A model generated the notes under the pieces. It did no database searches. It was not told the origin of the DNA and saw only the letters and a program-made list of their open reading frames with translations. From Ochrobactrum sp. BTU1 (GTDB lineage: Bacteria; Pseudomonadota; Alphaproteobacteria; Rhizobiales; Rhizobiaceae): a DNA stretch of 64,000 bases. Where the stretch lies: the NCBI GenBank assembly GCA_018798825.1, contig CP076356.1, positions 124,001 through 188,000 of the forward strand, given 5' to 3'. Positions 1 through 64,000 of this stretch are shown one piece after another (the first letter of the stretch is position 1; every line of letters starts with the position of its first letter). The translations under genes and the position numbers were made by a program.

Positions 1-997
1 TCGGCTCTGCAGCCGCCGCGAAGGCGGTCTCGCTAAAGTAGCGCGAATGGGCATTTTCACCGTGGATGAACAGGATCGGCCGCGGTGAGATCTCCGCGAT
101 GTAGGTCAAGATCGGCAGGTTCATGAACGGCAGGGGAGTAGTCTGCGTCCAGGCGTTGCCGGAATTGACCGCACGCTTATGGTAGCCGCGCGGCGTGCTG
201 TAATAGTCGTGATAGTCGATCATGAACTGCGGCGAGTCCGACGCGACATTGGCATTATACGCTGCCTGATAGGCCGGTGTACCGGCTTCAGCATCCGCCC
301 AACGCTGCCGGCTCAACTGCTCCAGCGTCTGGGCGCGTTGCTCCAAAGTTACGCTGTCGTTGTAGCCCTTCGACATGACGCGTGTCATGTCATACATGGT
401 GCTGGCGACCACGGCCTTGACGCGCTTGTCGACGGCGACGGCGCTCAACGCCATGCCGCCCCAGCCGCAGATACCGATTATGCCGATACGCTCGCGGTCG
501 ACAGCATCGTGCGGTCCGAGATAGTCCACGCCGGCCATGAAATCCTCGGTGCTGATGTCGGGGGATGCGACATTGCGCGGCTCACCGCCGCTTTCGCCAG
601 TGTAGGACGGATCGAACGCCAGGGTAACGAAACCGCGTTCGGCCATGGTCTGCGCGTAAAGACCGGACGATTGTTCCTTGACGGCGCCGAACGGGCCGCC
701 GACGACGATGGCTGGCAGGTGATTGTCCGCCCTGTCCTTCGGCAGGTAGAGATCCCCCGCCAGCGTGATGCCGTAGCGGTTTTTGAACGACACCTTCTGA
801 TGATCGACTTTTTCACTTTTCGGGAAAACCTTATCCCAGTCCGGAGACATCGTCTGCGCCTTTGCTTCTGGAGTGCGGAGAAACGACGCTACGCCGATGG
901 CTGCTACACTGACGCCGGCGAGCTTGAGGAGATCGCGACGGCCTGTGTCATATATGTCCTGTTCGGCTGCGTTTTGGGGAGTAATTTTCTGGTTCAT
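1..997 (-). CDS. Tat-exported alpha/beta hydrolase (3' end outside window)
   Basis: Reading leftward from ATG at 997 gives an open frame of about 332 codons that runs off the window. Residues 20-25 (RRDLLK) followed by a hydrophobic stretch and an AKA-type cleavage region form a Tat signal, so export to the periplasm is likely. An alpha/beta-hydrolase core follows. The nucleophile elbow is GICGWGG at residues 175-181, putting Cys177 where serine hydrolases have Ser; this resembles dienelactone-hydrolase and YcjY-type enzymes. The catalytic Asp and His lie at or beyond the cut end and cannot all be checked. It starts 72 bp after the cyclophilin-like gene on the same strand and is probably in one operon with it and the MFS pump. 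Substrate unknown. Confidence 0.85.
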   Translation of the reverse strand, partial: MNQKITPQNAAEQDIYDTGRRDLLKLAGVSVAAIGVASFLRTPEAKAQTMSPDWDKVFPKSEKVDHQKVSFKNRYGITLAGDLYLPKDRADNHLPAIVVGGPFGAVKEQSSGLYAQTMAERGFVTLAFDPSYTGESGGEPRNVASPDISTEDFMAGVDYLGPHDAVDRERIGIIGICGWGGMALSAVAVDKRVKAVVASTMYDMTRVMSKGYNDSVTLEQRAQTLEQLSRQRWADAEAGTPAYQAAYNANVASDSPQFMIDYHDYYSTPRGYHKRAVNSGNAWTQTTPLPFMNLPILTYIAEISPRPILFIHGENAHSRYFSETAFAAAAEP

Positions 998-1069
998 AGC
1001 AGGTTCTCCTTGCAATTTTCGGGATGCCTTCGATCGATGAGGGCCAACATGGTGAATGAGTGCACGCGA

Positions 1070-1540
1070 TCAGGACGCTCGCTCGACGCGCAGCGGAAAT
1101 TCGCCGCGCACCATGAGCGGTGCGATGCCACCATCCAGACGACCGAGGCGGATCAGGCCGCGCGACCAGCGGTAAGTGGCGTAGTACATCACGAGGTTGC
1201 CCCAGGGTGCGTAGTAGCAAAGGTCGCCGACCGCCTCGTTGTTGATACGGGTGCTGCCGTCGTCGCTCAGCTTGCCCGGCAGATAGGCGATCTTCTCATT
1301 GTTTCCGTAATCGCTGATCTTCAGAGCGAGCGGCAACATGGCGAACAACTCACGGGCGGACGCCGTATCCTCCAGCGTTGCCGTGAATTCCTGGTTTGCG
1401 AAGGTGAATCTGAAGCGCATGGCGGCTTCTTCCTGCGCTTGGGCTTTGCCCGTCAGCGCCGCGATCAGGGTTGGAAAGGGGAAGCTGGCCGCACCGACAG
1501 ACAGCAGCGAACGTCGGGAAATTCGAGAAGTCGTCGTCAT
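1070..1540 (-). CDS. Cyclophilin-like fold protein with Tat signal
   Basis: A 156-residue protein whose N-terminus (SRRSLLSVGAA, then a hydrophobic run ending in AQA) is a twin-arginine signal peptide. The mature part, about 120 residues, resembles the small cyclophilin-like family found in bacterial oxidoreductase and hydrolase operons; its motifs include LPGKLSDDG and the YYAPWGNLVMYY stretch. These proteins keep a cyclophilin-like barrel, but their activity is not established. It begins one base after the stop of the MFS gene, so translation is probably coupled. The sequence supports family membership and export, not a precise function. Confidence 0.75.
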   Translation of the reverse strand: MTTTSRISRRSLLSVGAASFPFPTLIAALTGKAQAQEEAAMRFRFTFANQEFTATLEDTASARELFAMLPLALKISDYGNNEKIAYLPGKLSDDGSTRINNEAVGDLCYYAPWGNLVMYYATYRWSRGLIRLGRLDGGIAPLMVRGEFPLRVERAS

Positions 1541-1541
1541 G

Positions 1542-2732
1542 TCAGGTCACCTCCGGCTTGAGCATGCGCTGGCCATTGCCGATAAGCATCAGGGCGAGAA
1601 CGGCCAGAAACACGCTTCCGATAAAGGTGGCCTGGATGGAGATGCCATCCAGCAGGAAGCCACCGACTACTGCGCCGAGCAGGATCGAAGCCTGGATTGC
1701 AGCGACCATCAGGCTGCCAGCGGCCTCCGGCTCGTCGTCCGCATTCTGCGACATCCATGTCATCCAGATGATCGAGAACATGGTGTTCATCGCACCCCAA
1801 ATCGCCATGAACAGACCTACGGCGGCGACCGAGAAGCCGAGAAGCAGAAGCCCAGCTGTGGCGCCGCCCATGACCAGCGCCGGCAGCTTCAGGAAGGGGG
1901 CGACATTGCCCTTGATGAAGCGGGCTGCGGCCCACGTGCCGATGAAGCCCGCACAGCCCAGAAGCAGCAGGAGGACCGAAAGAATGGTCACATCCACGCC
2001 CGTCACCTGTTCGAGAAACGGGCGCAGATAGGTGAACATTGTGAAGGCTGAACCCCAAGAAAGCATGCAGGCCACGAGCCCTCGCAGAAAGTAAGTGCGT
2101 TTTAGCAGGCCGAACATCGCCCGGAAGTCCTGCCTCTGACCGGCAGGCAGGGACGGAAGCGCAACCGCATGCCAAACGAGATTGATAGCGGCGATCGGCG
2201 TCAGCGCCCAGAACACTTCCCGCCAGCCGAACAGGCCACCGAGATAGCTGCCGACAGGCGCGGCGAAGGCGGCGGCAATTGCCTGGCCGCCATACATCAC
2301 CGCCAGCGCACGTGGCACCTCCGCAGCCGGAACGAGCCGCATGATGACTGCGGTCGCCAGCGCCCAGAAGCCGCCGATGCTAATGCCGAGCAATGCGCGC
2401 CCGAGCATCAGGACTGTGAAATTTGGCGCGGCGGCAACCAGAACCAGAGACAGCAACATGAAGGCAGTTAGCGCGATCAGAACCCATTTCCGGTTCAGTC
2501 CCCCGACAGCCGTGGTCACGAACATACTGGCCACTACGGCGAATAGCCCGCTGATCGAGATTGCCTGCCCCGTCTGTCCTTCGCTCGCGTTCAACCCCTC
2601 GGCCATCGGCGTCAACAGGCTGACTGGCATGAACTCCGATGCGATCAGCATCGCCACGCAAAGCGCCATCGAAAGAACGGCGCCCCAAGCGGCAACGGGC
2701 CTGCTGCTTACATTTGCTGTGGCGGTATCCAT
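1542..2732 (-). CDS. MFS efflux transporter (DHA1/AraJ-like)
   Basis: A 396-residue inner-membrane protein with about 12 hydrophobic segments and the length usual for the DHA1 drug/sugar efflux branch of the major facilitator superfamily. It includes the N-half LGISIGGFWALATAVIMRLVP stretch typical of AraJ/YdhP-type exporters. It is first in a leftward operon with the cyclophilin-like protein and the Tat hydrolase, and diverges from a LysR gene. Control by that regulator through the palindrome at 2820-2836 is inferred from this arrangement. The substrate cannot be read from sequence. Confidence 0.88.
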   Translation of the reverse strand: MDTATANVSSRPVAAWGAVLSMALCVAMLIASEFMPVSLLTPMAEGLNASEGQTGQAISISGLFAVVASMFVTTAVGGLNRKWVLIALTAFMLLSLVLVAAAPNFTVLMLGRALLGISIGGFWALATAVIMRLVPAAEVPRALAVMYGGQAIAAAFAAPVGSYLGGLFGWREVFWALTPIAAINLVWHAVALPSLPAGQRQDFRAMFGLLKRTYFLRGLVACMLSWGSAFTMFTYLRPFLEQVTGVDVTILSVLLLLLGCAGFIGTWAAARFIKGNVAPFLKLPALVMGGATAGLLLLGFSVAAVGLFMAIWGAMNTMFSIIWMTWMSQNADDEPEAAGSLMVAAIQASILLGAVVGGFLLDGISIQATFIGSVFLAVLALMLIGNGQRMLKPEVT

Positions 2733-2819
2733 GATATCCGTTTTCTCCTGAAGCTTTTGTTGACCTGCAGCTTAGCGGCTTTGCGATCAAGCGATTACCC
2801 GCTAAAATCCGAATGAATC

Positions 2820-2836
2820 AATCGACCTGGTCGATT
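2820..2836. promoter_or_regulatory. Perfect 17-bp palindrome, candidate LysR operator
   Basis: AATCGACC-T-GGTCGATT is an exact inverted repeat with 8-bp arms. It lies in the 135-bp gap between the divergent MFS gene and the LysR gene, 32 bp before the LysR start. This is where LysR proteins usually bind to control themselves and the divergent operon. The role is inferred; the symmetry is directly visible. Confidence 0.65.
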
Positions 2837-2867
2837 AATGTTTTCATGGATGGGGCAGGTGGAACAA

Positions 2868-3761
2868 ATGGAGCAAACCGATTTCAACCATCTGACTTGG
2901 TTTCGGATCGTGGCCGAGGAGCGGAGCTTCACGAAGGCCGCTGCACGGATCGGCGTGGCGCAATCGACGCTCAGTCATACGATCAAGCAGCTTGAAGCGC
3001 GGATGGGAATCCGCCTTCTGACCCGCACGACGCGCAATGTAGCAACCACGGCTGCGGGCGAGCGCCTGCTTCGAACGATTACGCCGCGCATGGCCGAGAT
3101 AGAGGAGGAGATCGGCGCGCTGATGGAATTTCGCGACAAGCCGTCAGGCTCAATAAAGCTAACCCTGTCCGACCATGCGCTAGAAAGTGTTGTCTGGCCG
3201 AAGCTGAAGTCAGTCCTTAAAGCTTATCCCGACATCAGTGTCGAATTGCTGCTGGACAGCACCTTCCGCAATATCGTTGAAGAAGGATTCGATGCTGGCG
3301 TGCGCTTAGGGGAAAGTGTTGAGAAGGACATGATTGCGGTCCGCATCGGACCGGACTGGCGGTTGGTTGCGGTGGCATCGTCGGATTATCTTGATGCGCA
3401 TGGCGTGCCAGAACACCCGAAGGATCTCGTCCGGCATATCTGCATCAACATGCGCCACGAGACCGCAGGCGGTCTCTATGCGTGGGAGTTTGCAAAAGAC
3501 GGTGAGGAGTTACGGGTTCGGGTCGACGGCCAGCTCACCTTCAATAACTCTTACGCCATGATCGACGCCGCTTTGAATGGTTATGGCATAGCCTATGTGC
3601 CGGAGAACGTTGTGGAGCGGCAGATCGCTTCGGGCATACTGGTCCAGGTTCTCGACGACTGGTCGCCGTTTTTCGATGGCTATTTCCTCTATTATCCCAG
3701 CCGCCGCCAGAACCTGCCGGCATTCAAAGTCATTGTGGATGCGTTGCGGCACCGTGGGTAG
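2868..3761 (+). CDS. LysR-family transcriptional regulator
   Basis: A 297-residue regulator with an N-terminal winged helix-turn-helix (FTKAAARIGVAQSTLSHTIKQLE) and a C-terminal periplasmic-binding-protein-like effector domain, the normal LysR length. ATG 2868 is preferred because AGGTGG lies 5 bases upstream; ATG 2838 would add ten residues but has no good ribosome site and lies against the palindrome. It is divergent from the MFS-cyclophilin-hydrolase operon and is its likely regulator. The inducer is unknown. Confidence 0.88.
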   Translation: MEQTDFNHLTWFRIVAEERSFTKAAARIGVAQSTLSHTIKQLEARMGIRLLTRTTRNVATTAAGERLLRTITPRMAEIEEEIGALMEFRDKPSGSIKLTLSDHALESVVWPKLKSVLKAYPDISVELLLDSTFRNIVEEGFDAGVRLGESVEKDMIAVRIGPDWRLVAVASSDYLDAHGVPEHPKDLVRHICINMRHETAGGLYAWEFAKDGEELRVRVDGQLTFNNSYAMIDAALNGYGIAYVPENVVERQIASGILVQVLDDWSPFFDGYFLYYPSRRQNLPAFKVIVDALRHRG

Positions 3762-4152
3762 AGAAATACAATGTCATCCCTTGTTTTATAGAAATCGTTA
3801 CCGGGTCGCAAAAAATGATCTTGTCGGTGGGGAAGCAACTATGTGCAGACCAATTGAGGAAAGGCCAAGCTGTACCGGCGGTCTTCCTGGACGAACGGCA
3901 GGCTTTGGTTGTAACTCGTAGTCTCGGGAACGGCGGCCATCAAGGTCGAAAGTCGCCGGACTATTAAGCGCCTTCAAGACGGTCGTTCAGGCCGCCGAAA
4001 CGTTTACCGAAAACGGTCATTTCACTTTGCATACTACTAGCGACCGTAGGTGTGGAGAGCAGAACGGCGACTTTCAGAGGTCGATTTTTGTAAGACGCCA
4101 TTCGTGAAGGTCGTGGTTTAAAGGACGGAAAACCCGGGTGGTGAGTTCGCTT
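3762..4152. other. Intergenic stretch without recognised gene
   Basis: About 390 bp between the LysR gene and a decayed MFS gene. No frame of convincing length or composition, no RNA gene and no repeat was recognised. Confidence 0.5.
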
Positions 4153-5040
4153 CTATTCAGCCGCCACCACAGAATACTCGTTGCGAGAACTCGCCCAAGC
4201 AATGAGCGCTAAGGCGAGCGCCACAAGCGACAAGATCGTACCCGTCCAATTCGGAGATGCTAAGCCAAATCCAGCTGCCATGGTCGCTCCTCCCGCCCAT
4301 GCACCAATTGCATTGCCCAAATTAAACATACCGATATTCACTGACGCTGCCATCGTAGGGGCACCGGCACGTATTGCGCGTTCCATCACAAGTTTCTGGA
4401 TCGGTGAAACGGTGGCAAAACCGAATGCTGCCATCAGGAAGACTGAGATGAAGGCCACGATACTACTGTTGACGCCGATCCAGAATATTAGCAAGATCAC
4501 AGCCTGCGCCGCGAGTGTCACGAACAGTGTACCGAATAGAGATTTATCGGCGAAACGGCCGCCCATCCAGTTACCAACAGCCAGCCCGAGACCATCAGCC
4601 ATGCGACGCCTATGTCAGAAAACCCAGCTTCTTCGGCCATCATAGGGGCGATGTACGTGATGGAAGTGAAAAAGGCTGCTGGACCGAAAACTGTGATGCC
4701 CATGGCAAGCAGAACCTGCGGATCAACGAACGCACGCAATTCAGCTTTGATGGCGACCGCTTTGCCAGCTCCGATACGTGGTACGAGCAGAGCGATTACC
4801 CAAAACACCAATCGCCAATTATAAAATTGGGCAAGCCATGTTCCCGCGGGTACACCAACATGAAGGCGATGGCGCTTGCTTGTCTGTCCTTTGAAACAAG
4901 TGAGGCAGCAATTAAAGACCCGATGCCGAAAAATGTACCATGATTGAACGCCGTTAAAATGCGACCCGCCAGCGCGATGGAAAAGGTTGGCGCAAGCGCA
5001 GTTAGAACATTGCCCAGAGCCACGGATTATGTCGGTAGCC
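4153..5040 (-). pseudogene. Decayed MFS transporter
   Basis: MFS sequence continues across three minus-strand frames. One holds the segment LTALAPTFSIALAGRILTAF near 4960-5010. A second covers about 4518-4850 (VGVPAGTWLAQFYNWRLVFW and on). A third, 4153-4602, holds the C-terminal helices ending in SSRNEYSVVAAE. The pieces are collinear and resemble an AraJ/DHA1-type exporter, but at least two frameshifts separate them and the first helices are missing. The 149-residue C-terminal frame has its own ATG but would be only about a third of a transporter. It is read as a pseudogene next to two other decayed genes. Confidence 0.8.
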
Positions 5041-5116
5041 TGCGTCGTGAAAAGCGCTATCTGCGTGACGTTTACTGATGCCACTCAGAGAGGACTATTA
5101 TTGCTAGTATGGTGAA

Positions 5117-5440
5117 ACGCGTCCACAGACGGGGGCGGTCGTCCATCTCCATTCGACTTTTGCGACCGCTTTATCCTTCCTCGCCAACACCTAGCCGGAC
5201 GACTGTGTCCCGCCGTTGACGCCCTTCGTCGTAATGCACGTGGGAGAGGTGAAATTGCTGACCTACGTCAAGTCGGGTGACGAGAGAATGGGTGGCATAA
5301 TTAGGGGCCCGGCTGGTCGTCATGCTGCCTTTATCTTGGCCAATCACGGCCTGGTGGTCGAGGGCAGAGATATCTCGTTCGCGGTTCACGCCGCCGAGGA
5401 GCTTGAGGAGACAGCAAGACTGCTGGTCCTGAATCGGGGC
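5117..5440 (+). pseudogene. Remnant of a class II aldolase (OtnC-like)
   Basis: In one plus-strand frame, TGAVVHLHSTFATAL is followed by an in-frame TAG at 5192-5194, then PPLTPFVVMHVGEVKLL, AAFILANHG and AAEELEETARLL. These are hallmark segments of class II aldolase/adducin proteins of the OtnC (3-oxo-tetronate 4-phosphate decarboxylase) type; the HLHS and NHG motifs carry metal-binding or active-site residues. The N-terminal half is absent, the frame is interrupted, and the end after VLNRG departs from the family. Only a fragment remains. Confidence 0.75.
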
Positions 5441-5539
5441 GGGAAATCATTCTGCTCTATGATTTTCGCATGCTACGTAATTCTCGTAGTATAGTTGCAT
5501 AAGCCTACCCCATTGAATGGAGGGAGATTTAACCCAGCC

Positions 5540-5748
5540 CCTATTTTCTTCTCGGGAAAAATCCTGCAAATCTGCAAACCAAGTGTCTCTGCGGCTGCTA
5601 GAGACGACCCAAGATAACTTCTCCCCTTTCCTCGCTCAAACTCACCGATAAAACGTCAATTGCTTCCTATCATGTCTGCGACTTCTTCCTGCGTGTAACC
5701 CAAGCTTTTTCTACGGCTCCGTAGTGCTGCCCCGAACTCTTTAGACAA
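5540..5748 (-). pseudogene. Xre/HipB-like HTH regulator with nonsense codon
   Basis: The minus strand from TTG 5748 reads LSKEFGAALRSRRKSLGYTQEEVADMIGSN, then TGA at 5656-5658, then RFIGEFERGKG and LAAAETLGLQI in the same frame. This is a complete Xre-type helix-turn-helix of the HipB-like kind. Family members usually have Arg at the stop position (NRRFI), so one C-to-T change (CGA to TGA) explains the inactivation. No HipA-like partner is present nearby. Sequence on both sides of the stop is otherwise well kept, suggesting recent loss. Confidence 0.7.
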
Positions 5749-5805
5749 GCGGGTTCAGCTGTTGACGCGGCTACGAGGATCATCGATGTGCAACTTCGCA
5801 ACATC

Positions 5806-6111
5806 TTAGCGCACGCCCTGCCGATCAAGAATGCGGACATTCTTGACGACTTGGGTGAGCGCCTTGAGGAAGGTCTCGGAATTTTCATGCTCCTCATAGG
5901 CCCGTTCGTCGTCGTAACCTTCAATCAAGTGAAAAGTGTTCGGGTCTGTCAGGTCCTGTGCAAACGCATAAAATCTGCAGCCTTTAATTTTCTCCGCGGC
6001 CTTCATGTCGGGGATGACGGCGTCGATGAAGGTCTGGCGGTCGTCGGGATGAACGCGATAGTAAGCGCTTACAACGACGCCGGTCGGCAATGTCTTGTCA
6101 TGGTCTGCCAT
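5806..6111 (-). CDS. ABM-domain monooxygenase-like protein
   Basis: A 101-residue protein of the antibiotic-biosynthesis-monooxygenase (ABM, YgiN-like) fold: a ferredoxin-like alpha/beta domain that dimerises and often oxidises quinols or polyketides without a cofactor. The length matches a single domain, and the segments DRQTFIDAVIPDMKAAEKIKGC, FHLIEGYDDERAYEEH and FLKALTQVVKN follow the family pattern. GAGGAA precedes ATG 6111. It lies downstream of, and in the same direction as, the MDR reductase and SDR genes, so a small oxidoreductive cluster is likely. Substrate unknown. Confidence 0.8.
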   Translation of the reverse strand: MADHDKTLPTGVVVSAYYRVHPDDRQTFIDAVIPDMKAAEKIKGCRFYAFAQDLTDPNTFHLIEGYDDERAYEEHENSETFLKALTQVVKNVRILDRQGVR

Positions 6112-6222
6112 GGCAGTTCCTCATAGATTGCTTGGATGATGAAGTGTTGTCGTTAATTCTTTAGAGCGCGTTTCGATCTGATTGGATCTGACCGGAGAAT
6201 GGATTGTTACGGCTCAGTATTT

Positions 6223-7230
6223 TTATTCCTGATACGAAGAGAGAAAAACCGTGCCGATTTTACCCGCAGTTTCAACAAGCGCTGCGGCTTTGCCAGCATC
6301 TGCCAGATCGAAGGTATTTCCGCCTAAAAAAAGCTCCGGTTTTGTTGCGGCAAGTTCGATAGCCATGCGGAGGTCAGCTTTGCGGACTTCCAGGGGCAGG
6401 CTGGCCCATCGTCCGACCGTCACGCCTGATATCCGGATGTCACGCGTCGAAAAATAAAGGGCAGGGATCGAAATTGGCAGTCCGGAAAGGTCGCCGTAAG
6501 ATACGAGACTGCCACCCTGAGACAGAAATCCGGCCGCATCACTCGCTATCTCGCCACCAACGGGATCGAGTATGACCCTTATGGGACGCCCGTCTGCCGA
6601 GAAAATTACCCTGTTCTGCCAGCCCGGCTTGTCTGTGGAGACAACTGGCAGGTCCGGAAACACCACGTTGAGTTCTTCCGCACCAGCTTCACGTCTGACA
6701 ATGCCAACCACATCGAAACCACGATCGAGAAGCAATCCGATTACGAGCCGGGCCACGGCTGATCCGGCGGCAGTCAACACAACAACGTCCCTGCCGGGTT
6801 TTGCGCCAGCGGTTTCGACAGCTCGGAGGAGAAGTGCTGACGTTAGCGGATTGACGTGAAGCTGGGCTGCTGCTTCATCGGATACACTATCGGGAACTCT
6901 GGTGACATATTCGGCCGATACAGTGATCTTTTCACCCCACGCACCGCTACCGGGGAAAAAGGCGACGCGGTCGCCCGGCTTTAAGTTCACACCATCACCA
7001 ATCTCCTCCACGAGGCCGTAGCCCTCGAAGCCAACGCGCACACCCTCTGTTGGGATTGTCGCTCCTGATTGATACCGCCTTGATATGCCGAGAAGGTCGC
7101 CGTGATGAACCGGCCGGAGAAGCACCCGGATCAGCACTTCATTGCGTTCGGGATGCTTGGGCTCCTCAACTTCGACTGCTTGAAGAACATCCGCTGGCTT
7201 TCCATAATTGAAATAGACTGCGGCACGCAT
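6223..7230 (-). CDS. MDR-family zinc-type alcohol dehydrogenase / quinone reductase-like protein
   Basis: A 335-residue medium-chain dehydrogenase/reductase. An N-terminal GroES-like domain (RNEVLIRVLLRPVHHGDLLGI, then FEGYGLVEEIGDGV) precedes a Rossmann domain with VVLTAAGSAVARLVIGLLLDRGFDVVGIVRR. The usual structural-zinc cysteines are missing, which fits the quinone reductase / enoyl reductase branch more than true alcohol dehydrogenases. Nucleotide use is probably NADPH, by family. It lies 54 bp after the SDR gene on the same strand. Substrate not determinable. Confidence 0.85.
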   Translation of the reverse strand: MRAAVYFNYGKPADVLQAVEVEEPKHPERNEVLIRVLLRPVHHGDLLGISRRYQSGATIPTEGVRVGFEGYGLVEEIGDGVNLKPGDRVAFFPGSGAWGEKITVSAEYVTRVPDSVSDEAAAQLHVNPLTSALLLRAVETAGAKPGRDVVVLTAAGSAVARLVIGLLLDRGFDVVGIVRREAGAEELNVVFPDLPVVSTDKPGWQNRVIFSADGRPIRVILDPVGGEIASDAAGFLSQGGSLVSYGDLSGLPISIPALYFSTRDIRISGVTVGRWASLPLEVRKADLRMAIELAATKPELFLGGNTFDLADAGKAAALVETAGKIGTVFLSSYQE

Positions 7231-7284
7231 TGTGGTTTCTCCTTAAACTGAGAATTGGGGGCGATCAGCTGTTGCGGTTCCGGG

Positions 7285-8040
7285 TTAGACCTGAGCCTGT
7301 CCGCCATCGGCGAAGAGTTCGGAACCGTTGACGAAGCTTGCGTCATCTGAAGCGAGGAACAGGGTCGCCTTGGCGATTTCCTCGGACTCGCCGACGCGAC
7401 CGAGTGGAATGCGCGAAGCAAGATAGTCCAGAAGCTCTTGTTGTTGTCCTTTGTCGTCACCGGCCAATTCGACAAGACCGGGTGTGCGCGTTGCACCGGG
7501 CGAGACGACGTTGACGCGGATGCCGGTTCCCTTCAGGTCAAGCGCCCACGAACGGGCCAGATTGCGAACTGCCGCCTTGGAAGCAGAATAGACTGAGAAT
7601 GCAGCCGTGCCTTCAGTGCCAGCGGTAGAGCCGGTCAGCACGACCGACGAGCCTTTGCCCAATAACGGAAGCGCTTTCTGGACAGTGAAAATGACAGCTT
7701 TCACATTGCTCCCGAAGGTATCGTCTATCTGTTCCTCGGTGATCTGACCGAGTGGCAGCATGGTGCCGCCACCAGCATTGACAACAAGAGCATCAACGCG
7801 TCCTTGTTCAGCTTTCACCTGAGCAAACAATCTGTCCAGATCGTTGTTGCTGGAAGAGTCCGCTTGAATGCCGATCACACCGTTGCCTATCTCGATAACT
7901 GCCTTGTCGAGGGCTTCTTTACGACGGCCAGTGATGTAGACGCGTGCGCCTTCTGCAACAAAAAGTTTGGCCGTGGAAAGGCCGATGCCGCTGGTAGCGC
8001 CGGTGACGACGGCGATCTTGTCTTTAAGCCTGTTGGTCAT
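7285..8040 (-). CDS. Short-chain dehydrogenase/reductase (SDR)
   Basis: A 251-residue classical SDR. It has the cofactor motif TGATSGIG near residue 14, NAG at about 88-90, the catalytic Ser in LTGSTAGT and YSASK, and ends in [16 protein letters not shown], all as in the family. It probably acts as a cytosolic NAD(P)-dependent reductase. It lies between a LysR gene and the MDR gene on the same strand, suggesting coordinate control. Substrate unknown. Confidence 0.9.
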
Positions 8041-8209
8041 TCTATTCTCCTGATGCCGGGCGCACGAGAGGGTTCAGCCCGAATGTGCGGCCTGTTGAAA
8101 TTCTGAGACTGTACGGGAGGTGACGTTGGCCGTTGGGCTCGTCGCTGTCCGATGAGGAGAAATTAGTTCGTCACGCTGCTGGTGAGAAGCCACTCAGCGT
8201 GGAGACATT

Positions 8210-8221
8210 ATCCATATGGAT
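8210..8221. promoter_or_regulatory. 12-bp palindrome upstream of the SDR gene
   Basis: ATCCATATGGAT is a perfect 12-bp palindrome, with a further ggata just after it. It lies in the 188-bp gap between the LysR stop and the SDR start. It could be an operator for the SDR-MDR-ABM cluster; there is no evidence beyond symmetry and position. Confidence 0.35.
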
Positions 8222-8228
8222 GGATAGT

Positions 8229-9149
8229 CTACAAAGTCACATCGCGTCTCGCGTCGACTGTTGCGAATATTTTTGCAGCCCACTCCGTGAATGCGCGCAA
8301 TCGCGGGTTGGGGAATCGATCTGCCGGGTAGATGAGGTGTAGCGGATGATTTTCAGGCTTCCAGTCAGGCAGCAGTTCGATCAGTTTTCCGCTCGCAATA
8401 TGCGGTCTGGCGAGGAACCCGAAGCTTTGGCCTAGCCCAAGGCCAGCAAGCAGCGCGTTCAAATGCGCAGTGCTCTCGTTCACCGAAATGCCACTGGACG
8501 TGGGGTGGTATTCAGTCCGCTCATCAGCGCGTTGAAAGCGCAGCGGAAACCTCTTTCCGGATGACGCCGAAAAATAACTGACGATCCGATGCGAATGGAT
8601 GTCGTCTGGCCTCATCGGAAGCTCCAGACCATTCAGATAGGCAGGGGACGCGCAAATGACGTAATCCAGCTCGCATAATTTCCGCGCTTTCATTGCCGAG
8701 TCGCTGAGAGCGCCGCCGCGAATGACGCAATCGATCCCTTCACTGATGAGGTCGGCAGGGCGATCACTTACGCCGAGCATAAGGTCAATATCAGGATACT
8801 GGTGTTGAAAATCGGAGAGCGTGGGTATCAGGATCTGGTTTGCGAGCACCGATCCAATGTCGACGCGCAGTTTGCCTTTCGGTGCGCTGCGTGAGCCAGC
8901 GACAGTACCGTCCATGTCATCGAGGTCAGCGAGAAGCTTTAGCGCTCGCTCGTGATAGGCGATACCTTCGGATGTCATTGTGACCGAGCGTGTGGTGCGT
9001 TCTACGAGCTTTGTCCCGAGATGTGCTTCAAGATCTTGCACAAGTTTACTCGCCGAGGATCGGGGCAGATTCATCATGTCAGCGGCTTTGGCGAACGATC
9101 CGGCTTCAGCAACCCGGACAAATGTTCGAATGGCGAGTATTTGATCCAA
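8229..9149 (-). CDS. LysR-family transcriptional regulator
   Basis: A 306-residue LysR protein: N-terminal winged HTH (FAKAADMMNLPRSSASKLVQDLEAHLG) followed by RTTRSVTMTSEG and a substrate-binding-like domain. It most resembles the large CrgA/DmlR-like group. It is co-oriented with, and upstream of, the SDR-MDR-ABM genes, so it is a plausible regulator of them, although divergent placement is more usual. Confidence 0.88.
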   Translation of the reverse strand: MDQILAIRTFVRVAEAGSFAKAADMMNLPRSSASKLVQDLEAHLGTKLVERTTRSVTMTSEGIAYHERALKLLADLDDMDGTVAGSRSAPKGKLRVDIGSVLANQILIPTLSDFQHQYPDIDLMLGVSDRPADLISEGIDCVIRGGALSDSAMKARKLCELDYVICASPAYLNGLELPMRPDDIHSHRIVSYFSASSGKRFPLRFQRADERTEYHPTSSGISVNESTAHLNALLAGLGLGQSFGFLARPHIASGKLIELLPDWKPENHPLHLIYPADRFPNPRLRAFTEWAAKIFATVDARRDVTL

Positions 9150-9510
9150 GAGGCACCCGTTTGATCGTATTCGGTGAAACCCAGCTTATAGCTGATGTAA
9201 TAGATTGGCCGTGAAAATATTGCATCCAAATCTACAGTTTTGTTGGCTCCTGTCTTTTATGAGTAAGCGCCAGGCCTTTTGAATTGATCCATGTCCACTC
9301 AAAAATAGGCATGTCGAGCCTGTTATTGAATCATCATCTAAATTTGCAGTCATCCCTTCGCGATGTAGTAGGATACGAGTAAGCAACATTTGTTGACTGG
9401 CAATCAGCCATCTCACTTGGGAGATCGGTTTTATCACATGGTCAGGGCCGCTTTCTACAGCGATGCAGTCGTGGTTCCAGGATGCCATCAATTCAGCATT
9501 GACGAAACGC
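9150..9510. other. Intergenic region before the amide operon
   Basis: About 360 bp with no convincing gene between the LysR start and the promoter at 9511. Short frames here lack family features. Confidence 0.5.
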
Positions 9511-9540
9511 TTGACAGAGTGTGGAAAAGCTTGTTGTATA
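9511..9540 (+). promoter_or_regulatory. Sigma70-type promoter of the amide operon
   Basis: TTGACA at 9511-9516 and TTGTAT at 9534-9539 are separated by 17 bases (an 18-base option gives TGTATA). This predicts a transcript start near 9546-9548, directly at the first leader hairpin, leaving a leader of only about 110 nt before the first start codon. Confidence 0.65.
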
Positions 9541-9545
9541 TTCGA

Positions 9546-9615
9546 ACGCGGGGGCAACGTAGCCCGTCAATGCGTAGAAAATAATCTAAGGGAACGTGGT
9601 GGCAATGAAGCCCGC
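9546..9615 (+). promoter_or_regulatory. Dual-hexaloop ANTAR antitermination leader
   Basis: Two short hairpins carry six-base loops with A at position 1 and G at position 4, the signature of ANTAR-protein RNA targets. The first has stem GGGC/GCCC (9552-9555, 9562-9565) and loop AACGTA, with possible outer pairing ACGC 9546-9549 to GCGT 9572-9575. The second has stem GGC/GCC (9601-9603, 9610-9612) and loop AATGAA; its stem is short. The 3' side of the second stem is also the start of the terminator at 9611, so the two structures exclude each other. An ANTAR protein is encoded two genes downstream. Confidence 0.78.
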
Positions 9616-9640
9616 AACACTTCGTGTTGGCGGGATTTTT
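9611..9640 (+). terminator. Leader terminator overlapping the second hexaloop
   Basis: CCCGCAACAC (9611-9620), loop TTC, then GTGTTGGCGGG (9624-9634) form a ten-pair stem with one bulged G, followed by ATTTTT. This is a textbook intrinsic terminator 18 bases before the amiC-like start. Because it shares bases with the second hexaloop stem, it is the conditional switch of the operon. Confidence 0.8.
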
Positions 9641-9657
9641 GTCGTTTGTGAGGTGGA

Positions 9658-10818
9658 ATGGGTGAGCTAACCTGCAAGATCGGCATATTGATTTCAACAA
9701 CTGGCGCTTATGCGGCAGTTGGACGTGCCATCTTGAACGGAACCCTGCTGGCATGTGCGCAGATAAATGCCGACGAAGAGCTGAAGGTCGCTCTCGAGCC
9801 GGTGCATTACAACCCCGGTGGTGATCTGGAAGAGTATTCAGTGGCGACCAGAAAGATGATCGACGCCGGTTATCGTCATGTCGTGGGGTGCTATACGTCA
9901 TCCAGCCGCAAGGAAGTTATTCCACTTTTTGAAAAGTATGATGCACAGCTATGGCATCCATCCCATTATGAAGGTTTTGAAAGCTCTCCAAACGTAATCT
10001 ATACGGGTGCCTCGCCAAACCATCATATGTCACCATTGATGGACTACCTCCTAACCCGATATGGTCGCAAAGCCTTTTGTGTTGGTTCCAACTATATTTG
10101 GGGTTGGGAAAGCATCCGTGTCCTGCGCGAATATATTCATGTGCGCAAGGGACGTGTTCTGGCCGAGCGTTATCTCGGCGTTGGTGAAACGGACTTTCAG
10201 AAGATCATCGAAACCATCTTTGAAGAGCAGCCGGATTTTATATTCAATGCTTTGATTGGTGACTCTTCATACGCCTTTTTCGAGCAGTTTCGACAGGCAT
10301 GTGAAGCGCGCGGTATCAATCAGACCGAACGCTTCCCAATAGCGAGCTGCAATCTTTCTGAACCCGATCTTACTGAAATAATGCCGGAGTGCAGAAATGG
10401 ACATATCAGCTCGTCCGTCTATTTCTCGACCCTGACCAATCCCGAAAACCGTTTTTTTGTGGCCCAATATAACCAGGCTTTTCCTGACGGTCCCCCTCCA
10501 GCGGCAGAAGGTGAAGCCGCCTATATCGCTACTATCATGCTCGGAATGGCTATTGCCGCGGCCAATTCCACCGATCCCATGCTGGTTAGAAACGCTGTCG
10601 CCGGAATGCAGTTAAAGGCACCGCAGGGATTGGTGACAATTGACCCGGAAACACACCATGCATATCTGACGCCGCGGATCGGACTATCGACCCGGGACGC
10701 CGAATTTGAAGTGCTGATCGAGGCGCCAGCGCCTGTGCGACCCGACCCCTATCTCGTTTCTGCAGATAGCCTAGCTATAACCTCAATTGGTCAGGCTAGT
10801 TTGAGGGTTGTACAATGA
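9658..10818 (+). CDS. amiC: AmiC-like amide sensor (periplasmic-binding fold)
   Basis: A 386-residue Leu/Ile/Val-binding-type protein with no signal peptide: it starts MGELTCKIGILISTTGAYAA. It is therefore cytoplasmic, like Pseudomonas AmiC, the ligand-controlled negative partner of AmiR. The fold is kept across the length (VVGCYTSSSRKEVIPLFEKYDAQLWHP, AEGEAAYIATIMLG). It overlaps the ANTAR gene by an ATGA junction, as amiC and amiR would. The expected role is to bind short amides, or urea, and release the antiterminator. Ligand specificity is inferred from the transporter and amidase downstream. The likely ribosome site GAGG is close to the ATG. Confidence 0.85.
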   Translation: MGELTCKIGILISTTGAYAAVGRAILNGTLLACAQINADEELKVALEPVHYNPGGDLEEYSVATRKMIDAGYRHVVGCYTSSSRKEVIPLFEKYDAQLWHPSHYEGFESSPNVIYTGASPNHHMSPLMDYLLTRYGRKAFCVGSNYIWGWESIRVLREYIHVRKGRVLAERYLGVGETDFQKIIETIFEEQPDFIFNALIGDSSYAFFEQFRQACEARGINQTERFPIASCNLSEPDLTEIMPECRNGHISSSVYFSTLTNPENRFFVAQYNQAFPDGPPPAAEGEAAYIATIMLGMAIAAANSTDPMLVRNAVAGMQLKAPQGLVTIDPETHHAYLTPRIGLSTRDAEFEVLIEAPAPVRPDPYLVSADSLAITSIGQASLRVVQ

Positions 10819-11465
10819 GCGGCCGCTTCACACAGAATTTCAGGAACCGCCGCGGGATCATTGTTTCGCGTGATTTCAGAGCAATTGGCGCTTTGGATTC
10901 GACTCTCCCAAAACTAGGCTTGAGTGCATCCTATGTACCGCTTAAAGCCGATAGGGCGGAACTGTTGGAATCTGAGCTCAATGCCGAGCGTGACGTGTTG
11001 TTTGTGGATGGTGATCTCGATAATCCACTTTCTCTTCCAGTCAGTCCGGTCAGTGGCTTGGCCTGTGTTCCGATTGTCGGCCTGGTTGGTGTCGAAGCCC
11101 CTAGCCGCTTGAAAGGACTTGTGCAGTCAGGCGCGACGGCCTTCCTGCGCAAACCCGTTTATGGATCAATTGTCTATTCAGCTATTGTCCTTGGCATCAA
11201 CTCCTACCAGCAGCGACAACAGATGGAGACCACAATTGCTCTCCATGAAATGCGTCGCCAGCAGCGCCGCAGTCTGATCAAGGCAATCGTCGAGATTATG
11301 CGTCGTCACAATGTCTGTGATGATGAGGCTTACAACCTTCTTCGCAGGGAAAGCATGAAATCACGAATGAATGTTGAAACATACGCAGAATACTTCATCA
11401 GCGAAGTGATGAAGGTGGACGACCGCGAAACAGAAACCACTCAAAGGTCAACGATCGCGAACTAA
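10815..11465 (+). CDS. amiR: AmiR-like ANTAR antitermination regulator
   Basis: A 216-residue protein with an N-terminal degenerate receiver-like domain (about 12-125), a helical linker rich in Gln/Arg (131-152) and a C-terminal ANTAR domain (about 145-200; AIVEIMRRHNVCDDEAYNLLRRESM). This is the AmiR plan. ANTAR proteins bind paired hexaloops in nascent RNA and prevent terminator formation, and exactly such a leader precedes this operon at 9546-9640. Its ATG overlaps the stop of the amiC-like gene by four bases, which helps fix the sensor/regulator ratio. It would positively control its own operon. Confidence 0.87.
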   Translation: MSGRFTQNFRNRRGIIVSRDFRAIGALDSTLPKLGLSASYVPLKADRAELLESELNAERDVLFVDGDLDNPLSLPVSPVSGLACVPIVGLVGVEAPSRLKGLVQSGATAFLRKPVYGSIVYSAIVLGINSYQQRQQMETTIALHEMRRQQRRSLIKAIVEIMRRHNVCDDEAYNLLRRESMKSRMNVETYAEYFISEVMKVDDRETETTQRSTIAN

Positions 11466-11484
11466 CCTCCGAGGAGAATAAAAA

Positions 11485-12720
11485 ATGTCTATTATTAAAA
11501 AAGCCGCAGCTTTTGCGGTAACGGGAACGCTTGCACTTTTTTCTGGTGTAGCACTTGCTCAGGAGCCGATTAAGATCGGTGTTCTGGAAGATCAATCTGG
11601 CGAATTTGTCGTGCCTGTTATCGGCAAGGTTCATGCAATTCAGCTTGCGACCGAAGAAATCAATGCCAAAGGTGGTATTGCCGGGCGCCCGATTGAGCTA
11701 GTCGTCTATGATACCCAGTCGGACAATACGCGCTTTCAGGAATTTACGCGACGCGCTCTGCAACGCGATAAGGTTGATGTGATTTTCGCCGGCTTTTCAT
11801 CGGCTTCCCGCGAAGCCTATCGACCGATCGTGCGACAGTTTGACGGCTTTGCCTTCTATAACAATCAGTATGAAGGCGGTGTCTGTGATGCCAATATGGT
11901 GATTACGGGTGCTGTGCCGGAACAGCAGTTCTCGACCCTCATTCCATGGATGATGGAAACTTATGGGAAGAAGGTTTACACCATCGCCGCGGATTACAAT
12001 TTCGGCCAGATTTCTGCTGAATGGGTACGCAATATCGTCAAGGAAAATGGTGGCGAGATGGTTGGAGAGGAATTCATTCCGCTCGGTGTTTCGCAATTCT
12101 CGCAGACCATTCAGAATATCCAAACGGCCAAGCCCGATGTGGTTGTAACTCTGCTGGTTGGAACCGCGCAGGCCTCCTATTACGAACAGGCTGCATCTGC
12201 CAATCTGAAATTGCCTATGGCTTCATCGGTAAATGTCGGTCAGGGTTATGAGCACAAGCGCTTTACACCGCCCAGCCTCGCCAATATGCATGTGACGACA
12301 AACTATATCGAGGAAGTTGATACGCCTGCGAGCAAGGACTTTAAAGAACGCTTCCACGCCAAGTTTCCGAATGAACCCTATATCAATCAGGAAGCTGCCA
12401 ACTCCTATATTGCAGTCAACCTCTATAAGCAGATGGTTGAGCGTGCCGGTGGTTCAACCAAGCGGGATGATTTGCGCAAGATAATCGCCGAAGGTGATGT
12501 TTGCTTTGATGGCCCGTCGGGAAAAACCTGCCTTGATCCCAAGAGCCAGCATATGTCGCATACCATCTATCTGGCAAAAGTTGGCGATGACCATAGCGTT
12601 TCTTTCCCGAAAGTCTGGAACGATGTGAAGCCTTACTGGCTGGGTGATGCGGGTTGCGACCTGACGAGAAGTAATCCGGGAGAACAGTACACACCATCTA
12701 ATCCACCTTCGAAGCAGTAA
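11485..12720 (+). CDS. Urea/short-chain amide ABC transporter, substrate-binding protein
   Basis: A 411-residue UrtA/FmdD-type periplasmic binding protein with a Sec signal peptide (about residues 1-25, ending ALA before QEPIKIGV). The segments GVLEDQSG, GGIAGRPIELVVYDTQSDN, FYNNQYEGGVCD and GQGYEHKRF resemble the urea/amide group. CysCys near the C-terminus (VCFDGPSGKTCLD) may form a disulfide. It follows a GAGGAG ribosome site 20 bp after the ANTAR gene. It should deliver amides or urea to the two permeases and two ATPases that follow. Confidence 0.88.
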   Translation: MSIIKKAAAFAVTGTLALFSGVALAQEPIKIGVLEDQSGEFVVPVIGKVHAIQLATEEINAKGGIAGRPIELVVYDTQSDNTRFQEFTRRALQRDKVDVIFAGFSSASREAYRPIVRQFDGFAFYNNQYEGGVCDANMVITGAVPEQQFSTLIPWMMETYGKKVYTIAADYNFGQISAEWVRNIVKENGGEMVGEEFIPLGVSQFSQTIQNIQTAKPDVVVTLLVGTAQASYYEQAASANLKLPMASSVNVGQGYEHKRFTPPSLANMHVTTNYIEEVDTPASKDFKERFHAKFPNEPYINQEAANSYIAVNLYKQMVERAGGSTKRDDLRKIIAEGDVCFDGPSGKTCLDPKSQHMSHTIYLAKVGDDHSVSFPKVWNDVKPYWLGDAGCDLTRSNPGEQYTPSNPPSKQ

Positions 12721-12729
12721 GGGTCTGAT

Positions 12730-12754
12730 CCGGCACGCACCTGTTGCGTGCCGG
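12730..12754 (+). promoter_or_regulatory. Intercistronic hairpin after the binding-protein gene
   Basis: CCGGCACGCA, loop CCTGT, TGCGTGCCGG: a perfect ten-pair stem just after the binding-protein stop, without a T run. Such hairpins commonly stabilise the upstream mRNA, so that binding protein is made in excess of membrane subunits. Role inferred. Confidence 0.6.
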
Positions 12755-12785
12755 AAGACCAGACGTCTCCCGATTAAGGATTATT

Positions 12786-13661
12786 ATGATGGAGCTATTG
12801 GGTTCTCTTTTCGCTGCCTTTTATCAGTTTGGCGATGCGTTTGCGTTTCTCGTTCTCTCGGCGTGCGGACTGGCAATTATTTTCGGCATGATGGGGGTCA
12901 TCAATCTCGCGCATGGAGAGTTCATCATGTGCGGTGCCTATGTCACCGTAATGACGACAAAAGCCGGTTTGCCGTTGCCATTGGCGATAATCGCGGGTGC
13001 TTTGGTGGCAGGTATCATCGGTATGCTGCTCGAGCGGCTTGTGATCCGCCATCTCTACGGACGCCCGCTTGATACAATCGTGGCGACTTGGGGCATTAGT
13101 TTGATTGCGACACAGGGAACGCTCATTCTTCTGGGTTCAACGATGCAGGGCATCGGCACGCCATTGGGCTCATTCACTCTGGGTGCTCTTTCCTTCTCAG
13201 TTTACCGCATGGTCCTGATGCTGGCTGCGCTGGCTATCCTCGCAGGTCTCTACCTTGTCTTTAACAAGACTCGCTTCGGCATCCTCGCTCGCGCGACCAT
13301 TCAGGTCCCGGACATGGCCAGAACGCTTGGTGTGAACACGAACTACATTTATGCGCTGACGTTTGGTCTGGGCGCCGGTCTGGCAGGGCTCGCCGGCGGG
13401 CTTTATGCTCCCACCATGACCCTGGTGCCGACAATGGGATCAAGCTTCATCGTGGAGTCATTCGTAACTGTTGTTGTCGGTGGCGCTGACGTCTTTTTGG
13501 GCACTGCACCAGCCGCAGCCATCCTCGCGGTCGTTAAGGCAAGTCTCACTTCCATGTATGGCCAGCTGTTCGGACAGATTGGGCTGCTCGTTGCTGTGAT
13601 CATCGTCATTCGGGTGCTGCCAAATGGCCTTTCAGGGCTTTTCATAAAAGGAAAAGGTTAA
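12786..13661 (+). CDS. Amide/urea ABC transporter permease (UrtB/LivH type)
   Basis: A 291-residue LivH-like inner-membrane permease with about eight hydrophobic segments. Family motifs include AIIFGMMGVINLAHGEFIMCGAY near the N-terminus and the cytoplasmic loop RATIQVPDMARTLGVNTNYIYALTFGLGAGLAGLAGGLYAP, which contacts the ATPase. ATG 12786 (followed by a second ATG) is chosen because TAAGGA lies just upstream; a longer frame from 12744 lacks this. Its stop overlaps the next permease start. Confidence 0.88.
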   Translation: MMELLGSLFAAFYQFGDAFAFLVLSACGLAIIFGMMGVINLAHGEFIMCGAYVTVMTTKAGLPLPLAIIAGALVAGIIGMLLERLVIRHLYGRPLDTIVATWGISLIATQGTLILLGSTMQGIGTPLGSFTLGALSFSVYRMVLMLAALAILAGLYLVFNKTRFGILARATIQVPDMARTLGVNTNYIYALTFGLGAGLAGLAGGLYAPTMTLVPTMGSSFIVESFVTVVVGGADVFLGTAPAAAILAVVKASLTSMYGQLFGQIGLLVAVIIVIRVLPNGLSGLFIKGKG

Positions 13662-14722
13662 TGGCACTCAAGCTATTCGGGCATCTTGAAGGCCCGCAAA
13701 CCAAGGGGAAAGGCCCAGTTTTCTGGAGTGGCTTTTTAGCCGTTGTCCTGCTCGCAATCATTTATCCAATGTTTTCAGACGGATACACAATTGGAAACAA
13801 CGTCTACTTTCTGATCTGGACATTCATGGCCATGGGGCTCAGTCTCATCTGGGGTTATGGCGGTGCATTGTCGTTTGGCCAAACAGCATTCTTCGGCGTT
13901 GCGGGTTACGCTTATGGCGTTCTGACGATCAATATCGGTGATGCTTTCGGATTCACCCTTATCGCGCTAGTGCTGGCAATTCTCCTTGCCGGTCTGACTG
14001 CTGCAATCATTGGCTATTTTTTGTTCTATGGGCGGATAACGGGTGTGTTTCTGGGCATCGTCACCCTTTCGGTTACGTTGGTTCTGGAACGCTTCATGGC
14101 GCAGACCGCCGGCCCGGAATGGGCGATTGGAAAAGCCCGCCTTAACGGTTTCAACGGCATGAGTGGTATGCCGCCAATCACTATTCCTTGGTTTGGTGGC
14201 GATATTGCTCTCTATCCCGATATTGGACTCTATTATGTCGTTCTTGGCCTCGTCTTGGTCGTCTATCTGGGATTGCGGCTTGTGTTGAACTCGCCATTTG
14301 GCAATGTTCTCGTTGCCATCCGCGAAAACCCACAAAGAGCCGAGATGCTGGGCTATGATGTTCGCCTCTATCAGTGGGGGGGCTTTATCATAGGTTCAAT
14401 GCTGGCCGGTCTTTCGGGCGTTCTTTATACGGCCTGGGGTCAATATATTACGCCATCAAGCATGAGCATTACGGCTGCAGCACTACCGATTGTCTGGGTT
14501 GCAGTTGGTGGGCGCAGCGACATCACAGCGACGCTTATTGGAACAATTCTGGTGCTTGCAGGATTTCAGGCGCTTACAATTTATGGCGCACAATACGCAC
14601 TGATTGTTATGGGTGCTCTGCTTGTGTTCACCGTGCTTATTGCGCCGCAAGGTATTGTACTGGGGCTAGCTAATCTGGTCGGGCGTGTTCTGATCTTCAA
14701 ACAGAAGAGGTCAGCATCATGA
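13661..14722 (+). CDS. Amide/urea ABC transporter permease (UrtC/LivM type)
   Basis: A 353-residue LivM-like permease, about ten membrane segments, with MGLSLIWGYGGALSFGQTAFFGVAGYAYG and the coupling-loop region VAIRENPQRAEMLGYDVRLYQWGGFIIGSMLAGLSGVLY. It starts in the stop codon of the preceding permease (TAATG) and ends overlapping the first ATPase by ATGA, so the transporter genes are tightly coupled. It pairs with the UrtB-type subunit to form the membrane channel. Confidence 0.9.
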   Translation: MALKLFGHLEGPQTKGKGPVFWSGFLAVVLLAIIYPMFSDGYTIGNNVYFLIWTFMAMGLSLIWGYGGALSFGQTAFFGVAGYAYGVLTINIGDAFGFTLIALVLAILLAGLTAAIIGYFLFYGRITGVFLGIVTLSVTLVLERFMAQTAGPEWAIGKARLNGFNGMSGMPPITIPWFGGDIALYPDIGLYYVVLGLVLVVYLGLRLVLNSPFGNVLVAIRENPQRAEMLGYDVRLYQWGGFIIGSMLAGLSGVLYTAWGQYITPSSMSITAAALPIVWVAVGGRSDITATLIGTILVLAGFQALTIYGAQYALIVMGALLVFTVLIAPQGIVLGLANLVGRVLIFKQKRSAS

Positions 14723-15435
14723 ATATCCTTGAAACACGCAACCTGCATAAGCGCTTTGGTGGTCTGCATGTAACAAATGATGTCAACCTTCAACTCAGGA
14801 AGGGGGAGATTCATTGTTTGATTGGACCCAACGGGGCAGGTAAAAGTACCCTCTTCGCGCTCATACTGGGTAAATATCTGCCAAGCGAAGGTGATGTTCT
14901 TTATAAAGGTGAAATAATTACGCAATTGAAATCGTTTGATCGGATCGACCGCGGTATTAGCGTGAAGTTTCAGGTGCCGGGTATTTTTAAGGAGCTGAGT
15001 GTTTACCAGAACCTCGAAATAGCCGTTCAACGAAAGCATCGCGGTACAGAGCTCAAACGCGAAATCGAGCGTCTTTTAGGTTTCCTGAAGCTTGAGGATT
15101 CCACCACAAAACTTGCTGGTAATCTCAGCCATGGCCAGAAGCAATGGTTGGAGATCGGTATGGCTATCAGTCTTGAACCAGAACTGCTGCTTCTCGATGA
15201 GCCCACTGCAGGCATGACCCCGGACGAAACATTTGCAACCGGAGAAATGGTTCAACAATTGAATGCGCAGGGAGTGACTGTTCTGGCCGTTGAACATGAC
15301 ATGGCATTCGTTCGGCAAATCGCACAACAGGTTACAGTCCTGCATTTTGGTAAAATCTTCGCGCAAGGCTCGATCGACGACATCGTTAAGGATGACCGGG
15401 TCGCTGCAATCTATCTGGGGCAGGCCGATGCATAA
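14719..15435 (+). CDS. Amide/urea ABC transporter ATPase (UrtD/LivG type)
   Basis: A 238-residue ABC ATPase with Walker A GPNGAGKST, signature LSHGQKQWLEIGMAI, Walker B LLLLDEPTAGMTPDE and the switch histidine in VEHDM. Signature LSHGQ and the TAGMTPDE continuation are typical of UrtD and distinguish it from LivG proper. It overlaps the permease before and the second ATPase after, which begins 8 bases before this stop. Cytoplasmic, membrane-associated. Confidence 0.9.
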   Translation: MNILETRNLHKRFGGLHVTNDVNLQLRKGEIHCLIGPNGAGKSTLFALILGKYLPSEGDVLYKGEIITQLKSFDRIDRGISVKFQVPGIFKELSVYQNLEIAVQRKHRGTELKREIERLLGFLKLEDSTTKLAGNLSHGQKQWLEIGMAISLEPELLLLDEPTAGMTPDETFATGEMVQQLNAQGVTVLAVEHDMAFVRQIAQQVTVLHFGKIFAQGSIDDIVKDDRVAAIYLGQADA

Positions 15436-16141
15436 GGAAATTCTACTTCAAACACGCGGTTTGTGGGCTGGATATGGTGGTAAGCCCGTGCTGCAGGGTG
15501 TCGATATCGATGTGCACAAGGGAGAAATCGTAGCAGTCATCGGTCGTAACGGCGTCGGTAAGTCGACACTTATGAAGTCGCTTATCGGGCTTTTGCCGGC
15601 TGACCGGGGATCAATAGGTTTCAACGCACAGGATGTCACGCATCTACCTCCGCACAAGCGGGCACGCCAAGGTATCGGTTATGTTCCGCAGGGTCGGGAT
15701 GTATTCCCCCGTATGACGGTTGAAGAAAATCTGGCAGTTGGCGAATCTATCACTCCAGGTGCCAGTAAAGAGCTTTATGACGATATTTATTCCCGGTTTC
15801 CAATCCTCGCAGAAAGACGGCATCAACGCGCGGGAACAATGTCGGGCGGCCAGCAACAACAATTGGCAATTGGTCGTGTTTTGATAGGACGTCCATCTCT
15901 TATTCTTCTCGACGAGCCGTCGGAAGGGATCCAGCCAAACATCGTGATGGATATTGCGAAACTATCGGTGGAACTCAACCAGAAAACTGGAGTGTCTATC
16001 ATTCTCGTTGAGCAAAATATCGATATGATCCGCGCCATGGCCCAGCGCTGCTATGTTATGGACAAGGGAAGTATCGTTGCAACTCTCACAGCCGAGATGT
16101 TGGAAGATCGCGACACGGTGCGCAGATATCTCGCCGTTTGA
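15428..16141 (+). CDS. Amide/urea ABC transporter ATPase (UrtE/LivF type)
   Basis: A 237-residue ATPase with Walker A GRNGVGKST, signature MSGGQQQQLAIGRVL, Walker B LILLDEPSEGIQPNIV and VEQN as the H-loop region, all in UrtE/LivF style. The start at 15428 gives the family-typical N-terminus and overlaps the preceding gene; a longer upstream frame is only read-through of that gene. With UrtD-type ATPase it would power uptake. It is followed by a 110-bp gap and the amidase. Confidence 0.9.
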   Translation: MHKEILLQTRGLWAGYGGKPVLQGVDIDVHKGEIVAVIGRNGVGKSTLMKSLIGLLPADRGSIGFNAQDVTHLPPHKRARQGIGYVPQGRDVFPRMTVEENLAVGESITPGASKELYDDIYSRFPILAERRHQRAGTMSGGQQQQLAIGRVLIGRPSLILLDEPSEGIQPNIVMDIAKLSVELNQKTGVSIILVEQNIDMIRAMAQRCYVMDKGSIVATLTAEMLEDRDTVRRYLAV

Positions 16142-16251
16142 CGATGGCAATCTCGTAGTTACACGTTTTGAACAGTCCCAATATTCGTTTGTTCCGGGTC
16201 AGGAGCAGCTCGGAAACCTATACCATCTCAAAATGATTAAAGGAGACTTTT

Positions 16252-17250
16252 ATGTCCTGGTTTGATGAATCGATCATGGTCCGCAAAGGCGTTGCAAAGG
16301 GTATCGCTGGAAAAAGCCATCACATCAGTGAGGAAGTGCAGGGCAAGTATCAATATGTCTATGGTTCCTATGTTGAGCCGGTTCTACATGTAGAGCCAGG
16401 CTCGGTGATTTCCGCCGAGACGCATGACGCATTTGAAGGGAAAATCCGCAAGGAAACTGACAAGCCATCAGAAATTTTGAATTTTCCATTCCTCAATCCA
16501 CAAAATGGGCCAATCTATGTCGAGGGTGCAGAGAAAGGCGACACGCTGGCGGTATATATCAAGGAAATCCGTCCGCGAGGTGAGCAACCGTCGGGGACCA
16601 CCGTTATCATGCCTGAATTTGGCGGTCTCGTGCCGACAGCAGATACAGCGATGCTGAATCCAACATTGCCGGAAGTGGTCAAGAAGTTGCACATCGATGC
16701 TGAAAAAGGCGTCAAGTGGAACGATCGTATCACACTGCCATACGAACCATTCATTGGTACAATCGGGACTGCACCTGAAATTGAAGCTATCAGTGCTCTG
16801 GTCCCGGATTATTATGGTGGCAATATGGATTTGCCTGATGTTGCGCCGGGCGCAATCATTTACCTGCCCGTGCAAACCAAGGGTGCCTACCTGTTTCTTG
16901 GTGACTGTCACGCTGCGCAAGGTGATGGCGAACTTTGCGGTGTGGCCGTTGAACATCCAACAGTGACGACCATTCAGGTCGATTTGATAAAAAACTGGAC
17001 TATCCGTACTCCTCGTCTGGAGAATGATAAATTCTATATGACAGTTGGTTCTTCCCGCCCGATGGAAGACGCGGCTCGACAGGCCTACAGGGAGTTGATC
17101 CGCTGGATGGCAACCGATTTCGGTTTCGATGAAATCGACGCCTATATGCTTTTAACGCAGGCGGGACGTGTCCGCCTTGGAAATATGGTAGATCCAAAAT
17201 ACACACTTGGAGCTTCCATTTTGAAGTCGATATCCGGCATCGCAAAATAG
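16252..17250 (+). CDS. fmdA: Formamidase/acetamidase family amidohydrolase
   Basis: A 332-residue FmdA_AmdA enzyme, which hydrolyses formamide or acetamide to ammonia and the acid. Conserved parts include the acidic/His segments SAETHDAFEGKI, GDTLAVYI and GDCHAAQGDGELCGVAVE, the last a metal-site region of the family. AAGGAGA lies five bases before ATG 16252. As last gene of the ANTAR-leader operon it fits the system well: sensor and antiterminator, importer, then the enzyme that releases nitrogen. Which amide is preferred cannot be judged. No signal peptide, so cytosolic. Confidence 0.88.
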   Translation: MSWFDESIMVRKGVAKGIAGKSHHISEEVQGKYQYVYGSYVEPVLHVEPGSVISAETHDAFEGKIRKETDKPSEILNFPFLNPQNGPIYVEGAEKGDTLAVYIKEIRPRGEQPSGTTVIMPEFGGLVPTADTAMLNPTLPEVVKKLHIDAEKGVKWNDRITLPYEPFIGTIGTAPEIEAISALVPDYYGGNMDLPDVAPGAIIYLPVQTKGAYLFLGDCHAAQGDGELCGVAVEHPTVTTIQVDLIKNWTIRTPRLENDKFYMTVGSSRPMEDAARQAYRELIRWMATDFGFDEIDAYMLLTQAGRVRLGNMVDPKYTLGASILKSISGIAK

Positions 17251-17260
17251 CATCACGCTA

Positions 17261-17288
17261 TGGTGGCGCGCAATATAAAGCGCCACCA
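17261..17288 (+). terminator. Hairpin after the amidase gene
   Basis: TGGTGGCGC (17261-17269) and GCGCCACCA (17280-17288) form a perfect nine-pair stem with a ten-base loop, eleven bases after the fmdA stop. The following bases (AGATTTCC) are only weakly T-rich, so this is a probable operon end or mRNA-stabilising hairpin. Confidence 0.55.
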
Positions 17289-17344
17289 AGATTTCCACGT
17301 ATATGCAAAGTTTTGGTAATCTCATCGGGGTTCTTCTAAACAGT

Positions 17345-18640
17345 ATGACATTCAAGTTTGAGCCGCGTGTTTTTCTGGAGTCGTTGTTCGATGCGGCGGT
17401 TGCGGCTGCTGATCCCGAACTGGTTATCCGCGCCAATCTGCCTGCCAAGCCCAAGGGCCGGACGATTGTGATTGGTGCGGGCAAAGGCTCGGCACAGATG
17501 GCAGCCGCTTTCGAACGCGCATGGGCAGAGCGGCATGAGGGCGAGGACGCACCAATCGAAGGCATCGTCGTCACGCGCTATGGCTATGGCGCGCCTTGCA
17601 AGACCATCGAGATCATTGAGGCATCGCACCCGGTGCCTGATGATGCCGGGCTTGCGGCCTCAAAACGGCTGTTCGATGCAGTTTCTAACCTCACCGAAGA
17701 TGATCTTGTTGTGGCGCTTATTTCTGGCGGAGGTTCTGCTTTGCTGCCATCGCCGCCTGAAGGTCTGACGCTTGCCGACGAGATTGCGGTCAACAAAGCT
17801 TTGCTGGCTTCTGGTGCGCCGATCTCGGCCATGAATGCGGTGCGAAAACACCTGTCGACCATTAAAGGCGGGAGGCTGGCAGCGCACGCACATCCGGCAA
17901 AAGTCTTCTCGCTGGTGGTTTCCGATATTCCCGGCGACAATCCTGCCTTTGTCGCTTCAGGCCCAACCGTGCCTGATGCAACATCTCGCGATGATGCGCT
18001 CAAAATCATCGAACGTTACAAGCTTGAACTGCCCGATGCCGTGCTCACGCATATCAAAAGCGAGAAGGCTCATGCACCAAAGCCCGATGATAAAATCTTT
18101 GCCGATAACGAAGTGCGGGTGATTGCGTCCGCTGCTGTTTCGCTGGAAGCAGCCGTAAAGGAAGCCGAGCGTCATGGGGTCGAGGCGGTGATCCTGTCCG
18201 ATTCAATGGAAGGGGAAGCACGCGAAGTGGCGCATGTTCACGCAGCAATCGCGCGTGAAGTGGCGGATCGTGATCGCCCGTTCAAAAAACCGGTTGTGCT
18301 GCTTTCTGGTGGTGAGACCACTGTGACCATCCGCGCCAAAGGCGGCAAGGGTGGCCGCAACAGCGAGTTTCTGCTGTCCTTTGCGCTTGATATTGATGGC
18401 TATGGGAATATTCACGCACTGGCTGCAGATACCGACGGCATCGATGGTTCGGAAGACAATGCCGGCGCGTTTGCAGATGGGACAACGGTTTCGCGGCTGC
18501 AAAAGGCTGGCGAAGATGGCGCTGCACGGCTAAACGCCAATGATGCGTGGAGCGCATTTGATACAATCGGTGATCTGTTCATGCCGGGGCCAACCGGTAC
18601 GAATGTGAACGATTTCAGGGTGGTCCTGATTGTGAAATGA
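17345..18640 (+). CDS. ttuD: Glycerate 2-kinase (MOFRL/TtuD family)
   Basis: A 431-residue kinase with both family domains. The N-terminal DUF4147 part has [33 protein letters not shown] and LISGGGSALLPSP. The C-terminal MOFRL part has LLSGGETTVTIRAKGGKGGRNSEFLLS, ADTDGIDGSEDNAGAF and TGTNVNDFRVVLI. It phosphorylates glycerate to 2-phosphoglycerate in glyoxylate and hydroxypyruvate assimilation. ATG 17345 gives the usual N-terminus, though its ribosome site is weak; 17303 is an in-frame alternative. A truncated paralogue lies at 22622. It follows the amidase but after a hairpin, so it may have its own promoter. Confidence 0.9.
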   Translation: MTFKFEPRVFLESLFDAAVAAADPELVIRANLPAKPKGRTIVIGAGKGSAQMAAAFERAWAERHEGEDAPIEGIVVTRYGYGAPCKTIEIIEASHPVPDDAGLAASKRLFDAVSNLTEDDLVVALISGGGSALLPSPPEGLTLADEIAVNKALLASGAPISAMNAVRKHLSTIKGGRLAAHAHPAKVFSLVVSDIPGDNPAFVASGPTVPDATSRDDALKIIERYKLELPDAVLTHIKSEKAHAPKPDDKIFADNEVRVIASAAVSLEAAVKEAERHGVEAVILSDSMEGEAREVAHVHAAIAREVADRDRPFKKPVVLLSGGETTVTIRAKGGKGGRNSEFLLSFALDIDGYGNIHALAADTDGIDGSEDNAGAFADGTTVSRLQKAGEDGAARLNANDAWSAFDTIGDLFMPGPTGTNVNDFRVVLIVK

Positions 18641-18856
18641 TTAACCCGATGGCTCGTGCAGCCTGATCTACTCTGCAAGCTTTACTATCTCTGCATCGCG
18701 GTCTTTACTGGCAGTCTGAGTACTACGGATGCGGCATGGTACAAGTGCAGCTATCTTTTTGGCTTCCAACGCGTGTGTAATTATGTGTCCGGTGGACTTA
18801 AGTTTCTTACAATCTAATCGACTGGTCATCTCATCGTTCTCCGTAAGTATATCCCA

Positions 18857-18896
18857 TTGACATATCCCAAATGATACGCTATCTACGTCATATCAT
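18857..18896 (+). promoter_or_regulatory. vapBC promoter with overlapping inverted repeat
   Basis: TTGACA (18857-18862), 17 bases, TATCTA (18880-18885) form a good promoter. ATGATA (18871-18876) and TATCAT (18891-18896) are inverted around the -10 box, the expected place for VapBC self-repression. Confidence 0.6.
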
Positions 18897-18922
18897 CGTC
18901 GATACAATTAGGAGTGACGCAG

Positions 18923-19153
18923 ATGGAACAGGGAGCCGTATTTCAGAGCAACCGAAGCCAAGCTATCCGCTTGCCGAAGGCAGTAGCTTTGCCTGCCGAT
19001 GTGAAGCGTGTTGATATTGTTGCGGTGGGGCGTACTCGAATTATAGCGCCTGCTGGTGAGGCGTGGGATAGCTGGTTTGAAGGTATTGAGCCGACATCGG
19101 ACTTTATGAGTGACCGTGATCAGCCTGCGTCGCAGGAACGCGAGGCGTTGTAA
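18923..19153 (+). CDS. vapB: VapB-type antitoxin
   Basis: A 76-residue protein with an N-terminal AbrB/SpoVT-like swapped-hairpin DNA-binding segment (AVFQSNRSQAIRLPKAVALP) and an acidic C-terminal tail that would wrap the toxin, the standard VapB plan. AGGAG lies eight bases before ATG 18923. Its TAA overlaps the toxin ATG by one base. It should neutralise VapC and repress the promoter just upstream. Confidence 0.88.
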   Translation: MEQGAVFQSNRSQAIRLPKAVALPADVKRVDIVAVGRTRIIAPAGEAWDSWFEGIEPTSDFMSDRDQPASQEREAL

Positions 19154-19554
19154 TGCTGAAGTACATGCTGGATACGAATATATGTATTTTCACGATCAAG
19201 AATCGTCCACAGCAAGTTCGAGAAGCATTTAACCGCTTCCACGATCAATTGTGCATCAGCTCGATTAGTTTGATGGAATTGATTTACGGGGCGGAAAAGT
19301 CCGCCAATCCTGAAAAAAACCTTGCAGTGGTGACAGGGTTCGCAGCTCGCCTTGAGGTATTATCGTACAATGAACCTGCAGCAAACCACACGGGCCAATT
19401 ACGTGCCGAATTGGCGCGTAGTGGAACTCCTATTGGCCCATACGATCAATTGATTGCTGGTCACGCCCGCTCACGGGGGTTGATTATGATTACGAACAAT
19501 CGCCGAGAATTCGATCGTGTCCCCGGTTTAAGGGTAGAAGACTGGACCGTCTAA
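19153..19554 (+). CDS. vapC: VapC-type PIN-domain ribonuclease toxin
   Basis: A 133-residue PIN nuclease. Acidic residues at D7 (YMLDTNIC), E42 (SLMELIYG) and D97 (GPYDQLIAG) form the Mg2+ site; the fourth position reads TNNRREF, with Asn where many PIN proteins have Asp, as in several VapC/FitB members. VapC toxins cleave tRNA or rRNA. The gene is complete and coupled to vapB, so the module looks functional. Confidence 0.9.
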   Translation: MLKYMLDTNICIFTIKNRPQQVREAFNRFHDQLCISSISLMELIYGAEKSANPEKNLAVVTGFAARLEVLSYNEPAANHTGQLRAELARSGTPIGPYDQLIAGHARSRGLIMITNNRREFDRVPGLRVEDWTV

Positions 19555-19761
19555 TTTCTAACTCTATTTCACGGATTATTGGTGATCTGCGATTGTTTAA
19601 TACGTCCACATCACTGACGGATCGTAGGTTCATGTCCCATCAATATATAGCGCAAAGATTCTTGACTGGCACCCATAGTTAATCTTCTTTGACCTTTCAC
19701 TCGGACTCGCTCGCTTTTGGCTTTGAACAGCTTGCTATCTGACGCGATCACAATCCATCCA

Positions 19762-20835
19762 TTACTTTTTCAGCAGGCTTTCCACGACATCGGAGCCCAA
19801 TGTTGTTATTAACGCTTTAACTCCGTTTTTGGGCAATCTCGAAAGGCCAGTGACGATGCCTTCTTTCCATGCGTCACCGCGATCCCATGCTTCTTCCCAA
19901 GCATCTGTTAGCTCATCACCGTGACGCGTTTGCACCAAAGCTTCGAAGAGCAGAGCGGCCTGTGTAAGGTCCTTGTCGGCCTTCAAGCGCCCTATCGTGT
20001 CTGTAAGTCTCCGCGAAGACACGATCAGCTTGTGTATCGCATATCTTTCCGGAGCAGGGACGAGGACGTTGATGCCTTCACGGAAAAGAAGTACCGTGCG
20101 GATAGGCTCGTAGATCAAGTAGTCGAGGAAACGCAGGTTTTCCGCCGAGGCGCCAGCTAGAGCCGGCATGGGCGATGGCTTTCCGGTGTATTCGTCCGAT
20201 CCCCGGTTACCGGTCAGGAATTCAACTCTGTAACCTTTGCCATTCACGAAAGTGGTTACGCTGGCTTTATCTGCATGATGCGGAACAGCCCGGAATTGCG
20301 GATCGACTGACTGTAATATTTCGAGAATTGGTGGCAGGCTGTCTTGGACCTCAGACGATATCGCGAAATCCTGGGCAAAATCCGCATCGCCTGTCTGCAT
20401 TGCTGCAGCAGGCAAGCGGACACCGAGCATTCCAGCGTAAGTGCTGAATGCCACTGACCCGATCAGGATAGCGCGTAAGCGGAACAGACCCGCCTCGGCT
20501 AAGGCTCTTGTGACATCGCCGGCGAAAGGATCAGGCCCGGGGAGGCCAGCGCGTCGCAGCGAGCTAACCATGCGCCTTCGCTCCCTAATGTTGTCCTTAA
20601 TCTCTTTGTGAGCTTTTACCCGCTCACTGATCGCTTCGTCACTCGCCGGGCCGACGTATCTTCGTTTATCCATGCCCTCGGGGGTAGGAAGGTCGAAATA
20701 CCAGTAATCACGATTTTTAACTGTAACGTTTACGAACCATCCCTCGAGGGGAAAGTCCGCCGCGAATTGTGCATCGATTGTTCGCTGGGTTAACTCAGCG
20801 AACATTGTTCGATAACTGATGTCGATATCTTTCAT
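19762..20835 (-). CDS. GSU2403-family nucleotidyltransferase-fold protein
   Basis: About 357 residues from ATG 20835. The central region has AILIGSVAFSTYAGMLG and GDADFAQDF, which look like the helix-turn GS motif and the paired Asp residues of a polymerase-beta-type nucleotidyltransferase. PERYAIHKLIVSSRR follows, as in AbiEii-like proteins. This matches the poorly characterised GSU2403 group. A longer frame starts at TTG 20919 but that codon lies inside a palindrome; GGGAG upstream of 20835 supports the shorter form. It lies between vapBC and a dehydrogenase with no visible partner. A role in toxin-antitoxin or defence is only a possibility. Confidence 0.75.
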   Translation of the reverse strand: MKDIDISYRTMFAELTQRTIDAQFAADFPLEGWFVNVTVKNRDYWYFDLPTPEGMDKRRYVGPASDEAISERVKAHKEIKDNIRERRRMVSSLRRAGLPGPDPFAGDVTRALAEAGLFRLRAILIGSVAFSTYAGMLGVRLPAAAMQTGDADFAQDFAISSEVQDSLPPILEILQSVDPQFRAVPHHADKASVTTFVNGKGYRVEFLTGNRGSDEYTGKPSPMPALAGASAENLRFLDYLIYEPIRTVLLFREGINVLVPAPERYAIHKLIVSSRRLTDTIGRLKADKDLTQAALLFEALVQTRHGDELTDAWEEAWDRGDAWKEGIVTGLSRLPKNGVKALITTLGSDVVESLLKK

Positions 20836-20902
20836 CGGCGATGCTTTTTCTCCCGAGTGATCTGGCTCCGGTGAGGGGCGAAAAAGCCACTTCACAACGA
20901 CG

Positions 20903-20977
20903 TTATAAGGTTCTGCCAAAACCTTATAACAAAGTTCTGGGCGACTGTCATTATAAGGTTTTGGCAGAACCTTATAA
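20903..20977. repeat. Twin palindromes forming a 27-bp inverted repeat
   Basis: Two 27-bp units, 20903-20929 and 20951-20977, each have arms TTATAAGGTT and AACCTTATAA around a seven-base core (CTGCCAA in one, TTGGCAG in the other). The units are exact reverse complements, 21 bases apart. They lie 68 to 142 bp upstream of the GSU2403 start at 20835. They could be a paired operator or the base of a large hairpin. Confidence 0.85.
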
Positions 20978-21079
20978 CAAGTGAACCGGCAGCGTAGACA
21001 CGAGGCAGGGCTCTGTGCGGCTTTTTAAATTAATGCTTTTCCGGGGACGCCGGGAGATTTCCGCGCATGGGTTGGCGGA

Positions 21080-21403
21080 GTGCGCAGTAAAGAAGGTATT
21101 GTACTTTTGTTAGAAAACCTGCAATACGCTTGGTATCGAGCGAAGATTGCTGTCTTGCAATATATGGTCGTGGAGGCGGATAAAGATCGCTTGCCTTTCA
21201 AGCAAGATATTGTGTCGTCCGACGAGCGGGCAGATCAATTGCGTGAACTTCGCAAGCATTCGGAAAATCTTGCAGCTCTATCTGTTGCGCTCTCAACATG
21301 CAAAGTTGACGAGTATCAATATATGCTCAGGGAGTTCTCCGCATACTGGCAACGGCTGGCCCGATCAGCTGCGTCATTGAACCTGAGACTGGACAGAGAT
21401 TAA
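21080..21403 (+). CDS. Hypothetical protein
   Basis: A 107-codon frame beginning with GTG. The product is helical and charged, with no recognised family, signal or membrane segment. The only ribosome-like GGAG touches the start codon, so the start is uncertain. It is followed closely by the 2-hydroxyacid dehydrogenase. It may be a real small gene or a chance frame. Confidence 0.35.
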   Translation: MRSKEGIVLLLENLQYAWYRAKIAVLQYMVVEADKDRLPFKQDIVSSDERADQLRELRKHSENLAALSVALSTCKVDEYQYMLREFSAYWQRLARSAASLNLRLDRD

Positions 21404-21452
21404 CACTCGAAACGGCAACCAATTTCTTTTAAACCGGAGAGGTGTTTCTGCA

Positions 21453-22625
21453 TTGAAAAAAGTTCTTATTTGCGATCTCGTCGGTTTGAAATTCGATGAA
21501 AATGGGCGCCCCGATCACTCCGAAGTTGCCGATTTTATCCATGCGCAAGGTGGAGTATTTCATATTGGCGGCGTTCTGGAGAACGCTGCAAAAATGCGTC
21601 ATGATGTAATCAATTTCTACTATCTGCCGCATCTCTCTACAGCTGAAGAAATGATGGGGGTGGGGAATGGAGGTTATGACGCTGTCATTGCTGCTGCGAC
21701 GCATGTGCCATCACAGGCTCTGTTTAATCTCGGTGGTGTACGTATTGGTGCAGGAACCGGAAACATGGGTTCGACCTCATGGGGCGGGGGCACGGGCATA
21801 GGCGGCAATGCGCCGCTGATGAACACTCCTGGCAGTAACAGCCGTGCCACAGCGCAGATGGTGATGAAGGCTATTCTGAGTGTGATGCCTGACCTGCCAC
21901 TTGATGATTTGCATGAGCAGGTTCTCGCTGGCGGTTTTGACACGGGAGTTCATATTCAGGCTTACCCGACAGAAAAACTCGAGGGTAAGCGGCTTACTGT
22001 TCTTGGGTTCGGCAATATCGGTCGCGAGGTCGCAACGCTTGCAAAAGCCTTCCACATGAATGTGACCGTCTATGCACGCTCTGTCCATAAAGAGCGAATT
22101 CTTGCGGCGGGCTTTGATTACAGCGATGATTTAGTTGCCGCATGTGTCGATGCAGATATTCTGAGTGTGCATGTTGGTCTTGGCAAGCGCGACGAGATTA
22201 GCGGCTCGTATAGGAATTGCGGCATTGTTGGAGCTCCATTGTTAAAGGTCATGCGACCGGGCGCCACTGTGGTGAACTTTGATCGCGGCGAAGTTGTTGA
22301 TGTTCAAGCCTTGTCGGATGCGATGCAGAGTGGACAGGTGCGTTACGCTTTTATTGACGCAGATATTTTCCGCGATGCGAAAACAGGGCATCTTAGCGGT
22401 CCACTTGCTCCTTATGTTGCGCCTGCCCGACAATTGGGTGGCAGAATGAAGCTTTATCCGCATATTGCCGCTGATACTGATCATCCGTCACGCGTTTCGG
22501 GCGCAAAGCAGGCCGTTTTGCAGATTATTGAAGCAATTCGTAACAAGCGTGTTCGCAATCTGGTTGGCGATCTCCCTGATGGTTACATACTTGCCGTTGA
22601 TGACGCCGTAAACAAAACTGAATGA
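21453..22625 (+). CDS. D-isomer-specific 2-hydroxyacid dehydrogenase
   Basis: A 390-residue NAD(P)-dependent dehydrogenase. The Rossmann motif GFGNIG is at residues 185-190, and a C-terminal [13 protein letters not shown] segment carries the likely catalytic His. GGAGAGG stands ten bases before a TTG start. It should reduce a 2-ketoacid such as hydroxypyruvate or glyoxylate. Its stop overlaps the start of a glycerate kinase fragment (ATGA), so the ancestral unit was dehydrogenase plus glycerate kinase, which fits hydroxypyruvate-glycerate metabolism. A glycine-rich insert ([12 protein letters not shown], 108-119) is unusual. Confidence 0.85.
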
Positions 22626-22930
22626 GCATTTGCATGATTGCCGACACAAAAGCATTCTTTGACGGCTTGTTTCGTGCAGCTGACAATGCAGCAGACCCAG
22701 CACTTGCCATTGGAAGCTTTTTGCCCGAACGACCAAAAGGTCGCACAATTATCATAGGAGCTGGGAAAGCTTCATCACAAATGGCAGCAGCGCTTGAGAG
22801 GATATGGCAGGGACCACTCGAAGGTGTGGTTGTCACACGCTATGGCTATGCTGCAAGGTGTGACCGGGTAGAAATCATGGAGGCATCTCACCCTGTTCCT
22901 GATGAGGCGGGGTTGCTCGCAACGCAACGA
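22622..22930 (+). pseudogene. Truncated glycerate 2-kinase (N-terminal part)
   Basis: The first ~100 residues of a TtuD-type kinase remain: [52 protein letters not shown] and [18 protein letters not shown]. They align with the full-length copy at 17345 but differ at many positions, so this is an old paralogue, not a fresh duplication. Similarity stops at about 22930, where sequence belonging to a toxin-antitoxin locus begins. The catalytic C-terminal domain is gone. Confidence 0.85.
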
Positions 22931-22947
22931 ATGAAGCAGATAAAGCC

Positions 22948-23217
22948 ATGACCAAGATCTCAGACCTAAAAAAGCGCCTTATGAACGATCCCGAATTCCA
23001 GAAGGAATATGAAGAAGCGGATGCAGAGTTTGCTCTTGTCGAAGCTCTTCTGAGGGCGAGAACCAAGGCAAAGATGTCGCAAGCCGATGTAGCGAAACGT
23101 ATTGGCACAACCCAATCGGCCATTGCTCGCTTGAAGGTGGTAAAGTTTCTCCATCCATTTCTACATTGCGTCGGTACGCAGAGGCCACAGGGTCGAAACT
23201 GCAAATTTATCTGATCC
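22948..23217 (+). pseudogene. Frameshifted Xre-family antitoxin (HigA-like)
   Basis: ATG 22948 opens a helix-turn-helix protein: [20 protein letters not shown], then KMSQADVAKRIGTTQSAIARL. After ARL the family pattern moves to the next frame: GGKVSPSISTLRRYAEATG and then KLQIYLIHQ with stop at about 23217. Loss of one G near 23135 explains this. Such proteins are antitoxins paired with a RelE/HigB toxin that would precede them; that place is taken by the glycerate kinase fragment, so toxin and antitoxin are both lost. Confidence 0.75.
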
Positions 23218-23760
23218 ATCAATGATAAATCAGTGAGCTCTCGAGACAGTACTTAGCGAGACTGGCTGTGATATTTTTCAGCCGCTTCACTCCAATTCAG
23301 AATTGTTCCTTCGTGTATCAAAGTGGCGTCGTTGCGTTAGTTTCTTGACTTGGAACCAAAATCAAAAGCACTCCTACAAATCTGCCCTGCTTACTATCGA
23401 GGTTTGATATTCGCGCACCCAGCCGTCTGAACAGATTTTGCGTTCCTGGCAGGCTGTCGTGCTCGGTTTGAATAAGGCACTGCATGGGGAGGGCGATTAG
23501 TTCACGAGGATGAACAGCACTTACGCAATCTCGATCAATTGAGTGAGGGTCATCAACCCAAGGAGAGCCTCTGTCTGCCACGGGGTGGGTTGCTGACAGT
23601 CAGGATTCGTTCATAATTAGGTGGAAGCCGACGTAAGCGTATCTTTCCAGTAACAAACCGCCAGTCCGAAGATAATGGTGTGACAACGCTGTGCTTAAGC
23701 CTTAAGGGGAGCTTTGGAGACCGTTGCTCAAGCGAGCGTTTCCGGCAAAGGAATTGCGCG
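23218..23760. other. Non-coding stretch with a dispersed repeat
   Basis: About 540 bp with no convincing gene. It contains a copy of a dispersed repeat (23341-23396); the rest shows nothing recognisable. Confidence 0.5.
23341..23396 (+). repeat. Dispersed ~55-bp repeat, copy 1
   Basis: TTCTTGACTT..AACCAAA..CAAAAGCACT followed by CCTACAAATCTGC is shared with 40429-40484 at roughly 85 percent identity, with a one-base gap. Both copies lie 70 to 130 bp after a toxin-antitoxin remnant. Nature unknown. Confidence 0.65.
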
Positions 23761-24240
23761 ATGATCGTATTCAGACCTATGGACGCCGAGAGCTATCAGG
23801 CCTACCTGGACTATTTTGTCCCAGATTACGCTGCCGAGATATCGGTGAACTACAGGCTTTCTGAGGAAGCCGCACTCGTTCAGGCTCGGTCAGAAATTGT
23901 CTCTAACCTTCCAGATGGTGCTCAAACGGAGGGGCATGTTTTGCAGAGCATTATGCAGCAAAACAGCACCGCAGAGCAGCTTATCGGATATCTCTGGTAT
24001 AAACCTGATTTGTCCACACGGTCAGCGTTCATCTACGATTTCTGCGTCCTTGAGAGATATCGTGGACAAGGACTTGCCCGACAAGTCCTGTCAGCCTTTG
24101 AGGATGGGATGCGAGGTCTGGGGTTTGAGCAGCTTAAACTACGTGTTGCCGCTAGCAATGATCGGGCGCGCCACGTTTATGAAGCCACAGGTTTCCAAGT
24201 GACAGGTATCAATATGAGCAAGGTTATCTGTGCGGACTGA
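23761..24240 (+). CDS. GNAT-family N-acetyltransferase
   Basis: A 159-residue acetyltransferase. FIYDFCVLERYRGQGLARQVLSAFE holds the acetyl-CoA pyrophosphate-binding signature (RGQGLA), followed by LKLRVAASNDRARHVYEATGFQVTG, the usual last strand-helix pair. AAGGA precedes ATG 23761; an upstream frame start at 23680 lacks support. Substrate unknown. It stands alone between a repeat and an AlkD-like gene. Confidence 0.88.
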   Translation: MIVFRPMDAESYQAYLDYFVPDYAAEISVNYRLSEEAALVQARSEIVSNLPDGAQTEGHVLQSIMQQNSTAEQLIGYLWYKPDLSTRSAFIYDFCVLERYRGQGLARQVLSAFEDGMRGLGFEQLKLRVAASNDRARHVYEATGFQVTGINMSKVICAD

Positions 24241-24531
24241 GCCGTATTTCGCGCTTGGCCGCTTAACCCAGAAACACGCTAGTTGCTTTGGGCAGGGACT
24301 GATTTCGATAATAGCACTCAAGTCTATGCGCGACCGCATTGGCGCATAGCCGTCCGACCGCTTGGGGCGCGACGTTTGCCCAACAGTCCTTATACATGGG
24401 GTCGAAGGCGAACTGGTAGCTTCCAGCAAGGAAACGTCATCGGGGAAGTTATTCACTGATTTTTGTGATTATTGTAGCTATTCGGTCGCAGTAGCCATCT
24501 GATACCCTCTTTTCCAGAACGGTAGGGCTAA

Positions 24532-25152
24532 ATGGAAACCATCGAAGAAATTGTCAAAAGATCAAGGAAAACAGAACACGGCTTTAATGATTTGCAACTC
24601 GCCGCGAATGAAATCATCTTGTCTGGTGATCCGGCTCGATCCAAGCAAATTTCGCTTGAGCTTCTCTGCTCTGAGTTCCATCAGGCGAGATGCGTGGGCA
24701 CTTTCTTACTTGGACATCTGGCAGCATCGGATCTAGACGCCCTGCACATTTTAAAACATCGGGTTAGCAACGACGATGACTGGCGGGTACAGGAAATACT
24801 TGCCAAGGCGTTTGATCAGTTCTGCCGAGATACTGGCTATGAGGCGGCGCTTCCAATTATCCGCGACTGGTTGTCTGCCGCTATTCCCAATACACGCCGT
24901 GCTGTGACAGAGGGGCTGAGGATATGGACGGCTCGCCCCTATTTCCGAGACAGGCCTGACGTTGCTGTTGGGCTACTCTCGGCACAAAGAGGGGAAGAAA
25001 GTGAATACTTGCGAAAATCCGTCGGTAACGCGTTGCGGGACATCAGCAAGAAGCACCCGGAACTAGTTCGTCAGGAAGTGGCAAGCTGGGATTTGACTGC
25101 ACGCGGCGTTCAACAGGTTTACAAATTGGCAAAGCGCTTGATTGCTGACTGA
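24532..25152 (+). CDS. HEAT-repeat protein, DNA alkylation repair (AlkD-like)
   Basis: A 206-residue all-helical protein built of HEAT-like repeats, including DWRVQEILAKAFDQFCRDTGYEAALPIIRDWL, NTRRAVTEGLRIWTARPYF, and EYLRKSVGNALRDISKKHPELV. These match the AlkD-type family, which excises alkylated bases without base flipping. The W-R-V-Q-E and N-x-R-R segments are where AlkD holds DNA. Probably cytosolic and monocistronic. Confidence 0.75.
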   Translation: METIEEIVKRSRKTEHGFNDLQLAANEIILSGDPARSKQISLELLCSEFHQARCVGTFLLGHLAASDLDALHILKHRVSNDDDWRVQEILAKAFDQFCRDTGYEAALPIIRDWLSAAIPNTRRAVTEGLRIWTARPYFRDRPDVAVGLLSAQRGEESEYLRKSVGNALRDISKKHPELVRQEVASWDLTARGVQQVYKLAKRLIAD

Positions 25153-25493
25153 ACCGACGAGCGAGGCGACTTGGGGCGGTGGACGCTCGCTTCGAGGGTC
25201 AGCTCAGGCGAAGAGGTTGTTATCGGCAATGACCGAAGCGGGGTCGTGGAACGAACTCGTTTCGCCGGAAGGCGCGTGCGACTGAGGTATATTGGTTGTG
25301 GAAAAATACTCCTACGGTTCTGGACAAATTGAGGCTATGGACACAATGTCGATTTCAATCCAGAATTTTGTATTCTGTAAAGGGTGCCAAATAGGCAGCG
25401 GGCTTTACTTCATCCGAAATTGTGGAGCTTGCCCCATGGCTCGGCATAATAAGTTAGCACAGGGACTATAAGGTATTTCACAGGAGTCGCGAG
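25153..25493. other. Intergenic stretch without recognised gene
   Basis: About 340 bp between the AlkD-like and VOC genes with no supported gene, repeat or hairpin. Confidence 0.45.
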
Positions 25494-25868
25494 ATGTTCA
25501 CTCACGTCATGATCGGCAGTAATGACCTGGAGCGGGCCAGATGCTTTTACGACGCCACCTTCGTTGCGTTGGGCGGGAATCCCGGCGAGATGGACACCAG
25601 AGGCAGGCTTATCTATGCTCACGCGGGCGGCCGGCTGATGATCACGACACCGATCGATGGTAATCCGGCGACCGTAGCAAATGGTGGAACGATCGGTATC
25701 GCCGCAGCGAGCCGCGATCATGTTCTAGCGTGGCATGAGGCCGGAACCGCACATGGTGGCACAGCAATCGAGAGCCCGCCCACGGAGCGTCCGAACGGAG
25801 CTTTCGTCGCCTATCTTCGCGATCCGGATGGACATAAGCTCACCGTTCGGACACAGCCGTCATCATAA
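25494..25868 (+). CDS. VOC-family (glyoxalase/dioxygenase-fold) protein
   Basis: A 124-residue vicinal-oxygen-chelate protein: MFTHVMIGSNDLERARCFYDATF at the start and FVAYLRDPDGHKLTVR at the end supply the two beta-alpha-beta modules with a metal-ligand pattern (His at the start, His near the end). Members range from glyoxalases to resistance proteins, so the reaction is not clear. CAGGAG stands upstream of ATG 25494. Confidence 0.85.
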   Translation: MFTHVMIGSNDLERARCFYDATFVALGGNPGEMDTRGRLIYAHAGGRLMITTPIDGNPATVANGGTIGIAAASRDHVLAWHEAGTAHGGTAIESPPTERPNGAFVAYLRDPDGHKLTVRTQPSS

Positions 25869-26036
25869 GATTAATTTCGGCTACGCCCCCAATCATCCGC
25901 GTTTCTTGGAGTAACCCGAGGCGTGATTGCTTCCGCTCGATTCCGAATGGATCTGCACCCATGAAACGGATCAACAAGGGGCAATTGCATCGCTGTGTTT
26001 CGCCGTCGCGGCTTTCACCAGTCACTAGTTTCTCAG

Positions 26037-26470
26037 AACAAGCCCCCCGATGAGGAATAAGCGTAGAAACCTGTCGAGCGACCGAATGCGTGGATCGTCG
26101 CAAGTGCGACTGCCAGGCGAGCACATGCTTCGGGCGATTGACACGGGCTGGTCCCGGTCATGTCAGTGGGAGTCAGGTCAGGGTCTACAGAGTTCACTTT
26201 AATCCCCTCGCTCTCCAGCTTCTTTGCGAGTTTGGCAGTCAGCATGGCGAGCGCCGATTTTGAGTCACTTTATCCAACAAATCCGACAGTCCAGGTTTCG
26301 CTCCGGATGTCCAAAAGCATCGGCGAGCTGGCTGAGCCCGCTGCTGCTCATTACGATCCGGGGCGACTTCGATTTGCTCAACAATGGCAGGAAGGTCTCG
26401 CCCAGGCCGCATCCATGATGCTCACTTACAAACAGAACGACATGGACGTCGAGAACGTAAGAGCGCTTTG
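26037..26470 (-). pseudogene. SDR pseudogene with stop at the catalytic tyrosine
   Basis: The minus strand carries a decayed short-chain dehydrogenase. TFLPLLSKSKSPRIVMSSSGL (about 26310-26380) is in one frame; TWTVGFVG, then TAA at 26270-26272, then SDSKSALAMLTAKLAKKLESEGIKVNSVDPDLTPTDMTG is in another. The stop replaces the first residue of the YxxxK motif (Y-S-D-S-K). Sequence after the stop is clean to FYAYSSSGGLF. N-terminal nucleotide-binding part not found. A plus-strand frame overlapping this was rejected. Confidence 0.75.
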
Positions 26471-26655
26471 TGTCGCGATTGCAGCTTCGACCAACTTGAA
26501 GAGACGAGCAAATCGCTTGAAAGTGATTGCAAGTTGTTCAATTTTTTTAGGTCCAGGTTCTGTCACACCTTTTACATCGGATAAAACCGGCGACAAAACC
26601 TTCCCGATCACGGTGCGGGGAAAATAGTACCCATCAACCTAAACAACAGCATTCC

Positions 26656-27954
26656 CTAAACTGTCGACGAGTTCCACGTGCCTGGTATGCGAAGTTCAAG
26701 CGTATTCTTGTACTGACGAAAGTCTAATGCAATTCGCGATGCGCCAGTTTCAAGAGCGGCGCGCACGACGGCGGGGGCGAGTTCACTCAGCAAACGGGGA
26801 TCGAATGGCGACGGTATGATATAGTCGCGCCCGAACGAGAGGTCTTTGCTGTGGAGGAGTTTGACGCTTTCTGGGACCGCTTTGCGAGCAAGTGCAGCAA
26901 GTGCGAACGCGCATGCAATTTTCATTTCGTTGTTTATTTCTCTGGCTCGCGCATCGAGTGCTCCCCGGAAAATGAATGGAAAGCAAAGCACATTGTTCAC
27001 CTGGTTGGGATAGTCGGAGCGCCCGGTTGCGACGATCGCATCGCTGCGCGACTCGAGCGCTTCCTCAGGGGTGATCTCAGGATCCGGATTAGCTAACGCA
27101 AATATAATCGGGTCTTTAGCCATGGACCGAAGCATTTGGTCTGTCAGGGCACCCTTGACCGATACTCCAATAAACACATCGGCGTTAACGAGTGCTTCGG
27201 CCAGTGTTCTTGCAGGGGTGTCGACTGCGAGATCAGATTTCCAGGAGTTCATATTATTTTCCCGGCCAGCCCAAACGATCCCCTGCGAGTCGCAAAGGAT
27301 AGTGTTGCCCGGTCGAGCACCTATCGCATGCAAAAGCTTCAAGCATGCAATTCCGGCCGCTCCTGCGCCGTTGAGTACGATTTTGGCGTTCTCGATCTTC
27401 TTGTCGACAAGCATCAACGCGTTTATCAATCCCGCGGTCACGATGACTGCTGTTCCGTGCTGGTCGTCATGAAAGACGGGAATATCCATTATTTTCTTGA
27501 GCTGCGCCTCGATGAGGAAGCATTCAGGAGCTTTGATATCTTCCAGATTGATACCACCAAATGTTGGCTGCATCATATGGATCGCCTTGACCAGCTCGTC
27601 GACATCTCCGGAGTCTAGCTCGATATCGATAGCATTGATATCGGCAAAGAGCTTGAAGAGCGCTGCTTTGCCTTCCATCACGGGTTTGGAAGCAAGAGCA
27701 CCCAGATTGCCGAGACCCAGGATTGCGGAGCCGTTGGAAATCACGGCGACCATATTCCCCTTCACGGTATAATCGTAAGCAGCACTAGGGCATTCTGCTA
27801 TAGCCCGAACGGGGTGTGCCACGCCGGGGCTGTAGGCCAGCGATAGGTCGCGCGGTGTCCTCAGCGGCTTGGAAGCATTCATTTGGTATTTTCCAGGGCT
27901 GGGCTCGAGATGGTACGCAAGCGCCTCATCCGCGGTGACATTAATCTTGATCAT
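26656..27954 (-). CDS. NAD(P)-dependent malic enzyme, short form
   Basis: A 432-residue malic enzyme oxidatively decarboxylating malate to pyruvate. Motifs: YSPGVAHPV (41-49), ISNGSAILGLGNLGALASKPVMEGKA, FHDDQHGTAVIV (161-172) and the dinucleotide site GAGAAG (197-202). It ends without the phosphotransacetylase-like domain that MaeB/TME proteins of rhizobia carry, so it is the compact type. It is last in a leftward series LigB-LigA-MFS-SDR-malic enzyme, where it could process a C4 acid made from ring cleavage. Cytosolic. Confidence 0.9.
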   Translation of the reverse strand: MIKINVTADEALAYHLEPSPGKYQMNASKPLRTPRDLSLAYSPGVAHPVRAIAECPSAAYDYTVKGNMVAVISNGSAILGLGNLGALASKPVMEGKAALFKLFADINAIDIELDSGDVDELVKAIHMMQPTFGGINLEDIKAPECFLIEAQLKKIMDIPVFHDDQHGTAVIVTAGLINALMLVDKKIENAKIVLNGAGAAGIACLKLLHAIGARPGNTILCDSQGIVWAGRENNMNSWKSDLAVDTPARTLAEALVNADVFIGVSVKGALTDQMLRSMAKDPIIFALANPDPEITPEEALESRSDAIVATGRSDYPNQVNNVLCFPFIFRGALDARAREINNEMKIACAFALAALARKAVPESVKLLHSKDLSFGRDYIIPSPFDPRLLSELAPAVVRAALETGASRIALDFRQYKNTLELRIPGTWNSSTV

Positions 27955-27995
27955 CGCAGCACTCCAAATTTTTGAATATTGATTAGAAACGGTTT

Positions 27996-28026
27996 CCTTG
28001 TTCCCGGCTGATCGCCGGGAACAAGG
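27996..28026 (-). promoter_or_regulatory. 13-bp perfect hairpin between SDR and malic enzyme genes
   Basis: CCTTGTTCCCGGC and GCCGGGAACAAGG enclose a five-base loop. There is no T run on the minus strand, so it is more likely an mRNA-processing or stabilising element than a strong terminator. It splits the ring-cleavage operon before the malic enzyme. Confidence 0.6.
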
Positions 28027-28087
28027 CTGGATAAAACGCGCCTTTGCCGTTCCGAGCTCAGACCGGCAGTTGCTTTAGTCGATCGGA

Positions 28088-28903
28088 TTACATGAAGCGG
28101 TCAGCACCACCGGATGCCTCAATTGTATCGCCGGTCACGAAGCCATTCCTGTTGGAGCTAAGGAACGCCGCAATAGCAGCGATTTCCCGAGCTGAGCCAG
28201 CGCGTCCGATTGGGGTGCATTCAGCGGAGATGCGGGCGATAACTTCGCCATCCGACAGATCCGTAAATTCCGGGCGCGAGCGGCGCACAGCCGGTAGCAT
28301 GTTGTTCGCCCAGTTGTCGGTTGCGACTGCACCAATTCCGATAGCATTCACAAGAATACCGTCTTTTGCGACTTCCAAAGCAAGCGATTTCGTAAGATTG
28401 TTGATGGCACCACTTAGAACATGGGAAACGAATAGCTTGGGATTGGGGTAGATACCACCGATGGAGGACATGTTGACGATGCGCCCCCATTTGTTCGTTT
28501 GCATATGGGGAATGGCCGCCTTGCAAAGCCGCCGCATTGACGTCAGCTTGACTCCCGTCATCTCTTCCCAGTCAGCCTCCGTTGAAGTTAGCAATCCTCC
28601 AGCGTGAGCCCGCCCGGCATTGTTAACTAGGATATCGAGCCCGCCCAACGCCTTGATAGCACGGTCGACAATCAGCTGAGCTGATTCCGGCTTCGAGACG
28701 TCTGCGGCCAAGGCAACGATGTCGGCGTCGCGGCCCGCGGCCTTTGGCGCCAACTTGCTAACCGCATCCGTCAGTCGCGCCTGGTCTCTTGCGACGATCA
28801 GCACGCGCGCTCCATTGGTGAAAAGTTCTTCCGCAACTGCGAGGCCAATCCCGGCGCTTGCTCCGGTCACGATAGCTACCTTACCTTCGATTTCGAGGTT
28901 CAT
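28088..28903 (-). CDS. Short-chain dehydrogenase/reductase (SDR)
   Basis: A 271-residue classical SDR: TGASAGIG at the nucleotide site, NNAGRAHAG, an MSSIGG serine segment and a C-terminal end FVTGDTIEASGGADRFM. At the YxxxK position it reads LFVSHVLSGAINNLTK instead of Y-x-x-x-K, so the usual tyrosine and lysine are not evident; this resembles atypical SDRs (for example SH-x-x-x-G variants) and puts normal catalysis in doubt. Start 28903 gives the typical MNLEIEGKVAIVTG. Between the MFS and malic enzyme genes of the ring-cleavage cluster. Confidence 0.85.
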   Translation of the reverse strand: MNLEIEGKVAIVTGASAGIGLAVAEELFTNGARVLIVARDQARLTDAVSKLAPKAAGRDADIVALAADVSKPESAQLIVDRAIKALGGLDILVNNAGRAHAGGLLTSTEADWEEMTGVKLTSMRRLCKAAIPHMQTNKWGRIVNMSSIGGIYPNPKLFVSHVLSGAINNLTKSLALEVAKDGILVNAIGIGAVATDNWANNMLPAVRRSRPEFTDLSDGEVIARISAECTPIGRAGSAREIAAIAAFLSSNRNGFVTGDTIEASGGADRFM

Positions 28904-28931
28904 TGCACGTCTCCTTATTGAATTATTGTAG

Positions 28932-30215
28932 TTACTTGGGAAGAGGCTTGCCGCGGGTTTCTGGCAGGAACCAGAGTGCAAAAATCGCCACGACATAAAG
29001 AAGGACCATTGAGAGGACAGTCATATGAAAGCCGCCCAAGGTCGAAAACAAGAAAGCTGTCATGATCGGAAGAGGGAATGAGACGAGCCGGGCAAGATTG
29101 AAGACGATGCCCGATGCTGTCGATCGAACTTTTGTCTTGAAGAGTTCAGGCAGATAGATCGGCATCCAGGAGAAAACACCGAGCGTAAATATTCCGAGAA
29201 TGAAGACTGACACCAGCGACCACGTCAGCGTTTCAGGCACATAGGCCTGGACTGCGCCGGCGCAAATTGCTCCACCGAACATCACAAACATATAGGGCTT
29301 ACGACCAATGCGGTCGGCGATGAAGCCTGCACTTATGTAACCCACGATGGCGCCGCCGTTGTACACGAGTGCACTGATGGCCGCCCAAGAACTTGCAGTC
29401 AGTCCCTTTTTTGCCGCGAGCCCGCCGATGTAGGGGCCGATGAGCGCGGATATTCCGTAAAACACAGACACAGTCACAGCTGCCATAACCAAGGTGGCAA
29501 CTGCACGCTTCAGTCCTTCTGGATCGCCGAACAGCATTGCCAAGCGAGTTTCCTTTTGAAACTTGATTGTCTCACCTGGCGTCGGTTCCTTAACTGCCTC
29601 CAACCAAACTTTCGATTCCGGAACCTTCCTGCGGATATACATGAGGATGAAAGCAGGCAGCACGCCGATAAGGAACATCAAGCGCCATCCGTCCGGGCCG
29701 AAATTTGGTTGGATAAAGAGCCAAAGACCTGCGGCAAGAAAAAATCCAAAACCATAGCCGGACTGCATAATGCCAAGTGCTTTAGCGCGTGCTCGATCTG
29801 GCCATGTCTCCGCCACTAGCGCGGTTCCGGTGCTCCACTCGGATCCCAGAAAGACCCCTGTAAGAAACCGCAGTACGATCAGGACCGTCCACGTGTGGCT
29901 GAATGCGGTTAACGCCGTCAACACAGAGTATCCGGCGATCGATATCATGAGCATCAGCTTGCGACCGACCCGATCCGCCATGATGCTTCCGATCGTGCCA
30001 CCGGCTGCCCAACCCAGAAGAGTCGCACCGATCGCATATCCAACGGCAATTCGGACTTCATCGGGTGTCGGATTGCTGAGCAGCGACATCGCTGCGATAC
30101 CCCCAACCAATATCAGGGTGCTGGTCTCAAACCCGTCGAACATCCAGCCGATGAAACTGCTGCCGAGTGTTCGTCGTTGAATAGGACCTATCTCTTGAAA
30201 CGTACCTTCGCTCAT
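28932..30215 (-). CDS. MFS transporter, aromatic-acid/sugar-porter type
   Basis: A 427-residue inner-membrane carrier with about 12 hydrophobic segments. The loop motifs DRVGRKLML and DRIGRKPYM occur in both halves, and FLTGVFLGSEWSTGTALVAETWP fits the AAHS/metabolite:H+ symporter branch. The neighbours encode an extradiol dioxygenase, so uptake of an aromatic acid is the reasonable guess. GGGAGG precedes ATG 30215. Confidence 0.88.
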   Translation of the reverse strand: MSEGTFQEIGPIQRRTLGSSFIGWMFDGFETSTLILVGGIAAMSLLSNPTPDEVRIAVGYAIGATLLGWAAGGTIGSIMADRVGRKLMLMISIAGYSVLTALTAFSHTWTVLIVLRFLTGVFLGSEWSTGTALVAETWPDRARAKALGIMQSGYGFGFFLAAGLWLFIQPNFGPDGWRLMFLIGVLPAFILMYIRRKVPESKVWLEAVKEPTPGETIKFQKETRLAMLFGDPEGLKRAVATLVMAAVTVSVFYGISALIGPYIGGLAAKKGLTASSWAAISALVYNGGAIVGYISAGFIADRIGRKPYMFVMFGGAICAGAVQAYVPETLTWSLVSVFILGIFTLGVFSWMPIYLPELFKTKVRSTASGIVFNLARLVSFPLPIMTAFLFSTLGGFHMTVLSMVLLYVVAIFALWFLPETRGKPLPK

Positions 30216-30322
30216 TTTATCCTCCCTATTAAATTACAGCCGACAGGATTTTCTCCAGCTCTTCCTCCGCGAGTAGCTGTTTACATGTGTCCATGTTTGA
30301 GAATTCCGGCGAATCGAGGCAG

Positions 30323-30589
30323 CTATTCCGGTTTGCCTGTGCGCATCCGGCGATTGAATATTGGTAGTGCCAAGCCAAACACCTCGAACCGGGACAGGAT
30401 CAGCAGCAGGAAGCCGGATGCGCCGGCACGGTTTAAACGGCCGACGTCGCCAGATAGCAGCGCTGTCCGCTCTTCCTCTGTGAAAGGCATATTCTGCACG
30501 GCAGCCTCGGGTGACGCCAAGATAAGCTTGCGAAACTCCTTTTCGTGAAGAACACGGCGGCAGAGGGTGTGAATAAGGTAAATATTCAT
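30323..30589 (-). CDS. LigA-like small subunit of a class III extradiol dioxygenase
   Basis: An 88-residue helical protein of the LigA family (protocatechuate 4,5-dioxygenase alpha subunit): LCRRVLHEKEFRKLILASPEAAVQNMPFTEEERTALLSGDVGRLNRAGASGFLL. The alpha subunit covers the active site of the beta subunit. It overlaps the LigB-like stop by four bases, in the beta-then-alpha order. It is shorter than LigA (about 139) but normal for stand-alone LigA-domain subunits. Confidence 0.82.
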   Translation of the reverse strand: MNIYLIHTLCRRVLHEKEFRKLILASPEAAVQNMPFTEEERTALLSGDVGRLNRAGASGFLLLILSRFEVFGLALPIFNRRMRTGKPE

Positions 30590-31422
30590 TGCGCACTCCT
30601 TACGTCCCAGGCGGCGAAGGCGTTGCCCAATTCCGGCTGATTTATCAGGATTGCCGGGGTTTCATCCCCTACAAGCCCTAAAGCGACAATCCAGTTGAGA
30701 AGCTCGCCGGCTACATTGCCCGCATCTAGCATACGATCCTCAGTTGCCTGTGAGATCAGGTTATCATAATTGCCAGTCTTAATTTCCTGAAGAATCCAGG
30801 CAGCCCAGGCGGGGTCGGGAACTCCGAAAGTCTTGTCGACAATAGCTCTCGGCCCACCGATTTCCAGGCTAAGGGATCCGCTTGTGATAACTGCAACGCG
30901 GATATCGCTATCCCAGGACCGTATTGCCTTTCCAAGCGAACGGCCCAGGGCAAGGCATCGTGACGCGACGGGCAATGGCGGTACAACACAATTTATGAAG
31001 ACCGGTACGATCGGCAAATGCATATCTGGTGTCAGGAAATGGAGTGGCACGAGCGCGCCGTGATCTATTTGGAAATCAACCGTGGATGAGAAATCGAAGC
31101 CTGCGCCAATCATACTCGACAACAGGTGTTTCCCAGCAGCGGCATCGACGCGGACATCATACCACGGCATGCCGGGAGTCTGATCGTTTGGTCCAGCTGT
31201 CGCCTCAGCAATACCGATTGCAAAAGTCGGCCAGTTGTCGAAGAAGAACGTGTTGAAGTGATCGTTGTTGACCGTAACAATCACATCCGGTCTGGAGGCC
31301 TCAAAATGAGCGCGTATTTCCGCAAAGTAACGCAGTGCCTCTGACTTCTCACCATTGAGCTGCGCGTCAACGACAAAATTCGGTGTATGTGGGACGGCAT
31401 AAACCGCGACAAGTTCAGCCAA
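30586..31422 (-). CDS. LigB-like class III extradiol ring-cleavage dioxygenase, catalytic subunit
   Basis: A 278-residue LigB-fold enzyme that would cleave a catechol-type ring with O2 and non-heme Fe(II). Iron ligands match LigB: H12 (VPHTPNF), H55 (NNDHFNTFF) and E240 (GELLNW). H121 (DHGALVPLHFL) matches LigB His127. The segment SGSLSLEIGG has Leu186 where LigB has the catalytic-base His195 (GLSH), so the acid-base chemistry must differ. Start is TTG 31422, with AGGAG seven bases upstream. Substrate unknown; it may be a gallate- or catecholate-like acid. Confidence 0.85.
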   Translation of the reverse strand: MAELVAVYAVPHTPNFVVDAQLNGEKSEALRYFAEIRAHFEASRPDVIVTVNNDHFNTFFFDNWPTFAIGIAEATAGPNDQTPGMPWYDVRVDAAAGKHLLSSMIGAGFDFSSTVDFQIDHGALVPLHFLTPDMHLPIVPVFINCVVPPLPVASRCLALGRSLGKAIRSWDSDIRVAVITSGSLSLEIGGPRAIVDKTFGVPDPAWAAWILQEIKTGNYDNLISQATEDRMLDAGNVAGELLNWIVALGLVGDETPAILINQPELGNAFAAWDVRSAQ

Positions 31423-31685
31423 AGCCTTACTCCTCTTCGATAGCGCGGCAACGTCTGCCCGCTTAAAATGCTTCTGTTAACTTGGACCGTAGTGCACGGC
31501 TTGGTCAGAAGCTTTGGTGAGGAATTTCAGACGTCTGAATTTTTTGACGGCCAGTTTGATCGCAAGACTGTGTGCCAGCACCGCGTGTCGCACAGGCTCG
31601 CCGAGCGAACTCAGTAAATGTACTAAAATGAATCTCGACAAAGCTTACCGCAATCGGGCCCCAGACCGGACTATGGTAAACATTA

Positions 31686-34526
31686 CTAACTTTTTGCACC
31701 GCGCATCTGATTTTCGCAGATCGAACGTGCCACGTTGACATGCCTGCCGCTAGAAGCACTAGGCAGTTCTTCGACCAAGTCGGCAAGCGCGCGGATCGCC
31801 TCGTCGAGGGACACATCGGAAGCATTAAGGGAAACAAGGTCGATGCCGACTTTTAGTGCCCATGACAGGGCATTCTGACTGCGGGCATTCTTCAATTCGT
31901 TCCACAGGTTAACACTTGTCGCCGACGGCGATCCAGCCAGATGAAATGCGGCGCGCCTGAATTCGACATCCGCCCAGCACGGATCAGTATCCGTTTCTTC
32001 CACAAGGATATTTAATATAGGCAGCAGCAAAGTTTTATCCCACGCATTTCGGTGTGCGTTGAGAAGGATGTCACTGAAAAGGTTCGAGTATTTTGGATGA
32101 AATCCAGCTTTGATGACCGCGTCGACCAAGGATGAGAGTTCAGTCCAAGGAATGGCTTTCCCACTTTCCACGGCCGCCCAGGTATCGAATAGCGCACCGT
32201 AGGTGTCCCAAAATCCTAGTCCATGCTGGCGCGCTTCATGCCTTAGGGAAGCGGTTGCGCGCTGCACTGCCTCGAAGTCGCCCTCAAAACCATGGACAGT
32301 GCATTCGCCTTCTGCCAGTGCGCAGCATAAAGAATTGGCGTGATCGAGCTGCGTCGCTTCCGACACAGCGCGAGCAGCTATATCCTTAGCCTCGTCAACC
32401 CGACCCAAAACCCATAACGTCCGCGCAAGGAACGATCTCCCGGCGACCCTTTGGTCGAGCCCGAACCTAAATCTCTGTGGTGGCAGGTTCACCTCGAACC
32501 AATGAAGGCTTCTTTCAAGAAGCACGAGTGCGAGATCGTGATTTCCTAAAAAATGTTGTGAAACTCCCTCAATCCGTTCCGCGACCGCTGTAGATTCGGG
32601 ATCACCGGCATTGATTGAACACCGTAGCATTTCTCGGGAATGGTATAGCGATTCCTGAAATCGACCGGATCTCAAACAGACTAGCCACAGACCATACCTT
32701 GCTTGGAGTTCGATCTCGAAAGCTGCATGGATCTGCGCCAAATAAAGCGCTCTTTGCCACGCGTCGCCCGCATCCGATACGGGTCCGACAGCCCAGCTAA
32801 GTGCGGTTCCGAGTGCTGCTTGAAGAGACATTTCCTCGTTGGGTGACAGGGAATCTGCGAACCTCTCTAGCACCTGCGAAATGCGATTTCGGCATTCTGC
32901 ATGAAGTGATAGCTGCACCCAGTATGGTGTTGCGCATGCCAATATACTGGTTCCAACTTGGACGTCACCGTTGGCGGAAAACGACCAGTCAAGAGCGCCG
33001 CGGATGTCATCGATGACGCCTGCGTGGGTTGACCGCCATTCATCCGTCGGGAGCGTCTTCCAATCTTCGTTCGCACGGCGAGCCGCAGTCAAGATGAAGG
33101 TGGCATATCGTTTCATGATGCCATTGAGATCTGCATCTTCCGCTAGCTTTTCCAGTGCGTAAAACTGAATGGATTCAAGAAATCTATACTGCGGTCTAGT
33201 CTGGCTCAAATCCAGCAGCAACAGGGACTTGCTAACCAGTCGTCCGAGAACGTCGATCGCATACCAGGGATCGCTATTCTCTGGTGTGGCGACGGCACGA
33301 ACGGCGGCGACATCAAAGGGAGAGGAAAACACTGATATGCGCCTGAGCATCAATTGCTCGTCCGCATCTAGCAGATGATAGCTCCAATCAACGGTCGCCC
33401 GAAGCGTCCTGTGCTTGGCAAGAGCAGTCTTTCGCCCCGCTGTAAGCAGATTGAAACGATCATTTAAGGCTGCCAGAACGCCGCTTAGGCCGAGTGTGGG
33501 GACGCGAGCTGCAGCCAGCTCTAGAGCTAACGGTAATCCGTCAAGCCGATGGCAAATAGCGTTGGTCAACTCTACATCGACCTGGAGAGCCGGAACATTG
33601 GCCGAAGCGCGTTCCACGAGAAGAGCAAAAGCGGGGAATTGCAGAGCAATTTTGATATCGGTGACGTTTTGCGGCGGCATGGCCAGCGGACTTAGCCGGT
33701 AGACCTGCTCCCCACTAATTCCTAGTGGTTCCTGGCTGGTCGTCAAAATCTTGATATGGGGTGCATTTGTCAGCAGCACTTCGATTGCTTCCGCGATCGC
33801 ACCAGACAAATGTTCGCAATTGTCGACGATGAGTGTGAGCGGACTTGCCTTGCTGCCACCAACAGCCTCCCTGATGTGGTGAATGTCCAGACTAGGGATC
33901 AGGAGTGCGTTTGCGAGTGACGCTTCGACGAGTTGAGCGTCGGAGATTTTGGCCATCTCCGCCAGCCGCACATCATGACCATCTCGATCAGCTAGGCGCT
34001 GCGCAAACTCAAGTGCGGATCTGGTCTTTCCGACGCCTCCAGAACCAACGATTGTTAGAAGGCGAGACTTAACGAACAATCCGCCAAGTTCCAGCAGCTC
34101 TCGGTCTCGGCCGAGCAGTGGGGTAAGCGGAATAGGAAGCGCTCGTGTCGCTGGCTTGTCGAGCACCCGTTCCGCGGCTGCCTCGGGGTTTTGCTTTTTG
34201 ACAAGCCGATATCCGAGACCAAACTCTGTCCTGATCATATCCCGATCGGAACCCAGAGCACGCCTTATCGCAGACATTTGTGCTTGCAGGTTGTTTTCTT
34301 CGACGACAGCGCCGGACCAGACCGTTGTGAGGAGATAATCTTTTGTAACTAGCTCACCATTGGCTCTTATCAAAAGCCATAAAATGTCGATTGCACGCGG
34401 GCCGATCTCAACCTTGAACCCGTCGCGCATGAGAATTCGCAGGCGAGGAAATATCCTAAAGCGGCCAAAACAGGTGCCTTCATCATCTCGGACGCCCTGT
34501 GAGTCACTGGGAGCGTTGGCAGTCAT
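31686..34526 (-). CDS. Large wHTH-ATPase-TPR transcriptional regulator
   Basis: About 946 residues from ATG 34526 (AGGAGA about nine bases upstream). An OmpR/CadC-type winged helix is at 20-110 (IDILWLLIRANGELVTKDYLL, NLQAQMSAIRRALG). An NB-ARC/NACHT-like ATPase follows: Walker A GSGGVGKT 161-168, Walker B LIVDNCEHL 232-240 and a GLPLALELAAARV motif further on. The rest is helical repeat (TPR-like). This resembles AfsR/SARP-style and LuxR-less STAND regulators that oligomerise on signal. It precedes the LigB operon on the same strand, with a 263-bp gap, so it is the likely activator. The signal is unknown. Confidence 0.85.
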   Translation of the reverse strand: MTANAPSDSQGVRDDEGTCFGRFRIFPRLRILMRDGFKVEIGPRAIDILWLLIRANGELVTKDYLLTTVWSGAVVEENNLQAQMSAIRRALGSDRDMIRTEFGLGYRLVKKQNPEAAAERVLDKPATRALPIPLTPLLGRDRELLELGGLFVKSRLLTIVGSGGVGKTRSALEFAQRLADRDGHDVRLAEMAKISDAQLVEASLANALLIPSLDIHHIREAVGGSKASPLTLIVDNCEHLSGAIAEAIEVLLTNAPHIKILTTSQEPLGISGEQVYRLSPLAMPPQNVTDIKIALQFPAFALLVERASANVPALQVDVELTNAICHRLDGLPLALELAAARVPTLGLSGVLAALNDRFNLLTAGRKTALAKHRTLRATVDWSYHLLDADEQLMLRRISVFSSPFDVAAVRAVATPENSDPWYAIDVLGRLVSKSLLLLDLSQTRPQYRFLESIQFYALEKLAEDADLNGIMKRYATFILTAARRANEDWKTLPTDEWRSTHAGVIDDIRGALDWSFSANGDVQVGTSILACATPYWVQLSLHAECRNRISQVLERFADSLSPNEEMSLQAALGTALSWAVGPVSDAGDAWQRALYLAQIHAAFEIELQARYGLWLVCLRSGRFQESLYHSREMLRCSINAGDPESTAVAERIEGVSQHFLGNHDLALVLLERSLHWFEVNLPPQRFRFGLDQRVAGRSFLARTLWVLGRVDEAKDIAARAVSEATQLDHANSLCCALAEGECTVHGFEGDFEAVQRATASLRHEARQHGLGFWDTYGALFDTWAAVESGKAIPWTELSSLVDAVIKAGFHPKYSNLFSDILLNAHRNAWDKTLLLPILNILVEETDTDPCWADVEFRRAAFHLAGSPSATSVNLWNELKNARSQNALSWALKVGIDLVSLNASDVSLDEAIRALADLVEELPSASSGRHVNVARSICENQMRGAKS

Positions 34527-34698
34527 AGGACATCTCTCCTGCGCCGATTGCGAATGTTGGACTATGAGGGTCAGAATTCTTCGCATGTTTACGGTAAATA
34601 CGGCATCCGCAACTTACCAAGATCAAACCACACAAAGTCAATAGTTGCGCTCAAAGGAGTTCGGCAATTCATCCAGTAGTGGCCAATTGATATGGCCA

Positions 34699-35595
34699 TC
34701 ACGGTCGCTTGCTCGCTCCGGCCTCAAGATCTGAGGGGAGTATTTCAACTGTTGCTGTCATACCCGCCGCGAGTTCAATGCCGGACGGCACCTTTTCGAT
34801 ATGGATGCGCACCGGGATGCGCTGGGCAAGACGCACCCAGGAAAACGTCGCGGCCACATTGGGCAGGCCGAGATGGCCGGGCGCGTCGTTGCTGTTGTCG
34901 ATCCCGCGACCGCGGCTTTCGACATGCCCTGATATGGGCTGATCAAAGCCCATAAGCATGATCCGTGCGGGGTCACCAACGCGGATCTGCCGTATTTTCG
35001 TCTCCTCGAAATAGCCGGTGATCCAGAAACTGGCGGCGTCGAGGACGGCGACCTTCGTCACACCAGCCGTCGCATAGTCGCCCGGCCGAAGCCTCAGATT
35101 GGTGACATACCCGTCGACCGGCGCGCGGACAGTCGATCGGGCAAGGTTGAGTTTGGCCAGATCGAGCGTTGCCAGCGCTGATCGATAGGCTGCGCCTGCG
35201 ACCGCAGCCGCGCCGCTCGATTGCTGGACCGCCTCTCGGGAGACGACGTCTTTTAGCTGACTGTGCCGCCGAGCCGTCGTCTGGCGAACAATCATATCCT
35301 GGCGCTTGGCATCGACCTCAGCCTCTGCCAACGCTGCGGCCAGCCTGAGCCGCTCAGGGTCGATCTCATAAAGGATGTCGCCCCGACGCACATATTGGTT
35401 ATCAACCACGGAGACTGCGCTGACCGTGCCGGATACTTCCGGTGCGATCTGTACGACATCGACGCCAACCCGTCCGTCGCGGGTCCAAGGTGTCCGCTCG
35501 TAGTGATTCCACGCCTTCAGCGCGATAAAGGCCGAGACTGTTACAAGGCAAAGGGTCAGTGTGTAGCGCCCAAGCACGGATAGGACAGGTTTCAA
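34699..35595 (-). CDS. Membrane-fusion subunit of an aromatic-acid efflux pump (AaeA/HlyD type)
   Basis: A 298-residue periplasmic adaptor with an N-terminal membrane anchor, a split lipoyl domain (WTRDGRVGVDVVQIAPEVSGTVSAVSVVDNQYVRRGDILYEID and APVDGYVTNLRLRPGDYATAG), a coiled coil between them and a beta barrel. It overlaps the DUF1656 gene by four bases. With the FUSC-type protein it matches AaeAB, which exports p-hydroxybenzoate and related acids. Confidence 0.87.
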   Translation of the reverse strand: MKPVLSVLGRYTLTLCLVTVSAFIALKAWNHYERTPWTRDGRVGVDVVQIAPEVSGTVSAVSVVDNQYVRRGDILYEIDPERLRLAAALAEAEVDAKRQDMIVRQTTARRHSQLKDVVSREAVQQSSGAAAVAGAAYRSALATLDLAKLNLARSTVRAPVDGYVTNLRLRPGDYATAGVTKVAVLDAASFWITGYFEETKIRQIRVGDPARIMLMGFDQPISGHVESRGRGIDNSNDAPGHLGLPNVAATFSWVRLAQRIPVRIHIEKVPSGIELAAGMTATVEILPSDLEAGASKRP

Positions 35596-35807
35596 GGCAG
35601 GGGTCCGATTGATGACAGGTACTGCACGAGCAGACCATAGATGATGACAAAGGTGGCTATTTCGACCAGCGCCCGATAAGCGAACAGGCGATTGAGACCA
35701 GAGGCGGCGAACAGGAGGACCGCCGCGATGGTGGCGACCAGCGAGATGAACGCGAGAACCACGAGACCGGGTATGAGAACGCCTCCGAGATTGAGGTCAA
35801 TGATCAT
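35592..35807 (-). CDS. DUF1656 small membrane protein (AaeX-like)
   Basis: A 71-residue, two-helix membrane protein (MIIDLNLGGVLIPGLVVLAFIS, then RALVEIATFVIIYGLLVQYL). AaeX-type proteins accompany AaeA and AaeB. Start 35807 overlaps the end of the FUSC gene by 11 bases; the longer frame start is not needed. Function of the family is not established. Confidence 0.8.
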   Translation of the reverse strand: MIIDLNLGGVLIPGLVVLAFISLVATIAAVLLFAASGLNRLFAYRALVEIATFVIIYGLLVQYLSSIGPLP

Positions 35808-37911
35808 CGGTCTTGGCCCTCCCTTCCGCCGGGGAACCGACCGCGAACCGCAGGTCGATGAGCAGGTCGACAATCTGCTGGCGATTCCTGAGCGCGCTGT
35901 CCACCACCTTCTCGATCAAGATCTCTATCCGCTTCTCGATATCGAGGAAGTCAGAAGGCGTTGACTGCTTCCCACCACTGAAGAGCTTGGCGATGATTGA
36001 TAGAAGCTCTCTCAATTCGACGCGGGCGTCACCCTTGATCTGTGGGACCGTCTTGCGAAGCTGTCCGGCAACATGCCCGATGCGAAGATAGTGTAAAGCA
36101 TCGTCGAGCACGTCCGGATAGGCTGTGCCGGTCAGCTGTACCCTCGGCAGCAGCAAAGCCGTCCGATCGATCATAAGGCTTGTCCAGCGCGCTTCGTTCG
36201 ACGCATTCCCAAGCGCGCGTCGGCTAACGTCGCGGCGGCTCAAGCGAAGCAAGCGTTTAACAGCCCCATCAGCCGATACCGTCTGGAACAGGGACATGCT
36301 CACGCCGCCGAAGCCCACAGCCGCGAACAGAGCGATCACACTGTTGATTGAGGTGGCGAAGTCGCCGGTGTAGTAGGGGCCGAGCGTCGAGAGGATCGGA
36401 ATGGTCAGCGTGATGCCGAGCGCCATGAATGTTGTTTGAAGGCGTGCCTGCAAAGAGCCGGCAAACAGGAAAGCCGGGGCGAGCACGGCGACAAGAACCC
36501 CAAATTCCGAGACCTGGGGCAAGATGATAAAGCTATAGATGAGGCTGATTATGACCCCGTAGATGGAGCCCACGATATACTTGACGACAAAGGGCACAGG
36601 CGCATCGACGTTACCGAACAGGGTGCAGCAGACGCCGAGAATGGAGACGGCCATTCCGCCCTCCGGCCATGCCGTCCAGATCCAGAAGGCGCAGCCAATG
36701 AGAATGCCGATGACCGCGCCGAGCGCAGTGCGCCCCGCCATCCAGGTATCGCGGTGATAGATATATCCCTTCGCTCGCTTTGCCCCATGAAGTAACGTGG
36801 CATCGCGGGACGGCCCGGTCGCTGCGATGTTCCGCTCCAGCCTGTCGCAGTCCTGTAGCAGACCGACCATTTCCGCGAGGTGACCTGCCAGGTTGGCGGC
36901 AAGCCTGTCGCCGGGCATCGTAGCGTTGGCGCCAAACAACTTCTGGACTGATCGTGCGTGCGCGATGAGTTGAGCTGCGGTAGCCTCCCCTCCTTGCGGC
37001 TCGACGCTCGCAACCCAGGCCCTGACGTCCCCGACCAATGCGACGAGGTCATCAAGCGCATGTGCATCCACTATGCCAAGGGCCTGAACCCGATCTTCGA
37101 TCTCGGCCGCGAGCCACAGCAAACGAGCAAGCCGGTCATGGATATGATGCAGTATCTGCATTGGTGGTGTTGGAGCTGGATCATAGGGTAGATGCGTCGC
37201 AAGCCCCTTAATTGCTAACAAGTCCGCTGCGATTTGGTGGCGGTCGCGCCGGTTTTTTTCCGCATTTCCACTTAGTGCATCGCCTGCCAGCCGACGAGCG
37301 TCCCGCAGCGTGGCCGCCAGCTTGCCGGTGAACTGTCCTGTCATGCGTTTCGGCAAAATGTAGCGATGAATTAAGACGGCGCACAGAATCCCAATCGAGA
37401 TCTCCTGGACGCGCACCGACGCCGTTTCGAAAACCGCGCCTGGATCAAGAACACTCGGGAACCCGATCAAGCTCGCGGTATAGCCGGCAAGAACGAAGGC
37501 ATAAGCGCGTGGTGTGCGGTCAAGCAACGAGAAAAACAGGCACATGCCGATCCAGCCTGCAAGCACCGCGCTGCACATCATCGGGTCGTTGACGAAATTC
37601 GGGACGATCGTGACCGTCGCGACCGCGCCGACGAAGGTTCCAGCGAACCGATAGACTCCACGGCTTAAGGACGCCCCAGCAGATGTCTGCGAGACTATGT
37701 AGACGGTAATGATTGCCCAGAACGGCTTGGGAAGCCCGATACTCAACGAAATGTAGTAGGCAAACATTGCTGCGACAAAACTCTTGGCCGAAAACAGGAT
37801 CGCATCCGCGTCCGCCTTGATGATCGGCGTGCGCAGGAAGGTTGTTCCAGCTTGAAACACGGCTGCAACAGCCTTGTTTAAGAAGGTATTTATGGACGGC
37901 GCAGTATTCAT
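35797..37911 (-). CDS. FUSC-family efflux protein (AaeB-like)
   Basis: A 704-residue inner-membrane protein with two hydrophobic blocks (roughly 40-200 and 390-540) separated by a large cytoplasmic helical domain, the layout of AaeB/FUSC aromatic-acid exporters. FWAIITVYIVSQTSAGASLSRGVYRFAGTFVGAV is the characteristic FUSC segment. First gene of a three-gene leftward operon (aaeB-aaeX-aaeA order). Divergent from an AraC gene 65 bp away. Confidence 0.87.
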   Translation of the reverse strand: MNTAPSINTFLNKAVAAVFQAGTTFLRTPIIKADADAILFSAKSFVAAMFAYYISLSIGLPKPFWAIITVYIVSQTSAGASLSRGVYRFAGTFVGAVATVTIVPNFVNDPMMCSAVLAGWIGMCLFFSLLDRTPRAYAFVLAGYTASLIGFPSVLDPGAVFETASVRVQEISIGILCAVLIHRYILPKRMTGQFTGKLAATLRDARRLAGDALSGNAEKNRRDRHQIAADLLAIKGLATHLPYDPAPTPPMQILHHIHDRLARLLWLAAEIEDRVQALGIVDAHALDDLVALVGDVRAWVASVEPQGGEATAAQLIAHARSVQKLFGANATMPGDRLAANLAGHLAEMVGLLQDCDRLERNIAATGPSRDATLLHGAKRAKGYIYHRDTWMAGRTALGAVIGILIGCAFWIWTAWPEGGMAVSILGVCCTLFGNVDAPVPFVVKYIVGSIYGVIISLIYSFIILPQVSEFGVLVAVLAPAFLFAGSLQARLQTTFMALGITLTIPILSTLGPYYTGDFATSINSVIALFAAVGFGGVSMSLFQTVSADGAVKRLLRLSRRDVSRRALGNASNEARWTSLMIDRTALLLPRVQLTGTAYPDVLDDALHYLRIGHVAGQLRKTVPQIKGDARVELRELLSIIAKLFSGGKQSTPSDFLDIEKRIEILIEKVVDSALRNRQQIVDLLIDLRFAVGSPAEGRAKTDDH

Positions 37912-37950
37912 GCCGCCAGTTTTGCCCCATTTTCAAAGGCATATAAATTC

Positions 37951-37971
37951 GGTATTATGCCATAAAATACC
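37951..37971. promoter_or_regulatory. Inverted repeat in the aaeB-AraC intergenic gap
   Basis: GGTATT and AATACC are inverted with a nine-base AT-rich spacer, six bases before the AraC gene start and 40 bp from the FUSC start. Position suits an operator for the divergent genes. Confidence 0.5.
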
Positions 37972-37976
37972 TAAAA

Positions 37977-38792
37977 ATGGTCATTCTGATGTCTTTCGTG
38001 CGATCTGCTGTTTCCGTTTTCGATCCCGACCTTACCCTTTTGCCTGCAGTTGCTCACAAGCTGGATTTCGCGGAACATGAGGAGGAAGTACCTCTGCACG
38101 TACATCGCAAGGGGCAGTTAATCCTCACTCTACATGGAGCCGTCACCTGCGTGGCAGGAAACGAGATCTGGATCGTGCCTCCCAATTGCGGAGTCTGGAT
38201 TCCAGGCGGTTTGCCCCATAGTGCGCGCGCAACTGCCAATGCAAGGCTCAACTATCTGTTCGTCGAGCCGGGCGCAGCGAACCTGCCCGGAAACAGTTGC
38301 ACACTGTCGGTCTCCCCAATGATCCGCGAGATGGTCGATCGGCTTGCTCGCGAGCGTGCGGACTATCTCGCCGACAGCCATGCCGCGCGGATCGCGCGGG
38401 TGATCCTCGACGAACTTGCGCAGATGCCATATGAGCGGTTCAACCTGCCGATCTCAAACCATCCGAAGATCCGGGCAATGGCACACGCACTGACGATTGA
38501 ACCTTCAGATCGCAGCACGTTGAGCGATTGGGCGAAGCACCTTGCAATGAGCGACCGATCACTTGCGCGGCTGCTAATCCGCGAGACTGGGCTGACGTTC
38601 GGTCGCTGGAGACAGCAACTCCACCTCGTTGTCGCCCTTCGTGAACTGGCAAGTGGCGAGGCAGTGCAGAATGTTGCTGCCGAACTTGGATACGAGTCAG
38701 TGAACGCGTTCATCACGATGTTCAAGAAGGCCTTGGGCACCACGCCGGCGCAGTACTTTTCGCACCGAGTCACACCAATACAATCTCCTTAA
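37977..38792 (+). CDS. AraC-family regulator with cupin domain
   Basis: A 271-residue AraC/XylS-type regulator: N-terminal cupin with HVHRKGQLILTLHG and WIPGGLPHSA, and two C-terminal HTHs (LSDWAKHLAMSDRSLARLL; VQNVAAELGYESVNAFITMFKKALGTTPAQYF). The divergent aae-like operon is its likely target. ATG 37989 is an alternative start. Confidence 0.88.
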   Translation: MVILMSFVRSAVSVFDPDLTLLPAVAHKLDFAEHEEEVPLHVHRKGQLILTLHGAVTCVAGNEIWIVPPNCGVWIPGGLPHSARATANARLNYLFVEPGAANLPGNSCTLSVSPMIREMVDRLARERADYLADSHAARIARVILDELAQMPYERFNLPISNHPKIRAMAHALTIEPSDRSTLSDWAKHLAMSDRSLARLLIRETGLTFGRWRQQLHLVVALRELASGEAVQNVAAELGYESVNAFITMFKKALGTTPAQYFSHRVTPIQSP

Positions 38793-38891
38793 CACTGCGA
38801 GCGTTCGACGATGATATGGCAACATTCTCACGTGGCTCGTGGTGATATTCCACATGCATATTTGGGAAAACAGCGGCAGCCAGCACCGCTT

Positions 38892-39299
38892 CTACAGTTC
38901 GGATGACAAGCGTCCATCGCGTTGCGGCTCGCGGATAAATCGGTCAACGAGTTCATCGGTCCATTCCACATATTCGACGTGGAGGCCGTCTGCATGACGC
39001 GCATAAAGCATCCGCCCTGTAGGAACATCAACGAGCGGATGGGTAATGACTGCACCGCAAGCAAGCAACTCGGCTTCAATTGCCTCGATATCGCGCACGA
39101 TGACGGGTCCGTGGCTATCCCGAATTGGTGCGAGTGAGTCCTCCGTTCCCGCGACAATAAACATATCCCCAACACCGGCCAAATCCCATTCACCGAAGGG
39201 GAACCGCAAATGCGCTTTGCGGCCGTGAAGCCGTTCGAGGGTGGCCAGCGTCGCATCGCAGTCTGCCGAAAACATCCGTGCATAGGTTTTGAGGATCAT
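38892..39299 (-). CDS. VOC-family (glyoxalase-like) protein
   Basis: A 135-residue vicinal-oxygen-chelate protein with MILKTYARMFSADCDATLATLE at the start and RMLYARHADGLHVEYVEW at the end. Divergent from a TetR gene 76 bp away, which probably controls it. Reaction unknown. Confidence 0.8.
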   Translation of the reverse strand: MILKTYARMFSADCDATLATLERLHGRKAHLRFPFGEWDLAGVGDMFIVAGTEDSLAPIRDSHGPVIVRDIEAIEAELLACGAVITHPLVDVPTGRMLYARHADGLHVEYVEWTDELVDRFIREPQRDGRLSSEL

Positions 39300-39375
39300 T
39301 TCTCACCTTTTTTAACAATCACTACAGATCTAAACTCATTGACTCGCTGTGGTCAATGGTTCTTTAGTGATCGAT

Positions 39376-39975
39376 ATGAAACAGGAAAAGAATAAAGGTG
39401 GCCGCCCTCGCGGCTTTGACCGTGACGGTGCAATTGAGATAGCGATGCATCTCTTCTGGATGCACGGCTACGAGGGAGTTTCGCTTACCATGCTGACAGA
39501 AGCGGTTGGAATAGCGCCCCCCAGTCTATATGCCGCTTTCGGAAGCAAAGCCGGGTTATATCGCGAGGCTTTGGATCGTTACTTGGTGACGGCCGAATTT
39601 ACGCTTTCGCGTGGTGTCGAACGAGGGTTGACCCTCGATGAGGCTCTTTCGTATCTGTTCAACCAAGCAATTGAAAGAGTGACGGGCGAGCAGGGCGAAC
39701 GCGGCTGCATGGTTTCATTGGGATTGCTGGTCTGCCACCCAGATCACGGCGAATTGCGTAACGAGCTTGCCGCTCGCCGGCACGCTATGGCCGTAAGCCT
39801 TGATCATGACCTTCGGCGTTGGCTTCCAACAGCCCGTTGCGGAGAGGCTGCGCGTTTCCTCTGTGCTGTCCTGCAAGGTATTGCCGTTCAAGCCAAGGAC
39901 GGAGCGACTGTGCAGGATCTACGCGCCACGGCAGATATCGGTCGGGCGGCAGTTATGGCTATGGTTGCGGCGTAA
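39376..39975 (+). CDS. TetR-family transcriptional regulator
   Basis: A 199-residue TetR/AcrR-type repressor. The HTH region is DRDGAIEIAMHLFWMHGYEGVSLTMLTEAVGIAPPSLYAAFGSKAGLYREALDRY; the ligand domain has ERGCMVSLGLLVC, typical of the group with a redox-like or small-molecule pocket. ATG 39376 is preferred; GTG 39367 is possible. Divergent partner: the VOC gene. Confidence 0.87.
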   Translation: MKQEKNKGGRPRGFDRDGAIEIAMHLFWMHGYEGVSLTMLTEAVGIAPPSLYAAFGSKAGLYREALDRYLVTAEFTLSRGVERGLTLDEALSYLFNQAIERVTGEQGERGCMVSLGLLVCHPDHGELRNELAARRHAMAVSLDHDLRRWLPTARCGEAARFLCAVLQGIAVQAKDGATVQDLRATADIGRAAVMAMVAA

Positions 39976-39982
39976 CGGGGCG

Positions 39983-40051
39983 CGGAGTGTCGGTTCTGCT
40001 TTTTCTTCGGTTCGCAATCGACATGCTGAACGCATGAAAGTTCGAAAGTGA
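39983..40051 (+). pseudogene. C-terminal stub of an antitoxin
   Basis: In the frame ending TGA 40049-40051 the last 18 residues (SAFSSVRNRHAERMKVRK) look like the tail of a small antitoxin; GTGA joins it to the toxin start. No start codon or DNA-binding part is present before it. Confidence 0.4.
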
Positions 40052-40356
40052 TCTGTAGCAGAGTTGTCTTATCGCCTGAGGCGGAGGAAGATCTTTTGGG
40101 TCCTTATGACTGGACAGCCGAAAGAGCTTCGCCTCAGACTGCGCTGGGATCCATGGACAGGCTGGAAAATTATACTCGCAGCTTTGACGAGGCTTCTAAG
40201 CGCGGCACTTTGCATGACGGTATACGTGAAGGGCTGCGAACCGTTGACTTTGAACGCAGAGTTACGATAGCCTTCAATGCCACTGAACAAGAGGTTGTTG
40301 TGCTAGGTTTCTTTTATGGCGGCCAAAATTGGCAAGAAGCCTTATCTGAACATTGA
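40048..40356 (+). CDS. RelE/ParE-superfamily toxin, apparently without antitoxin
   Basis: A 102-residue RelE/ParE-fold protein: LSPEAEEDLLGPYDWTAER, the basic middle HDGIREGLRTVDFERRVTIAF and VVVLGFFYGGQNWQEAL. ParE members poison gyrase; RelE members cleave mRNA; the sequence does not decide. GTG start is tied to an 18-codon antitoxin stub by GTGA. Either an antitoxin acts from elsewhere or the toxin is inactive. Confidence 0.8.
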   Translation: MICSRVVLSPEAEEDLLGPYDWTAERASPQTALGSMDRLENYTRSFDEASKRGTLHDGIREGLRTVDFERRVTIAFNATEQEVVVLGFFYGGQNWQEALSEH

Positions 40357-40428
40357 AGTCGTGATTATTTTTCTTGGCGGTTATCTGGAAAGAGAGCCGG
40401 TCGTGTCTGCTGGGAATGGATCGATACG

Positions 40429-40484
40429 GTTCTTGACTTTAAACCAAACACAAAAGCACTGCCTACAAATCTGCTCCGATTACC
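40429..40484 (+). repeat. Dispersed ~55-bp repeat, copy 2
   Basis: Matches 23341-23396 (TTCTTGACTT, AACCAAA, CAAAAGCACT, CCTACAAATCTGC). It lies 73 bp after the orphan toxin. Confidence 0.65.
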
Positions 40485-40741
40485 CGCAACTGGCCGTTTC
40501 GCGTCACGCCGCCTTTTGCAGACCTCGGGTAGGGAGGCGTGTGAGGTTGTTGTAATGGTCAACAGTTATCAGCATTCAGGCTGCGGACAAATTCATAGGG
40601 CGTCGGTTTCTAATAACGACGTGACATCTATTTCATGCCGTAGCTTGATAAGCCGCAGAACCGATCAAAAAATTGCGTTTGGCAATATAAAACTGTTTGC
40701 ACTGTAGGATGATCAGTTGTGCAGTATTCCGGCCGCGACCA

Positions 40742-42586
40742 TCAACTGACGGTTGGTGAGATTCTCAACACCCGAAGCGCATTGAGGATGACAGTGACAT
40801 CGATCGCCTCCTGGAGCAATGCACCTTGGACAGGCAATAGATAACCCAACGCTGCTACGGTCATTGCGATCACTGAAAGTCCGATACCCACCACAACACT
40901 TTCGATGGCAATGCGCCTTGAGCGCTTCGCAATCTCCATCCCAATTCGAAGGCTTTCTAGTCTGTCAACAAGAAGAACAATATCGGCGGCCTCCGCCGAC
41001 GCTGCTGCTCCCCTAGCACCCATCGCAACGCCGACGTCCGCTGCGGCAAGCGCAGGCGCGTCGTTGACCCCGTCTCCGACCATCATTACGAGACCGTTCT
41101 TGCGCTCGCTGAGTACGGTCAGTACCTTTTGACCGGGTGAAAGTTCGGAGTAGATTGCATCGAGCCCCAGCCCCTTAGTGATGCGTCTGGCCACCGCAGC
41201 GCGGTCGCCTGTCGCAAGCACTATGCGCTTCACGCCGACCTTGCGTATACCGCCTAACGTGGCGATCACATCGCCGCGCAAAGGATCGGCCATGACGATA
41301 TAGCCAGCAAGTCTGTCGTTTATTGCGACTGCAACCAGGACTGCGCCAGCTTCTGTACTGGGGATTTCTGTAAGCTTTGGGTTGACTTGTCTCTCAACAA
41401 AGCTGGTTCCTCCGACAATGACACTTTTGTCATCGACCCGGCCAGTCACACCATCACCGGCCAGTTCGCTAACGTCAGTCGGTAGTACAATTTCTATGCC
41501 GCGATTCTGAGCGGCCAGTACCAGAGCCTGTGCCATCGGATGTTTGGACACTTGGTCAAGTGAGGCGGCAAGCCGCAAAATCTCATTTTCATTGAAGCCA
41601 GGCTCGACGTGGATTGAGGTGATCTGCGGGCGGCCATCGGTCAGCGTGCCAGTCTTATCCAGCACCAGCGTATTTATACGAGCCATACTCTCTAATGCAC
41701 GAGAGCCTTTTACCAGCACACCGAAATGAGCGGAGCGCGACAGTCCCGCAACAAGAGCGACGGGCACCGCCAGGATGAGAGGACATGGCGTCGCCACGAC
41801 AAGAACTGCTACTGACCTTATTGGGTCCCCAGTAAACCACCACGCGGCGAAGGCGATCAAGACGGTAATGATCATAAAGCCGACAGACCATTGATCCGCC
41901 AGCCTCGACATTGGAGCCTTAGAATTTTGGGCTTCTTCTACGAGGTGTACGATGCCAGCGTAGGTGCTATCTTTTGCTTCGTATCTGGCAATGATGTCAA
42001 ATGCGTCACCAGCATTCATTGATCCGCTCAGCACATCTGCTCCTGCCGCAAGTGAGACCGGAAGTGACTCTCCCGTAAGTGCAGCCGTGTTTACGAAGGC
42101 TTTTACGGAAGCGATATTTCCGTCGACGGGGATGACCTCGCCCTGCCGGATGAGCAGACGGTCACCCGGACGAACAACATCGACGTCAGTCTCTTCGAGA
42201 TGGTCATCGATATAACGCATTGTGGTTCGCGGCACACGAGACAGCAAAGCATGCATCTCACGACGTGCCCGTCCTTCAGCAGAGCTCTCAAGAAAGCCTC
42301 CGCCAGTATACATTAGGGCGACAATCGAAGCCGCGAGTGTTTCCCCAACAAGAAGAGCCGCCGACATGGACATCGCAGCAACGATATCCAGTCCAAATTC
42401 TCCTCGCCATAAGCTGCGGATGATATCGATGAACAACGACAAAAGTACGGGCAACGTGGCAAGTGTCCAAGCGATCCGTGCACTTTGCGTGTAATTTAAC
42501 AGATGTAAGCTGAGCCCGATACCTAGCCCGCAGAGTGCAACCATAAAAAGGCCGGCTTTAAATCTGTCTTTGGCCGAGCGTTGCAT
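40742..42586 (-). CDS. P1B-type heavy-metal ATPase
   Basis: A 614-residue metal-exporting ATPase. Actuator TGES near 171-174, phosphorylation motif DKTGTLTDG with Asp310, and GDGVNDAPALAAADVGVAMG for the hinge. The intramembrane metal site reads TPCPL (266-270), the TPC variant and not CPC or SPC. No N-terminal HMA domain. Probable substrates are divalent ions such as Zn, Co or Ni; not decidable by sequence. No metalloregulator is adjacent. Confidence 0.88.
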   Translation of the reverse strand: MQRSAKDRFKAGLFMVALCGLGIGLSLHLLNYTQSARIAWTLATLPVLLSLFIDIIRSLWRGEFGLDIVAAMSMSAALLVGETLAASIVALMYTGGGFLESSAEGRARREMHALLSRVPRTTMRYIDDHLEETDVDVVRPGDRLLIRQGEVIPVDGNIASVKAFVNTAALTGESLPVSLAAGADVLSGSMNAGDAFDIIARYEAKDSTYAGIVHLVEEAQNSKAPMSRLADQWSVGFMIITVLIAFAAWWFTGDPIRSVAVLVVATPCPLILAVPVALVAGLSRSAHFGVLVKGSRALESMARINTLVLDKTGTLTDGRPQITSIHVEPGFNENEILRLAASLDQVSKHPMAQALVLAAQNRGIEIVLPTDVSELAGDGVTGRVDDKSVIVGGTSFVERQVNPKLTEIPSTEAGAVLVAVAINDRLAGYIVMADPLRGDVIATLGGIRKVGVKRIVLATGDRAAVARRITKGLGLDAIYSELSPGQKVLTVLSERKNGLVMMVGDGVNDAPALAAADVGVAMGARGAAASAEAADIVLLVDRLESLRIGMEIAKRSRRIAIESVVVGIGLSVIAMTVAALGYLLPVQGALLQEAIDVTVILNALRVLRISPTVS

Positions 42587-42701
42587 TGCTCACGTCTCCC
42601 CAGCGCGTCGAATGAATGGACTATAAAGGATATTCTCCCACCTCACACTGACTACGATCAATTGTGGTCATGAAACTTGCATCAATAATTAGACGCCACC
42701 G

Positions 42702-43005
42702 TTAAACCGCCATACCGAGCAGAGCGTCGATACTGGCCGTGATTGCCATAGCCAGTACTCCAAAAAGGTAACACGCACGGTCCGCTTTAATCACACTGGC
42801 TCCTCCCGCATTGACGCCAATTCTTCCTAGAAACGCCGGAAACAACAAGGAAGAGATAGCAACGGCGTAAAACAAGATCGATGCAGGTGCGAAAACGACC
42901 GCTAATAAGGGTAGGGCAGCCCCGACCGAAAACGTCGCCTGATTGCACTGGCCTAGGTTCCTTGTCTTCAACGATCACCAATTCGTCACGAGCATGTGCT
43001 TTCAA
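42702..43005 (-). pseudogene. VIT/CCC1-family transporter remnant
   Basis: KAHARDELVIVEDKEPRPVQ is in one minus frame (42945-43005) and TFSVGAALPLLAVVFAPASILFYAVAISSLLFPAFLGRIG, then GGASVIKADRACYLFGVLAMAITASIDALLG in another. Together these are the C-terminal third of a VIT1/CCC1-like iron/manganese transporter, broken by a frameshift and lacking the N-terminal part. Confidence 0.75.
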
Positions 43006-43134
43006 AGTGATTGTGCGAGGTCAGTTGTATTGCCACCTGCCGCGGCAGTTCGATCGTCTCCGGCGATTGAACTTTTGTCTTTTTTGTTATTGTTTCAACG
43101 CACGTCCGGAGAAAATGGCGTTGTTAGAGCAGAC

Positions 43135-43166
43135 TTGAAAACTTTGTCATTATACATTATAGTATA
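43135..43166 (+). promoter_or_regulatory. bigR-operon promoter with BigR-type operator
   Basis: TTGAAA (43135-43140), 17 bases, TATAGT (43158-43163). The palindrome TATAC-ATTATA-GTATA (43151-43166) covers the -10 box, as described for BigR, which blocks polymerase there until oxidised by sulfide-derived persulfides. Confidence 0.7.
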
Positions 43167-43194
43167 TTATATAACATTAATGTTGGAGGCATAG

Positions 43195-44493
43195 ATGCCC
43201 GTCATCAAAATTTCCGAGAAGTTGTCGGTATCATCACAGCCAAGCTCGGAAGAACTCAGCCTATTAGATCAAAGCGGCGTAAAATCACTGATTAACAACC
43301 GTCCCGACAATGAGGATGCAGACCAAACCGGAAACCAGGCCGAATGCGATATAGTCCAGAAGATTGGTCTTTCCTATGCTTTCATTCCGGTAACGATGAA
43401 TGCGATCACTGAAGCCGACGTTCGAGCGTTTCAGAAGGCGGTCGAAGAAGCCGAAGGTCTCGTGCGCGCGCACTGCAAAACAGGTGCCCGTTCGCTCAGC
43501 CTTTATCTTATCGGTGAGGTACTGGACGGACGCATGTCTGCTGAAGACGTCGTGCCATTCGGACATCAGCTCGGCTTTGATACCAGCGTTGCGGCATCGT
43601 GGCTTGAGCGCTTTACTGACCAAAGACCGCGAGTAAAAGGCTTTTTCGATAAGCGAACCTCCAGTGTTCAGTACGTGGTGTCCGATCCGACAACCGGCAT
43701 GTGCGCAATTGTAGATCCCGTTCTCGACTTTGATGAAAAGTCGGGGTCTACGGCGACGATCAATGCAGACGCAGTTCTCGATTACGTCCGTAATAGTGGC
43801 CTGACTGTCGAATGGATTCTCGACACGCATCCACACGCCGACCACTTTTCCGCCGCTCAGTACCTTAAGAAGAAAACCGGCGCAAAGACGGCGATAGGCG
43901 AGCATGTAATTAACGTCCAGAAGCTGTGGAAGGAGATATATAACTGGCCCGAACTAGCCACAGATGGCTCGCAATGGGATCGGCTTTATGCCGATGGTGA
44001 GACGTTCAAGGTTGGGTCTATCGATGCCAAAGTTATGTTCTCGCCCGGGCATACCCTCGCCTCTATCACTTACGTGGTTGGCGACGCAGCTTTTGTCCAT
44101 GACACAATCTTCATGCCCGACAGCGGGACGGCTCGCGCGGATTTCCCTGGCGGTGATGCGAGAGCGTTATGGAAGTCGATCCAGAATGTCCTAACACTTC
44201 CCGATGAGACGCGGACATTCACCGGACACGATTACCAGCCGGGCGGCCGTACTCCACGTTGGGAGAGCACTGTAGCGGACCAAAGAAACTTCAACTCGCA
44301 CCTTGTTGGCAACACGGAAGAAACATTCGTTGCATTACGGAACGAGCGCGACAAAACGCTACCAATGCCTAAGCTCATCTTGCATGCGCTACAGGTAAAC
44401 ATATGCGGCGGGCGACTGCCTGAGCCGGAAGCCAACGGTAAACGTTATTTGAGGTTTCCACTGGACGCGCTGGAAGGGGCTGCATGGGAATGA
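43195..44493 (+). CDS. blh: Blh: DUF442-MBL fusion, sulfur transferase / persulfide dioxygenase
   Basis: A 432-residue fusion. Residues 1-135 are a DUF442/TIGR01244 phosphatase-rhodanese-like domain with active-site loop HCKTGARS (Cys94). From about 150 there is a metallo-beta-lactamase domain with THPHADH (211-217), SPGHT and TGHDY, as in ETHE1-type persulfide dioxygenases. Blh lowers H2S stress in rhizobia and plant pathogens. GGAGG stands seven bases before ATG 43195. It leads a four-gene unit with bigR and two YeeE/PmpAB genes. Confidence 0.9.
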   Translation: MPVIKISEKLSVSSQPSSEELSLLDQSGVKSLINNRPDNEDADQTGNQAECDIVQKIGLSYAFIPVTMNAITEADVRAFQKAVEEAEGLVRAHCKTGARSLSLYLIGEVLDGRMSAEDVVPFGHQLGFDTSVAASWLERFTDQRPRVKGFFDKRTSSVQYVVSDPTTGMCAIVDPVLDFDEKSGSTATINADAVLDYVRNSGLTVEWILDTHPHADHFSAAQYLKKKTGAKTAIGEHVINVQKLWKEIYNWPELATDGSQWDRLYADGETFKVGSIDAKVMFSPGHTLASITYVVGDAAFVHDTIFMPDSGTARADFPGGDARALWKSIQNVLTLPDETRTFTGHDYQPGGRTPRWESTVADQRNFNSHLVGNTEETFVALRNERDKTLPMPKLILHALQVNICGGRLPEPEANGKRYLRFPLDALEGAAWE

Positions 44494-44831
44494 CCTTGAA
44501 TAGCATGGCAATGATGAAAGCTAAATTATCGTCTGCAGAACTATCTCTGCGCGCAGGCGAAGTGGCAGATCTGCTTAAGACACTGTCGCATCCAGCGCGT
44601 CTGATGATCGTATGCAGCCTGGTGGAGAGCGAATACTCCGTAAGCGAACTTGAGGAAAAAACCGGGGTGCATCAACCGCACCTTTCTCAGCATCTAACGG
44701 TGTTGCGCAACTCCGGGATAGTCGAGACACGACGCGATGGAAAACAGATTTTTTATCGCCTCACAGAAGACAAGGTGGCGCAACTGGTCGCCGCCCTTTA
44801 TGAAATCTTTTGCGTGGAGAACGTAGAATGA
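44484..44831 (+). CDS. bigR: BigR: sulfide-responsive ArsR-family repressor
   Basis: A 115-residue ArsR-type regulator with ETRRDGKQIFYRL wing and the recognition helix SELEEKTGVHQPHLSQHLTVLRNSG. Cysteines in MIVCSL and EIFCVE are spaced as the redox pair of BigR/SqrR, which forms a disulfide or polysulfide bridge. It overlaps the end of blh and the start of pmpA. It should repress the promoter at 43135. Confidence 0.88.
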   Translation: MGMTLNSMAMMKAKLSSAELSLRAGEVADLLKTLSHPARLMIVCSLVESEYSVSELEEKTGVHQPHLSQHLTVLRNSGIVETRRDGKQIFYRLTEDKVAQLVAALYEIFCVENVE

Positions 44832-45238
44832 TCACTTATCTATCCTCACTTATCGGCGGGATGCTAATCGGTATTTCAGGAGCGATGCTTCTGATCCTTA
44901 ACGGAAGGATTGCTGGAATAAGCGGAATCGTCGGACGGCTTTTACACAGAAGCGCTCCGTTAACAAACCTTGCCTTCGTGGTGGGGCTGGCAATCGGGCC
45001 GATCATTTATCTAATTGTGTTCGGCACCTGGCCCACAGTTCAGATTACTGCCGGGTGGCCACTGATCATCGTCGCCGGACTTCTTGTCGGCTTCGGCTCG
45101 CGCCTGGGATCCGGTTGCACGAGCGGTCACGGTGTGCTGGGGCTGGCTCGTCTGTCACCGCGATCAATGGTAGCGGTTGCTACCTTTGTGGGAACAGGGG
45201 TGATTGCCGTCACTGTGCTACGAGGTCTAGGGATATGA
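44828..45238 (+). CDS. pmpA: YeeE/YedE-family membrane protein (PmpA)
   Basis: A 136-residue membrane protein with four or so hydrophobic segments and GSRLGSGCTSGHGVLGLARLSPRS, a Cys motif seen in YeeE-type thiosulfate/sulfur-compound transporters. It is the first half of a split YeeE pair; ATGA joins it to the second. Likely moves sulfur-containing species as part of sulfide detoxification. Confidence 0.85.
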   Translation: MITYLSSLIGGMLIGISGAMLLILNGRIAGISGIVGRLLHRSAPLTNLAFVVGLAIGPIIYLIVFGTWPTVQITAGWPLIIVAGLLVGFGSRLGSGCTSGHGVLGLARLSPRSMVAVATFVGTGVIAVTVLRGLGI

Positions 45239-45666
45239 TCTTAAAGGTTTGTCAATTCTGCAGCGCGCTTGCCTCAGGTGTCATTTTCGGCTTTGGACTG
45301 TCTATATCTGGAATGCTCAATCCCATTCGCGTACAAGGCTTTCTCGATATTTTCGGCGCATGGGATCCAAGTCTTGCCATTGTTCTCGGTGGCGCGGTTA
45401 TCGTCGCCTTCATTGGCGTACAGATAGCGAAGCGGATGCAGCATCCTACATTCGATGACAGTTTTCATGTGCCGACGCACAGACGGATCGATGCGCGTCT
45501 TATCATTGGATCGGCTCTGTTCGGTCTGGGGTGGGGCATTGGTGGCTTCTGTCCCGGGCCAGCCATTGCATCTTTATCTGTAGGACTGCCGCAGAGCGCT
45601 CTGTTCGTAGTTGCGATGTTGCTCGGCATGTTCGTACATGAAAAAGTCGAGATCAAACTTCGATGA
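45235..45666 (+). CDS. pmpB: YeeE/YedE-family membrane protein (PmpB)
   Basis: A 143-residue partner of PmpA: SGVIFGFGLSISGMLNP, then FGLGWGIGGFCPGPAIASLSVG, with the family Cys-Pro motif. The start at 45235 overlaps the pmpA stop; longer upstream frames are only shadows of pmpA. Last gene of the bigR operon. Confidence 0.85.
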   Translation: MILKVCQFCSALASGVIFGFGLSISGMLNPIRVQGFLDIFGAWDPSLAIVLGGAVIVAFIGVQIAKRMQHPTFDDSFHVPTHRRIDARLIIGSALFGLGWGIGGFCPGPAIASLSVGLPQSALFVVAMLLGMFVHEKVEIKLR

Positions 45667-45882
45667 TTAATTCCATCTGCTCAGCATCGCTGCTCCTTAG
45701 CTGTTGCTATAACCCAGCTCGTATCGACGTCGGTATGGGTTAATGAACGCCACACATTTGAATGAGTGAGTTCCGGATCCCCGAAGAAACTCTCGCTTCA
45801 TCATGGCCTTAGTCTTTTTTTGGGGTCCAAGAAATCTATTATTCGTTACGGTTTTCTTTGACCGGTTTAGAGGATGACTGGT

Positions 45883-46764
45883 TCATCTGGTGTAAGACCA
45901 TTTCCAATCCCTGATTTCCGCCATGTCCTCACCATGCTCGCAAACATATTTCTTATGCAATGTTAGTTTTTCCTCGAATTCGGCAATCAAAGGTAGGGCA
46001 ACGTCGCTATTTAGTGGCAGACGCCTTATCGCCTCAATCGCTAGATGAAAACGATCCAGTTCATTGAGAACCGCCATATCGAATGGCGTTGTCGTTGTCC
46101 CCTTTTCGATGAAGCCTCGGACGTGGAAGTTAGGATGGTTGGCGCGCGCGCCGGTGTCGAGCACCATGTCGTGGCGCCGTCCGGCAATCATTGTTTCCAG
46201 GATAAGCCCCTCCGCCGAATGGCGGAAAGGTACGTCGATCCAGTCCGCTTTTCTGTTTGGGTCAAAATCGGACACGGGATCGAAGATCGTCAGCTCTTTG
46301 GAAACATAGTCGATCAGGATGCGCTGCCCTTTGAAGAACCCGAGGCCTAGCACTGACGACACTGGAAGCTCGCTATCCTTTCGCACGGTGATCCCCCAAG
46401 GGGAAAGTTCGACGCCACGGATATCTCGGAAGAGACGTCCATTTACCGAAAGCTTGTCAATCACAAACCGAGCGTTCTCCTGAGCAATGCCAGCCATGTC
46501 GCTGGATCTCTGCATTTCTCCAGTGAAGCGGACACCTGCAATTTGATCGAGAAGATCGCGACGAAGGTGCAACCCTTCCTCCGAACCCGTATCGAGGTTC
46601 AGTAAATGTGTCGCCCCATCGATTTCCAAGCTGACCATAGGTATCGAATGCTCATCGAAGGTGATCGGCAAAACCAGATCGGCCGCGTTCGATGGAACTA
46701 CAGCGAAAGATGCTACCAGGAGGGTGATTGGTAAAACAATTGAGAATTTCAAGAATGTCACCAT
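45883..46764 (-). CDS. Exported retropepsin-like aspartyl protease
   Basis: A 293-residue protein with a Sec signal peptide (1-27, ending SNA). Two DTG motifs occur: LDTGS at 57-61 and LDTGA at 202-206, the latter in a second beta domain. This suggests a two-lobed pepsin-like arrangement in one chain, less usual for bacterial retropepsins, which dimerise. Start 46764 is chosen for the signal peptide; a 15-residue upstream extension is possible. Substrate unknown. Stands alone. Confidence 0.75.
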   Translation of the reverse strand: MVTFLKFSIVLPITLLVASFAVVPSNAADLVLPITFDEHSIPMVSLEIDGATHLLNLDTGSEEGLHLRRDLLDQIAGVRFTGEMQRSSDMAGIAQENARFVIDKLSVNGRLFRDIRGVELSPWGITVRKDSELPVSSVLGLGFFKGQRILIDYVSKELTIFDPVSDFDPNRKADWIDVPFRHSAEGLILETMIAGRRHDMVLDTGARANHPNFHVRGFIEKGTTTTPFDMAVLNELDRFHLAIEAIRRLPLNSDVALPLIAEFEEKLTLHKKYVCEHGEDMAEIRDWKWSYTR

Positions 46765-46809
46765 GAAACGTCTGGGCGGACTATGCTTGGCAGATACGGC
46801 ACCAATCAT

Positions 46810-47184
46810 CGCAAAAATTCCAAAACCCGCGACACCTTCAGCTGCTAAGCAACCTTGGTGGTTGGGCTGCTTTCGTTAATATTGCAAGGGTTCCTCATAA
46901 AGCTATCGTGCGAAGAGGTCTATAGTGCAGAGGGGTCTGCTGCAAATTCCTGCTTAGACGAGAAGCAAGCTGAACGCCGGGAGCATCCATGCGGGGAGTT
47001 CAGGAGATACGATGCATGTTTTGGAAACGTTTCGTCAACGAAGACGCAGAATGTCGGCTTAACATCAGTAGAGCATAATCGATGTTCAAAGTCCGCCATT
47101 TCGACATTGGATCGCCGGGTCTCGCATTTCAGTCCCAAACCGATTGAGGGCATTCTGCACAAGGCCGAACCCGTGACGGCAGCG
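46810..47184. other. Intergenic stretch before an IS6 remnant
   Basis: About 375 bp with no supported gene. It may include eroded transposase DNA, but nothing reads as protein with confidence. Confidence 0.4.
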
Positions 47185-47440
47185 CGAAGCAGATCACCAC
47201 TGACGGCAGCCAAACTGTGAGCGCACGGCAATTATGCAGTGCGACGTATAGAACTGGGGTGTTACACACCGGCAACTTCAGCGCTAATAGTGTCAGCGAA
47301 TACATGAACAATTCCATCGAGCAGGATCATCGCCGCGTCAAACGGTAATTTCGATCCTTGCTCGACTTCAAGTCCAAGGCCGCCAGTATCACGCTTTCCG
47401 GCATCTAACTGGTTCACATAATGCATGAACAGCGGGACGT
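47185..47440 (+). pseudogene. IS6-family transposase, C-terminal remnant
   Basis: One plus frame reads EYMNNSIEQDHRRVKR, stop, FRSLLDFKSKAASITLSGI, stop, LVHIMHEQRD. This follows the IS6/IS240 transposase C-terminus (…NNRIEQDHRRVK…, …GFKSF…, …GIELVH…). The two TAA codons stand for expected sense codons. Only the last third survives. Ends of the element were not found. Confidence 0.8.
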
Positions 47441-47876
47441 CCTTCCAAAGGAAAGAATGCTCCCGCTCAGGTAGCAAGTCAAGGAACTAACTGCTTAGTT
47501 GCGGTCAGCGGTAAACCATGTTGCGTCCTAACCGGATTTATGTGGCGCATCCCCGTTACGTTCTTTGCAGTGCAAGGTTGACGCCGAGATCAATCAGAAC
47601 CATGCCGACTATACGCGTCATGAGTCGCTAAGCCCAATTAGAGCCTGTAAGTACTTCGGAGAATTATTTTGGCAACAAATACACAGAGAACATTAGATAA
47701 TAAAAATAACAAGCTAACGATCGTACCCAGAATGAAAATCTGAAGCCAAATGCGATAAGGTGGGTTATTTCTCAAATTTCACTTCGGCTGAGCTATCTCA
47801 TCCCGGCTCACCTCGCTCAATTATTCCGCCAACGGTGGCCACATCAGCACAAGTAGACTTTTCGCGACAAAGCCAT
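47441..47876. other. Intergenic stretch downstream of fabZ
   Basis: About 435 bp between the IS6 remnant and fabZ; AT-rich after 47650. No gene recognised. Confidence 0.45.
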
Positions 47877-48347
47877 TTACTCATCGCGGGCTAGGGGAAC
47901 CATCATCGCACCAATATCTGCCTCCGCAACCAGAGCGCCTTCGACCTTGGCTTCGCAATGAAACTTCCAGACTTTGCTGCGTTGGCGTTGCTTAATGACG
48001 TGGATCTCCAACCGGTCACCGGGTTCGACGGGTTTGCGGAAGCGTGTATTGTCGACTGTCATGAGATAAACTAGATACCGGCCGCCATCCTGCTTGCGCG
48101 CACAAATCGCGCCTGCCGTCTGACACATAGCTTCCACTACCAGGACACCCGGCATGATTGGGCGACCTGGAAAATGGCCGGTGAAATGCGGCTCATTGAC
48201 CGTAACGTTCTTGATTCCGATAGCAAAATTATCGCCATCGATTTCTATGATCCTGTCAATTAGCAGAAGTGGATAACGATGGGGGAGGAGCTTCATCACC
48301 TCCAAGATGTCAGCTGCGCCTAGGGTTTTTTCCGTACATTCAGACAT
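47877..48347 (-). CDS. fabZ: FabZ-type 3-hydroxyacyl-ACP dehydratase
   Basis: A 156-residue hot-dog dehydratase with the FabZ active site: His58 in [12 protein letters not shown] and Glu72 in [10 protein letters not shown]. It would dehydrate 3-hydroxyacyl-ACP. The housekeeping fabZ lies with lpxD and lpxA in this order of bacteria; here it is isolated in a mobile-DNA area, so it is likely a second copy with a special lipid role. Confidence 0.88.
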
Positions 48348-49521
48348 TCGTGTCTCCTGATTTTGTAGGTTGTGCCCGTCCTCAGCATAGCTATAGGACA
48401 GCTAACTGTGCGGCATCAAAAAGCGTCCTGCGAGAAAAGACGCTCGATAAGGTCATAGGTGATCCATTCACCATGTGTAGGCGCCGGTTGGGGAAGAAAT
48501 ATCTTGTTTGCATTGGGAGTGGCAGGGCGCTGCCATTCGACCGGCTTGCGGTGCGATTTTCATACATCCTGCTGCGCGTAGGATGTTCCTAACTTTAGGT
48601 CCAACAACGCCGCGCGGTAGTGACATTTTTGTGCTCACTGATTTCCCTATTCCCGTCTCACGACCGTTGCGTCATAGCTCGAATGACCATTCTCGCTAGG
48701 TGTGCCCGTTTGCAAGAAAGTAACCGCCAAATTAAACAGAGGGAACACAATAAAACTAAAGATTGATACCAGGAGAAGGCAGACAACCCTCATGGATAGC
48801 CACAGAGTATTGAAGTTGCTCGTGCGAAGAGGAACAACGCTGCAGCCGGAAACTGGGTGCCGCATTTCGACAGCCTTGTAAAGTTAACATGGCTCTAATT
48901 TGAACCCCGATTGTCAAGAAATGATGGTGAGTACATCGACACCTTGTCAAAACACAACAGCGTCAGCAACATCTGGTCTCTATATGAGAACGAAATGCCT
49001 CAATAGGTTGTCCTGCCATCACTGAGGTTAAACGTTGCGGCAGTCGTGTATGAGTTTTCGGCACAGTCTCTTAAATATGGGCGCCGATGTCTTTCGTTCG
49101 TTGATACCATTTCTACGCGGACTTCAGGCTTGAGGCTTCCCGCCACATGTTGGGAGCAGCGCCCTGTAATTCAGGGTGATCAGCAGCGTTAAACTGGTTG
49201 CGGGGAAGATGATGAAGATTGTAGATGGGATCGTGTATAGACTGGTGGGTTAACAAAAAGTGCCGTCGGTAGGTTTTGGTTCGTTGCCCAGCTTGCCCCA
49301 CGCGCCCCACTCGCGCTTCGCCCACGAGTAGCTAGTCAGTTCGGGCAATTCAATTACCTTTGTGACTGGTGCGACCGGCCTTCTAGGCAAGGTCACAAAA
49401 AGATCAATGAAATGTGGACCCTCGCGATGACCAGAAGCAATCAGTTGCCTCTCAACGAGTCCGTTGATGGACGAACTGCGTCTGTGCTAGTCATAACTGT
49501 ACGAAATCGACTGGATCAATT
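48348..49521. other. Long stretch without supported gene
   Basis: About 1.17 kb. A 70-codon minus frame at 49113-49325 has no family features and is not called. No repeat or tRNA was recognised. Confidence 0.45.
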
Positions 49522-50277
49522 ATGAGCCGCACGGTTGTTGAAATCAGAAGTTACTCCGGTGTCACAGAGACCCACCGCCACGATTTCCATCAAGTGATCT
49601 TGCCGTGCTCTGGTATGCTGGAAATCGATATTGACCGCTCAGCCGGTCGTGTGACGGACAGTATAGCTTCGTTTGTGCCAGCAGGATTCAATCATGCTTT
49701 TATTGCCAAGCCCGAAAGCCGTTTCATCGTTCTTGACGTGCCAGCGGGTCTCTCGTCGGCAATCAGAAACCATGCGGCGATGGCCCCGTTCTTCGCGATC
49801 CGACCAGACATTCGAGGGCTGATTGATTATCTAATAGCAGATGGTCCGCAATCCAAGCCTTCGGCGCAACTCCTTGAGATGTGGGCTGGCCTTGTCCTGG
49901 ATCGACTTGATAAACAAGGTGGCAATATTGATCTCACCGAATTGGCAGTTAACCGAGCCATTGCGTTCATGAAGCAAAGACTGGCGCAACCTATCCGCAA
50001 CAGCGACATCGCCGAAGCAGCGCGTTTAAGCCCAACTCGCCTTCATGACGCCTTTCTCAAGCGTCTCGCGATGACACCTCACGCAAAGTTGATTGCAATA
50101 AGATTAGACGCAGCTGAAAGTCTGCTTTCAAATCCGCACCTTTCCATCGCCGAGGTCGCGTTGCGCAGCGGACACTCTGACCAGAGCGCGTTGACACGTA
50201 TCATGCAGAGGGAGAGGGGTGTAACACCGGCTGCGATCCGCAAAAGCTTGCTCGGCCGATTTGAACAAAAAGCCTAA
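49522..50277 (+). CDS. AraC-family transcriptional regulator
   Basis: A 251-residue regulator: N-terminal cupin (THRHDFHQVILPCSGMLEIDID) and two C-terminal HTHs (NSDIAEAARLSPTRLHDAFLKRLAMTPHAKLIAIRL; IAEVALRSGHSDQSALTRIMQRERGVTP). Its partner appears to be the EamA transporter that starts 77 bp downstream, since AraC-EamA pairs commonly control amino-acid or metabolite export. Confidence 0.87.
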   Translation: MSRTVVEIRSYSGVTETHRHDFHQVILPCSGMLEIDIDRSAGRVTDSIASFVPAGFNHAFIAKPESRFIVLDVPAGLSSAIRNHAAMAPFFAIRPDIRGLIDYLIADGPQSKPSAQLLEMWAGLVLDRLDKQGGNIDLTELAVNRAIAFMKQRLAQPIRNSDIAEAARLSPTRLHDAFLKRLAMTPHAKLIAIRLDAAESLLSNPHLSIAEVALRSGHSDQSALTRIMQRERGVTPAAIRKSLLGRFEQKA

Positions 50278-50353
50278 AATCTGGAAGCTTTTACCAAGAC
50301 ACCGCGGTTGCTTGTGCTCCATTACGCCTTGTTCGAGCAGGGAGGAGAAATTG

Positions 50354-51241
50354 GTGGAGAAGGGAAGCGGCAAAGCGACAACTATTGGGCTAATCGCAAT
50401 CGGATTATGGGCGAGCTTGGCTCTGTTCACCGTCGAAGCAAAAGGTATCCCGCCGTTTGAGCTTCTAGCGCTTAGTTTTGGTGTCGCCTTTCTCAGCGGC
50501 ATGATTGTGCTCGCTTCGCAGGGATTCCATGCGCTTAGGCGGCTCAGGCAACCAGTTGCACCATGGTTTTTGGCATTCTTCGCAATCTTCCTCTATCACG
50601 CACTATACTTTTATTCACTTTCGACTGTTCCGCCCGCCCGCGCCAGTCTGATTGCCTATCTCTGGCCCCTGCTGATTGTAATTCTCTCCACTTTCGGTCC
50701 GAACGGTGATCGGCTTCGCTGGCAGCACCTAGCAGGTGGGGCACTCGGCTTCATTGGCACCGCCGTCATACTGTTGGATCACCAGGGAGAGCGTTCGCAG
50801 GCTACTTCAGTTCTCGGCTATATCGCTGCCTTTGGCTGCGCCCTCATCTGGTCGGCATACTCTGTCGCAAATCGCCGGTTTGCAAACATATCCAGTGATA
50901 TGCTGGTCGGCGTTTGCGGGATGGTTGCAATTGCTGGCGCGGGCGTACACTTCCTTCTTGAGGAAACTGTTTGGCCCACCCAGCCTCAATGGCAGGCAGT
51001 CTTGCTTCTTGGGGTCGGCCCTGTCGGCCATGCTTTCCTGGCTTGGGATTATGCGACAAAACACGGCAACATGCCGTTGCTTGGCGGCCTCTCGTATCTC
51101 GCCCCGTTGATTTCTACCTCGATCCTAATTGCCAATGGGCAAACATCGTCGAATATTACTGTTGCATTGTCCGCCGTGTTGACTGTGGGAGGGTCGCTGC
51201 TTGCAAGCCTACGACGCAAGAAGAAAGACAATGCACAATAG
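50354..51241 (+). CDS. EamA-family (DMT) transporter
   Basis: A 295-residue protein with about ten hydrophobic segments in two EamA halves (SLSTVPPARASLIAYLWPLLIVILS in the first; ATKHGNMPLLGGLSYLAPLIST in the second), and a basic C-terminus. Substrates in this family include amino acids and metabolites. GTG 50354 is chosen because GGAGGA is seven bases upstream. An IS110 remnant follows its stop at once. Confidence 0.86.
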   Translation: MEKGSGKATTIGLIAIGLWASLALFTVEAKGIPPFELLALSFGVAFLSGMIVLASQGFHALRRLRQPVAPWFLAFFAIFLYHALYFYSLSTVPPARASLIAYLWPLLIVILSTFGPNGDRLRWQHLAGGALGFIGTAVILLDHQGERSQATSVLGYIAAFGCALIWSAYSVANRRFANISSDMLVGVCGMVAIAGAGVHFLLEETVWPTQPQWQAVLLLGVGPVGHAFLAWDYATKHGNMPLLGGLSYLAPLISTSILIANGQTSSNITVALSAVLTVGGSLLASLRRKKKDNAQ

Positions 51242-51783
51242 GCTAATTGCTGCGAGGACGACAGCATTCCGGAAGTTGCAAGGATGGCTCTGATGGAAAT
51301 GGCTGAACAGATAGAGATGCTGACAACACGTATCAAGAAACTCGAGAGGAAGATCATTGCAACGGTAAAAGCAGATGATACTGCGCGGCGTCTGACCATT
51401 ATACCGGGAGTTGGCCCCATCATTGCAGCAACCGTTCAGGCGAACGTTCCAAATTCAGCCGCATTCAAAACAGGTCGCGCGCTCTCCGCCTGGATGGGTA
51501 TTTCACCGCGAGCAAATTCCAGTGGTGGTAAGGAGCGGCTCGGTCGAATATCGAAACGGGGCAAGAAGCAATTGCGAACGCTGCTGATCGTCGGCGCAAC
51601 CTCTATTCTTAAGCAAGCCCGGATTGGTATGTCGATGCCGGAAATGAGTCATCACATTGATAGCGCGCCGCCCTTATAAGGGGGCAGCAGTAGGATTAGC
51701 CAATAAGATTGCGCGTGCGATCTGGGCGCTTCTCGTGAAAGGTTGTACGTATCAAGCACCAGATATTATGGAGCAAACCTAAA
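51242..51783 (+). pseudogene. IS110-family transposase, C-terminal remnant
   Basis: DDSIPEVARMALMEMAEQIE, TIIPGVGPIIAATVQANVP and WMGISPRANSSGGKERLGRISKRGKKQLRTLLIVGA are the Transposase_20 part of IS110 enzymes. A frameshift near 51660-51675 moves the last piece (VGLANKIARAIWALLVKGCTYQ) to the next frame. The N-terminal DEDD domain is missing. Confidence 0.82.
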
Positions 51784-52440
51784 ATAGGGCTCAAGATGTT
51801 GCGACTAAAGTAGCCGGATCATACCAGGGTGCCAAGCGTGATGAACCAGCTGGACGAAATCCAGATACCGATTAGACCGATCGACGCAATGCACCTTCGT
51901 GTGCGCATAACTGATAAGGCAATCGGCATAGCGGTTATCATCATGGCCCGGAACTTTTAGTTTGCAAAAAAACAGGCCGGACATATGACTGCACAGTCCA
52001 ATAGGTCAGTAACGCAGAAAAACTTTGCTATCAGGGCCATTCTACATATGCGTCCAGAGCCAAGTGTGTTCTGTGCTGAAGACATTTTTTGCAACTGATC
52101 CGATGGAATGCCTTTGACAATAATCAGCATACGGCAGAAGTCGGAATCCGGCTTTATGGTGACGAGCAAATTCAGGCAGGACGAAGCTACTTAAGAGGTT
52201 ATTAATGCGTAAATCCTGTGTTTCTCTCGCCTGATCGCCTTATTGGTTGCTAATGTCAGCGTTGTGGAGAAGGTAGACAAAAAGTCGATCGCAGCTGGTT
52301 CCACCCAATGGGTTTCCGGTAGTGGGGACAAGTCACCCACGGATGCGATGGTGAACATTGGCTCAATGCGTCAGAGGGGAAACAAGCTCGAGGTTGTCAT
52401 TCAGCGTGGAGGATGGGTTCGTTTCATCGGATGGGCATTA
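51784..52440. other. Stretch without supported gene
   Basis: About 650 bp between IS110 and integrase remnants. A small plus frame at 51840-51960 and a minus frame at 51957-52169 show no family. Probably eroded mobile DNA. Confidence 0.4.
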
Positions 52441-52989
52441 TCAGGTCAACGATGTCTTCGATCCTGCAAGCCAGCGCGCCGAGGCTGAAAGCGAGCCTCT
52501 CAATCGGCGAAGATCATCAACGAAGTGTCGTCTTGCGGGGCACATCGCGAAGCCTTGCATACTTGATGGCGCGGATGGCCGATTTGACGTCCGGTGACGA
52601 AAACGACCCCCCATTCCGCGCCAACGGGTCAGTGTCGACCAGTTGGCAAGACAACGGCGGACGGTTGCCGGTGCGTGCAAACCGGATACGCGCAGAAAGC
52701 CTTGTTGGCGCAAATCGTCCTCCACACGTGCCGGTATGCTGTGATCGGGTTCGATCTCGCGTTGCTGTGGCCACCATAATTGATGGGCGATGAACTTCAG
52801 GAGCAGGGGCTCTGGCGCAGGCCAGGGGCGCGGTCTGTCGGCTGCGGCCATCCACCAGGCTTCGAGATCGGCGAGATCCGAGTTCCGTGCACGCAGGGTG
52901 TTTTCAGCCATGCCTTCTTTGACCAGATGACGCAGCGATTCGACATTCTAATCGGTCAGAATCTCTGCCAGCCTGTCGCGACGGCTCAT
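52441..52989 (-). pseudogene. Tyrosine recombinase/integrase, N-terminal remnant
   Basis: From ATG 52989: MSRRDRLAEILTD, stop TAG, NVESLRHLVKEGMAENTLRARNSDL, then EAWWMAAADRPRPWPAPEPLLLKFIAHQLW and APATVRRCLANWSTLTRWRG. This is the SAM-like arm-binding part of a phage-type integrase. A frameshift near 52610 moves on to SFSSPDVKSAIRAI. The catalytic domain with R-H-R-Y is absent. Confidence 0.75.
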
Positions 52990-53059
52990 CGCCAAGACCC
53001 CTGAGATCGTGTCGAGTGCGGCCGTTCGCAGATGAAATCATTCGTCCGATCTGGAAAAC

Positions 53060-53479
53060 TTAGCGTTCATTCTCTAAAGGTCCGAGAATGCGGATCCCTT
53101 CCGACCGGGCGGCAGCAGCAAGCTTTCGATCACCGGTTGCCAATGGGACTTTTTCTGCAAGTGTCAGGGCCAGATATGAAGCATCGTAGCCGCTCAAATC
53201 ATATCTTTCGCATAAGGAGAGCACAGCCCCGTCGCCGCCTGAGCCCAAATCTTCCAGAGGAAAAGCGCGCAACTGCGCCATCAGCAACAAGGCTTCACCC
53301 GGTTTCAGCCGCTTGCGTCGTTCGGACACAAAGAACAGATTGCGGGTCTCGAACCAAAACAAGGACGGCACGAAAGCAATAGATGTGCGCAGGTCAGCCA
53401 TCAATCGATCGGCAGCGTCGTGTTGTTCGTCGGGCAGGAACCAGGCTGCGGCAATGGAGGCATCGAGAACAAAAGACAT
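53060..53479 (-). CDS. PIN-domain toxin (VapC family)
   Basis: A 139-residue PIN nuclease: acidic residues D6 (VLDASIAAAW), E44 (WFETRNL), D99 (GYDASYLALT) and D117 (ATGDRKL) give a full set for metal binding. ATG 53479 shares one base with the antitoxin stop. Module looks intact even though an integrase remnant lies beside it. Confidence 0.88.
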   Translation of the reverse strand: MSFVLDASIAAAWFLPDEQHDAADRLMADLRTSIAFVPSLFWFETRNLFFVSERRKRLKPGEALLLMAQLRAFPLEDLGSGGDGAVLSLCERYDLSGYDASYLALTLAEKVPLATGDRKLAAAARSEGIRILGPLENER

Positions 53480-53721
53480 CAGTAGCGGCGGCCTTCTTCT
53501 ATCCACTCACGAATCTCGTCCTGTGTTGTCGACTGCCGCGTAAGGCGTTGTGCCTTGATTTCGGCGATCAGCGCTTCGACGTTATTTTCACGGCGAATGC
53601 GAGACAGTTTGGCAATGGGCGTATTGCCCCGCGAGATAATAACTTCTTCCCCTGCTTCAACTTTCGCAAGCAGTTCCGAGAGATGGGTTTTGGCTTCACC
53701 GACCTTGACTGAAACGGTCAT
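53479..53721 (-). CDS. Phd/YefM-type antitoxin
   Basis: An 80-residue antitoxin: MTVSVKVGEAKTHLSELLAKVEAGEEVIISRGNTPIAKLSRI is the Phd DNA-binding fold; a charged C-terminal tail would bind the toxin. Stop TGA and toxin ATG overlap (TGATG). Confidence 0.88.
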   Translation of the reverse strand: MTVSVKVGEAKTHLSELLAKVEAGEEVIISRGNTPIAKLSRIRRENNVEALIAEIKAQRLTRQSTTQDEIREWIEEGRRY

Positions 53722-53977
53722 GTGGAATGCTCCGCTGGAGAATGGTTTGGACGGACTTTAACACCGCTTTTAAAAGCAAAAATTAACAGTATGACGGCAT
53801 TTGGTCAAGTGTTGGTCAACTAACCTTCGATAACCATAATTATAGGCTTACGCTCCAAGCTACGATCAGCAACAAGATGTGTGTTTTACACGTGAGACGA
53901 GAGGCCTGCCATGGGTTGTGATGGATAAACAATAATTGCGCTGTCCAGTTGCAGTAAGACTGTTGACGAAAATTGTT

Positions 53978-54036
53978 CTCTCCTCATCAACGGTAGTTGA
54001 AGATGAAGACCTTCAACTACCGTTGATGAGGGAGAG
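53978..54036. repeat. 25-bp inverted repeat with eight-base loop
   Basis: The arm at 53978-54002 (starts CTCTCCTCATC, ends GTAGTTGAAG) is the reverse complement of 54011-54036 except for one extra G. The loop is ATGAAGAC. No T run. It lies between the Phd/PIN pair and a Tn3 remnant. Too long and exact for a usual terminator. Confidence 0.8.
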
Positions 54037-54189
54037 GCGTGGCGTGCAAGACGTTGATCAGATCATAATGTTCGCTGCGGGCATATGGATGAGTGCGGTC
54101 GGCTTTGGTCACACTAAATTCAGCAGCCATCAGGAATGGTTCAACCGCCTCGTTCGGGAGGTTAGATGGATGGGCCCGTTGTTGGTACT

Positions 54190-54470
54190 GAAGTGATAAG
54201 CGTATCGGGCGGAATGCCGATCTGAGTGCCGATAAAGGCAAGGATTTCTTGCGGGAGAAACTCGCCGACGTCAGCGCCTGACAGGGATAGCTAAGCGCGC
54301 AGAGCTGTAGAGCAAACCCGAGCCGATCGTCCGGCCTACGCCGTTCACGTGTTCCCGATCGTCGTCGGCCAGTGTGTAATGGTGAGCAGCGACAATTCGT
54401 CGGTGGGCAAATCGAGCAGTGCCGAGCGCTGACGCTCGGCGAGCCCCTTTAATGTTCAGAGGCTATTTAG
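54190..54470 (-). pseudogene. Tn3-family transposase, N-terminal remnant
   Basis: LSERQRSALLDLPTDELSLLTHYTLADDD reads in one minus frame (about 54380-54450). Next-frame pieces GFALQLCALSYP and EFLPQEILAFIGTQIGIPPDTLI follow. This is the DUF4158 start of Tn3 transposases, broken by at least two shifts. The catalytic domain is absent. Confidence 0.7.
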
Positions 54471-54519
54471 AGCCGTATATTTTGGTTGATAATCAATATT
54501 TTCCGTATATTATGCGGCA

Positions 54520-54972
54520 ATGGATGATATTGACCGAAAAATCATTGATTTATTGTCGTCGGATGCCCGGCGTTCGCTAGCCGATATTGGCGGTATCGTG
54601 GACCTATCGCCTTCCAGCGTGAACGAGCGCATCCGTCGCTTAACCTCCTCGGGTGCCATCCGGCGTTTCACGGTGGACGTGGAACCGGCTGCGATCGGGC
54701 TTGAAACACTCGTTTTCATATGGGTCGCGTTGCGTGAAGATGCCGATGAGGCGGCTTTTCGCCACTACGCCGCGACGACGCCGGCAATACTGGAATGCCA
54801 CCATGTCACGGGCGGTTGGTCGTATCTTATCAAGCTCCGGGTCAGCACCACGCCAGAAATCGAGCTGTTTCTGACCGACCTCAAGGCGCGGAAGTTTCTT
54901 GGCCGAAGCGAAACAGTGATCGCCCTCTCGTCCCCGGTTGCAGGGGCTTTCGTGTTCAAGGATACCCGCTGA
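54520..54972 (+). CDS. Lrp/AsnC-family regulator
   Basis: A 150-residue Lrp protein: MDDIDRKIIDLLSSDARRSLADIGGIVDLSPSSVNERIRRLTSSG is the HTH; the rest is the RAM ligand domain (VTGGWSYLIKLRV). Its stop overlaps the start of a LysE exporter (TGATG), so it most probably controls that gene in response to an amino acid. Confidence 0.9.
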   Translation: MDDIDRKIIDLLSSDARRSLADIGGIVDLSPSSVNERIRRLTSSGAIRRFTVDVEPAAIGLETLVFIWVALREDADEAAFRHYAATTPAILECHHVTGGWSYLIKLRVSTTPEIELFLTDLKARKFLGRSETVIALSSPVAGAFVFKDTR

Positions 54973-55586
54973 TGGAACCGCTGCTCTTTATCAAAAGCCT
55001 GTTCCTCGGGCTGGCCATTGCTGCACCTCTCGGACCGATAGGGGCGCTTTGCATCAACCGGACGCTGGAACGAGGATTTGTCGCCGGTGTTGCCGGGGGC
55101 CTAGGCACGGCGCTGGCAGATGGGGTCTATGCGGCGCTGGCCGCATTAGGCTTCGCGGCGTTTTCCAATGTTCTAGGCATAATCGATATGCCGCTTAGAC
55201 TGGTGGGCGGCGCTTTTATGCTGTGGCTCGGCTGGAAGAGCATGAGACCAAGCCCACCCCGGACAGCGGCCAAGATTTCCGCGCGCGATCTGATCGGCAC
55301 CACCGCTGCGACTTTTCTGTTGACGATTACGAACCCTATGACGATCATTTCGTTCGCAGCTCTTTTCGCCGGTCTTGGGCTGGCGTCCGGAACCGGACCC
55401 GCAGATGCTATTCTCGTCGTCTCCGGGGTGTTTGTCGGGTCCATGCTGTGGTGGAGCGTCCTCAGTGGTGGAGTTGCGCTTGCCAGGCATCGTCTGCCCG
55501 AAACATTTGCTGGATGGGTCTCGCGCCTCTCCGGTCTCGTCCTGATCGCGTTTGGTCTTTGGGCGATAGGCTCGGCCGTTCTCTGA
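54972..55586 (+). CDS. LysE-family amino-acid exporter
   Basis: A 204-residue membrane protein of about six helices: LGLAIAAPLGPIGALCINRTLERGFVAGVAGGLGTALADGVYAAL and LLTITNPMTIISFAALFAGLG carry the LysE/RhtB signatures (P-G-P variant APLGPIG, NP). Coupled to the Lrp gene. Exports an amino acid, not identifiable. Confidence 0.88.
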   Translation: MEPLLFIKSLFLGLAIAAPLGPIGALCINRTLERGFVAGVAGGLGTALADGVYAALAALGFAAFSNVLGIIDMPLRLVGGAFMLWLGWKSMRPSPPRTAAKISARDLIGTTAATFLLTITNPMTIISFAALFAGLGLASGTGPADAILVVSGVFVGSMLWWSVLSGGVALARHRLPETFAGWVSRLSGLVLIAFGLWAIGSAVL

Positions 55587-56019
55587 GGCACGATAGCTTG
55601 CCAAACCTATGGTGCTGTCGCGCAATTCCTGATTTTCTCATCAAGACAGGCCAGCAGACGGCCCGGAATCCGCGCCACTGCGAACGTCGTGCAGGTTCAG
55701 GATTTCGGCAACGAAGGAAGTTGATGAACGGTTTTACTAACGCCCGGCTCCTTAATACCAAGGCAAAGATTCAATGTGGAGGCGTCATGAGCATCCGAAC
55801 AATCAACAAGGCATTCGGTCTTACCGCACTAATCTTCTCCATCGAGCCCCTTCTTCTTTGTGGCGCTTCAACACGACCACGTTAGGCACCAGATGCCGTG
55901 TTAGAACGGCCGTTCCACCTCATCAGCTTCGAGGATCGGCTTTACGGCGCCAGCGCTCAGCAAATTTGGAAAGTGCCGCAAATCACGATCGCTTTAAGTT
56001 TTTCTCTTGGCCGGAAGCT
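55587..56019. other. Stretch without supported gene
   Basis: About 430 bp, probably part of the decayed region that follows; no gene recognised. Confidence 0.4.
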
Positions 56020-56185
56020 GGACGGAGCTGTGCAAGCGCGACTACACGCTTGGCCACTTCGCTGCAGCTCGCTGTTATCGGGTGATTGATTTCGCACTAC
56101 ACGAAAAGGGCCCGGCGACGAGCTGGGCTAGCCATGCAGCGCCCGGCGAAGTACTGGAGATCGAGGGGGCGAATTGCCATCATGC
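56020..56185 (+). pseudogene. Siderophore-interacting protein remnant
   Basis: LCKRDYTLGHFAAARCYRVIDFALHEKGPATSWASHAAPGEVLEIEG resembles the FAD-binding domain of siderophore-interacting (ViuB-like) ferric reductases (R-x-Y-T-x-R..., DFxLH...GPAT.WA...APGD). Only this part is left; upstream text in other frames is too eroded. Confidence 0.55.
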
Positions 56186-56310
56186 AGTGTGATGTTGAAA
56201 ACCTGCCGCGAGAGATGGGAAGGCCATCGCTATCCGGCCCAGAAGATATATGAACAAAGCCATCGAACAAGACCATCGAGCAAAGGACGTAAGAGAGCAT
56301 TGGGTACTGT
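56186..56310 (+). pseudogene. IS6-like transposase scrap
   Basis: RRYMNKAIEQDHRAKDVREHW resembles the IS6 C-terminal IEQDHR motif, in the direction opposite to the next, larger copy. Confidence 0.5.
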
Positions 56311-56345
56311 TTTGATGCTCCGATTGAAACAGTAATTTGCCGCTA

Positions 56346-57000
56346 GGTCGCGAAGGCCTGGGTTCGAAATTGGCGATGGTCCACTACAGTCAGATGTTCT
56401 CGATGAAGTAGAAATAGATTGGCAATCAGGCCATGGACTGAGACGAACCGTTGCATTGCCGCGCTGACTGGAAACGCATCATCCGCCGCTCCCGTCCTCG
56501 CACGGGAAGATGTGAATTCTCTCCTCGATTGTGGAGGACTTTGCGCGAGCGATGTCGGACGCCGGGCATAATCTCCTGCTTGGCTCCAGTATCGTAGCAT
56601 ATTGGTCACCAGCACCCGTGTCCTGACGCCTTGGCTTTTCAGCAACTTTTCGGTCAGTCGGAGAGCAGCCTTGCTGTTTCTGCGCGATTGCATAAGCGCA
56701 TCAGGAACGTAGCTTTGGCGTCATCGAGGCGCCACAGCCAATATTTCTTCTCCTTGATCGGCACAATCATTTCATCCTTGTGCCATTTATCGGCAAAATT
56801 GCCTCGCGACTGCCGCTTGACCTCTTAGGCAAATTGACCACCGAACTTTATGGCCCGCTGGGAAACGGTTTGAAACGAGACGTCAGTGCCACGTTCGGCC
56901 AACAGATCACGAAGGCTGAGTGAAAATCGATAATAGAACTAGACCGCATGGGCGATGATCTCAGCTGAAAAGCGATGACGCTTGTAACGGTGGTCGAGGC
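56346..57000 (-). pseudogene. IS6-family transposase, near full length but broken
   Basis: On the minus strand: YKRHRFSAEIIAHAV, stop, FYYRFSLSLRDLLAERGTDVSFQTVSQRAIKFGGQFA, stop, then DKWHKDEMIVPIKEKKYWLWRLDDAKA, and, in another frame, QSRRNSKAALRLTEKLLKSQGVRTRVLVTNMLRYWSQAG and SVHGLIANLFLLHREHL. The DDE core order is kept but two stops and one frameshift disable it. Confidence 0.8.
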
Positions 57001-57311
57001 TGTTGTCATGGCAACCCAATACCATGCAGATCAAAACTGATCGGTTAAGGCGGCGCCGCCGGCAAGGGCCGCCTGGCTATCGCGAATGCCCGGGCGCTCA
57101 TACGCAACAGCACGTGCGGCCGCTTCTTCTCCGTGGTCGATCTGGTAAATCGACTTGGAACGGAAAAGTGCAACGGCAAGCAAGGTCGAATGTAATCGCG
57201 CGGGCGCGATACTTATAATCTCCCACGTTCTATAGACTTGACAGTTTTCCATTTCCGGCTCTACCTTTGAATTCACGCTCAAGCTTAATGCTGAAGCGAG
57301 GGGAGGAATTC

Positions 57312-58292
57312 ATGACTAAAGGTTCAATTGTTAATGGGCTGGGTCTAGGTTCAATTTCGCGACGCCAGTTTCTAACGTCCAGTGCGGCTGCAGCAGGGGC
57401 ACTGCTTCTGCCGTCCCTACCGTCTTTTGCAGCGGACAAGCCCAAAGTCGGGCTTGTCATGAAGTCGCTTGCAAACGAGTTTTTCAAGCAAATGCAGGCC
57501 GGTGCTGAAGATTACGCAGCCAAGAATACGGACAAGTTTACCTTTGCCGCTGTTGGCATGAAAGACGAACGTGATTTCGCTGCCCAGGTCGATGCGGTGG
57601 AAAACTTCATCACGCAGCAGTTTAATGTGATCGTTCTGGCACCGGCCGATTCCAAGGCTATGGTCACACCGGTGAAGAAGGCGCTGGAAGCCGGCATCAA
57701 GGTCATTAATATCGACGTGGCGCTTGATGAAGAGGCGAAGAAGCAGGCCGGTGTTGATCTGGCATTTTTCGGACCCGACAATCGCGAAGGCGCAAAGCTG
57801 TCCGGCATGGCGCTTGCCAAGGAGCTTGGCAAGGGCGGCAAGGTAGTTATCCTCGAAGGTAATCCCGAGGCCGACAATGCCAAGGAGCGCAAGAAGGGTT
57901 TTGATGATGCTGTGGCCGAAGGCGGCCTGACTCTGCTGGATTCCAAGACCGCACATTGGGAGACGGAAGAAGCCAACACGCTCATGACGAATTTCCTTAC
58001 ACAATATCAGGATATTCAAGGTGTTATGGCAGCTAACGACTCCATGGCGCTTGGCGTTGTAAAGGCGCTCGATGCTGCGGGTAAGTCAGGTCAGATCAAG
58101 GTCGTCGGTTTTGACAATATTCCCGCTGTCCAGCCGCTGATCAAGGACGGCAAAATGCTGGCCACAATCGACCAGTTCGGCGCGCAGATGGCGGCAATGG
58201 GCATCGATTATGGCCTGAAGGAACTGGCGGGAGAAAAATTCTCAGGTTGGGTCAAGACGGATATCAAGCTGATTACCGCCAAGGACCTCTAG
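57312..58292 (+). CDS. Sugar ABC transporter, substrate-binding protein (RbsB type)
   Basis: A 326-residue periplasmic protein. A Tat-like signal (SRRQFLTSSAAAAG … FAAD) is unusual for this class. The mature part is peripla_BP_4 type: KVGLVMKSLANEFFKQMQAGAEDYA, DARDF-like KDERDFAAQVDAVENFI, and GVMAANDSMALGVVKALDAAG. GGGGAGG precedes ATG 57312. First of three genes encoding a ribose-type importer. Confidence 0.88.
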   Translation: MTKGSIVNGLGLGSISRRQFLTSSAAAAGALLLPSLPSFAADKPKVGLVMKSLANEFFKQMQAGAEDYAAKNTDKFTFAAVGMKDERDFAAQVDAVENFITQQFNVIVLAPADSKAMVTPVKKALEAGIKVINIDVALDEEAKKQAGVDLAFFGPDNREGAKLSGMALAKELGKGGKVVILEGNPEADNAKERKKGFDDAVAEGGLTLLDSKTAHWETEEANTLMTNFLTQYQDIQGVMAANDSMALGVVKALDAAGKSGQIKVVGFDNIPAVQPLIKDGKMLATIDQFGAQMAAMGIDYGLKELAGEKFSGWVKTDIKLITAKDL

Positions 58293-58368
58293 GAACTCGC
58301 AAGATAGCGAGGTCGCATCGGATGCACTCCTTTGCGGCCTTCCGTCACTTGGACAGGCAGGAGCTGTG

Positions 58369-59871
58369 ATGCAGTCAGCCGACGCGATCTTGAGGCTTGA
58401 AAACGTCGGCAAAGTCTTTCCGGGCGTGGTCGCTCTGGACGGTATCAATCTGCAACTGTTGCGCGGCGAAACGCATATTGTTCTCGGTGAAAACGGCGCG
58501 GGCAAGTCAACGCTTATCAAACTGCTTGCAGGTATCTATCAACCCGACGCTGGCGAGATCGTCCTGAATGATCAGCCCTATCGGCCCAAGACGCCGCATG
58601 ACGCGCAAGTCCAGGGCATTCGTATTGTTCATCAGGAACTCAATTTACTTCCACACCTTTCCATAGCGGAAAACCTGATGCTGGAAAGGCTTCCGCGACG
58701 TTACGGCATCGTGGATCGGACTTCACTCAACAGTCGCGCCGCTGAATTGCTGGACGAGGTTGGGCTGGGGTTGGATCCCAGCACACTTGTTTCCGAATTG
58801 GGCATCGCGCAAATGCAATTGGTCGAAATTGCAAAGGCGCTTGGCTATGATAGCAAACTTCTGGTCCTCGATGAGCCGACGGCGACACTGACACCGCCCG
58901 AAATTGAACGGCTCTTTGCCATCATTGGGAGACTGAAGGTCAGGGGTGTGACCATTATCTATATCTCACACCGCTTGCACGAAGTCTTTGAAATTGGCGA
59001 TCGCGTCACGGTTTTGCGCAACGGTCGTCTGGTTGAAACGCGCACATTGGAGGGGCTGAGCGTACCCCATCTGGTCCGCATGATGATTGGCCGGGATATT
59101 GCAGACGAATACAGCTTCGATTCGAATATCGTGCCGGGTTCGGTTGCCCTCGAGGTTGAAAACGTTACGCGAGCGAAACTGACCACTGCAGTCTCCTTTT
59201 CAGTGCGTGAGGGTGAAATTCTGGGAGTGGCAGGTCTGGTAGGGGCGGGCCGCACGGAGATCATGCGTGCGATCTTCGGTGCCGATCCCAAAGACGGGGG
59301 ACAAATCCGAGTGTATGGCACGCCGGTAAATATTCGTAATCCAAAAGATGCCGTGAGAAATGGACTTGGTTTCCTGACCGAAGATCGTAAGGGGCAGGGG
59401 CTGATGCTGGATATGCCTGTAGACGTAAATGCGACGATCACCGATTTGAAGAAAATCTCCCATGGCGGATTGCTGAACAAAAGCGAAGAAAAGAAATCCG
59501 TTACCGAACTGGTCGAGCGATTGCGGATCAAAACGGCTTCCATCGGCACTGCGGTGCGCAATTTGTCTGGTGGTAACCAGCAAAAAGTGGTGCTTGCAAA
59601 ATGGCTGTTTCGCGGTTCCTCAACTTTGATACTGGATGAACCGACGCGAGGCGTCGATGTCGGTGCCAGACGCGAAATTTATCAACTACTTTGGATGCTG
59701 GCCGCAAGTCGAAAAGCGATCATCATGATCTCTTCTGATTTGCCTGAACTCATTGGCATGTGTCACCGCATTATCGTGTTCTCCAACGGCAAGCTGGTAG
59801 GAGAACTGCCTCGGTCGCAATTTGATCAGGAGCGTATTCTCTCGCTTGCATATCAGGAGCATGTTCAATGA
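58369..59871 (+). CDS. Sugar ABC transporter ATPase (RbsA type)
   Basis: A 500-residue double ATPase. N-half: Walker A GENGAGKST (40-48), VLDEPTATLT; C-half: degenerate Walker A AGLVGAGRTE, with signature LSGGNQQKVVLAKWL and LDEPTRGVDVG. Pairs of this kind serve pentoses, galactose or polyols. ATG 58369 chosen; a GTG precedes it. ATGA overlap with the permease. Confidence 0.9.
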   Translation: MQSADAILRLENVGKVFPGVVALDGINLQLLRGETHIVLGENGAGKSTLIKLLAGIYQPDAGEIVLNDQPYRPKTPHDAQVQGIRIVHQELNLLPHLSIAENLMLERLPRRYGIVDRTSLNSRAAELLDEVGLGLDPSTLVSELGIAQMQLVEIAKALGYDSKLLVLDEPTATLTPPEIERLFAIIGRLKVRGVTIIYISHRLHEVFEIGDRVTVLRNGRLVETRTLEGLSVPHLVRMMIGRDIADEYSFDSNIVPGSVALEVENVTRAKLTTAVSFSVREGEILGVAGLVGAGRTEIMRAIFGADPKDGGQIRVYGTPVNIRNPKDAVRNGLGFLTEDRKGQGLMLDMPVDVNATITDLKKISHGGLLNKSEEKKSVTELVERLRIKTASIGTAVRNLSGGNQQKVVLAKWLFRGSSTLILDEPTRGVDVGARREIYQLLWMLAASRKAIIMISSDLPELIGMCHRIIVFSNGKLVGELPRSQFDQERILSLAYQEHVQ

Positions 59872-60878
59872 CCGCGAAGCCACCTGTGCCCGATAAATCC
59901 GCAGTAGCAGACCACCAGAAGTTGAAACGCTTCCTGCTACGTGATGCTGGTGTTTTTCTGGCTCTTCTACTGATCACACTGGTATTTTCTTTTACCGCAC
60001 CTTATTTCGCCACGCCCGGCAACGCGTTGAAGATTTTCGTCCAGATCGCGATCAATACGGTTCTTGCGGCAGGTATGACTTTTGTCATCTTGACCGGCGG
60101 CATTGATCTCTCCGTTGGCTCGGTGCTCGCGCTTTGCACGGTCGTAGGTGCGCTCATCATGACATCAGGTCTTGAACCCGGATTATCGATACCGCTTGCC
60201 GCTCTGGCTTGCATCGCAGTTGGTGGGTTTTGCGGCTACATAAACGGTAAGGTATCGACCTTCTGGAAGATCCCGTCCTTCATTGTTACGCTCGGTATGT
60301 TGAATATTGCCGCTGGTGCAGCGCGTGTGGTGTCCAACAACTCGACCATTACGGGACTGCCGCAAGGCTTCGTCGATTTCGGAAATCTGATCATCGGCGG
60401 TTTTTTGCCCTCAATTTTTCTGGTGGCAGTGGCCGTCATTTTTGTGGGCTGGTTCATTCTGCGGTTTACTGTTTTTGGGCGCATGATCTATGCTGTGGGG
60501 GCCAATGATGAGGCAGTCCGTCTGTCAGGGCATAATCCCGACACGTATAAGATTGCTGCATTTGTCATCTCGGGCGTCACTGCAGGTATCGCCGCAATCG
60601 TCTATTTGCTGCGTTTGAATATTGGCAGCCCGATCGCCGGTACCGGCTACGAACTAAACGCAATTGCGGCGGTCATTATCGGTGGGACAAGTCTTTTTGG
60701 GGGAAAAGGCTCCATCGTAGGTACACTCGCGGGCGCCTGTATTCTACAGGTTCTGGCGACCGGGCTGCAATTGCTTGGCATCGGCGATAATTACAAGCCG
60801 ATCATTATTGGCGCCGTGATCATACTTGCTGTGATTGTCGATACCTATCGTGAAAAACTGCTGCAGCGCATCCACTGA
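59868..60878 (+). CDS. Sugar ABC transporter permease (RbsC type)
   Basis: A 336-residue permease with about eight to ten membrane segments: GMTFVILTGGIDLSVGSVLAL and YAVGANDEAVRLSGHNPDTYKI, the coupling loop of RbsC types, plus IIGGTSLFGGKGSIVGT. No kinase or dehydrogenase gene follows, so the sugar is unknown. Confidence 0.9.
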   Translation: MTAKPPVPDKSAVADHQKLKRFLLRDAGVFLALLLITLVFSFTAPYFATPGNALKIFVQIAINTVLAAGMTFVILTGGIDLSVGSVLALCTVVGALIMTSGLEPGLSIPLAALACIAVGGFCGYINGKVSTFWKIPSFIVTLGMLNIAAGAARVVSNNSTITGLPQGFVDFGNLIIGGFLPSIFLVAVAVIFVGWFILRFTVFGRMIYAVGANDEAVRLSGHNPDTYKIAAFVISGVTAGIAAIVYLLRLNIGSPIAGTGYELNAIAAVIIGGTSLFGGKGSIVGTLAGACILQVLATGLQLLGIGDNYKPIIIGAVIILAVIVDTYREKLLQRIH

Positions 60879-61426
60879 TGCGCCGACCAAGGCGAGACGA
60901 AAGCTATGTGGTGAAAGGAAGAGGTGGCGCTGCACGTATCGCTGTTTGACCTCGGTAGAGGAGGCGAGACCTGCTCGCAGAGCGGCCAAAGAACTTGAAA
61001 TCGCGCTCGATCTCGCTGAGAGGCCACGAAGGCCTGCGGCAATTGCAGCCCGTTTCACAAACCAGGCCACCTCATGTCGTTCAGCCACGCCGCACGCATT
61101 GCAGGAAATGGTCTTGTAAGTCTTCAAACTGCAATCGAAATACAAAAAGCCGGCTTATCCGGGGAGAAAGTTGTCGTCAGGATGAGTTGAACTGCTGTCT
61201 CCCCGCGAGTTGACTAGAAGCGAGGCGCCTGCATGTTCGATTTGCAAGTTTTCCCCTAACCGCCGACTTCCGTGCACAGACGATATCGCTGTCCATCACC
61301 AATTTAGCGCAAGGTAACACCGGATTCGCTCGCTATGCTCGATCATCGACACTACTCGCTTTGAGTGATAACTCATGCGAACAACCAAAGATGCGGTCGA
61401 GTATTTGTGGGATTTGAGGCTTGCTA
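60879..61426. other. Stretch without supported gene
   Basis: About 550 bp after the sugar permease. Short frames on both strands have no recognised family. Confidence 0.45.
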
Positions 61427-61603
61427 ATGACTGATATCCGCCCAATCCATGCACAAGTGAACCGGTCACCCGGGTTGCCGGAGATAGCGATCGCAGTCGG
61501 TATTTATGTTCTCGGCATTAGCTTTCTGGGATACTGGTTACTACTTCAACCCGACGATAAAGCCGTCTTTCGCATATTGTTACTGCTGCTATTTTTGAGA
61601 TGA
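61427..61603 (+). pseudogene. N-terminal stub, possibly CPBP-family membrane protein
   Basis: A 58-residue frame with one clear membrane helix (IAIAVGIYVLGISFLGYWLLLQPDDKAVFRILLL). It resembles the start of CPBP (Abi) intramembrane proteases but lacks their EExxxR domain, so it is probably truncated. Confidence 0.45.
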
Positions 61604-61616
61604 ACATATACTGTGC

Positions 61617-62474
61617 TTAATCGATATTTCTTCTATTTATAATTCTGCGCAAGATTGTTTGAAATAGCTGAGACTTGGTATTTAGCCCCAGCTTAATGAA
61701 AGCCCGTTTGCGATGGGTCTTGACGGTCTCTTCGGAAATTTTGAGCTGCACGGCGATCTGGCGCGCGTCGTTGCCATTCAAATCAAGTAACAGAACTTCC
61801 TGTTCTCGGTTCGAGAGCGCGCCCCGAGACAGGCCGTCAAGCGCGCTTTGCAATATATTATCGTCACTGACATGGCTGAGTTGATGATGTTGCCAAAACC
61901 GGGTGTAGAGCGCACTGAGCGTTTGGTTTAGCCCTTTAAGCGTCAAAAGTTCATGTGCCTGAAACGCATTATAACCAGAGCGGTAAAGTGCAATCTGGAC
62001 CGTTTGTAGGGGGGATAATTTTACGGCAATGGCAAGCTCGGAGCAGCGCTTGGGGAAGCCATGCGTTCGATACCCGATTTCTTCAGCGTCATCGATTTCA
62101 ATTCCGGTATATTCGGCAAGGGGCTTTTTGACGGATTGGCTACGAGCCAATTGACCCATTGTGTACGTACCGCTCTCAATTCCGATCCGATGATGCTGGT
62201 AAAACGGGTTGAGACGATATGTTGTCCTCCGATAGCTATCGACGAACCTGCTGTCCACGAGATGGCCGATGTCGTCGTCCAGAATATAGACCAATTGATC
62301 GCCGGAATAGATGTACATTGCCGTAGCATCAGCCTGAACCAACCGGTTGAGTGCTCTCATCGCAAGGCGTGGATATTCTGGATTGTCGATCGCCGAGATC
62401 ATTTCAGCGACTACAGAATCTTGGGTTTTGTTCGTTCCACTATGCTGCATTTTCATCATTGTATCTATGCTCAT
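61617..62474 (-). CDS. LuxR-family regulator
   Basis: A 285-residue protein with a ~180-residue N-terminal sensor region and a C-terminal LuxR HTH (LSNREQEVLLLDLNGNDARQIAVQLKISEETVKTHRKRAFIKLG). The sensor has no clear autoinducer-domain pattern that I can assign; a nutrient signal is as likely. Start 62474 is chosen because upstream residues overlap the divergent promoter. Divergent from the amino-acid ABC genes, likely its targets. Confidence 0.85.
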   Translation of the reverse strand: MSIDTMMKMQHSGTNKTQDSVVAEMISAIDNPEYPRLAMRALNRLVQADATAMYIYSGDQLVYILDDDIGHLVDSRFVDSYRRTTYRLNPFYQHHRIGIESGTYTMGQLARSQSVKKPLAEYTGIEIDDAEEIGYRTHGFPKRCSELAIAVKLSPLQTVQIALYRSGYNAFQAHELLTLKGLNQTLSALYTRFWQHHQLSHVSDDNILQSALDGLSRGALSNREQEVLLLDLNGNDARQIAVQLKISEETVKTHRKRAFIKLGLNTKSQLFQTILRRIINRRNID

Positions 62475-62504
62475 TGCCCGCCGACGATCTGTCCCCCCTA
62501 GGGG

Positions 62505-62514
62505 TGATACCGGC
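62505..62514. promoter_or_regulatory. CCCCTAGGGG palindrome between LuxR and ABC genes
   Basis: A ten-base perfect palindrome 31 bp from the LuxR start and 71 bp from the ABC start, a plausible operator site. Confidence 0.4.
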
Positions 62515-62584
62515 GCGAATTTTCGCAGTGTAACCGTTTGCCAGCAGTACTCAAGACTGTTGTAGGAAACGGGAGGTTCCAAAC

Positions 62585-63364
62585 ATGATGAAGCGTGCAA
62601 GCCTACTCGCAAGTGTCATTTCGATATTCGCGGGTACAGCTTATGCAAGTGATTTGAACGTGGCATCTGTCACGGCAAATGTGCCATTTGAATTTGAGGA
62701 TGCCTCCGGCAATCTCGTGGGCTTTGAGGTTGATCTGGTTAACCTTATTGGCGAACGCACTGGCAAGAAAATCAACTACACACAGATGCCATTCAACAGC
62801 ATATTCGCGACGGTGCAGTCCGGCCGGGCTGATATTGCTATTGGCACCGTCACGATCACAGCTAAGCGTCTGGAATCTGTTGCATTCACGCAGCCATATT
62901 ACGATGCTGACGCCTGTTTGACGACGAGTTCGAACGGCGATGTGAAAAGCCTCAAGGACTTGAGCGGAAAAGTTTTGGCTGTCGTAACCGGAACGACCGG
63001 TGAAATGTGGGCAACCGAAAACAAAGACAAGTACGGTATCACCGAAATCAATCGCTACGACGGTGTGAGCGAGCCTATGCTCGATATTGCCACCGGACGC
63101 GTGGCTGCTTTTGTGCATGATTGCCCAATTGACGCATATTACATAAAGGATAAGCCACAATACGCTATTGTTGACACCATTCCGACGAACGAACAGTTCG
63201 CTATCATGCTGGCGAAAGACAGTCCGCTGCTTCCTGAACTAAACGCTGTTATCAGCAAGTTGAAAGAGGACGGCGAGATCGCCCGCATTCATGAAAAATG
63301 GTTTGGCAATCCGCCGAGCAAAGATTCGAGCACAGTCGGCGTGCGTCCAATCCCAGGCAAATAA
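62585..63364 (+). CDS. Amino-acid ABC transporter, substrate-binding protein
   Basis: A 259-residue family-3 solute-binding protein with Sec signal (1-21, ending AYA). The segments ANVPFEFEDASGNLVGFEVDLVNLIGE, GRADIAIGTVTITAKRLESVAFTQPYY and HDCPIDAYYI are typical for polar amino-acid or opine binding. A second ATG follows the first. Followed by a hairpin and the permease gene. Confidence 0.9.
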   Translation: MMKRASLLASVISIFAGTAYASDLNVASVTANVPFEFEDASGNLVGFEVDLVNLIGERTGKKINYTQMPFNSIFATVQSGRADIAIGTVTITAKRLESVAFTQPYYDADACLTTSSNGDVKSLKDLSGKVLAVVTGTTGEMWATENKDKYGITEINRYDGVSEPMLDIATGRVAAFVHDCPIDAYYIKDKPQYAIVDTIPTNEQFAIMLAKDSPLLPELNAVISKLKEDGEIARIHEKWFGNPPSKDSSTVGVRPIPGK

Positions 63365-63383
63365 TCGATTGTTGATCAGTGAG

Positions 63384-63405
63384 CTGCCGGCGGGTTCTCC
63401 GGCAG
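63384..63405 (+). promoter_or_regulatory. Hairpin between binding-protein and permease genes
   Basis: CTGCCGG and CCGGCAG enclose an eight-base loop, then TTTCT. Probably limits expression of the permease relative to the binding protein. Confidence 0.55.
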
Positions 63406-63457
63406 TTTCTCCTGACGAGTAAATCGTCATCCACTATTTAGATGTTTGGACCCGCCT

Positions 63458-64000
63458 ATGGATTTCTACACGACGTTTCTGAACTTTGAGGTTCTAAAGA
63501 ACGCTGCCCCGTTAATGTTGCAGGGCTTCGGGCTGACAGCACTACTCGGTATAACGAGCTTGATTGCTTCGATCATTCTCGGGCTCATTCTAGTACTGAT
63601 AAGGATGTATGCGCCAACACCTATAAGAATCTTTGCGATTGCTTACATTGATGTCTTCAGGGCAATCCCACTGTTGGTTCTTCTCGTCCTCGTCTATTAT
63701 GCGCTGCCATTTGTAGGGCTTCGTCTGTCAGCATTCTGGGCCGCGACCACAGCGATTTCACTGGTTGCATCTGCATATATGGCTGAAACTTTCCGGGCTG
63801 GTATTGAGGCAGTTCCCCGCGGGCAGTTTGAAGCAGCGCATGCTCTTGGCTTTTCGTGGCCGCGGCTGATGGTGGATATCATTCTACCTCAAGCAATGCG
63901 CCTTGTTGTGCCCCCGGCAACCGGTGTTGCAGTTGGTCTGATCAAAGATACGGCCCTTGCTTCAGTTGTCGCACTGCCAGATTTGCTGAAGCAGGCAACA
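63458..64000 (+). CDS. Amino-acid ABC transporter permease (cut by window end)
   Basis: From ATG 63458 the frame stays open to the end (about 181 codons): HisM/GlnP-type permease with LMLQGFGLTALLGITSLIASIILGLIL, VFRAIPLLVLLVLVYYALP and the EAA loop EAAHALGFSWPRLMVDIILPQAMRLVVPP. The C-terminus lies beyond the window. Confidence 0.92.
   Translation, partial: MDFYTTFLNFEVLKNAAPLMLQGFGLTALLGITSLIASIILGLILVLIRMYAPTPIRIFAIAYIDVFRAIPLLVLLVLVYYALPFVGLRLSAFWAATTAISLVASAYMAETFRAGIEAVPRGQFEAAHALGFSWPRLMVDIILPQAMRLVVPPATGVAVGLIKDTALASVVALPDLLKQAT

What the first reader, a model, noticed from the sequence alone, without database searches (positions are those of the whole stretch)
9511..9657. Minimal ANTAR antitermination leader autoregulating an amiC-amiR amide operon
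A promoter, two hexaloops with A1/G4 (AACGTA, AATGAA) and a terminator that shares bases with the second hairpin are packed into about 130 bp. Downstream are an AmiC-like sensor and an ANTAR protein. The mechanism is known from Pseudomonas ami and Enterococcus eut. What seems unusual is the layout: the leader lies before the regulators themselves and the transcript appears to begin at the first hexaloop. The second stem has only three firm pairs, so the call depends on loop sequence and context.
Basis: partly seen in the sequence, partly recalled or inferred. Interest (0 to 1): 0.8.

Follow-up and report, generated by a model that had tools for sequence, protein, structure and literature searches.

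The report
ANTAR leader of an amide operon
A short RNA switch before an amide-sensing and uptake operon looks like a known type of protein-controlled terminator, is shared by many related bacteria, and holds its two recognition hairpins further apart than the best-studied example tolerates.

Summary
Observation confirmed: P1 (loop AACGTA), P2 (AATGAA) and a terminator sharing two bases with P2 lie at 9546-9640, before an AmiC-like sensor, an ANTAR protein, an amide/urea-type ABC transporter and a formamidase-family enzyme. In 46 of 47 orthologous leaders (window included) I could assign P1, P2 and, in 44, an overlapping terminator. One P1 pair changed G-C to A-U at least 7 times on the protein tree; the terminator covaries; P2 never varies. 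A P2/terminator model built without the window's genus finds it at E 6.4e-8 (window) and 5.9e-6 (genome). ANTAR antitermination is the best reading; binding and readthrough are untested. The 'unusual layout' is ordinary: P. aeruginosa amiC and amiR also lie behind their own leader. In 24 of 46 an extra hairpin takes up the added length. A new variant of a known kind; moderate interest.

The parts
9511..9539 (+). Predicted promoter: -35 TTGACA 9511-9516, -10 TTGTAT 9534-9539, 17-nt spacer; predicted start near 9546
   Evidence: TTGAC lies 44-47 nt before the P1 loop in the 46 leaders. Start site inferred, not mapped.
9546..9575 (+). P1 outer stem: ACGC 9546-9549 with GCGT 9572-9575
   Evidence: Helix of 4 or more Watson-Crick pairs in 39 of 46 leaders, 9.3% of shuffles, 47% of arms swapped between leaders
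9552..9565 (+). P1 inner hairpin GGGC-AACGTA-GCCC (loop 9556-9561, A1/G4)
   Evidence: model R1 top match in the window, E 0.0086, second in the genome, E 0.79
9566..9600 (+). P1-P2 linker, 35 nt (25 nt if the outer stem is formed)
9601..9612 (+). P2 antiterminator hairpin GGC-AATGAA-GCC (loop 9604-9609, A1/G4)
   Evidence: model R2 E 6.4e-8 in the window
9611..9640 (+). Intrinsic terminator 9611-9634 and U tract 9636-9640; shares C9611, C9612 with P2
   Evidence: (-14.0 kcal/mol)
9658..10818 (+). AmiC-like cytoplasmic sensor (no signal peptide seen by eye)
   Evidence: PF13433; P. aeruginosa AmiC structures 1QNL/1PEA E 1.3e-63
10815..11465 (+). AmiR-like ANTAR protein
   Evidence: PF03861 31.7 bits, cut-off 27.3; only ANTAR match in the genome
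11485..12720 (+). Transporter substrate-binding protein (exported, urea/amide type)
   Evidence: TIGR03669 588.7 bits, cut-off 494.8
12744..16141 (+). UrtB-, UrtC-, UrtD- and UrtE-like transporter genes (UrtE start probably 15428)
   Evidence: only UrtE passes its cut-off (286.3 against 285.8)
16252..17250 (+). Acetamidase/formamidase family enzyme (FmdA/AmdA)
   Evidence: PF03069 128.3 bits, cut-off 27; NF045496 formamidase 70.1 bits, below its cut-off of 500

Best explanation
An ANTAR-responsive transcription attenuator that controls its own regulators together with amide/urea-type uptake and hydrolysis. Transcription starts near 9546 at the foot of P1 (inferred). Without ligand, AmiC holds AmiR (inferred from P. 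aeruginosa and from homology) and RNA polymerase stops at 9636-9640. With a small amide (ligand inferred from FmdA and AmiC), freed AmiR binds P1 as it emerges and then P2; P2 alone is too weak to compete with the terminator (-2.8 against -14.0 kcal/mol), so bound protein must tip the balance (inferred). Readthrough makes AmiC, AmiR, transporter and FmdA: positive feedback from a leaky basal level. The hairpins are separated by about 20-25 unpaired nt, more than EutV leaders allow, which suggests that AmiR bridges or hands over between them with other geometry, perhaps as a larger oligomer (speculative).
For: Orthologous leaders share promoter, P1, P2 and terminator. P1 pair inner2 changed between G-C and A-U at least 7 times on the AmiC+AmiR tree. 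Terminator covariation score 0.375 against 0.169 shuffled, 69 both-side cells against 25.8. R2, built from 40 leaders of other genera, gives 42.6 bits, E 6.4e-8 in the window and 5.9e-6 in the genome, next 0.435. Of 5 named plasmid loci outside the models, R2 finds 4 at E<0.01 and R1 2 at E<0.05. Gene order AmiC-AmiR-transporter or FmdA. AmiC and ANTAR homology.
Against: P2 is invariant, so its pairing has no covariation support. 13 of 46 leaders lack an A1 or G4. R1 ranks this site only second in the genome, E 0.79, and has a chance-like hit at 56778-56812 (-), E 0.027. R1 misses 3 of 5 outside loci. L008 and L055 lack a terminator by my criterion. The linker exceeds the range in which EutV works. 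No binding, start-site or readthrough data.
Confidence: 0.85

Rival explanations
1. P1 is a 5'-end hairpin that stabilises the RNA or shapes initiation; AmiR acts through P2 alone (single-hexaloop binding).
For: P1 sits at the predicted 5' end with near-constant promoter spacing. PMC8934654 redefines the minimal ANTAR site as one hexaloop (abstract and section 26 part 2). R1 is weak outside the seed families.
Against: P1 loop A1 46/46, G4 41/46 goes beyond what a plain stability hairpin needs; in EutV leaders P1 is obligatory (PMC3369931 section 7).
Confidence: 0.2
2. An ordinary attenuator or terminator not controlled by AmiR, for example one answering to translation or another factor.
For: No direct binding evidence; strong intrinsic terminator.
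Against: Hexaloops with A1/G4 and P2 overlapping the terminator in the only ANTAR operon of the genome. The nearest upstream gene (8229-9149) is on the other strand, so the terminator does not end it.
Confidence: 0.08
3. The partner of P2 is a hairpin inside the linker at ordinary spacing, and the upstream P1 is not used.
For: In the window TAGA-AAATAA-TCTA lies about 12 nt before P2; 2 of 46 leaders have an A1/G4 hexaloop 2-25 nt before P2.
Against: Such a loop is absent in 44 of 46; the window's one lacks G4 and becomes a 7-nt loop in its closest relatives.
Confidence: 0.04

Closest known systems
Pseudomonas aeruginosa amiEBCRS operon, amiE leader, AmiC-AmiR
   Same: AmiC-like sensor next to an ANTAR protein in an amide operon behind one leader with P1, P2 and terminator (passages); AmiC homology E 1.3e-63
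   Different: There the amidase comes first; here the regulators come first, then an ABC transporter and an FmdA-family enzyme. The amiE linker length was not obtained.
Enterococcus faecalis EutV/EutW eut leaders
   Same: Dual hexaloop with A1/G4, P2 overlapping the terminator (PMC3369931 section 7)
   Different: Phosphorylated receiver rather than an AmiC partner; linker 5-12 nt, 14 nt drastically reduced induction, +20 nt abolished it in vitro; here 27-66 nt
NasS-NasT nas leaders (Paracoccus denitrificans nasA, Bradyrhizobium nosR)
   Same: AmiC-like sensor plus ANTAR protein, hairpin leader; in P. denitrificans hairpins HI and HII lie 137 and 91 bp before nasA, so a wide spacing may already exist there (passages)
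   Different: Nitrate sensing; leader between regulators and structural genes in P. denitrificans
Actinobacterial ANTAR RNAs
   Same: Dual stem-loop, hexaloops
   Different: Curated there to linkers of 2-25 nt (passage of PMC8164766)

Membership tests
ANTAR dual-hexaloop leader (definition in PMC3369931) | Two hairpins, at least three pairs each, variable linker | tested here: met
   P1 four inner pairs, P2 three; 46 of 46 assigned leaders
ANTAR dual-hexaloop leader | A at loop position 1 and G at position 4 in both loops | tested here: met
   Window AACGTA and AATGAA; all four letters in 33 of 46
ANTAR dual-hexaloop leader | P2 overlaps an intrinsic terminator | tested here: met
   Window C9611, C9612 shared; 44 of 46
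ANTAR dual-hexaloop leader, narrower curation | Linker 2-25 nt (PMC8164766) or 5-12 nt (eut) | tested here: not met
   35 nt from the inner stem. Counted from the outer stem it is 25 nt, which just meets 2-25 but not 5-12
ANTAR dual-hexaloop leader | Bound by the ANTAR protein and made readthrough-competent by it | not testable with these tools
   Needs biochemistry
AmiC-AmiR regulator pair | AmiC homologue | tested here: met
   1QNL/1PEA E 1.3e-63
AmiC-AmiR regulator pair | ANTAR domain over curated cut-off | tested here: met
   31.7 against 27.3 bits
AmiC-AmiR regulator pair | Similarity to the AmiR chain of 1QO0 | tested here: inconclusive
   The sequence search found 1S8N, 6WSH and 3M6M, not AmiR; fold search switched off
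AmiC-AmiR regulator pair | Pseudo-receiver without phosphorylation site | tested here: inconclusive
   No conserved acidic pair, but D65, D67 and K113 invariant in 46

The most novel reading that the evidence does not exclude
Alphaproteobacterial AmiR leaders keep P1 and P2 at a fixed unpaired distance of about 17-27 nt instead of a fixed chain length: where the linker grew to 52-66 nt, a hairpin beside P2 takes up the difference. AmiR would then read the two hexaloops with a geometry that EutV cannot, for instance as the larger oligomer reported for freed AmiR, or by hand-over near the polymerase.
Probability: 0.4. Interest if true: 0.6.

Novelty: new variant of a known kind. Interest (0 to 1): 0.45.

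Why it matters
How an ANTAR protein uses two hexaloops is unsettled: one published model has a dimer on both loops, a later one has successive binding with a tight spacing limit. A natural set of leaders with spacings of 27-66 nt, and an extra hairpin that appears to compensate, lets the spacing rule be tested directly. It also gives a searchable leader family, with no match in Rfam for the window's member, for amide/urea-type uptake operons.

Tried and rejected
Whole-leader MAFFT alignments misaligned P2 between leaders, so P1 and P2/terminator were aligned apart. A first spacer measure that allowed G-U pairs picked other helices in 8 of 24 long linkers (spacers 8-36); with Watson-Crick pairs only all 24 gave 17-26; the plain minimum-energy folds left 2-24 unpaired, median 19. 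The outer P1 stem in one fixed register is paired in only 69.8% of cells, because the bulge length varies; the flexible count is 39 of 46. I looked for a P. aeruginosa-like ami operon by PF02293 (6 of 299 genomes matched): the listing gave no place beside a known ANTAR hit, so the amiE linker was not measured; I did not read those six loci. The R1 hits at G000:C1:1241044 and window 56778-56812 showed no P2/terminator on reading and are taken as chance. Rejected as unusual: leader before regulators.

Selection: 67 loci, less L001 (window), 16 without a neighbouring transporter or FmdA hit (L015, L017-L031), and L041, L043, L044 (taken as repeats of L032-L034 from identical hairpin lists) = 47. 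L016 was dropped because the script found neither TTGAC nor a fitting P1, though a 3-pair CTC-AATGGC-GAG hairpin is there. P1 and P2 were chosen by eye from candidates that had to be closed by GC/GC and to begin with A or G, so the two innermost pairs of P1, and two of the three of P2, are partly invariant by construction; an unselected A1/G4 scan shows the same hairpins in most leaders. The model seeds were 40: 46 less 5 of the window's genus and L040. Of the nine plasmid hits with 45% identity or more I fetched five (H1, H3, H5, H8, H9).

Full report
What is there. On the + strand of the window, TTGACA (9511-9516) and TTGTAT (9534-9539) are followed by hairpin P1 (GGGC-AACGTA-GCCC, 9552-9565), a 35-nt linker, hairpin P2 (GGC-AATGAA-GCC, 9601-9612) and a terminator (9611-9634, U tract 9636-9640) that shares C9611 and C9612 with P2; the AmiC-like gene starts at 9658. 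The composite occurs once on both strands of the window against 0.03-0.17 per shuffled window. Fold energy alone is unremarkable (z -0.78), the generic promoter/terminator scan misses it, and Rfam has no match at threshold.

Genes. 9658-10818 matches Peripla_BP_5 and, best among solved structures, P. aeruginosa AmiC (E 1.3e-63); it has no signal peptide that I can see, whereas the paralogue at 11485 begins like an exported protein. 10815-11465 has an ANTAR domain over cut-off, the only one found in the genome. Downstream are a urea/amide-type ABC transporter (TIGR03669 over cut-off for the binding protein; UrtB, UrtC and UrtD models below cut-off, UrtE just above) and an FmdA/AmdA enzyme. The ligand is therefore a short amide or urea by inference.

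Organism. The whole-genome search puts the window in a 5.88 Mb genome. The nearest named records are Brucella pituitosa, B. tritici and B. thiophenivorans (90-95% AmiR identity), that is, the Ochrobactrum-like part of the genus (that label is recalled). Of 35 genomes of the genus, 5 carry an AmiR of 90% identity or more, the own one included, and a sixth carries a 42% one.

Orthologous leaders. AmiR searches of 297 family, 35 genus, 397 order and 385 class genomes and of named genome contigs gave 67 loci, of which 47 were kept (selection in Tried and rejected). In 46 I assigned P1 and P2; the first was sought with GC/GC closure and A or G at loop position 1. TTGAC lies 44-47 nt before the P1 loop in all 46. 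Loop letters: P1 A1 46/46, G4 41/46; P2 A1 37/46, G4 42/46; all four 33/46. One P1 (L064) and one P2 (L046) have a 7-nt loop.

Pairing. P1 inner stem: 98.8% of cells paired; at one pair 32 G-C, 10 A-U, 1 G-U among 43 distinct rows, which on the AmiC+AmiR tree needs at least 7 changes between G-C and A-T. P1 outer stem: 39 of 46 have four or more Watson-Crick pairs, 9.3% of shuffled flanks, 47% of swapped arms, the last showing that shared sequence explains part. P2: 44 of 44 distinct rows GGC/GCC, hence no covariation. Terminator: 89.1% paired against 77.1% shuffled, covariation score 0.375 against 0.169; by another criterion 44 of 46 have a basal helix beginning inside the P2 3' arm and a T-rich tail, L008 and L055 not.

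Independent test. Models built from 40 leaders outside the window's genus: R2 (P2 and terminator) hits 9598-9647 with 42.6 bits, E 6.4e-8 in the window (next 0.47) and 5.9e-6 in the genome (next 0.435). R1 (P1) is weaker: top in the window (9543-9578, E 0.0086; next 0.027) but second in the genome (E 0.79; top 0.08). Of 5 named plasmid loci outside the seed (Shinella, Methylobacterium, Skermanella, Paracoccus aminophilus, Palleronia), R2 finds 4 at E<0.01 and R1 finds 2 at E<0.05; the Shinella leader shows no clear U tract.

Energetics. P2 alone is worth -2.8 kcal/mol and the terminator -14.0 in the window (medians of the 46: -2.8 and -17.4); taking the P2 3' arm away leaves -8.1 in the window. 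So P2 should not win unaided, as the ANTAR model requires; this is calculation, not measurement.

Spacing. From the inner P1 stem the linker is 27-37 nt in 22 leaders (35 in the window) and 52-66 nt in 24. In each of the 24 a Watson-Crick helix of five or more pairs ends within 5 nt of P2 (11.7% of shuffles), CCAAC/GTTGG in 18 and other sequences in 6; leaving out that helix and the outer stem, 17-26 unpaired nt remain, median 20, against 17-27, median 25, in the short class. On a quick tree the long class is one change. With G-U pairs allowed 8 of the 24 gave other helices. In E. faecalis eut leaders the linker is 5-12 nt, and 3 or 14 nt drastically reduced induction (PMC3369931 section 7); +20 nt abolished antitermination in vitro (passages of PMC8934654). 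Curated actinobacterial RNAs have 2-25 nt (passage of PMC8164766). Measured from the outer stem, the window's 25 nt just fits the last range. P. denitrificans nasA has hairpins at 137 and 91 bp upstream (passage), so wide spacing may not be confined to this set.

Mechanism. The best-supported account is amide-relieved, AmiR-dependent antitermination with positive feedback on amiC and amiR. Shown by comparison: conserved parts, P1 and terminator covariation, P2/terminator overlap, linkage to the sole ANTAR gene. Inferred: start site, ligand, binding, readthrough, the role of the spacing. PMC3795266 notes that freed AmiR forms larger oligomers (passage), which could bridge a longer gap; PMC8934654 proposes successive binding of one hexaloop after the other (section 26 part 2).

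Known or new. P. aeruginosa amiC and amiR also lie behind the amiE leader (passages), and 17 of 39 other AmiC-like/ANTAR loci have an R2 match with E<1 directly before the AmiC-like gene, with 4 more behind the ANTAR gene, so regulator-first leaders are not special. Nine text searches of open-licence papers listed none that I recognised as describing this operon's leader; lists were capped, subscription papers and supplements were not seen, and PMC3369931 mentions hits before urea transporters that may include some of these. I file it as a new variant of a known kind.

Noticed in passing
L023, L024, L026-L029, L031, L068, L069, L071, L072, L074, L076, L078-L080, L083 (before the AmiC-like gene); L084, L088-L090 (behind the ANTAR gene): Other AmiC-like/ANTAR loci (NasS-NasT-like, my label) match R2 at E<1 (21 of 39). 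Several of their loops lack G4 (ATTTGG, AAGAAT, AGTTTC) and I saw no clear P1.
   Followed up: partly
AmiR residues 65, 67, 113 (window 10815-11465): The receiver-like domain keeps D65, D67 and K113 in 46 of 46 AmiR relatives although the acidic pair of true receivers is not conserved.
   Followed up: partly
9534-9539 and orthologous promoters: In many orthologues the -10 place at exactly 17 nt from TTGACA reads GAGCCT or CAGCCT instead of an AT-rich hexamer.
   Followed up: no
window 9546-18640; genus genomes: The close orthologue is patchy: 5 of 35 genomes of the genus; gain or loss was not examined.
   Followed up: no
L008 and L091 (Shinella) leaders: P2 is kept while the terminator or its U tract looks degraded.
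   Followed up: no
L060-L063, L065, L066: In these loci the FmdA gene follows amiR directly, with no transporter hit between them.
   Followed up: no
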